This document shows, piece by piece, positions 1-21,349 of a stretch of DNA of 21,349 nucleotides (position 1 is the first letter of the stretch; every line of letters begins with the position of its first letter). The position numbers and the translations under genes are program-made. The notes under the pieces are model-generated. The model was not told the origin of the DNA and did not search any database. It saw only the letters and a program-made list of their open reading frames with translations. The stretch spans positions 1 through 21,349 of IMG/VR virus record IMGVR_UViG_3300032316_001251, one strand, 5' to 3'. The stretch is from a virus.

Positions 1-833
1 GTGCCACGGGAGCTAAGGCCGAGATTCGCTGCCGCGCGTGCTCTGGAATACCAGGAGCAAGAGCACGAGCGCGAGAGGGCACAGGCTGCGAACCTGAGAC
101 CGACGCGGGAGGAGGAGCGGGGACGAGAGGGAGCGCCTCGACAGGTGACGTGTCCGCGTTCACCCAGGAGCGCACGGTCGTGCGAGCTCGCGGCGGAGAA
201 AACGCGTCGCCGATGCTGCTCAACGACCAGCCCGCCTCGTACAGCGCGCGAACACGAGCGTGCAGCCCTGCACCGGAAAGCGCGGCGAGAACTTCGCACT
301 CTGTGGAAGGTAGAGGCGCGCGACGTGCAGATGTGCGGGCGCGCTCAGTCACTGTGCCACCATATCACTCTTTGCAGTGAGTGTACACGCGCTTTGCGGT
401 GAAGGAAGTAACCTGCGGCGGAGAGGAGTTGTACAAAGAGGAGGACGAAGAGTACGCTGAGGTTAGGTGGCTTTGGCGTGAGAGAGCGAAATTGTATATT
501 TGGAGCGCTTTAAGAAACGTTTCCAAAAAAGAAGGCCCTGCAGGAAATTAAGAATTCTTATTTTAGATAAGACTTATTGTTTGTACTTGTTGTTTGTACT
601 TGTTGTTCTTATCTTTGTTGATGTTTGTTGTTGGTTCCTTGTCTTGTGTTCTTGCCTCCTGCCTTGTCCTGTTGCTTGAGCTTGGTAAGCTAGCAGGTGA
701 TTGTTGTTCAGGTTGGTTGAGTGTCGATGGCTATGTTAGTTGTGTAGCTGAGTGAGCTGGTTGGTGAGCTGAGCTTAGTCGAGCTTGGTAGTTGTGTAGC
801 TGGGCTGAGTTGAGCTTGGCTTGTTGAATTGGA
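1..833. other. Long stretch without a convincing gene
   Basis: Bases 1-480 are GC-rich. They hold one arginine-rich plus-strand open frame with no promoter, no Shine-Dalgarno and no recognisable domain, which I do not call. Bases 500-580 are AT-rich, with a small palindrome (AAGAATTCTT) near 550. From about 575 to 830 the plus strand is dominated by G and T, with short direct repeats: TTGTTTGTAC twice near 577-602, and variants of GAGCTGAGCTTGG and TTGTGTAGCTG after 735. No tRNA-like T-loop was seen. A transcript running leftwards past the 834 terminator would be A/C-rich and largely unstructured. The role is unknown; a replication or packaging locus, or decayed sequence, are possibilities. 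Confidence 0.55.
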
Positions 834-865
834 AAGGGCGCTCACCCTTTCGAGTAAGCGCCCTT
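834..865 (-). terminator. GAAA-loop terminator after 887-1411
   Basis: Read on the minus strand, arms AAGGGCGCT and AGCGCCCTT pair perfectly. An inner five pairs (TACTC with GGGTG, two G-U) close a GAAA tetraloop, giving a 14-bp stem. It starts 21 bases after the stop codon of the peptidoglycan-binding gene. Only a weak T run follows. Confidence 0.7.
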
Positions 866-886
866 GCCTGTGTGCTTGTGTGTTAG

Positions 887-1411
887 CTATGCGTGCACAA
901 TCACGATGGGATCGTTGTTGAAGATTCCCTGAAATGTTGTAGCGTCGACAATGCCTGTTGCCTCGAGGTCATTGTCTGTCTGCCATGACGCCACGGCGTC
1001 GATGGTGCCATCGCTGTAGTAGCCATCACGATCATCAGCAGCTGTCGGATAGCCGAGTTCGACAAGTCGACGCTGCAGGTGATGAACGGTTAGGCTCTTG
1101 CGATTGAACTTGTTCTTGACAACGCACTTGTCCAAGTAGACATCATCGCGATCGCCGGTTACCGCATATGGGTATACGACAGGGTCCGTATTAGTTGCCG
1201 CAGTCGACTGAGGCTGCGACTCAGGCTCCGTGGCGTCTGCCTCGAGCTTAGCGTCCTCGGGCTCGCCTGCAACATCAAGAGCTGAGTTGGGGTCCGCAAG
1301 GTACTCGGAGCTTGTGCTTGCCTTGGACTTGGCGCGAGGTTTTGGCTGCCCTACATCAGCTACCTCGACCTCAGCCGCAGCCTCAGTCTGGTCTGTGGTG
1401 TGCTCGTTCAT
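887..1411 (-). CDS. Peptidoglycan-binding-domain protein
   Basis: The 174-residue protein has two parts. Residues 1-85 are acidic, Ala/Glu/Pro/Ser-rich and probably disordered. Residues about 106-165 resemble a PG_binding_1 domain: LTVHHLQRRLVELGY, then a DG-YY-DGTIDAVASWQ segment and a TGIVDATTFQ ending, which is the usual helix-loop-helix pattern. Such domains hold cell-wall enzymes on murein, but no catalytic domain is attached here. There is no signal peptide or membrane segment. The Shine-Dalgarno is weak (GAGAGTGAGC). The gene lies 57 bases after the histone-like gene 1469-1735 and probably shares its promoter at 1779-1784. A virion, lysis or cell-wall-targeting role is possible. The domain call is fairly firm; the role is inference. 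Confidence 0.8.
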   Translation of the reverse strand: MNEHTTDQTEAAAEVEVADVGQPKPRAKSKASTSSEYLADPNSALDVAGEPEDAKLEADATEPESQPQSTAATNTDPVVYPYAVTGDRDDVYLDKCVVKNKFNRKSLTVHHLQRRLVELGYPTAADDRDGYYSDGTIDAVASWQTDNDLEATGIVDATTFQGIFNNDPIVIVHA

Positions 1412-1468
1412 CCGCGCTTGCTCACTCTCGTCGGCGGTGTCGGTGCGTTCGTTGTTGATGGTATCGAG

Positions 1469-1735
1469 CTAGAACCCGAAGTATGCTCGAACTTTGTTCC
1501 AGGTCTGCCGCATGCGCCCAGTGGGCTTGGGCTCGATTGGAGCTGGAGCTGCTGCCTTCTTCGCTGCTGCCTTGCGAGGCGCGGCTGCCTTCTTGGTGGC
1601 GGCTGGCTTCTTAGCTGCTGGTTTCTTTGCCGCGGGCTTCTTAGCTGCTGGCTTGGCTTCTGCTGCCTTCTTGGGAGCTGGCTTCTTGGCGGCCGGCTTC
1701 TTGGCGGCAGGCTTGGATGCCTTAGGGGTTGCCAC
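1469..1735 (-). CDS. Lys/Ala/Pro-repeat histone-H1-like protein
   Basis: This 88-residue protein is almost entirely AAKKP repeats (residues 3-66). An 18-residue basic, aromatic tail follows (TGRMRQTWNKVRAYFGF). The repeat resembles the C-terminal tails of actinobacterial HupB and of eukaryotic H1, which bind DNA through lysine charge; no HU core domain is present. It could compact phage DNA, bind RNA, or coat another polyanion. The C-terminal tail could form an amphipathic helix and so might touch membrane. The Shine-Dalgarno GAGAGGAC lies about nine bases before ATG. It is the first gene of a leftward unit with the peptidoglycan-binding gene. The repetitive codons mean the number of repeats may vary between relatives. 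Confidence 0.85.
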   Translation of the reverse strand: MATPKASKPAAKKPAAKKPAPKKAAEAKPAAKKPAAKKPAAKKPAATKKAAAPRKAAAKKAAAPAPIEPKPTGRMRQTWNKVRAYFGF

Positions 1736-1778
1736 GGTTCGAGTGTCCTCTCTGGTTACCGTACTGCTATTGCTTCAG

Positions 1779-1784
1779 ATTATA
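1779..1784 (-). promoter_or_regulatory. -10 box for the 1735-887 unit
   Basis: A perfect TATAAT on the minus strand lies 43 bases before the ATG at 1735. Unlike most copies in the window it lacks the upstream TG. It is divergent from the plus-strand promoter at 1872-1880. Confidence 0.6.
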
Positions 1785-1871
1785 CGGTCACTCGAGCTTG
1801 GTGAGGCTTTGTGAAGCTGAGTAACGGTTTGGTAACTGTGGCCGGCTGAGTGCGAGCTTGAACTCGAGTCA

Positions 1872-1880
1872 TGGTATAAT
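1872..1880 (+). promoter_or_regulatory. Extended -10 promoter (plus-strand copy of the cassette)
   Basis: TGGTATAATAGTTCTATCAG is followed by AACGACGAAAGGACAG and then ATG at 1920. Both the promoter and the leader match the minus-strand cassette copies, closest to the one at 13312-13320. No good -35 hexamer was seen, as expected for an extended -10. Confidence 0.85.
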
Positions 1881-1919
1881 AGTTCTATCAGCACGGCCCA
1901 ACGACGAAAGGACAGGACC

Positions 1920-2105
1920 ATGGCACAGACCACCAGCCAGCCGGCCGCCACGAAGGCGAGCCTCTACAACGTCACGATCTGGGGCTTCGATCGCTGGGGC
2001 GACGTCGCGAAGATCGAGGCGGCCGGTGTTCACTCGGTGAGCTCAGTCCTCCGCGAGGTCGAGGAGCTCGGCTGGCAGCGGATCCACGGCATCGAGCTCT
2101 GGTAG
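1920..2105 (+). CDS. Small hypothetical protein
   Basis: This is a 61-residue protein that I do not recognise. It starts with a Ser/Thr/Ala-rich dozen residues, then a compact alpha/beta-looking part: SLYNVTIWGFDRWGDV, then a helix-forming SSVLREVEELGWQRI, ending HGIELW. The gene is supported by a perfect extended -10 promoter, a conserved leader with GAAAGGACAG seven bases before ATG, and a strong terminator 18 bases after the stop. It is one of two single-gene plus-strand units lying between leftward operons. Its 42-residue neighbour at 2276-2404 shares the gene layout but not the sequence. Confidence 0.85.
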   Translation: MAQTTSQPAATKASLYNVTIWGFDRWGDVAKIEAAGVHSVSSVLREVEELGWQRIHGIELW

Positions 2106-2122
2106 GCTCGCGGGAAGGCGCG

Positions 2123-2150
2123 AAGGGGCGGGGCGAAAGCTCCGCCCCTT
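2123..2150 (+). terminator. GAAA-loop terminator after 1920-2105
   Basis: A 12-bp stem AAGGGGCGGGGC / GCTCCGCCCCTT (one G-U pair) closes a GAAA tetraloop, followed by TCTCTTTA. Confidence 0.9.
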
Positions 2151-2227
2151 CTCTTTATGGTTAGTAACAGAGAGATAACAACTCAAGTTTTTTGGCAATT
2201 CTGGTTTACTTTGGAGTTCAGACAGAG

Positions 2228-2233
2228 TATAAT
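2228..2233 (+). promoter_or_regulatory. Promoter of the 42-residue gene 2276-2404
   Basis: TATAAT at 2228-2233 has a plausible -35 TTTACT at 2205-2210 with 17-base spacing. The leader reads AACGACGAACAACGGAGGAC before ATG at 2276, a variant of the common cassette leader. The upstream TG is absent here. Confidence 0.75.
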
Positions 2234-2275
2234 AGAAACATCAGCAAGCCACAACGACGAACAACGGAGGACAAC

Positions 2276-2404
2276 ATGTACGCACTCACCCTCAAAGGCG
2301 ACGTTCTTGGCCGCGGCTCACGCGAGGTCATGTCCGCGATGCGCGAGCAGCTCGCCCGGTTTACCGGCCGCGACATCTCGGAGTACCGAATCGAAGCCAT
2401 CTAA
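2276..2404 (+). CDS. Very small hypothetical protein (42 aa)
   Basis: The product begins MYALTLKGDVLGRG and ends with an amphipathic segment and EYRIEAI. I do not recognise it. The ATG at 2276 is chosen because ACGGAGG lies 7-8 bases upstream and the promoter at 2228 would place the start of transcription well before it. The longer open frame upstream overlaps that promoter. A perfect-looking terminator follows at 2418. Its size and isolation suggest a phage effector-type small protein, but nothing in the sequence proves a function. Confidence 0.75.
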   Translation: MYALTLKGDVLGRGSREVMSAMREQLARFTGRDISEYRIEAI

Positions 2405-2417
2405 CCTACCCGCAAAG

Positions 2418-2453
2418 GAAAGGGTCCCCGAGCGAAAGCTCGAGGACCCTTTC
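2418..2453 (+). terminator. GAAA-loop terminator, probably used from both sides
   Basis: A 16-base arm GAAAGGGTCCCCGAGC pairs with GCTCGAGGACCCTTTC (one mismatch) around GAAA, followed by TCTTTG. It sits between the plus-strand gene 2276-2404 and the convergent lysozyme-like gene ending at 2473, so it may stop transcription from both directions. Confidence 0.85.
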
Positions 2454-2472
2454 TCTTTGTGGTAACCGCCGG

Positions 2473-3159
2473 CTAGCTCTTCTTTGGCGGAGTGTCCTTG
2501 CACGGGTATTGACCCATGAACTGACGGAACGGAGCCATGATCCAATTCTCATGGTGCCATGACGACCACCCGCCGTAGTGGCTGGCGTTTAGCGAACCGT
2601 CAGGGTTGAGCCCCCAAGGAACCCAATACTTGCCCTTATTGGTCATGTGCTTGTAGACGATGCGCGACTGAGTGTATGGGTCGAGCATTGCACCGCGCGA
2701 CCACCAGTGCTTACCGGAGTGCGCGGAAGTTTGTATCTGCCAGATACCAAGGGCGCCTGAGTACCAGGGCGAACTCTCGTCCAGGTTTTGTCCCTTGGAC
2801 TCGCGCATGGTGATTGCCCATGCCATTTGGTGCGAGTAGCCGGTGAATCCTGCCGCGTAGAGCGTCTTCGCAAGCTGGTTCTTGCATTTCCACGCTGGCT
2901 TTGGGTTTAGTGGCTTTGGTTCTGGCTTTGGCTTGTCAGCCTGTGTCGTTGAGTCGGTTGCGCTGTCGAACCGCGCAGGCGTGGCTGTCGTTGTCGTCTG
3001 TGCGACTGATTTCGCGATTGGTGCGCGTGTCGCTGCGGATGCGTTGCTGCTGTGCGAGTAGTAGGAGGTTACTGAGAAGATTGTCGCCGCAATGATTGCT
3101 GCGATGCTGAACGCTAGCAGTAGCGTTCGGCTCTGTCTATTGCTATCAGTGTTCTTCAT
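2473..3159 (-). CDS. Membrane-anchored lysozyme-like / transglycosylase protein
   Basis: The 228-residue protein has a short N-terminus with two arginines (R8, R11), then one hydrophobic segment at residues 12-34 (signal anchor or signal peptide). A Thr/Ala/Pro/Lys-rich linker follows to about 88, then a lysozyme-like domain to the C-terminus. Domain marks are AWAITMRES (candidate catalytic Glu120), GALGIWQI (135-142) and the following TQSRIVYKHM helix, which fits the SLT/RPF-type lysozyme fold that cleaves the glycan strand of murein. The C-terminal part is rich in Trp and His. ATG at 3159 is chosen because it directly precedes the basic segment; upstream in-frame starts are TTG only, and the Shine-Dalgarno is weak. 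It lies 93 bases after 3253-3630. It could act in lysis, entry or cell-wall remodelling. Confidence 0.85.
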   Translation of the reverse strand: MKNTDSNRQSRTLLLAFSIAAIIAATIFSVTSYYSHSSNASAATRAPIAKSVAQTTTTATPARFDSATDSTTQADKPKPEPKPLNPKPAWKCKNQLAKTLYAAGFTGYSHQMAWAITMRESKGQNLDESSPWYSGALGIWQIQTSAHSGKHWWSRGAMLDPYTQSRIVYKHMTNKGKYWVPWGLNPDGSLNASHYGGWSSWHHENWIMAPFRQFMGQYPCKDTPPKKS

Positions 3160-3252
3160 AAGTATCCGATCTCTCGGGGACAGGGACAACGCCCGCAAGG
3201 TGCACGGGCGCTCGCGCCTTCAGCGTTTAAGCTTGTTCATGCGAAGGCGAGC

Positions 3253-3630
3253 TCAGACTGCCGTCGTCTTGGCACGGCGTGGTGGGCGTGCGTCGACGTC
3301 TTCGACGCTGTGCATGATTGACCAGACTTGGTGAAGTGGAAGTTCGAAGTCGTCACCGCGTGTGTGGTGTACTCGGCTCTTGAAGTTGTCGTAGTCGATT
3401 TCGTATGTCTGATCGACGAGCCACCGCGCGAACTGCGAGCGGTCAATTTCAAGTCGGTAAGGGTAGTCCGCTCGAGGCGTGTGATGGATTTCGTTTGGCA
3501 GGTCTGGCGAACTGCAGTAGTCAATGAGTGAGTCGAGCGACTGCCTGTCGCGCGCTCGCACGAGTATGACACCGATCTTGTCTCGGTGCGCTACCGCGCT
3601 AATGAATCCGTCTTGTGTGAATAGCCACAT
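3253..3630 (-). CDS. Conserved actinophage-type hypothetical protein
   Basis: This 125-residue protein begins MWLFTQDGFISAV. It has an IGVILVRARDRQSLDSL segment, a YPYRLEIDRSQFARWL segment and an IDYDNFKSRV-x-HQVWSIMH segment. From memory this order matches a widespread family of small actinophage and actinobacterial proteins starting MWLFTxDGFYS and containing DYDNFK. I know of no assigned biochemical function. The start is firm: GAAGGAGA lies seven bases before ATG. It follows 3685-3876 by 54 bases and likely shares its transcript. Confidence 0.85.
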   Translation of the reverse strand: MWLFTQDGFISAVAHRDKIGVILVRARDRQSLDSLIDYCSSPDLPNEIHHTPRADYPYRLEIDRSQFARWLVDQTYEIDYDNFKSRVHHTRGDDFELPLHQVWSIMHSVEDVDARPPRRAKTTAV

Positions 3631-3672
3631 AAGCTGTTCTCCTTCTCTCTGTCGTTGCGTCCTTGCGTTGAC

Positions 3673-3690
3673 GACTAGCTGTTGCTAGTC
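3673..3690 (-). other. Small hairpin over the stop codon of 3685-3876
   Basis: A perfect 7-bp stem, GACTAGC / GCTAGTC with a four-base loop, includes the TAG stop. No T run follows, so it is more likely an mRNA structure than a terminator. Confidence 0.4.
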
Positions 3691-3876
3691 TCCGAGTTTT
3701 TCTTGAATCTCTTCTGCACTTACTTCGGTGACCTCGACGGCGCAGCCTTCCTGCTCGTACATTCGCTTGACTCCGTGCTTCTCGTCTGCGCGAACGTACG
3801 TGACGAATGTGATGTCATCGCCTCGGTCTTGTGGCTTGGTGATGGAGAGCTTGTAGCCAGCTGCGTTCTCGTTCAT
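3685..3876 (-). CDS. Small hypothetical protein
   Basis: This is a 63-residue acidic protein: KLSITKPQDRGDDITFVTYVRADEK suggests beta strands, and a C-terminal helix reads EVSAEEIQEKL. I do not recognise it. The Shine-Dalgarno is excellent (AAGGAGGTGA, nine bases before ATG). An earlier ATG in the same leader (ATGAAATGA) encodes only two residues and overlaps the true start; this could be chance or a tiny coupling codon. It is the first gene of the leftward unit ending with the lysozyme-like gene. Confidence 0.8.
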   Translation of the reverse strand: MNENAAGYKLSITKPQDRGDDITFVTYVRADEKHGVKRMYEQEGCAVEVTEVSAEEIQEKLGD

Positions 3877-3900
3877 TTCATGTCACCTCCTTGGTGAAGT

Positions 3901-3906
3901 ATCGTA
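3901..3906 (-). promoter_or_regulatory. Possible -10 (TACGAT) for the 3876-2473 unit
   Basis: Because the strong terminator at 3915-3949 lies just upstream, this unit needs its own promoter in the 25 bases before the gene. TACGAT fits the actinobacterial TAnnnT rule but does not match the cassette. Weak evidence. Confidence 0.3.
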
Positions 3907-3914
3907 TCGCTAAC

Positions 3915-3949
3915 GACTGTACCCCACCCTGGTTTGGGTGGGGTCAGTC
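3915..3949 (-). terminator. Terminator after 3968-4537
   Basis: Arms ACCCCACCC / GGGTGGGGT are flanked by GACTG / CAGTC with one bulged base, around a six-base loop. The hairpin begins 19 bases after the stop codon. Confidence 0.8.
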
Positions 3950-3967
3950 GTCGAGCGTTGAGCTGTT

Positions 3968-4537
3968 TTAGAGCCCGAATACCTTTCGGCAGTCGGGGCC
4001 GAGCTGGAACTTACGGCTGACGGGATCGGTGAGCTCGGCTCCACACTTACCGCAGCAACTGTAGTGCAGCCCGAAGAGCTTTGCGTATTTGTACGGGTCG
4101 CGGGCGATGAGGTCGACGAGCGTGATGGTGTCGTTCTTGGTGAGCTTGTGCCGCGTGAATGCACCGACGGAGCCGGTGAGGCGTCGCATGTAGAGCGTGT
4201 GCATGTACTCGCGCACCTCGAGGAAGAGCAGGTCGCCGTGAATGCTGCCGGCCGAGTCGAGCTCGAGGAACTCAAGCTCTTCGACGGGAATGGCGTACTT
4301 GCTCTTGGGAATGCTCGCGAGCTTGGTCTGCAGCTCGCTGGGCACTGCCGCGTCCTTGGGCGCGAAGGGCTTGAGCTTGAGCATGTCGATGCAGCGGCTT
4401 GCGTCCTTCTTGGACATGAAGGGCAAGTTCGTGCGGATGACGTCGAGCTCAACTGGGTCGACCGCGCGGGACTCGAGCAGGCTTTCGATGAAGCTGAGCT
4501 GCGCGGAGCTCGCGGGCGAGATCGTGGCTGTGGTCAT
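3968..4537 (-). CDS. DUF6011-like zinc-ribbon protein
   Basis: This is a 189-residue protein. Residues 10-55 (SAQLSFIESLLESRAV and MSKKDASRCIDML) look like the short helical domain often found in phage proteins of the SPKQ-FI-LL-R type. The C-terminus (161-189) has CCGKCGAELTDPVSRKFQLG followed by PDCRK, the single zinc-binding knuckle with GP-C typical of DUF6011; C162, C165 and C183 are the obvious ligands. The function of the family is not known to me; nucleic-acid binding is plausible. ATG at 4537 follows GAAAGGACGG. It is a single-gene unit between the cassette promoter at 4572 and the terminator at 3915. Confidence 0.85.
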   Translation of the reverse strand: MTTATISPASSAQLSFIESLLESRAVDPVELDVIRTNLPFMSKKDASRCIDMLKLKPFAPKDAAVPSELQTKLASIPKSKYAIPVEELEFLELDSAGSIHGDLLFLEVREYMHTLYMRRLTGSVGAFTRHKLTKNDTITLVDLIARDPYKYAKLFGLHYSCCGKCGAELTDPVSRKFQLGPDCRKVFGL

Positions 4538-4571
4538 TTGGCACCGTCCTTTCGTGGTCGTCGTTAGTACT

Positions 4572-4580
4572 ATTATATCA
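4572..4580 (-). promoter_or_regulatory. Cassette promoter for 3968-4537
   Basis: TGATATAATAGTACTAAC on the minus strand, 34 bases before ATG, with leader ACGAAAGGAC. Full match to the consensus of the window. Confidence 0.9.
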
Positions 4581-4601
4581 GGTGCCGAATAGAAGCAACC
4601 C

Positions 4602-4626
4602 TCCCGAGGCCGTGTCAAGCTCGGGA
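4602..4626 (-). terminator. Terminator after 4646-4891
   Basis: A 7-bp stem TCCCGAG / CTCGGGA with an 11-base loop and outer C-G pairs after one mismatch, followed by GTTGCTTCT. It lies only about 20 bases before the next cassette promoter. Confidence 0.6.
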
Positions 4627-4645
4627 AGGCGCTTCGTCTGAGGGG

Positions 4646-4891
4646 TTAGATGATGGTGGCGACGCACTCGGCCGGCGGGAGGATGATGAGCTCCTGCGTG
4701 ACCGAATTGAAGAGGCGGATTTCGCTGAGCGGAGCACCCGCGGCCAGAGCTTCGGACACGAAGTCAGAGACCTTGCCCGTGCCGAGCGTGGCGTGGAACT
4801 CTCCGCACCAGATCGAGCCCTGCTCGTCGGTGACAAGCGAGAGACCGTCGATAGTGAGGCCGCTGACGTCTGAGGTGATGATTGTTGCCAT
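4646..4891 (-). CDS. Small hypothetical protein
   Basis: This is an 81-residue, mostly beta-looking protein: MATIITSDVSGLTIDGLSLV, then GSIWCGEFHATLGTGKVSDF, a helix VSEALAAGA, and a strand-rich end QELIILPPAECVATII. The alternation suggests a small beta-rich fold, but I do not recognise the family. ATG at 4891 is fixed by GAAGGGAC upstream in the cassette leader. It is a single-gene unit with its own promoter and terminator. Confidence 0.85.
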   Translation of the reverse strand: MATIITSDVSGLTIDGLSLVTDEQGSIWCGEFHATLGTGKVSDFVSEALAAGAPLSEIRLFNSVTQELIILPPAECVATII

Positions 4892-4937
4892 TTCGGGTGT
4901 CCCTTCGTCGTTAGCCAGGCTCCCTGGCGTTAGTACT

Positions 4938-4946
4938 ATTATATCA
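4938..4946 (-). promoter_or_regulatory. Cassette promoter for 4646-4891, leader hairpin
   Basis: TGATATAATAGTACTAAC is followed by a hairpin GCCAGG-GAG-CCTGGC (4914-4928), then AACGACGAAGGGACAC and ATG. The hairpin lies between the likely transcript start and the Shine-Dalgarno. Confidence 0.9.
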
Positions 4947-4998
4947 TGATGACCAATTTCGGTCTGAAGCGCGCTCTCGATGAAATTAAGCGCCTCAA

Positions 4999-5032
4999 GC
5001 GGAGAGCCTACCCTTTCGGGCAAGCTCCCCGC
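4999..5032 (-). terminator. GAAA-loop terminator after 5055-5297
   Basis: A 15-bp stem (GCGGGGAGCTTGCCC with GGGTAGGCTCTCCGC, a few G-U pairs) closes a GAAA tetraloop on the minus strand, 22 bases after the stop codon. Confidence 0.85.
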
Positions 5033-5054
5033 TTCGAGACGCTCGATTCCCTTT

Positions 5055-5297
5055 CTAGACCGCGTAGGCGAGCTTGTAGCCCTTGGCCATCTTGTCGTAC
5101 TGCTTGCCGATGGCGTACTGGCGAGCCTGAAACTCCGAGGGAAAACCCTGGACCGCAGTCTGTCGCGAGGTCTTCTCGGCCATTCCCCACGAGGTGCGGA
5201 CGACATTGCCGTCGAGTACGATCTCGTACACCTTCTTCTTGCCGTTGGCTCCGCGGGTCCCATCGGACTCCTTGAGCAGGCACCACTTCGTGTTCAT
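5055..5297 (-). CDS. WGR-like domain small protein
   Basis: This is an 80-residue protein. After a lysine-containing start, residues 22-75 read KVYEIVLDGNVVRTSWGMAE, then QTAVQGFPSEFQARQYAIGK and KMAKGY. This is the order of a WGR domain: beta strand, the W-G motif, a glutamine/phenylalanine strand, then an A-x-x-x-x-x-K helix and K-GY. The usual WGR arginine is replaced by Met39. WGR domains, known from PARP2 and from stand-alone bacterial proteins, bind DNA ends or nucleic acid. ATG at 5297 is preceded by GACGGAGACGAA. It is a single-gene unit. The domain call rests on pattern recognition only. Confidence 0.75.
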   Translation of the reverse strand: MNTKWCLLKESDGTRGANGKKKVYEIVLDGNVVRTSWGMAEKTSRQTAVQGFPSEFQARQYAIGKQYDKMAKGYKLAYAV

Positions 5298-5352
5298 TTC
5301 GTCTCCGTCCGTCGTTTCGTCGTTTCCGCCGATCGTCCTCGGCGTTAGTACT

Positions 5353-5361
5353 ATTATATCA
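5353..5361 (-). promoter_or_regulatory. Cassette promoter for 5055-5297, leader hairpin
   Basis: TGATATAATAGTACTAAC, then a leader with a 5-bp hairpin (GCCGA / TCGGC, 5328-5343) and AACGACGAAACGACGG before the ATG at 5297. Confidence 0.9.
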
Positions 5362-5368
5362 GGTACTC

Positions 5369-5400
5369 GGGTACTGGGTGGCCGGAGCCACCCAGTACCC
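5369..5400 (-). terminator. Terminator after 5409-5687
   Basis: Perfect 14-bp stem GGGTACTGGGTGGC / GCCACCCAGTACCC with a four-base loop. Its downstream foot is only seven bases from the next promoter. Confidence 0.85.
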
Positions 5401-5408
5401 GCGCTGGG

Positions 5409-5687
5409 CTACCTGTCTGCTGTTAGGTCTGCCTTCTGAAGGAAGAGATCTGAGGACCAGAGAAGCCTGTCCCCGTCCTCCATAGGGGTGAACCCGATCT
5501 TCTTCATCAGCCTATTGGCCCGTGCCCGGGACTTGGGATCTGAGAGGTACCAGCCACTGCCACCCTCTTCTTCCTTGATGAGGTTGTAGAGTTCTACATG
5601 GAGAGGATTGCTGAAGTCTACCCGTGTCCTGGTGGGGACAGTGCTCTGGTAGAAGTAGACCTCTTTGGTTTCCGTGGTGGTTGTCAC
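5409..5687 (-). CDS. Hypothetical protein with foreign codon use
   Basis: This is a 92-residue protein: a Thr-rich start, then VYFYQSTVPTRTRVDFSNPL, a helix ELYNLIKEEEGGSGWYLSD, and a basic RARANRLMKKIGFTPMEDGD segment. I do not recognise the family. GTG at 5687 is chosen because AAGGAGGAC lies just upstream. Codon use differs sharply from its neighbours: arginine is AGG or CGG rather than CGC or CGA, and by eye I count only about six CpG in 279 bases, in a window otherwise dense in CpG. 11716-12177 has the same style. This suggests recent acquisition or selection against CpG. It has its own promoter and a perfect terminator. Confidence 0.85.
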   Translation of the reverse strand: MTTTTETKEVYFYQSTVPTRTRVDFSNPLHVELYNLIKEEEGGSGWYLSDPKSRARANRLMKKIGFTPMEDGDRLLWSSDLFLQKADLTADR

Positions 5688-5725
5688 TTTGTCCTCCTTG
5701 GTGGTGGTTCCTTGTTGATAGTTCT

Positions 5726-5734
5726 ATTATACCA
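5726..5734 (-). promoter_or_regulatory. Extended -10 promoter for 5409-5687
   Basis: TGGTATAATAGAACTATCAAC on the minus strand, variant of the cassette. The leader is different (ACCAAGGAGGAC) and carries a classical Shine-Dalgarno. Confidence 0.85.
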
Positions 5735-5764
5735 TATAACTCGAGTACTCGGTGCCAAATCATA

Positions 5765-5803
5765 GAAATAGCGCCAATGAATTAGATTCATTGGCGCTAT
5801 TTC
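5765..5803 (-). terminator. Terminator of the 6813-5822 operon
   Basis: Perfect 18-bp stem GAAATAGCGCCAATGAAT / ATTCATTGGCGCTATTTC with a three-base loop, followed on the minus strand by TATGATTTGG. The longest perfect hairpin in the window. Confidence 0.9.
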
Positions 5804-5821
5804 CTCGAGCTGTTGAGCTAG

Positions 5822-5980
5822 CTAGCCCTCTCGAAGTGAGAGGACCGCGGCGGCTCCTCCCGCGAGAATGAAACCCGCGCCGAGCCAGGATCGATCAGCT
5901 CCTGCGAAGCCGAGAATCAGTAGACCCACGGTCAATAGAGCGACCGAGATGATCGGGAACCAGGCTACACGCGAGCGCAC
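5822..5980 (-). CDS. Small two-helix membrane protein
   Basis: This is a 52-residue protein with two hydrophobic segments, about residues 6-26 (AWFPIISVALLTVGLLILGF) and 32-48 (WLGAGFILAGGAAAVLSL), joined by AGADRS. It ends in the charged LREG. GTG at 5980 abuts the TAG stop of the upstream HTH gene with no gap, so translation is probably coupled. It is the last gene of a four-gene unit, and the terminator follows 18 bases after the stop. The size and two-pass layout fit many phage membrane proteins (holin-like, superinfection or unknown), but there is no specific evidence for any of these. Confidence 0.8.
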   Translation of the reverse strand: MRSRVAWFPIISVALLTVGLLILGFAGADRSWLGAGFILAGGAAAVLSLREG

Positions 5981-6325
5981 CTAGCTAACCTCGCCGGTCG
6001 CCGGCTTGCGCGTGCGACCCTTCAACCGCGAGCTGGCATCGCGAATCGGCGTGCCAGACTCGTTGATGAGCTTGCGAGCCTTGCCGTAGGTGACACCAAG
6101 CTCGGATGCAACCTCGACGACTGACTTGCCGGATGTGTAGAGCGCGGCGGCCTGCGAAGCAGACGCCGTAGTGGTGGATGTGGTATCCATGTGCGTATTC
6201 TCCTCGGAGTGTCGTTCTGTTGTTTGTTGTTGTGGTGCTGCTGCCAGCTCAGCTCGAGCTCTAGAGAGAAGCTGGCTAGCCTCGACAAGTAGCTGAGCTC
6301 CTGCCGAAGATTGTGTTGTATTCAT
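5981..6325 (-). CDS. Small HTH DNA-binding protein (paralogue of 14752-15096)
   Basis: This is a 114-residue protein. Residues 8-30 form a leucine-rich helix, then a polar linker, then a helix-turn-helix at about 60-90 (AALYTSGKSVVEVASELGVT, then YGKARKLINESG) followed by IRDASSR and a basic tail. The HTH resembles the resolvase/Hin-type small domain common in actinophage proteins. The protein at 14752-15096 has the same layout and closely similar HTH. ATG at 6325 overlaps the upstream stop (ATGA) and keeps the N-terminal helix that the paralogue also has. However ATG at 6190 has a strong GAGGAG and could give a second, 69-residue HTH-only form. A regulatory role is likely. Confidence 0.85.
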   Translation of the reverse strand: MNTTQSSAGAQLLVEASQLLSRARAELAAAPQQQTTERHSEENTHMDTTSTTTASASQAAALYTSGKSVVEVASELGVTYGKARKLINESGTPIRDASSRLKGRTRKPATGEVS

Positions 6326-6645
6326 GCGTCTTCAGTTTCTATTTTGATAAGCATGACGGGAATGACGTCGCCGTACAGTTCCCGATACTTAGACATGCGG
6401 CTAAGCCCGACATCGTCGCAGGCGTCTTCAAACGTTGCAAAACCTTTGTCCCAGGCGTCGTCAAGCTCGCTCCAACGAGTGCCGCAGCATTCGCAGTCGA
6501 TCTCGAAGCTCTCGTCGAAATAGACACCTACGTCTTGCGCAGCTACATTTGCCTGTGCCGCGCTTGGTGCAGACACGATGACGGCGACGGCGGGTGCGCT
6601 AAAGCTGCCGCCGGAGTTGTTTTGCCGATACGTGTAGAAAGGCAT
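6322..6645 (-). CDS. Conserved phage protein of the YRQNNSGG type
   Basis: This is a 107-residue protein opening MPFYTYRQNNSGGSFSAPAV, then a strand/helix segment VIVSAPSAAQANVAAQDVGV and YFDESFEIDCECCGTRW with three cysteines that could bind metal. From memory, a family found in many phages shares YRQNNSGG near the N-terminus and a CxCCGxRW motif; no activity is known to me. The start lies three bases after the stop of 6649-6813, and its stop overlaps the start of 5981-6325. It is the second gene of a four-gene unit. Confidence 0.85.
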   Translation of the reverse strand: MPFYTYRQNNSGGSFSAPAVAVIVSAPSAAQANVAAQDVGVYFDESFEIDCECCGTRWSELDDAWDKGFATFEDACDDVGLSRMSKYRELYGDVIPVMLIKIETEDA

Positions 6646-6648
6646 CAG

Positions 6649-6813
6649 CTACTCCGCGGTCGGCAGTGCCTGAACCGAGCATGCCTCGACGCTTCCGCGC
6701 CAGTCGCAGGCGACACCCTTGCCCCAGGCGAGTGCGTTGATACTAACCACGAGCGCACCGGCGGCAATAACCGCAGCGATCTTGCCGCGCCGTGTGAGTC
6801 GAATCTCGTTCAT
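6649..6813 (-). CDS. Small exported or membrane peptide
   Basis: This is a 54-residue protein: MNEIRLTRRGK, then a hydrophobic helix IAAVIAAGALVVSINALAW (residues 12-30), then a short tail with two cysteines. It fits a signal peptide or single-pass anchor. The N-terminus (NEIRLTRRG plus helix) is a familiar pattern for small actinophage membrane proteins. The second of two adjacent ATGs is preferred because GGAGG is five bases away; the first, at 6816, would be only two bases from it. It is the first gene of a unit starting at the 6845 promoter. Confidence 0.8.
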   Translation of the reverse strand: MNEIRLTRRGKIAAVIAAGALVVSINALAWGKGVACDWRGSVEACSVQALPTAE

Positions 6814-6844
6814 CATTGCCTCCTTGTGTCGTTCGTACGTATTT

Positions 6845-6850
6845 ATTATA
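6845..6850 (-). promoter_or_regulatory. Cassette promoter inside the end of 6846-7430
   Basis: TATAAT preceded by CGA (not TGA), then AAATACG and a leader with CAAGGAGGC. The TAA stop of the upstream HTH gene lies within the hexamer (ATA-TAA-TAA). Confidence 0.8.
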
Positions 6851-7430
6851 TCGGGTAGATACGGTTCTGTACAGCCTTGCGCCAGGCTTTGTTCTCAATC
6901 AGCGAAAGATCCGGCTGAGCTGAGAGCTTATCAATGTCTCCGGCTTTCCACGCCCACCCTGGGACGTAGCCCAGCTCTCGAGAGATTTTGATGATCCGCT
7001 CCGCCTGCCAGCCGCTGCGAGGTTGAAGGTAGAGCTCGTCATAGACTCGAGCGACCGCGCTCGCAGTGCTCTGGTAAACCTTGCGCCGCATGTTCACGGG
7101 GCGCAGCGTAGATTTCGATAGTCCGGTTCGCTCAGCGATTTCACCGCGCGTCCAGCCAAGAAGAGCTAGAGCTTCGATTCGTCGCCGTGTTCCGTGCCCG
7201 GAAACCATTCTCTTACTAGCTGGCAGCAACGGCACGGACATCAACCGTGAAGCTGTACGCCGGTACACGACGCGATCGGGCGGAGCTGCAAGGACGTAGC
7301 GAATTGTGCGTTCGCAGACTCCGGAGCTGGCCTCGACGTCCTTGAAGCTAGCTCCCTGCCTCATCGCTAGCTTCAGGTGATTCGCTACTATCTTCGCCGG
7401 CAGGCCTCTCGGCTTTGTCTTTGTCGTCAT
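6846..7430 (-). CDS. Protein with two helix-turn-helix segments
   Basis: This is a 194-residue protein. One HTH lies at about 27-50 (ASFKDVEASSGVCERTIRYV) and a second at about 82-112 (RRIEALALLGWTRGEIAERT, then GLSKSTLRPV). The rest is basic, ending in a helix-rich region with several Trp. This looks like the family of actinophage and actinobacterial regulators with a GWTR-x-EIAERTGLS motif. It probably binds DNA; the target is unknown. The start is uncertain: ATG at 7430 overlaps the upstream gene by 83 bases, while ATG at 7364 would reduce the overlap to 17 but lacks a good Shine-Dalgarno and trims the N-terminus. Its stop is inside the next promoter. Confidence 0.8.
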   Translation of the reverse strand: MTTKTKPRGLPAKIVANHLKLAMRQGASFKDVEASSGVCERTIRYVLAAPPDRVVYRRTASRLMSVPLLPASKRMVSGHGTRRRIEALALLGWTRGEIAERTGLSKSTLRPVNMRRKVYQSTASAVARVYDELYLQPRSGWQAERIIKISRELGYVPGWAWKAGDIDKLSAQPDLSLIENKAWRKAVQNRIYPI

Positions 7431-7635
7431 GCTTCGCTACTTTCTCCCAGTGGCTGTCCGCGCATGGACAAGCGCAGACCCATAGCTTTTCGTACCAAGG
7501 AATTTCACGCTTGCATTTTTTGTGATCTTCGTGATCAAGCGGCGCGCCCATGCAGAACCCGCATCGTGCGCGAAGGCGAATAGGAGTTCTTGGTCCCTTG
7601 TAGTCTTCTGAAGACTCAGACTTTTTCTTGCTCAT
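7348..7635 (-). CDS. Small zinc-binding-type protein
   Basis: This is a 95-residue protein with a lysine-rich start and an acidic Ser/Glu tail (71-95). A cysteine-rich middle has C25-x2-C28, H35, H38, C41, then C54, C56 and C58. The pattern could bind one or two zinc ions, but I do not recognise a named family. It starts 20 bases inside the upstream gene and its end overlaps the HTH gene 6846-7430 by 83 bases. The acidic tail lies in this overlap, so its sequence is constrained by the other frame. Confidence 0.75.
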   Translation of the reverse strand: MSKKKSESSEDYKGPRTPIRLRARCGFCMGAPLDHEDHKKCKREIPWYEKLWVCACPCADSHWEKVAKHDDKDKAERPAGEDSSESPEASDEAGS

Positions 7636-7831
7636 AGCGGGAGCCTTCGCTTTGCGGCTCGTCGGCGAGAATACGTTCTGAGCAGTACGCTAGCTTGCCT
7701 TCTGAGATGTAGTCCGCAAGCAGCGGGCAGCTCGGAACAGCGCAGAAGGGCCTGCCGCAAGTAAAGCAGACGACGTTGCCTTCTTCGGTGACGTCGAGCT
7801 CGAAGTGAAAGCAGACGTCGCCGACTCTCAC
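7616..7831 (-). CDS. Small zinc-knuckle-type protein
   Basis: This is a 71-residue protein with C22-x2-C25 followed by C30 and C35 (CFTCGRPFCAVPSC), a plausible zinc knuckle, plus C50. A conserved-looking GDVCFHFELD strand precedes it. The start is GTG at 7831, which overlaps the TGA of the upstream gene (GTGA). It is the second gene of the unit starting at the 8040 promoter. Function unknown; it could be a nucleic-acid or protein-binding adaptor. Confidence 0.8.
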   Translation of the reverse strand: MRVGDVCFHFELDVTEEGNVVCFTCGRPFCAVPSCPLLADYISEGKLAYCSERILADEPQSEGSRYEQEKV

Positions 7832-7998
7832 GCGGGAGCCTTGGCTGCACGCGCTTCGCGCTTGCCAACCGGCACCACCTCGTGAGTCGTTTCGTCTTTT
7901 TTCGTCTTCTTAAGCCAGTCGCGCGCTAGCTCATCGCTCATGAACATGCCAAGCCATTCGCCGGATGCGGTGAACACGTTGACGTACGTATGGTTCAT
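7828..7998 (-). CDS. Small basic hypothetical protein
   Basis: This is a 56-residue protein starting MNHTYVNVFTASGEWLGMFM. A lysine-rich middle follows (WLKKTKKDE) and then a basic C-terminus ending ARAAKAPA. It is a small beta-type start with a charged tail; I do not recognise it. ATG at 7998 has GAAAGGAGGTAG just upstream. It is first in a leftward unit of 7998-7828, 7831-7616, 7635-7348 and 7430-6846, all joined by overlaps. Confidence 0.8.
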   Translation of the reverse strand: MNHTYVNVFTASGEWLGMFMSDELARDWLKKTKKDETTHEVVPVGKREARAAKAPA

Positions 7999-8039
7999 GG
8001 CGCTACCTCCTTTCGTCCTTTCGTCGTTGCGTTAGGTAG

Positions 8040-8048
8040 ATTATATCA
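8040..8048 (-). promoter_or_regulatory. Cassette promoter for the 7998-6846 unit
   Basis: TGATATAAT, then CTACCTAACGC and ACGAAAGGACGAAAGGAGG. It lies only four bases after the stop codon of the proteasome-like gene, leaving no room for a terminator between them. Confidence 0.9.
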
Positions 8049-8052
8049 AGTT

Positions 8053-8625
8053 CTAGTTGGAATACTGCACAACCACGTTATGCGGCGGTGCTGTTCCGTT
8101 GTCAAGTTTGGTCGCGATGCCAAGCGCGTACTTCACCGCGGCCTTGGCCGTATCAACGTCTCGAGTCTCGATCGAGTCTTCGATGAGAGCGTGAAGCGCG
8201 CCCAGCGCGTAGTCTCCGCCTGACCCGCATGCATACATTCCGCTTGCGTCACGCATATAGCTGTAATCCTCGCCAAACTCGTATCCAACGCCGTTGACAC
8301 AGACGAAGATAACAGATCCAAGCTGTCCATCCTTGGCGTACCCGGCTTGCTCGAGGCAGTCCTTGAGCTCGGGCAGAAATACTGCTGAGATGAAGCGATC
8401 CAGCTTTCGACCTGTGAGATCGGCGGGGTCCGGAGGCTCGAAGACGTGCTCGAGTAGATTTACCGCGCGAAGATCGCCGGCCGCGCTCATGATGTACGGG
8501 CCTTTGCGCACGAGCTTGGACTGGTTTGCTGGTAGCGTGAATGTGCGTCCGCGCTCCTCAACAACGCGGGAGTCGACGCCGAAGACTACCCAACCCGATC
8601 CCTGCACAGCCGCCAGCGTTGTCAT
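8053..8625 (-). CDS. HslV/proteasome-beta-like Ntn peptidase
   Basis: This is a 190-residue protein with the hallmarks of the N-terminal-nucleophile protease fold. The start MTTLAAV would expose Thr2 after Met removal. FGVDSR puts Asp18 where the family has Asp17. NQSKLV gives Lys37 for the Lys33 position. MSAAGD is the family glycine turn near 50. CGSGGDYALGAL (133-144) is the Ser129/G-x-G segment. The length fits HslV (about 175) better than actinobacterial PrcB, which has a propeptide; here there is none, so it could be active at once. In hosts, such subunits form rings and need an unfoldase; no HslU-like gene is in this window. Phage roles could be turnover of host or phage proteins. No Shine-Dalgarno is seen; a leaderless mRNA is predicted. 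Confidence 0.85.
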   Translation of the reverse strand: MTTLAAVQGSGWVVFGVDSRVVEERGRTFTLPANQSKLVRKGPYIMSAAGDLRAVNLLEHVFEPPDPADLTGRKLDRFISAVFLPELKDCLEQAGYAKDGQLGSVIFVCVNGVGYEFGEDYSYMRDASGMYACGSGGDYALGALHALIEDSIETRDVDTAKAAVKYALGIATKLDNGTAPPHNVVVQYSN

Positions 8626-8631
8626 GCTGGT

Positions 8632-8637
8632 ATTCTA
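8632..8637 (-). promoter_or_regulatory. -10 (TAGAAT) for a leaderless mRNA of 8053-8625
   Basis: GATAGAAT on the minus strand is followed by six bases and the ATG at 8625, so transcription would start at or next to the ATG. The same arrangement occurs at 19431. No cassette leader is present. Confidence 0.6.
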
Positions 8638-8653
8638 TCCAGGGGCTGGAGTA

Positions 8654-9259
8654 CTAGACCGCTCGAATCATGCGCCGAGTCTCGGCGGCGAGGTCCATAT
8701 GGTTGGCGACGTACCGTGTCTCGATCCCAGCTCCTCCGCGCAATTCGAGCTGGTATAGCTCGTCAAGATCCGCGCCGGCTTGGGAGATATGAAGTGATCG
8801 AGACTTTGCATAGATCCAGACCTCGTCGTCGAAAAAGTGATACTCGTATGCGTTAGGTTCAGTGGTCAGAAGATCCACTGCCCAGGACATGGTCATTGCT
8901 TGCATCACGGTGGCGTTGTCAGGGCGGGGTAGATCGAACTCGTCGCTCCAGAACCCGCGCGCCTCGAGCAGTCCGGTTATGGCGACGCCGATCGGTACGC
9001 TGAAGAGCGCGGTGCCTGTGCCACCGTACCCATTGCCGTGCGCGACAAGATCCCAGTGTTCCCACTCGTATGAAAAAACGGTGTCGCTGCTGAGCTCGGC
9101 ATCGGTTGCACGCGATGCCAGCTTGACTGATGCCCCGCTGGCACCTGTGTCGAAGAGAAATGTGTAGTAGGTAGCGTTCTCATGCAGTTCCGCGCTTAGC
9201 AACGATGCAGTGAACTGCCCGAATGCCATTGAGGACGGTTTCATGCTCGGGTGAATCAT
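8654..9259 (-). CDS. Hypothetical protein
   Basis: This is a 201-residue protein that I do not recognise. It has strand-rich segments (YYTFLFDTGASGASVKLASR), a glycine-rich GNGYGGTGTALF, a hydrophobic VPIGVAITGLLEA, and an acidic/aromatic EYHFFDDEVWIYAKS. No clear transmembrane helix, cysteine motif or active site stands out. Start ATG at 9259 overlaps the TGA of 9256-9447 (ATGA); ATGs 5 and 10 codons later are alternatives. It ends 17 bases before the -10 of the proteasome-like gene, so it may be co-transcribed with it. Confidence 0.8.
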   Translation of the reverse strand: MIHPSMKPSSMAFGQFTASLLSAELHENATYYTFLFDTGASGASVKLASRATDAELSSDTVFSYEWEHWDLVAHGNGYGGTGTALFSVPIGVAITGLLEARGFWSDEFDLPRPDNATVMQAMTMSWAVDLLTTEPNAYEYHFFDDEVWIYAKSRSLHISQAGADLDELYQLELRGGAGIETRYVANHMDLAAETRRMIRAV

Positions 9260-9447
9260 GTCGTGCCGCTTTCAAGCTCGTCAACCGCGCGCACGATGCG
9301 ATCGAGCTCACGCATGGTGACTTTTGTGTAGTCGTTGCAGAACTTGAGCACGACGCGCGGGTTGACGCCTGCCGCATCCGCGACTCGGTCGACTCCGTGC
9401 GTTTTCTTGATGCTGTAGCCGACGTCTTGCATGCGCTCTTTGTTCAT
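9256..9447 (-). CDS. Small HTH-like protein
   Basis: This is a 63-residue protein, MNKERMQDVG followed by YSIKKTHGVDRVADAAGVNP, then RVVLKFCNDYTK and MRELDRIVRAVDEL. The stretch DRVADAAGVNPRVVLKF looks like a small helix-turn-helix of the Lacl or XRE type, followed by a helix. ATG at 9447 is preferred to one seven codons earlier because GGGGAGAG lies four bases upstream. It begins one base after the upstream TGA. A regulator is plausible, but evidence is modest. Confidence 0.7.
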   Translation of the reverse strand: MNKERMQDVGYSIKKTHGVDRVADAAGVNPRVVLKFCNDYTKVTMRELDRIVRAVDELESGTT

Positions 9448-9448
9448 G

Positions 9449-9607
9449 TCACTCTCCCCGTGAATCATTGATGGCCGCGCGGCGCTTGTCTCCGCGAGAA
9501 CGACGTCGCTTTGTTGTTCGATGCTGGTACTTGGTTATGACGCGGTTGATGACGCTGATACCGCGCGCGGAGGGAGTTACCAGCGCCGGCTTCTTTTTGT
9601 TCGCCAT
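9449..9607 (-). CDS. Small very basic protein
   Basis: This is a 52-residue protein rich in Lys and Arg (MANKKKPALV, then a TKRRRSRGDKRRAA stretch). It is likely to bind nucleic acid or ribosomes, but no named domain is visible. ATG at 9607 has AGAGGAGAGAG just upstream. It is first in the unit 9607-8654. Its Shine-Dalgarno region is one arm of an inverted repeat whose other arm lies upstream of its promoter (see findings). Confidence 0.75.
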   Translation of the reverse strand: MANKKKPALVTPSARGISVINRVITKYQHRTTKRRRSRGDKRRAAINDSRGE

Positions 9608-9610
9608 GAC

Positions 9611-9669
9611 TCTCTCCTCTCTGCTGCCTTGGTGGCGTTAGTACTATTATATCAGGCAGAGAGGAGAGA
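9611..9669. repeat. Inverted repeat around the 9646 promoter
   Basis: TCTCTCCTCTCTGC (9611-9624) and GCAGAGAGGAGAGA (9656-9669) are perfect 14-base inverted copies. The right arm lies upstream of the promoter and the left arm covers the Shine-Dalgarno of 9449-9607. A transcript that reads through from 9684 would pair the two arms; one started at 9646 would not contain the right arm. Confidence 0.75.
9646..9654 (-). promoter_or_regulatory. Cassette promoter for the 9607-8654 unit
   Basis: TGATATAATAGTACTAAC, with a leader in which a small hairpin GCC-ACCAA-GGC precedes the AGAGGAGAG Shine-Dalgarno. It lies inside the 9611-9669 inverted repeat. Confidence 0.9.
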
Positions 9670-9683
9670 GCGAGCGAGCTTAT

Positions 9684-9983
9684 TTAGAAGTCTACAAAGC
9701 TTTTAGCTGGCCTCGCTGCCTGCCAGCGAGAGTTCGCGACGTCGAGAATGAACACCGCGGGCTCCATCGAGTCGACAACCTTCATGTAGACTTCAACTCG
9801 ATGATGGTCGGGCAGATTACGGAAGCTGGAGTGAAACGGTAGCAGCATAAGAAGAACGTGCTGCCCGTCAGGGTCGATACTCTTCTTTACCGCGTCGAGG
9901 TTTGCTTGTCGGTTTAGGTCAAGATCGATTCCGTGTCGAATTGTAGCGAGCAACTCTTCGGTGTTCATAACTCGAGTATCCAT
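9684..9983 (-). CDS. Small hypothetical protein
   Basis: This is a 99-residue protein starting MDTRVMNTEELLATI. A helix-rich first half follows (RQANLDAVKKSIDPDG), then hydrophobic strand segments (HVLLMLLPFH and VEVYMKVVDS) and EPAVFILDVANSRWQAARPA. It looks like a small alpha/beta fold; family not recognised. The second of two adjacent ATGs is preferred since the ACGAGG Shine-Dalgarno is five bases from it; the first is at 9986, and a third is at 9968. It is last in the unit 10513-9684. Confidence 0.8.
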   Translation of the reverse strand: MDTRVMNTEELLATIRHGIDLDLNRQANLDAVKKSIDPDGQHVLLMLLPFHSSFRNLPDHHRVEVYMKVVDSMEPAVFILDVANSRWQAARPAKSFVDF

Positions 9984-9995
9984 CATTGCCTCGTT

Positions 9996-10235
9996 TCAAT
10001 AGTAGTTCGGTGAGTCGGAGAGCAACGGAGGGTAGTCCGTGTGCTCGCCTGGACGCGGAGTGCGCCCTGGCGATGCGACGTCGCGTTCGATAAGCTGCGA
10101 AATGCGCTCAAGGCTTCGTCGCGCGACCTTGTCACTCGGGTTTTGCGATGGGCGTGTCGGATCGAGGCCCGCAACATCGCGTAGAGCACGCAATGCTTCT
10201 TCGAGAGCTGCGGAGATCTCCTGCGCGCTGCTCAC
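9996..10235 (-). CDS. Small hypothetical protein
   Basis: This is a 79-residue protein. The first half is a long helix (AQEISAALEEALRALRDVAG), then a proline-containing linker, a second helix (DKVARRSLERISQLIERDV) and a Pro/Asp/Tyr-rich tail ending DSPNYY. It could be a helical hairpin or coiled-coil adaptor; no family recognised. GTG at 10235 overlaps the upstream TGA (GTGA). It is the second gene of the unit starting at 10563. Confidence 0.8.
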   Translation of the reverse strand: MSSAQEISAALEEALRALRDVAGLDPTRPSQNPSDKVARRSLERISQLIERDVASPGRTPRPGEHTDYPPLLSDSPNYY

Positions 10236-10513
10236 AGCTCTTCCTCCTTCGGAAAGAGCTGGTCGCGCAGGTGAACCTCGTAGTAATCACCGCGCCAGGA
10301 GTTCTCACCGAACTCGATGTTTCCGTTCTCCTGAAGCTGTGCGAGCGAGAGAACAGCTGTGTGCCACTTTTCTTCGAACATGATGACGAGCTTGACGTCG
10401 TCTTCCTCGGGATCTGCGACAACCGCAACCTTGAACGGCGCTCCGCCAATTCCGTTTCGGTGATGAGCAGACTTGAGAATCGACAGCTTGCTGTCGAAGT
10501 CATTCTTCGGCAT
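10232..10513 (-). CDS. Small hypothetical protein
   Basis: This is a 93-residue protein: MPKNDFDSKLSILKSAHHRN, then a beta-rich GAPFKVAVVADPEEDDVKLV and FEEKWHTAVLSLAQLQENGN. It ends with an acidic LFPKEEEL. I do not recognise it. ATG at 10513 is set by GAAAGGGCAG in the cassette leader. It is the first gene of a three-gene unit with 9996-10235 and 9684-9983. Confidence 0.85.
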   Translation of the reverse strand: MPKNDFDSKLSILKSAHHRNGIGGAPFKVAVVADPEEDDVKLVIMFEEKWHTAVLSLAQLQENGNIEFGENSWRGDYYEVHLRDQLFPKEEEL

Positions 10514-10562
10514 GTGGACTGCCCTTTCGTCTTTTCGTATCCGCGCTTTGCGGTATGGTGCT

Positions 10563-10571
10563 ATTATATCA
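10563..10571 (-). promoter_or_regulatory. Cassette promoter for the 10513-9684 unit
   Basis: TGATATAATAGCACCATAC; the leader contains a CCGC / GCGG hairpin, then GACGAAAGGGCAG and ATG. Confidence 0.85.
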
Positions 10572-10599
10572 GGAAGGGCCGACAAGCGCCGGCCCTTCC
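10572..10599 (-). terminator. Terminator after 10613-10837
   Basis: Perfect 10-bp stem GGAAGGGCCG / CGGCCCTTCC with an eight-base loop. Its foot touches the next promoter's TGATATAAT, so the two elements abut. Confidence 0.75.
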
Positions 10600-10612
10600 C
10601 TAAGGTCTTTGA

Positions 10613-10837
10613 TTATTCGACGACGTACTCTAGAATCTCGTCGACTGACATTCCGTACCACGCTGCGAACCGCGTCACGTCCTCATCGCTAACTTCGATA
10701 TCCGCGTTCGGCCATCCGGACGCGCTGACCTCCTCGCGAACCGTCAGCTTTGCAGCGGGCACCGCGTCGCGCAGAGATGCAACCGCCGCACCGATGCCAT
10801 CGTCATTCGCGATGTCGAGGTTGAAGGTCTTCGTCAT
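10613..10837 (-). CDS. Small hypothetical protein
   Basis: This is a 74-residue acidic protein: MTKTFNLDIANDDGIGAAVA, then SLRDAVPAAKLTVREEVSAS, then WPNADIEVSDEDVTRFAAWY and GMSVDEILEYVVE. A beta start and two C-terminal helices are likely; the C-terminal half could be a small helical domain. Not recognised. ATG at 10837 follows GAAAGGGCACG. It is a single-gene unit with its own promoter and terminator. Confidence 0.85.
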   Translation of the reverse strand: MTKTFNLDIANDDGIGAAVASLRDAVPAAKLTVREEVSASGWPNADIEVSDEDVTRFAAWYGMSVDEILEYVVE

Positions 10838-10867
10838 TTTTCGTGCCCTTTCGTCGTTGTTAGTACT

Positions 10868-10876
10868 ATTATATCA
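10868..10876 (-). promoter_or_regulatory. Cassette promoter for 10613-10837
   Basis: TGATATAATAGTACTAAC directly followed by AACGACGAAAGGGCACG, the most compact form of the cassette. Confidence 0.9.
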
Positions 10877-10902
10877 AGCGAGGGCGACAGAAAGGCCGCG
10901 AG

Positions 10903-10928
10903 CTGCGCGGCCGGTTAGGGCCGCGCAG
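10903..10928 (-). terminator. Terminator after 10938-11210
   Basis: Perfect 10-bp stem CTGCGCGGCC / GGCCGCGCAG with a six-base loop, about nine bases after the stop codon. Confidence 0.8.
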
Positions 10929-10937
10929 AGCGGCGGG

Positions 10938-11210
10938 CTATGCGCGGAGTGCGCGGACGCGATCGGCGGTGTGAGCCGGCAGGTCGTTGATGTGAATGGT
11001 GAGGTTGTGCGATTCGACGTAGACGGGGAAGTTGTCGTTCGTGAAGGGCTCGTCGCAGTTTTCGCAGAACGGGTCGTCGTTGTCGGAGACGACGAGGACG
11101 GCGCAGAAGTCGTCGGCATTGTCGATGTCGTCGATGGTGAAGTTGGCAGTGAAGGTGTAGTAATCGTTCGGATTTTCGACGAGCACGTAGTTGCTGGTTT
11201 CGGTTGGCAT
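10938..11210 (-). CDS. Small acidic protein with a CxxC pair
   Basis: This is a 90-residue protein with YYTFTANFTIDDIDNADDFC, then VLVVSDNDDPFCENCDEPFT and HNLTIHINDL. The DPFCENCDEPF region has the single C49-x2-C52 pair of a half zinc knuckle, with a further Cys36. It is strongly acidic. The family was not recognised. ATG at 11210 follows GAAAGGGGC. It is a single-gene unit with its own promoter and terminator. Confidence 0.85.
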   Translation of the reverse strand: MPTETSNYVLVENPNDYYTFTANFTIDDIDNADDFCAVLVVSDNDDPFCENCDEPFTNDNFPVYVESHNLTIHINDLPAHTADRVRALRA

Positions 11211-11245
11211 TTTTGATTTGCCCCTTTCGTTTCGTCGTTATATCC

Positions 11246-11254
11246 ATTATATCA
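11246..11254 (-). promoter_or_regulatory. Cassette promoter for 10938-11210
   Basis: TGATATAATGGATATAACGAC, then GAAACGAAAGGGGC. A second ATATAA sequence lies just downstream, probably by chance. Confidence 0.85.
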
Positions 11255-11277
11255 TGGCAGGGCAACAACATAAGCAA

Positions 11278-11306
11278 AGCGGGGCTGCGTTTACCGCAAC
11301 CCCGCT
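11278..11306 (-). terminator. Terminator after 11320-11598
   Basis: A 12-bp stem AGCGGGGTTGCG / CGCAGCCCCGCT on the minus strand (one G-U) with a five-base loop, and outer AAGCA / TGCTT pairing possible. Confidence 0.8.
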
Positions 11307-11319
11307 CTGCTTGTTCACG

Positions 11320-11598
11320 TCACGCGGCCTCGAGCTTGAGCTCGCCCTTCCGGATCTGCGACATCGTCTCGCTTGCGACCTTACACGTCGTCGCGACCAT
11401 GCTTGCGCCGGTCGACGTGTTGAAGATCAGGTAGTGCGAGCAATCATTCGCGCGGAGGACCGCAAGGCTCGCGCGCTTGCGGAAGTAGGCAGGCGTATAC
11501 CCGCTAGGCAGCTTCACGCCCTTGGCAACCACTCCCGGCTGCTCGACCCGCGTCCACGGCTTCCACCGCGGCTTCTTCTCGGCTACTGTCGTCGTCAT
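11320..11598 (-). CDS. Small basic hypothetical protein
   Basis: This is a 92-residue protein: MTTTVAEKKPRWKPWTRVEQ, then GVKLPSGYTPAYFRKRASLA, a HYLIFNTSTGASMV strand pair and a C-terminal helix. The middle is basic and aromatic. I do not recognise it. ATG at 11598 has GATGAGGTGAAC upstream. It is a single-gene unit between the cassette promoter at 11654 and the terminator at 11278. Confidence 0.85.
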   Translation of the reverse strand: MTTTVAEKKPRWKPWTRVEQPGVVAKGVKLPSGYTPAYFRKRASLAVLRANDCSHYLIFNTSTGASMVATTCKVASETMSQIRKGELKLEAA

Positions 11599-11653
11599 CT
11601 GTTCACCTCATCTCGTCTTCCGTCGTTTCCCGGCGTGCCGGGCTGTTAGTACT

Positions 11654-11662
11654 ATTATATCA
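11654..11662 (-). promoter_or_regulatory. Cassette promoter for 11320-11598, leader hairpin
   Basis: TGATATAATAGTACTAAC, then a CCCGGC / GCCGGG hairpin (11629-11642), then AAACGACGGAAGACGAG and a GAGGTGAAC Shine-Dalgarno. Confidence 0.9.
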
Positions 11663-11675
11663 GGTGAGCCAGGAG

Positions 11676-11705
11676 CCCTGGACTCCGGATGCCCGGAGCC
11701 CAGGG
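11676..11705 (-). terminator. Terminator after 11716-12177
   Basis: A 13-bp stem CCCTGGGCTCCGG / CCGGAGTCCAGGG (one G-U) with a four-base loop on the minus strand. Confidence 0.85.
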
Positions 11706-11715
11706 ACCTTGAAGA

Positions 11716-12177
11716 CTAGAGTGGATACCTGTCCGCATCTTCCTGGGTGAAGAGTTCAAAGGAGCCCATGTAGTAATCATCCTGAACCTGAAGAAGGTAG
11801 AGGAGGTAGGATCCCATGGTGAGGTATGAAGTGTAGAGATACTTGCTGCCTGTGGGATCATAAATATCTACTTCCCGGAGATTGGAAGTATCATCCACAA
11901 TGGGGATGATTTCTTCATCCTCTGCTGCCAGGTAGTAGGTGCCATCTGGAGTTCTGATGATGTAGTTGTTAGTTTCATACCCTTGAATGGATGGGCCGGT
12001 TGCCAATGCCACCGTGCCCTGGGGGAGTGCCTTAGCCTGCTCTGGGAGGATTACTTCATCTGGCCTAAGGAAGTCGGTAACTACTGAGGAATCCTCTGCC
12101 AGGAGGTGGAAGTTGACCTGAGGTGCATTCTGAAAGACTCGGTCTAGAGTCTTCTTGGTGTCTTTACTAATCATCAT
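11716..12177 (-). CDS. Hypothetical protein with foreign codon use
   Basis: This is a 153-residue acidic protein: a helical start (SKDTKKTLDRVFQNAPQ), then PEQAKALPQGTVALATG, an NYIIRTPDGTYYLAAEDEE strand pair, a YLYTSYLTMGSYLLYLLQVQ segment and FELFTQEDADRYPL. The family was not recognised. By eye only about six CpG occur in 462 bases and codons avoid GCG and CGC, matching 5409-5687 and unlike all other neighbours. It has a normal cassette promoter and a perfect-looking terminator. ATG at 12177 or 12174 (adjacent) is uncertain. I see two recoded or recently acquired genes that were fitted with the shared promoter. Confidence 0.85.
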   Translation of the reverse strand: MMISKDTKKTLDRVFQNAPQVNFHLLAEDSSVVTDFLRPDEVILPEQAKALPQGTVALATGPSIQGYETNNYIIRTPDGTYYLAAEDEEIIPIVDDTSNLREVDIYDPTGSKYLYTSYLTMGSYLLYLLQVQDDYYMGSFELFTQEDADRYPL

Positions 12178-12210
12178 TCTGTCCTTCCGTCCTTGGTACC
12201 TAATAGATCA

Positions 12211-12219
12211 ATTATATCA
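12211..12219 (-). promoter_or_regulatory. Cassette promoter for 11716-12177
   Basis: TGATATAATTGATCTATTAGG, then GGACGGAAGGACAG. The bases after the -10 depart from AGTACTAAC, as at 5726. Confidence 0.8.
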
Positions 12220-12246
12220 GGTACTCGAGTTCGAAAGTCAAGAAGG

Positions 12247-12504
12247 TCAGGAAGACAGAGCTGGTGTTGCAGTCCAGAGAATCTCGCCGGTCGACGTATC
12301 GACGATGCCGAGGATCATGTTCCGAGTCCACAGCTCGTAGCGCTTGCCGAGCTCGGGATGATTCTGCAACCACCAATAAAGCTCGCCCGCAGTCTTCCCC
12401 GCCTCAGCGAGAACTGCGTATTCCATCGCGTCATTCGTCATTGGATCTCGAGCGTAGTCGCCGCGATCACAGATGAAGAAGACGTAGCTCGTCAGATAAC
12501 TCAT
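12247..12504 (-). CDS. Small hypothetical protein
   Basis: This is an 85-residue protein: MSYLTSYVFFICDRGDYARD, then a helical AMEYAVLAEAGKTAGELYWW and a final strand pair MILGIVDTSTGEILW. The family was not recognised. ATG at 12504 overlaps the upstream TGA (ATGA). It is last of the three-gene unit 13273-12247; no clear terminator follows, and the next promoter lies 28 bases downstream. Confidence 0.8.
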   Translation of the reverse strand: MSYLTSYVFFICDRGDYARDPMTNDAMEYAVLAEAGKTAGELYWWLQNHPELGKRYELWTRNMILGIVDTSTGEILWTATPALSS

Positions 12505-12833
12505 TCCGGGTCCACGATCGATACCGGGACTACGATCTCGGGCGAGACGACCGTGCCATCGGAGGTAATTCGCGAGAATCGACCCATCGGCTTGTCGAGC
12601 GTCACGACGATCTTCGTCCGGCGCATGCCAACAACCGTGCCCGTGCTGCCAACGAGATACTTCGTGCCGCACATTGAGTTGAATCGAACCCGCTGGCCGA
12701 TACCAAAGTCGCCCTTGGTCCGCGTTGTGCGCTTAGCGGTCTGGCGCTTTTTGATCGCCGCAGAGATCTCATCGAGGTTGTTGTCGAGATTGCCGTTCTC
12801 GATATCCTCGAACAATGTCCAGAGATTCGTCAT
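12501..12833 (-). CDS. Conserved phage protein with a KOW/SH3-like segment
   Basis: This is a 110-residue protein. Residues 1-40 form a helical, acidic/basic start (DIENGNLDNNLDEISAAIKKR). Residues about 42-90 read GIGQRVRFNSMCGTKYLVGS, then TGTVVGMRRTKIVVTLDKPM. The order RVRFN, then YLVG, TGTVV, RTKIVV resembles a small beta-barrel (KOW- or SH3-like) seen in several actinophage proteins. Function unknown; RNA or ribosome binding is possible. Start ATG at 12833 overlaps the upstream stop (ATGA). Confidence 0.8.
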   Translation of the reverse strand: MTNLWTLFEDIENGNLDNNLDEISAAIKKRQTAKRTTRTKGDFGIGQRVRFNSMCGTKYLVGSTGTVVGMRRTKIVVTLDKPMGRFSRITSDGTVVSPEIVVPVSIVDPE

Positions 12834-13273
12834 CGCGACACCTCCGAGTAGCTGATACTGCCTTCGAGCGTCCGCATCGTCTTGCCGTCGAAGTCATTAC
12901 GCCAAAACGCACCGTCCTCGCCGCGCCACTCGATGAACGAGCCCGGCTCAATGAACTCCGCGATGGCGGCGAGGAACAAGTCCTCCTGGCCCGTCTTGCT
13001 GTCGTACGCCCGAATGCGCGTGCCCTCCGGCAGAACCTCGGTCTCAAAGCCGAGCATGTCGAGAACCTCGTAGACAGTTGTCACCGTCTTGTCATAGTCC
13101 TTTGGCATCCAAGAAAACCACTTCGCAGTCTGCTTGCCGCCGGAGTACGAGCCTCCGCGCTTGAGATGATCGTTGCTGGGATCGTTGAGATCCTTGAGTA
13201 CCTGAAGCGCCGCGTCCTCGTGCACTACGGGTAGAAGCCACTCGACATTCTCGATGTTGACGTAGTATCCCAT
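12830..13273 (-). CDS. Conserved actinophage-type hypothetical protein
   Basis: This is a 147-residue protein opening MGYYVNIENVEWLLPVVHED. The conserved-looking blocks are LKRGGSYSGGKQ, WFSWMPKDYD, YDSKTGQEDLFLAAIAEFIE and GSFIEWRGEDGAFWR. From memory this is a widespread actinobacteriophage and actinobacterial family whose function is unknown. ATG at 13273 follows GAAGGGACACGG. It is the first gene of a three-gene unit with ATGA overlaps. Confidence 0.85.
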   Translation of the reverse strand: MGYYVNIENVEWLLPVVHEDAALQVLKDLNDPSNDHLKRGGSYSGGKQTAKWFSWMPKDYDKTVTTVYEVLDMLGFETEVLPEGTRIRAYDSKTGQEDLFLAAIAEFIEPGSFIEWRGEDGAFWRNDFDGKTMRTLEGSISYSEVSR

Positions 13274-13311
13274 TTCCGTGTCCCTTCGTCGTTTGCCGTG
13301 CTGATAGAACT

Positions 13312-13320
13312 ATTATATCA
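13312..13320 (-). promoter_or_regulatory. Cassette promoter for the 13273-12247 unit
   Basis: TGATATAATAGTTCTATCAG, then CACGGCAAACGACGAAGGGAC. The upstream gene 13313-13603 ends within it (ATA-TAA). It is nearly identical to the plus-strand promoter at 1872. Confidence 0.9.
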
Positions 13321-13603
13321 GGTGCTTGCCGCATGCTCGAGTATCTCCGAGCGCGAAGGCCGCACAGTTCGAAGCTCGACAAAAACGCTCCTCAATACAA
13401 AGCTCATCCGCGAACACGAAGCTCATTGAGACTGGAGCTCCGGGGACGTCCGTCTCCTCGAACTCAACGAGAAGCTCGTCGACGCCTGTGCGAATAATCG
13501 CTGCCGCGACCATGAGAAGCTCGCCTCCGTGCTCGAGTGGCATGAGGATCGCGTCGCCGACACCTAAGTCAAAAGCTTGAACCGGGCGTGCCATAACTGT
13601 CAT
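13313..13603 (-). CDS. Small Cys-containing hypothetical protein
   Basis: This is a 96-residue protein: VQAFDLGVGDAILMPLEHGG, then strand-rich VDELLVEFEETDVPGAPVSM. Its tail contains CIEERFCRASNCAAFALG, then a last Cys and the end KHLI, giving four Cys and one His; metal binding is possible. ATG at 13603 overlaps the upstream TGA (ATGA). The final codons (CTG ATA TAA) are supplied by the promoter of the next unit. Confidence 0.8.
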   Translation of the reverse strand: MTVMARPVQAFDLGVGDAILMPLEHGGELLMVAAAIIRTGVDELLVEFEETDVPGAPVSMSFVFADELCIEERFCRASNCAAFALGDTRACGKHLI

Positions 13604-13818
13604 GCGTCGACTACCTCCAGGTTCCGAACGGAGAATACCGGTTCGCCCGCAGTGTTGAAGACTCTAATCTTGCCGTCGAACCATTCGCCTGTCGGGTCCT
13701 GGGCGATCTTGCCGCGAATCAGCTCGAGGGCGGCGTCTTTGGCGTCAGGCAGGTCGTCAGCTTCGAAATAGATCACGAACGTCTTGCCGCGCCGGCGCGA
13801 GGTCAGTCGATAGATCAT
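13600..13818 (-). CDS. Small protein paralogous to 13815-14027
   Basis: This is a 72-residue protein: MIYRLTSRRRGKTFVIYFEA, then DAKDAALELIRGKI and GEWFDGKIRVFNTAGE. It shares its whole layout with the preceding gene (YRLT, strand, helix with DA and AIE or ALE, P-x-G-x-W, then a strand with G-x-I). This suggests tandem duplication. The fold looks alpha/beta, and the family was not recognised. ATG at 13818 overlaps the upstream stop. Confidence 0.8.
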   Translation of the reverse strand: MIYRLTSRRRGKTFVIYFEADDLPDAKDAALELIRGKIAQDPTGEWFDGKIRVFNTAGEPVFSVRNLEVVDA

Positions 13819-14027
13819 GCGGAAGCCTTGGCTTCCATTGAGTGAATGAGACTCCCGCTCGTGTCGCGAAGCTCGATTCGACCGAGAGCCCACGGGCCGC
13901 TCGGAGACTTGTGCGCTCGATCAAGAACGATCTCGATCGCCTGCATCGTCGCGTCGAACGAGTCGTCCGCGACGATCTTCGCGCTGCGCTGATGCCGGCC
14001 GCTTACCGCCGTGAGCCTGTACCGCAT
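13815..14027 (-). CDS. Small hypothetical protein, paralogue of 13600-13818
   Basis: This is a 70-residue protein: MRYRLTAVSGRHQRSAKIVA, then DATMQAIEIVLDRAHKSPSG and PWALGRIELRDTSGSLI. It is the first member of the pair and is followed directly by its paralogue. ATG at 14027 follows AACAACGGGAGGACGC. It is the first gene of the three-gene unit 14027-13313. Confidence 0.8.
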   Translation of the reverse strand: MRYRLTAVSGRHQRSAKIVADDSFDATMQAIEIVLDRAHKSPSGPWALGRIELRDTSGSLIHSMEAKASA

Positions 14028-14057
14028 TGCGTCCTCCCGTTGTTCGTCGTTGGCACT

Positions 14058-14066
14058 ATTATATCA
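14058..14066 (-). promoter_or_regulatory. Cassette promoter for the 14027-13313 unit
   Basis: TGATATAATAGTGCCAACGAC, then GAACAACGGGAGGAC. Confidence 0.85.
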
Positions 14067-14157
14067 GGCAAGCCTGACGCGCGGGGTGACGGTTGAGGTA
14101 GCTACTCTCCCTGTGTTGCTACCTGCCCTTACCGGAGAGATGACCGCCGCGCGCGAT
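14067..14157. other. Noncoding spacer with a weak hairpin
   Basis: No gene is seen in this stretch between the 14158 terminator and the next promoter. AGGTAGC (near 14095) and GCTACCT (near 14118) can form a 7-bp stem, possibly a second terminator for the 14207 gene or part of a small RNA. Evidence is weak. Confidence 0.35.
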
Positions 14158-14196
14158 CCGTGCGCCCTGCCTCAATGCGCGAGGCAGGGTGCACGG
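14158..14196 (-). terminator. Terminator after 14207-14539
   Basis: A 16-bp stem CCGTGCACCCTGCCTC / GAGGCAGGGCGCACGG on the minus strand with one G-U pair and a seven-base loop, starting 10 bases after the stop codon. Confidence 0.85.
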
Positions 14197-14206
14197 ACAG
14201 CTAGGC

Positions 14207-14539
14207 CTACTTGGCGATGAGCACCGTGTAGGGCGACTCGTACAGCGAGGCCTGGTAGGCCTCGGGGAATGCGGACTGCAAGACCTTGCGGTCGATGTTG
14301 CTGCGGTTGCGCTGGGCGATCCGCACGCGCTCGACGCCGGCAATGGTGCCGACCTCGGCGTCGCCGAGGAGCTCACGGAGGGCAGCCTCGGCTGCCTCCT
14401 TCTCGCCCTCGAGCACCTTCATTGCCGCCTTGGCGGCAGTAAACCGCGCGATGAGCTGCGCGGCGTCCGTCTGATCGAGCTCGACGGTCGGGGTGGAAAT
14501 GACGACCTCGGTCGTCTTGGTAACTACGGTGCTAGTCAT
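14207..14539 (-). CDS. Homologue of the YqaJ C-terminal region
   Basis: This is a 110-residue protein. A helical region (DAAQLIARFTAAKAAMKVLE, then GEKEAAEAALRELLGDAE) leads to VGTIAGVERVRIAQRNRSNI, then DRKVLQSAFPEAYQASLYES and YTVLIAK. From memory this is the order seen after the nuclease domain in many YqaJ-type phage recombinases: a coiled helix, LGDAE-GT--G, then an RS-ID-K-L helix and a P-x-x-Y end. Here it stands alone without the nuclease domain, so it may be a split partner of a recombinase elsewhere in the genome or an independent adaptor. ATG at 14539 follows GAAGGGAAG. Confidence 0.75.
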   Translation of the reverse strand: MTSTVVTKTTEVVISTPTVELDQTDAAQLIARFTAAKAAMKVLEGEKEAAEAALRELLGDAEVGTIAGVERVRIAQRNRSNIDRKVLQSAFPEAYQASLYESPYTVLIAK

Positions 14540-14594
14540 TCGACTACTTCCCTTCGTCTCTTGAGGAGCCCCTTCTCGGCGCCTCGATAGTACT

Positions 14595-14603
14595 ATTATA
14601 TCA
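14595..14603 (-). promoter_or_regulatory. Cassette promoter for 14207-14539
   Basis: TGATATAATAGTACTATCGAG, then a GC-rich leader with GACGAAGGGAAG. Divergent from the plus-strand gene at 14752; a run of 13 C lies between the two promoters. Confidence 0.85.
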
Positions 14604-14638
14604 GGTGCCTGTTGCCGCGGAATACCCCCCCCCCCCCT

Positions 14639-14660
14639 TGACCTAGACCGGTCATTGACC
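14639..14660. promoter_or_regulatory. Possible operator: TGACC / GGTCA repeats
   Basis: TGACC at 14639, GGTCA at 14650 and TGACC at 14656 are alternating copies of one five-base half-site, two of them in a 5-1-5 palindrome (GGTCA-T-TGACC). They lie between divergent promoters and just upstream of the HTH gene. Binding by that protein is a guess. Confidence 0.45.
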
Positions 14661-14670
14661 ATTTGAAGGG

Positions 14671-14699
14671 TTACCAGCTTTCTATGGTGTAGGTAGAAT
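14671..14699 (+). promoter_or_regulatory. Possible promoter of the plus-strand HTH gene
   Basis: TTACCA at 14671-14676 and TAGAAT at 14694-14699 are 17 bases apart. It does not belong to the cassette family. GAGAAAGAAGGACGC provides a Shine-Dalgarno. Confidence 0.45.
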
Positions 14700-14751
14700 C
14701 GAAACTGCAAGGGCGGGCATAAGCTCGTCGACATAGAGAAAGAAGGACGCA

Positions 14752-15096
14752 ATGGCAACGACAGCTGAATCGAATCTCACCAAGGCGATCGGTCTTATCG
14801 CCGAAGCCATTTCGGAAATGCGCACCGAACCGCGCGTCACACAGAGCGAGGTTCGAACAACCGAGCTTCGCAGCGACGACATACGGCCTCGCGCAACACG
14901 GACTCGAATGAAGAAGACCGCGGCACCTGGAAAGGCTGCCCAGCTATACCGCAGCGGGCTATCAGTGAATGACGTCGCGCACGAGATCGGCGTTAGCTAT
15001 CCGACCGCGCGAAAGATGATTGCTCAGGGCGGTGGAGATATCCGTGACCGCGCGCACCGTGGGCCGCAGCGCAGGCGCGCCGGCAGCGCGGCTTAG
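14752..15096 (+). CDS. Small HTH DNA-binding protein on the plus strand
   Basis: This is a 114-residue protein with the same architecture as 5981-6325. An N-terminal helix (ESNLTKAIGLIAEAISEMR) is followed by a linker and then a helix-turn-helix at about 63-90 (AAQLYRSGLSVNDVAHEIGV, then SYPTARKMIAQGGG). RDRAHR and an Arg/Ala tail follow. This protein is the only plus-strand gene between 3900 and the right edge. ATG at 14752 follows AAGAAGGACGC. The divergent location with half-site repeats upstream fits a self-regulating repressor or activator, but the sequence cannot show which. A bidirectional terminator follows at 15098. Confidence 0.85.
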   Translation: MATTAESNLTKAIGLIAEAISEMRTEPRVTQSEVRTTELRSDDIRPRATRTRMKKTAAPGKAAQLYRSGLSVNDVAHEIGVSYPTARKMIAQGGGDIRDRAHRGPQRRRAGSAA

Positions 15097-15097
15097 C

Positions 15098-15150
15098 AAG
15101 TCGACGGGCCGGGGTTCACAGGGGAAGGTGAACGCCCGGCCCGTCGACTT
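15098..15150. terminator. Bidirectional terminator between 14752-15096 and 15155-15508
   Basis: A long stem: 22-base arm 15098-15119 pairs with 15128-15150 (one bulged base) around an eight-base loop. It begins right after the stop of the plus-strand gene and five bases after the stop of the minus-strand gene, so it can serve both. Confidence 0.9.
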
Positions 15151-15154
15151 TCCG

Positions 15155-15508
15155 CTAGGGAACGGTGATCCAGCGCCGCGCGCAGGTGTCGACGGTTCGC
15201 TCGTAGAAGTAACCTTGGTCGTGCGCGTGCGAGCTGGGACCGCGATAGCGCATCGGGCTGCCGGCAGCTTCCCAGCACAGTCGGTGGTAGACCGTGTTGT
15301 CCATGCCGATGTCGTAGCTACCCATGCCGTCGCTGCCTTCATCGCCGACGCTGCCGTAGCCGTCGTAGACGCCGGTCTTGATGTTATCGCGCGGCGTGAT
15401 GACCACCGCGTGATTCTGCCATGCCATGCCATCCGGCACGTCGTATGGCGCAACGATGCTGTCGCCGCATTCGATGCAGTCCTGGCTGAAGAATCCCACT
15501 GCGATCAC
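15155..15508 (-). CDS. Zinc-binding-type hypothetical protein
   Basis: This is a 117-residue protein: FSQDCIECGDSIVAPYD with C11-x2-C14, later YHRLCWEAAG with H75-x2-C78. Together these could form a zinc site like many small phage zinc-ribbon proteins. A Gly/Asp-rich stretch at 43-70 lies between them. GTG at 15508 overlaps the TGA of 15505-15705 (GTGA). It is the second and last gene of the unit that starts at the 15749 promoter. Confidence 0.8.
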   Translation of the reverse strand: MIAVGFFSQDCIECGDSIVAPYDVPDGMAWQNHAVVITPRDNIKTGVYDGYGSVGDEGSDGMGSYDIGMDNTVYHRLCWEAAGSPMRYRGPSSHAHDQGYFYERTVDTCARRWITVP

Positions 15509-15705
15509 CACCCTCTCGTCCGCGCAAGGAACTCCTTGCGGACCTGCGGGGAGCAATCAAAGGCAATGCCTTCGACCAAGTCGGAGTAGCCTTCCTCGAC
15601 CATGTCCTCGCCATAGTCGGCGGCGACATCCTGCTCGGCAGCGCGAAGCGCGTGCAGCGCGTCGTTGACGTCGGTGTACATGTACTTCGTAGAACGCTGT
15701 GCCAT
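15505..15705 (-). CDS. Small hypothetical protein, paralogue of 15923-16126
   Basis: This is a 66-residue protein: MAQRSTKYMYTDVNDALHAL, then EQDVAADYGEDMVEEGYSDL and a tail with CSPQVRKEFLARTRGW. It is clearly related along its length to 15923-16126 (YTYT, ALR, HDVAAEYGEDM, the final aromatic). Its role is unknown. ATG at 15705 follows GAAAGGACACGG. Promoter, leader and gene all repeat the upstream unit, which marks a tandem duplication. Confidence 0.85.
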   Translation of the reverse strand: MAQRSTKYMYTDVNDALHALRAAEQDVAADYGEDMVEEGYSDLVEGIAFDCSPQVRKEFLARTRGW

Positions 15706-15748
15706 TGCCGTGTCCTTTCGTCGTTGGCCTCGTCGTTGACGTAGTACT

Positions 15749-15757
15749 ATTATATCA
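15749..15757 (-). promoter_or_regulatory. Cassette promoter for the 15705-15155 unit
   Basis: TGATATAATAGTACTACGTC, then AACGACGAGGCC and a second AACGACGAAAGGACACGG: the leader motif is partly doubled. Confidence 0.9.
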
Positions 15758-15761
15758 GGCC

Positions 15762-15829
15762 GGCGCACCGGGAGAGCGAGTCGATGCCGTCGGGGGAAAC
15801 GGCGGGTCGCATGCTCCCGGCGCGCCGGG
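15762..15829 (-). terminator. Possible terminator after the Cys-rich peptide
   Basis: CCGGCGCACCGGGAG (15763-15777) and CTCCCGGCGCGCCGG (near 15814-15828) form a long-loop inverted repeat; the second arm also contains a self-palindrome CCCGGCGCGCCGGG. Evidence is modest. Confidence 0.4.
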
Positions 15830-15836
15830 GTCTGTG

Positions 15837-15920
15837 TTAGCGGCGTCTGCCGCCGCACCCTCGATGACCGCAGCCTCCACAGAAGCCACCGGAGCTGCAG
15901 GCGCACCCGCAGCTGCCCAC
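15837..15920 (-). CDS. Possible 27-residue Cys/Gly-rich peptide
   Basis: A GTG two bases after the TGA of 15923-16126 opens a 27-codon frame with six cysteines (starting MGSCGCACSSGGFCGGCG). It ends in CGG and a run of arginines. GAGGTGG lies 8-10 bases upstream. The pattern resembles a metal-binding or disulfide-rich peptide, but it is so short and glycine-rich that chance is possible. It is missing from the paralogous unit, where a longer zinc-type gene (15155-15508) takes its place. Confidence 0.45.
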   Translation of the reverse strand: MGSCGCACSSGGFCGGCGHRGCGGRRR

Positions 15921-15922
15921 GG

Positions 15923-16126
15923 TCACCACCACCTCTCGCACGCCTCACGACGGAACTGCGCGCGGAACTCCGGGTCGCAGTCGCTGGCGAGCTGGGAGAT
16001 GATGTCCTGGATCGCCTCGCGGATCATGTCCTCGCCGTACTCGGCGGCGACGTCGTGCTCGCAGTCGCGGAGGGCTTCACGCGCCTGCTCGATCGTAGTG
16101 TACGTGTACTGCGTTGCCTTTGCCAT
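15923..16126 (-). CDS. Small hypothetical protein, paralogue of 15505-15705
   Basis: This is a 67-residue protein: MAKATQYTYTTIEQAREALR, then CEHDVAAEYGEDMIREAIQD and IISQLASDCDPEFRAQFRRE. It is mostly helical and acidic in the middle, ending in ERWW. It is homologous along its length to the gene downstream at 15505-15705. ATG at 16126 follows GAAGGGACACGG. Function unknown. Confidence 0.85.
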   Translation of the reverse strand: MAKATQYTYTTIEQAREALRDCEHDVAAEYGEDMIREAIQDIISQLASDCDPEFRAQFRREACERWW

Positions 16127-16157
16127 TTCCGTGTCCCTTCGTCGTTGGCGTAGTACT

Positions 16158-16166
16158 ATTATATCA
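16158..16166 (-). promoter_or_regulatory. Cassette promoter for 15923-16126
   Basis: TGATATAATAGTACTACGCC, then AACGACGAAGGGACACGG. The TGA is also the stop codon of 16164-16445. Confidence 0.9.
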
Positions 16167-16445
16167 GGCGCCTTGAAGGCACCTGATCTCGTACGCTTCC
16201 CACAGGTCGAGGGTCGCCTCGAAGTCTCCGGTCTCGTGGTAGAAGCCCTCGAGCTTAGGCAGGTCGCCCCAGATGCTGGCAACGAGCACGGCCGAGCGCC
16301 ATCCGATCTCATCGGTGGGGTCGACGCAGGGGCATTCTCTGACGAATGCCTCGGCGAGGCCGCTGTACGGGTTGGTGCGATCGCCAGCCTCGACGTACCC
16401 TTCGCCTGAGCAGGCGACGCAGTTGGCGGTGACGGTGTCAGTCAT
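16164..16445 (-). CDS. Small protein with a DnaJ-like CxxC knuckle
   Basis: This is a 93-residue protein with C9-x2-C12 in NCVACSGEGYVEAG, which looks like one half of a CxxCxGxG zinc knuckle. The second pair C38-x-C40 (ECPCVD) could complete the site. The rest is helical with several Trp. ATG at 16445 is preceded by GAAAGGACACC. Its stop codon TGA is part of the next promoter. Its partner, if any, is unknown. Confidence 0.85.
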   Translation of the reverse strand: MTDTVTANCVACSGEGYVEAGDRTNPYSGLAEAFVRECPCVDPTDEIGWRSAVLVASIWGDLPKLEGFYHETGDFEATLDLWEAYEIRCLQGA

Positions 16446-16478
16446 GAGGTGTCCTTTCGTCGTTGGTGCGTTGAAACT

Positions 16479-16487
16479 ATTATATCA
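16479..16487 (-). promoter_or_regulatory. Cassette promoter for 16164-16445
   Basis: TGATATAATAGTTTCAACGC, then CCAACGACGAAAGGACACC. The TGA doubles as the stop codon of 16485-16733. Confidence 0.9.
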
Positions 16488-16733
16488 GGCAGGCCCGTCG
16501 CGCCAGGAGTCGTACGGATCCGTGTAGTCCTCGGGTGAATCGACCTTCCGGTTCCACTCGTACTCGCACACCATGCACACGCAGGAGTCCACATCGTCGT
16601 ATCGGTGCAGCGTCGTGACCACGTGCAGGGTTGGCTTCTCGCACTCGGGGCATTCGAGGGTCTCCTCGGTCTCCGCGTACGGACCGGCGATCTGCCACTC
16701 GCTACCGGTGACGCCCGGCGGGTAGTTGCTCAT
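16485..16733 (-). CDS. Small zinc-ribbon protein
   Basis: This is an 82-residue protein. C28-x2-C31 (LECPECEKPTLHVV) and C51-x-C53-x2-C56 (SCVCMVCEYEW) form a plausible four-ligand zinc ribbon like many transcription or DNA-processing zinc ribbons, with 20 residues between the pairs. ATG at 16733 follows GACAGGAGGAAACC. Its stop codon lies in the next promoter. Function not assigned. Confidence 0.85.
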   Translation of the reverse strand: MSNYPPGVTGSEWQIAGPYAETEETLECPECEKPTLHVVTTLHRYDDVDSCVCMVCEYEWNRKVDSPEDYTDPYDSWRDGPA

Positions 16734-16766
16734 TCGGTTTCCTCCTGTCGTTCCGTCGTTGGAACT

Positions 16767-16775
16767 ATTATATCA
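16767..16775 (-). promoter_or_regulatory. Cassette promoter for 16485-16733
   Basis: TGATATAATAGTTCCAACGAC, then GGAACGACAGGAGGAAACC. Confidence 0.9.
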
Positions 16776-16785
16776 GGGAGGCCGG

Positions 16786-16837
16786 CCCGGAGAGGGACGG
16801 GACGAAAGGACGGACGAAACAACCGCCCCTCTCCGTG
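16786..16837 (-). terminator. Possible terminator after the VWA gene
   Basis: CCGGAGAGGG (16787-16796) and CCCTCTCCG (16827-16835) pair across a 30-base loop. On the plus strand the loop contains an isolated GACGAAAGGACGG, the Shine-Dalgarno motif of the cassette in the opposite orientation. Confidence 0.5.
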
Positions 16838-16844
16838 CCGGTGT

Positions 16845-18716
16845 CTATGCGGCGCGCCGCGTGCCCGCGTTGGTGAGCTGGCGAGCTGCCGCCGTGCCGA
16901 TCTCGGTCGCGGCCTTCGCCGGATCGAGGTAGCCCGGGATGATCGCCGCGCTTGCCGTGCCGATGATCTCCTTGGCGTAGTAGTCAGAATCGAACGGCAG
17001 CCACAGCACTGCAACGCCCGCGGCGTCGAGCCGCTTCATCCACTTGCTGGCGTTGCGCGTCTCCTGCGGCGTGTAGCACCCGTCGCTCACGATGACGAGC
17101 AGACGCGCACCCGTGCCGTGCAACAAGTTGAGGCCGCCATCCAGCACCTTGAAAGCTTCGTCGAAGCGCTCCGTGCCGTCCGGCGCAGTGTACACGTGCA
17201 CCTCGGACAGATGCTGCCCGGGCTTCAGCGTCGGAAACACGCCGCTGCCGTAGTACACCATCGCCGCGCGCGCCTGGATTCGACGCGCCGCCTCGGACAT
17301 GACCCACGCCGTGACTGCCATCGGCTCCATCGCCGAGCCCATCGACCCTGAGATGTCAACCATCACGCCGATGTTGAGCGTCGGGTCGTCGGTGTGCTTG
17401 CGCGCTGTGCGACGCCAGGGTTCGACCTCTGCGCGGATGCCCTTCGACTTTAGCGCAGCGCCCTGCACCATTGCGCGCGTGCGCAGTCGACCGGGAGGGA
17501 GCACCGAGTGAATCTCGACCTCGTCGCGCTCGCGGTACTTTGCCTTCTCGAGCATCTGCGCAACCTTGACTGCAGCAGCGCGTTCGGGACCGGACGGTGC
17601 ACGGGTCGCGGCAAGCCGTGACTTCGACGTTGTCGACGCGGAAGGGCCGGTGCCCTTCGCGAACGTCCGTGCCGCGGTGTCCTGGTGCTCCTTCATCTCG
17701 CGAGCTGCGGTGCCGCGGTCCTTGACCTCGCGCTCCCATTCCTCTGCAGTCTGCTGATCGGCGATGTCCTCGGCAGACATGATCGCGACCATCTCGCGCA
17801 TGTCCTCGAGCGCGTCGAGCACGTCCTCCATCGAGATGCCAGAGCCAGTGCCCTCGCCCTCACCGGACTCGTCCGTGCCGGAGCCTGAGCTCCCGCCAGC
17901 TTCACCGGACTCGCCGGGCTCACCGTTCTCGTCTGCCTTCGAACCTCCGGGCGTTCCGGACTCGCCGGTCTCCTTGGCGCGCTCCTGAAGAAGCTCGACC
18001 CAGCGGTAGGCGAGGCCGTACATGCTCTCGACGTTGTAGTGATTGGCGTGCGACTGGTACGTGCGCCAAAGCTCGCGCAGGTTGGCGACGAGCTCCGCGC
18101 CAAGGAAGTCGTCGACTACGCGCACGACCTCTTCAACGTCTTCATGCTCGAGGACGCCGGCGTCGATCCGGGCGTGCAGTAAACCTGCGAGGTGCGCCGC
18201 GTTCCAGACGTCGAGCTGAGCGTCGGTGTTCTCGCGAATGTCAGCGAGGACGATGTCGAGCGCGCAGGCGCGCAGGAACGCGCGATTGCTCGGGACCTCG
18301 CGAACGCCCCACGCTTCAATGCGGGACTCCTCGAGCAGCGTCAGCGCCTGGAAGACCTTTCCGGGGAGCTCGGCGATTGCCGTGTCGAGGTTCCAGCGTG
18401 AGTAGCGAGCATGCAGCGCCTCGTGGAAGATGGCGCCGGCTGCACGCGGCCACTCGAACTGAACGTCGCGCTCGCGAAGATCGCCGATGAGCTCGGGCGA
18501 GATGTTGCCGAAGGCGATGTCGACGTTGACCTCGACCTCGGCAAGCTTGGGTGAATAGCATGCGGGCGCTGGTCCGCCGGCGCCAGGTCCGACGTACGCG
18601 ACCAGGTCGCTGCGTCCGGCCCAGGTATTCACCAGGTCGCCGAGCTGAGCGCCTGTCCTCAGCCACTCATGTGGCGTCGCCTCGGCGCGTGTGGAGGAGT
18701 ACTTGATGTGCGCCAT
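16845..18716 (-). CDS. CobT-like VWA protein with metallopeptidase-type N-terminal region
   Basis: This 623-residue protein resembles the CobT/VWA class that works with MoxR-type ATPases. Residues 98-102 are HEALH (HExxH) in an AGAIFHEALHARYSRW context, as in the metallopeptidase-like domains found before some VWA domains. A helical middle runs to about 245. Residues 250-294 form a Gly/Ser/Glu low-complexity linker typical of CobT. The VWA domain lies at about 448-600, with a complete MIDAS start D454-x-S456-x-S458 (DISGSMG) and VIVSDG at 544-546. In known systems the VWA protein presents a target to the ring ATPase, for metal-chelatase or remodelling work. It lies downstream of the AAA+ gene, separated by the GIY-YIG gene, and has its own cassette promoter. 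Confidence 0.9.
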   Translation of the reverse strand: MAHIKYSSTRAEATPHEWLRTGAQLGDLVNTWAGRSDLVAYVGPGAGGPAPACYSPKLAEVEVNVDIAFGNISPELIGDLRERDVQFEWPRAAGAIFHEALHARYSRWNLDTAIAELPGKVFQALTLLEESRIEAWGVREVPSNRAFLRACALDIVLADIRENTDAQLDVWNAAHLAGLLHARIDAGVLEHEDVEEVVRVVDDFLGAELVANLRELWRTYQSHANHYNVESMYGLAYRWVELLQERAKETGESGTPGGSKADENGEPGESGEAGGSSGSGTDESGEGEGTGSGISMEDVLDALEDMREMVAIMSAEDIADQQTAEEWEREVKDRGTAAREMKEHQDTAARTFAKGTGPSASTTSKSRLAATRAPSGPERAAAVKVAQMLEKAKYRERDEVEIHSVLPPGRLRTRAMVQGAALKSKGIRAEVEPWRRTARKHTDDPTLNIGVMVDISGSMGSAMEPMAVTAWVMSEAARRIQARAAMVYYGSGVFPTLKPGQHLSEVHVYTAPDGTERFDEAFKVLDGGLNLLHGTGARLLVIVSDGCYTPQETRNASKWMKRLDAAGVAVLWLPFDSDYYAKEIIGTASAAIIPGYLDPAKAATEIGTAAARQLTNAGTRRAA

Positions 18717-18757
18717 GTCCGTGTCCTTTCGTCGTTGGTGTTTCCGTCCGTGGCACT

Positions 18758-18766
18758 ATTATATCA
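18758..18766 (-). promoter_or_regulatory. Cassette promoter for the VWA gene
   Basis: TGATATAATAGTGCCACGGAC, then CCAACGACGAAAGGACACGG. Confidence 0.9.
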
Positions 18767-18777
18767 GGCGGGGTGGA

Positions 18778-18816
18778 GAGGCGCCGATCGACCAGCCATG
18801 GCAATCGGCGCCCCTC
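18778..18816 (-). terminator. Terminator downstream of the GIY-YIG gene
   Basis: GGCGCCGAT (18780-18788) and ATCGGCGCC (18804-18812) form a perfect 9-bp stem that can be extended outwards. It lies just before the VWA promoter. It may originally have served the AAA+ gene. Confidence 0.7.
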
Positions 18817-18818
18817 CG

Positions 18819-18848
18819 CGCGAAGATACCGGAGGCTAGATCTTCGCG
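18819..18848 (-). terminator. Second hairpin downstream of the GIY-YIG gene
   Basis: Perfect 9-bp stem CGCGAAGAT / ATCTTCGCG with a 12-base loop, 39 bases after the stop codon. The 120-base spacer here holds no convincing gene. Confidence 0.65.
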
Positions 18849-18887
18849 GGTCGGCAGCTCTGGAACGACGAACCAGAGATACCAACA

Positions 18888-19424
18888 TTAATCAGACGAC
18901 TTGCGACGTTTTCTTGCTGCCATTGACATCTTCAGACGGCTCTCTTCACTGAAGACTCTTCCTTTTTGGCTTTCAGATATGCGTCGCTTCGTCTCTTCCG
19001 AATGGCTTCGTCCTTTCCAGACTTCGCCAAGCTTCTTTTTGTGCTCTTCGCTAAAGACTTTTCCTTTATGAGACTTACTAAGCTTTTCCCTGTACTCTGC
19101 TGATCGAACTACACCGATAGAACCTTCTCCTCCATCTGTCATGTTCGTCAGGTCGACCCCTGCCTGCCGTAGCTCTTGAATAAGCTTAGACTCGACTGTT
19201 GCAGATTCCTGCCAGCTTAACTCAGAGACTACAGCAGACGCAACGATTGAATGTCCCGCGTCTTGCACTTCCCGTATCCAGTTATAGACGTGATACGAGC
19301 AACCCTTCTTAGCTTTCCAAAGGTGCTCTTTCAATCTGCTGCTTGGGTCGTCGTGCTTGCTTCGACCGACATAGCGAATGCTCTCTAAGTCAGCCGAAGA
19401 AGCTAGAACGTAGACGCATGCCAT
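18888..19424 (-). CDS. GIY-YIG homing endonuclease with NUMOD3 repeats
   Basis: This is a 178-residue protein. The GIY-YIG catalytic domain is at about 1-100: VYVLAS (residues 4-9) and YVGRS (18-22) stand for the GIY and YIG strands. Glu78 in TVESKLIQEL is the likely metal ligand, followed by L-T-N-M-TDGGEG (92-101). Three NUMOD3-type DNA-binding repeats follow (SKSHKGKVFSEEHKKKL; then WKGRSHSEETKRRI; then SQKGRVFSEESR). It is more AT-rich than its neighbours. It sits between the AAA+ gene and that gene's presumed terminator, so it looks like a free-standing mobile gene. No Shine-Dalgarno is seen; the TAGAAT at 19431 predicts a leaderless mRNA. Confidence 0.92.
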   Translation of the reverse strand: MACVYVLASSADLESIRYVGRSKHDDPSSRLKEHLWKAKKGCSYHVYNWIREVQDAGHSIVASAVVSELSWQESATVESKLIQELRQAGVDLTNMTDGGEGSIGVVRSAEYREKLSKSHKGKVFSEEHKKKLGEVWKGRSHSEETKRRISESQKGRVFSEESRLKMSMAARKRRKSSD

Positions 19425-19430
19425 AAGGCA

Positions 19431-19436
19431 ATTCTA
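19431..19436 (-). promoter_or_regulatory. -10 (TAGAAT) for a leaderless mRNA of the GIY-YIG gene
   Basis: GATAGAAT is followed by six bases and ATG, as at 8632. It overlaps the spacer after the AAA+ stop codon. Confidence 0.6.
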
Positions 19437-19453
19437 TCGCCAATGCGCATGCC

Positions 19454-20446
19454 TCAGATCTTTGCCGGCCGGCACTCATCACCGAAGACCCTGGTAAAGA
19501 CGTCGGCGACAACTGGGCGGTCCATCTCTGGAGCGGCGGCCAAGAGATTCGCGATCGCAAACTTCGTGCCGAACATCGTGGACAGATCCCGGAAGGCAAG
19601 AAGCTCGCGCATCTGCGGAGCCCAGCTCACCTCCGAGGACTGCTGCTTCTTGCTCAGGTTCTGCGCCGCGGTCACGATCTGCGTGGGGACGCCGAGTTTA
19701 CGCGCGAGTCCCCAGTCGGTGGTCATCTCAACCTGGATCGTGAAGCGGGAAAGCAGAGCCTCGGACAGTCGAACACCCGGGGCGTTCGGATTGGTGGCGG
19801 CGATGACGTAGAAGCCGTCGACAGCATGAACCGTGCCGCGCTCAGGGTTGGCAGTGACGTTGTACTCACGGCGGCCGTCCATGAGGCCGTACACGATCGA
19901 CAACACCTTGGGGTCGATGAGACCAATCTCATCGATGAGGAAGGGCTTGCCCTCGGAGGCCGCGCGCAGAAGCGGGCCGTCCTCCCAGGCGAAACCGCCG
20001 GAGGGTGTCTGCACGTATCCGCCGACCAGGTCGGCGACCTCGGTGTCGCCGGAGCCGAGCAGCGTGATGACGTTGTCGAAGGCTGCCTCGACCAGTGCGG
20101 TCTTGCCGCAGCCAGGCGCGCCGTACAGCAGCACGAACTGCATGGCCTCGCGCGCCTTGCGCAGAACCTCAACGTCGTCGTGCTCGCCCCACTTGCGAGT
20201 GTAGTATTCGTCGCCGTTCGGGCGAATGTACTTCTCGCTGCCGGTAAGCGCGTCGGCGTTGATCACAGCGGGAGCCTTCTTGGTCGAGGCACGCTTGGTC
20301 ACGCGTCCCTGTGGCTGGATCATCTTATCGAGGTAAGAGTCCAGCGTGGAGTTGGCAGACTGCGTTCCGATCGCCGCGATGACATCGCGAATCTCGAGTG
20401 ATTCATCCTCCATGAGGGAGGAGTAGATCTCGCTGGGAAGAGCCAT
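19454..20446 (-). CDS. MoxR-type AAA+ ATPase
   Basis: This is a 330-residue protein. A helical N-terminal region (1-70) precedes the AAA+ core. Walker A is GAPGCGKT (109-116), Walker B FLIDEIG (169-175), sensor-1 AATNPN (216-221) and the arginine-finger region LLSRFT (231-236), with a helical lid to the end. The DLVGGY segment after Walker A fits the MoxR/CobS class. These ATPases pair with VWA proteins to remodel or insert metal into a target; here the partner is probably 16845-18716. ATG at 20446 is chosen over GTG at 20455 because AAAAGGAC is 11 bases from it and only two bases from the GTG. Confidence 0.92.
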   Translation of the reverse strand: MALPSEIYSSLMEDESLEIRDVIAAIGTQSANSTLDSYLDKMIQPQGRVTKRASTKKAPAVINADALTGSEKYIRPNGDEYYTRKWGEHDDVEVLRKAREAMQFVLLYGAPGCGKTALVEAAFDNVITLLGSGDTEVADLVGGYVQTPSGGFAWEDGPLLRAASEGKPFLIDEIGLIDPKVLSIVYGLMDGRREYNVTANPERGTVHAVDGFYVIAATNPNAPGVRLSEALLSRFTIQVEMTTDWGLARKLGVPTQIVTAAQNLSKKQQSSEVSWAPQMRELLAFRDLSTMFGTKFAIANLLAAAPEMDRPVVADVFTRVFGDECRPAKI

Positions 20447-20493
20447 GTTGATCACGTCCTTTTCGTCGTTGGCTGGTAAGTGGTGCTAGTGCT

Positions 20494-20502
20494 ATTATAT
20501 CA
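20494..20502 (-). promoter_or_regulatory. Cassette promoter for the AAA+ gene
   Basis: TGATATAATAGCACTAGCACC, then CCAACGACGAAAAGGAC. The TGA is the stop codon of 20500-20964. Confidence 0.9.
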
Positions 20503-20964
20503 GGCGGGCTGAGCGAACAGCTCCTCGCCGAAGCCGAGCACGCGTCGACTGCGCGTGATTCGCGCAATGACCTTGTAAGGCGTCTTGCCGACGCGGACGT
20601 CGTCCATGTCCTGCGAGGTGACCTCGACAATGACGGGCTGCTTGTAAAGCTTCCAGCCGCGACTGGACAGGTTCATGAGTCCAGAGTCGGCGAACTCGAA
20701 GCGTGAGAGCCCGAACATGTTTGCGGAGTCATCTGCCACCGGAGGGCGAGCTCCGTGCCAGGGTTCGGAAACCGCGCTCATGGTCTTCCAGGACTTGCGC
20801 GGTGCGTCGGCACTGATCTGCCGGCGGTATGCAGTGAACGGCACGTAGGCGCCGATCGGGGTGTGGCCATCCGGCATGAAGATCATCTGAACGGTCCAGC
20901 CGGCCTTGCGGAATTCGAAGTAGGCTGCCTTGCCTACCACGTCATTTGGTGAGGTCGTGTTCAC
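20500..20964 (-). CDS. Hypothetical protein upstream of the AAA+ gene
   Basis: This is a 154-residue protein: EFRKAGWTVQMIFMPDGHTP, then IGAYVPFTAYRRQISADAPR, then RFEFADSGLMNLSSRGWKLY and VEVTSQDMDDVRVGKTPYKV. It looks mostly beta-rich, with several Trp and Arg; I do not recognise the family. Its place directly before the MoxR-type ATPase, with the stop codon inside that gene's promoter, suggests but does not prove a functional link. The start is GTG at 20964, preceded by GAAAGGACACC. Confidence 0.8.
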   Translation of the reverse strand: MNTTSPNDVVGKAAYFEFRKAGWTVQMIFMPDGHTPIGAYVPFTAYRRQISADAPRKSWKTMSAVSEPWHGARPPVADDSANMFGLSRFEFADSGLMNLSSRGWKLYKQPVIVEVTSQDMDDVRVGKTPYKVIARITRSRRVLGFGEELFAQPA

Positions 20965-21014
20965 GTGCGGTGTCCTTTCGTCGTTTCCCGGGCTCCGTAC
21001 CGGGCGTTAGCACT

Positions 21015-21023
21015 ATTATATCA
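21015..21023 (-). promoter_or_regulatory. Cassette promoter for 20500-20964, leader hairpin
   Basis: TGATATAATAGTGCTAACGCC, a CCCGG / CCGGG hairpin (20987-21004) and AACGACGAAAGGACACC. The TAA stop of 21016-21249 lies in the -10. Confidence 0.9.
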
Positions 21024-21249
21024 GGTGGGCTGGATCGACCGGGGCCACCACGTTTGGCTCCGAGATACGGAGCCCGTTCAAAAGTCGAGTTGTCGACTCG
21101 ATCGACAGCTCGGCGTCCAGGTAGATGTCACCAGCCATTAACGTCACCAACGTCGCCTCGAGGACTTCCGTCTCGTCGAGCTTCACTCCGCATCGATCAA
21201 GATACGAGCGAAGCGCGATCGCCGCCGTCTCTACTCTCGTCTTCTTCAA
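21016..21249 (-). CDS. Small hypothetical protein
   Basis: This is a 77-residue protein with a helical start (KKTRVETAAIALRSYLDRCG), then ETEVLEATLVTLMAGDIYLD and IESTTRLLNGLRI, ending AHLI. Not recognised. The most likely start is TTG at 21249, which has GGAG six bases upstream; it overlaps the previous gene by 53 bases. A GTG at 21186 is an alternative with a poorer Shine-Dalgarno. Its final codons (CTG ATA TAA) are in the next promoter. Confidence 0.7.
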   Translation of the reverse strand: MKKTRVETAAIALRSYLDRCGVKLDETEVLEATLVTLMAGDIYLDAELSIESTTRLLNGLRISEPNVVAPVDPAHLI

Positions 21250-21349
21250 GCTTCACTCCAAGCATCGTCATCAACAGGTCGCCGTCGTCAAAACGAGACA
21301 GCAGCTCGCGAACGCGGGCCTGATCTTCAGGAGAGACGTCGGGGATAAC
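21197..21349 (-). CDS. C-terminal part of a gene cut by the window edge
   Basis: The last 50 residues are visible: acidic, helical (PEDQARVRELLSRFDDGDLL, then MLGVKLEEDESRDG) and ending LVS. The start lies beyond 21349. Not recognised. Confidence 0.6.
   Translation of the reverse strand, partial: VIPDVSPEDQARVRELLSRFDDGDLLMTMLGVKLEEDESRDGGDRASLVS

Follow-up and report, generated by a model that had tools for sequence, protein, structure and literature searches.

The window analysed here is a stretch of 21,349 nt from a virus (IMG/VR record IMGVR_UViG_3300032316_001251, positions 1 to 21,349). An uninterrupted ORF of 190 aa lies on its minus strand (8625–8053), and the plus strand at 8053–8625 is interrupted by stops and is not an open frame. 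The initial annotation had read an HslV/proteasome-beta-like peptidase at these coordinates, which are right, and had left the strand unstated. The features used below are as follows.

887–1411, minus strand: peptidoglycan-binding protein, located after the terminase in relatives; synteny marker
5981–6325, minus strand: c1, HTH-like protein, conserved downstream of the protease; synteny marker
8053–8625, minus strand: predicted group I proteasome-like (BPH/HslV-like) Ntn peptidase, from an ATG at 8625 to a stop codon at 8053–8055
8632–8637, minus strand: TAGAAT, possible −10 box by sequence, 6 nt 5' of the protease ATG
8635–8637, minus strand: in-frame TAG in the sequence, three codons 5' of the protease ATG
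10232–10513, minus strand: c7, small alpha/beta protein of 93 aa (AF2 model); conserved neighbour
12501–12833, minus strand: c9, conserved neighbour of 110 aa, encoded close to the protease across many relatives
16845–18716, minus strand: VWA/CobT-like protein of a MoxR–VWA pair; conserved synteny, not a specific partner
19454–20455, minus strand: MoxR/AAA_5 ATPase; no other AAA+ protein was found in the window

Elsewhere in the window, a GIY-YIG/NUMOD3 homing endonuclease (18888–19424, minus strand) lies between the MoxR and VWA genes, and an 88-aa protein (1469–1735, minus strand) consists largely of AAKKPAAKK repeats and is histone H1-like, with no PHROG match. A promoter-like motif, (CC)TGATATAATAG(TACTAAC), is present in seventeen minus-strand copies, before many genes (for example at 4569–4579, 9643–9653, 16155–16165 and 21012–21022), and most copies are followed by a leader like AACGACGAAAGGACAC. 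Counting both strands, there are 18 matches vs 0.04 expected by chance. The motif is common to the related loci L013, L014 and L015, and L011, L058, L040 and DSL-LC01 each have a repeated variant of their own.

The residues that had been named for the protein are all present (M1-T2-T3, D18, K37 and G134-S135-G136-G137-D138-Y139-A140-L141-G142). The absence of a propeptide was also read correctly, since the in-frame TAG three codons before the ATG excludes one. If TAGAAT serves as a −10 box, the protease mRNA may be leaderless or nearly so. Comparison with the protease of L014 (77% identity) gave dN = 0.156 and dS = 1.23, a ratio of ~0.13 (NG86), which points to purifying selection on the gene. 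Judged from its sequence, the gene is real and probably encodes an active proteasome-like peptidase.

The AF2 model, computed with a 31-member alignment as input, has a pLDDT of 94.1 and a pTM of 0.88. It contains helices at residues 52–60 and 72–93, a short, near-neutral pore loop at approximately residues 94–104 (AGYAKDGQLGS), and a strand (183–188) as the chain end. A Foldseek search of the PDB returned BPH first (5ovs and 5ovt, E 2.7e-11 to 9.4e-11, TM 0.73–0.80), then HslV, then 20S beta, with E < 1e-9 for both BPH and HslV. In BFVD, the top match (TM 0.93) was a protein named 'HslV' from an uncultured Caudovirales phage. A profile search of PDB sequences also placed BPH first (5ovu, E = 1.4e-10, residues 2–189), with HslV at ~1e-7. 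PHROG phrog_1040, 'peptidase HslV family', matched the window protein (E = 1.2e-19) and 31/31 clade members, and the Pfam Proteasome match (PF00227) was weak for the window protein (13.8 bits vs a cut-off of 22.4) and as good as E = 2.8e-9 for some clade members. PADLOC returned no defence match for the peptidase.

The Ntn, proteasome-beta-like part of the earlier reading is thus borne out by structure prediction, whereas membership in HslV is not: the window protein scored 17.2 vs 157.75 bits and 18.5 vs 137 bits (NCBIfam TIGR03692 and NF003964), and its nearest solved relative is BPH. In a survey by Fuchs, Alva and Lupas (2021, PMC8665760), group I of the proteasome-like proteins comprises HslV, BPH, AAH, CPH, PPH, RPC and DPH. 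The AF2 model and the Foldseek matches have a compact Ntn core collinear with HslV and BPH, and no terminal S12/H5. On sequence and model, the window protein is placed in this group I, with no subfamily assigned.

Residue correspondence was taken from alignments and full-length Foldseek matches. Alignment to BPH and HslV equates T2 with Thr1, D18 with Asp17, K37 with Lys33 and S135 with Ser129; in our own reading of the alignment, following the 20S pattern D-x-x-S, D175 would correspond to Asp166 and T178 to Ser169. The 31-member clade alignment, built from a scan whose pattern included the N-terminal peptide, has invariant columns that include M1, T2, T3, D18, S19, K37, G50, D51, G134, G136, D175, P181 and Q187. 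Because an N-terminal pattern favours MTT starts, the scan was redone with the C-terminal 90 residues only. All 77 untruncated homologues from this second scan begin with (M/V/L)TT, and 72 of the 77 have an in-frame stop at most 12 codons 5' of the start, so the absent propeptide is a family trait and not a matter of start-codon choice. When the window protein is added (78 rows), T2, D18, K37, G50, D51, G134, G136 and D175 are 100% conserved, and the catalytic residues are unchanged across 45–77% identity. The equivalents of Ser129, Asp166 and Ser169 across homologues are Ser/Thr, Asp and Ser/Thr, respectively.

The Ntn active-site layout seen in the initial annotation therefore holds for Thr, Asp and Lys, but one position had been overlooked. 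The equivalent of the oxyanion residue Gly47, which is Gly in 84 of 93 rows, is Ser47 in the window protein and also Ser in L014 and L015. Such a Ser could leave activity reduced or altered; its backbone NH could still serve the oxyanion role. Ser47 weakens the claim to a standard active site and leaves the fold-based placement unaffected.

A different Ntn enzyme, for instance a specific ligase or amidohydrolase of the connectase type, would be compatible with Ser in place of Gly47 in the window lineage, and connectase, a monomeric protein ligase, does belong to the proteasome-like family (PMC8665760). The window protein is, however, compact and collinear over its full length with BPH and HslV, has no active-site insertion, and retains the Ser129, Asp166 and Ser169 equivalents; we regard an activity other than that of a peptidase as improbable. 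An inactive decoy co-assembling with the host proteasome or HslV has behind it only the initial annotation's suggestion of an inhibitor that joins the host proteasome, and no result speaks for it. A decoy would not need the catalytic residues, and their strict conservation over that range of identity, combined with purifying selection, argues against one; identity to 20S beta and HslV (~16–23%) is also low for co-assembly. We give this idea almost no credence.

A megablast search of the window against 50,697 phage records gave no match. By tblastn, the best named relative is Actinomycetia phage DSL-LC01 (WJZ48484.1, 46% identity over 187 residues, E = 1e-50), which is predicted to infect Actinomycetia (PMC10611076); the main text of that report does not mention HslV, protease or proteasome. 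Next are Caudovirales sp. ct2KA10, Moorella phage MTATph1 and Microbacterium phage Pumpernickel, followed by Arthrobacter phages Hum25 and Pitbull, Vibrio and Psychrobacter phages and others, several of these relatives being annotated 'protease' or 'peptidase HslV family'. A scan of IMG/VR with the window protein alone returned 0 matches, because its exact peptides are rare, and an alignment query was used instead. With a five-sequence alignment, at least 555 related stretches were found, redundant contigs included, in a scan that works on short conserved peptides and reaches close relatives only. The corresponding scan of 84,980 cellular genomes gave 1 match, L094. As far as the short-peptide scan reaches, these counts indicate that the clade is almost wholly viral.

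The single cellular match, L094 (JAURLY010000091.1), comes from a gammaproteobacterial MAG. A WhiB-like protein and phage-like genes are encoded on this contig, which is therefore probably of phage origin, either integrated or binned in error.

The initial annotation knew of few phage examples. This is contradicted by the IMG/VR stretches, the GenBank phages, the named PHROG family and the published survey, in which PPH and AAH are noted in phages (PMC8665760). The protein is well supported as a further member of an already described phage family, and not a new kind of system.

In a collection of plasmids, the closest cellular homologues came from rhizobia and Streptomyces. In the tree, the window clade stands apart from the rhizobial, Streptomyces and other phage members (98/98), and the latter clade is probably AAH; the long-branch joins in this tree (BPH with Tunturi_5, Pumpernickel with Hum25) were not relied on.

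Several observations concern other members of the wider family. Three related phages have a second, divergent proteasome-like copy (G002:C1:72808-73326, G003:C1:38720-39190 and G043:C1:5255-5776); those in G002 and G003 retain the catalytic T, D and K, and both have HNH endonuclease-like ORFs nearby. On the Sinorhizobium plasmids L096 and L097, a distant group I gene lies within a nif cluster, in the order nifQ – gene – iron-sulfur assembly protein – nifS, and a distant group I proteasome-like gene is also present on other rhizobial and Paraburkholderia plasmids. Lys/Arg-rich C-terminal tails occur in L002, L087, L090 and L104, and the window protein has no tail. After the conserved terminal Gln, the tail has 34 residues in DSL-LC01 (13 K/R), 39 in L087 (18) and 22 in L090 (11). 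The C-terminal end of a distant Ochrobactrum phage protein is PVKKTPAKKAPAKKG.

The genes around the peptidase recur in the order MoxR – VWA – ... – c9/c7 – peptidase – (WhiB – zinc-ribbon-like protein) – HTH – membrane protein – DUF6011 – SLT or terminase – peptidoglycan-binding – HTH – ... – portal, over flanks of ~10 kb and with some members missing at some loci. This order is kept between contigs that are ~45–50% identical in the protease protein. The peptidase belongs to the conserved gene set of these freshwater phages, a large and mainly uncultured group. WhiB proteins are restricted to Actinobacteriota and their phages (PMC10202952), and the gene content indicates that the clade consists mostly of WhiB-bearing, actinobacteria-infecting phages. 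Clustering recognised no WhiB gene in the 21 kb of the window, for which kinship suggests an actinobacterial host.

The position of the protease gene upstream of the terminase, peptidoglycan-binding and portal genes could be taken to favour a capsid maturation (prohead) protease. In DSL-LC01, however, annotated capsid maturation proteases lie beside the major capsid protein gene, one of them matching Peptidase_S78; a Peptidase_S78 match was found in 8/14 records, and the Ntn gene is ~25 kb from the capsid genes. A head-maturation role was rejected on account of this separate S78-type protease by the capsid gene of DSL-LC01, and we consider its likelihood negligible.

Among the neighbours, c7 stands out, by its adjacency alone, as the leading candidate accessory protein. 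It is found in 9 of the 17 records searched, which make up the window's side of the clade, and in 0 on the DSL-LC01 side. In most c7-bearing loci it ends 3–67 bp before the peptidase start; in the window it lies 1.6 kb upstream of the protease gene with other genes between, as in L014. The AF2 model of c7 (pLDDT 89) gave no PDB fold match below E 0.9, and its sequence gave no Pfam match above cut-off and no PHROG match.

As had been noted in the initial annotation, no typical unfoldase lies beside the protease, and the MoxR-type ATPase, 10.8 kb off, is the sole AAA+ protein in the window; its VWA partner (16845–18716) had gone unmentioned. The search for a partner, extended beyond the window, found AAA_2, the HslU/ClpX domain, in 0/18 whole records, including the complete DSL-LC01 (129 kb) and Pumpernickel (186 kb), using a search whose positive control was found in 14/14 genomes. 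Since IMG/VR records are mostly incomplete genomes, a partner encoded elsewhere may have escaped the search. AAA_5 (MoxR) was found in 15/18 records, and most PF00004 matches fall on that MoxR ORF, with a further, partial match in a long protein.

MoxR–VWA pairs are known mainly as chaperone- or chelatase-type machines. The phage MoxR ATPase and VWA protein might nevertheless form the cognate unfoldase, given that the AAA_5 gene recurs upstream in the same order and encodes the only AAA+ protein in the window. The pair, however, lies 5–12 kb from the protease and never within one operon with it. In Gordonia phage GodonK the pair is present and the whole genome has no match to the 31-member protease profile, in a search lacking a positive control; tblastn likewise gave no peptidase match for the other Gordonia and Microbacterium phages with a related pair, except Pumpernickel. 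Since the pair is found in phages that gave no protease match in these searches, MoxR–VWA is not an obligate partner, and its role as the cognate unfoldase seems very doubtful.

An unfoldase of the host (e.g. ClpX, ClpC1 or Mpa/ARC) could instead feed the peptidase ring, which would redirect host ATP-dependent proteolysis. This would account for phages without ClpX/HslU-type ATPases in which the peptidase is under strong constraint, and AAA+ partners are frequent for proteasome-like rings (PMC5777263, PMC8665760). No docking feature for a host unfoldase was identified, though; even BPH does not retain the HslU interface, and a BPH pull-down failed to bring down HslU (PMC5777263). We hold host feeding to be unlikely, if less so than a role for the MoxR–VWA pair. 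For the new homologues of the 2021 survey, no co-occurring AAA+ was reported (PMC8665760).

We favour, as the likely reading from sequence, model and analogy, a BPH-like, self-assembling Thr peptidase of group I, active after Met removal and without a dedicated unfoldase, in a clade of actinophages. Methionine aminopeptidase readily removes Met where Thr follows. The protease, made without a propeptide as its sequence shows, would have its Met cut before Thr by the host enzyme, freeing the Thr1 amine. Judged by the fold, the subunits would then assemble into a self-compartmentalising ring, with the BPH-type double ring as the likeliest form, and the conserved residues predict that within it Thr1 Ogamma cleaves peptide bonds together with Lys33 and Asp17. 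Polypeptides that are unfolded or loosely folded may get in without any dedicated unfoldase, or occasionally aided by a host chaperone or unfoldase, and the outcome might be a phage-supplied protein-clearance or takeover protease in infection.

A more speculative extension, which we rate as unlikely, is a stand-alone, ATPase-free proteasome-like machine in abundant freshwater actinophages, with c7 and the peptidase as a two-gene module for gating or substrate delivery. The K/R tails of other members would tether the ring to DNA, and the active site of the window lineage would have been retuned by the change from Gly47 to Ser.

Phage proteasome-like proteins had already been listed, but their function and partner are not known. 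The present clade is large, with a strictly conserved active site and a fixed gene order, and it puts the gene in actinophages, where the 2021 survey found no AAH (PMC8665760). What makes it of value is its size, its constant location in actinophage genomes and a candidate accessory gene, c7, which is not mentioned in the cited literature and is testable. For a short, propeptide-free protein with predictable behaviour (Met removal giving an active Thr), activity, ring state and the need for an unfoldase are directly testable.

Among known systems, BPH (PDB 5ovs, 5ovt and 5ovu) is made without a propeptide and binds epoxomicin covalently, and neither a genome search nor a pull-down found a partner unfoldase for it (PMC5777263). 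The window protein resembles BPH in its full-length fold, the lack of a propeptide, Thr/Asp/Lys and the absence of a detected dedicated unfoldase; it differs in being phage-encoded, in its low identity (~18–19%) and in its Ser at the Gly47 position. BPH is a tetradecameric double ring, whereas the window protein is known from its sequence and a monomer model. The pore loop of BPH is long and acidic, and with the short, near-neutral loop of the window protein the entry mechanism may differ. HslV shares the fold, MTT start and GSGG motif, and is set apart by the NCBIfam scores; in contrast to HslV of HslVU, no HslU accompanies the protein in the phages examined (no AAA_2 in 18 records). Unlike the 20S proteasome beta subunit, the protein scores below the PF00227 cut-off and has no propeptide, and unlike Anbu, with its long C-terminal coiled-coil helix, its model has no C-terminal helix.

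AAH and PPH (PMC8665760) share with it the compact group I core, occurrence in phages and the lack of a propeptide. PPH has ~140 aa and no helix 2; the window protein, with 190 aa and helix 2 present, is too long and is not a PPH. Compared with AAH (cluster KEGG OC.661151) by distribution and by tree, the rhizobial and Streptomyces homologues match where AAH occurs, but they branch in a different clade from the window protein (98/98); for AAH itself, the survey could find no Actinobacteria-specific phage carrying it (PMC8665760). The closest named counterpart is the DSL-LC01 protein (WJZ48484.1, phrog_1040), which carries a Lys/Arg-rich tail absent from the window protein and is otherwise a direct homologue in the same gene neighbourhood.
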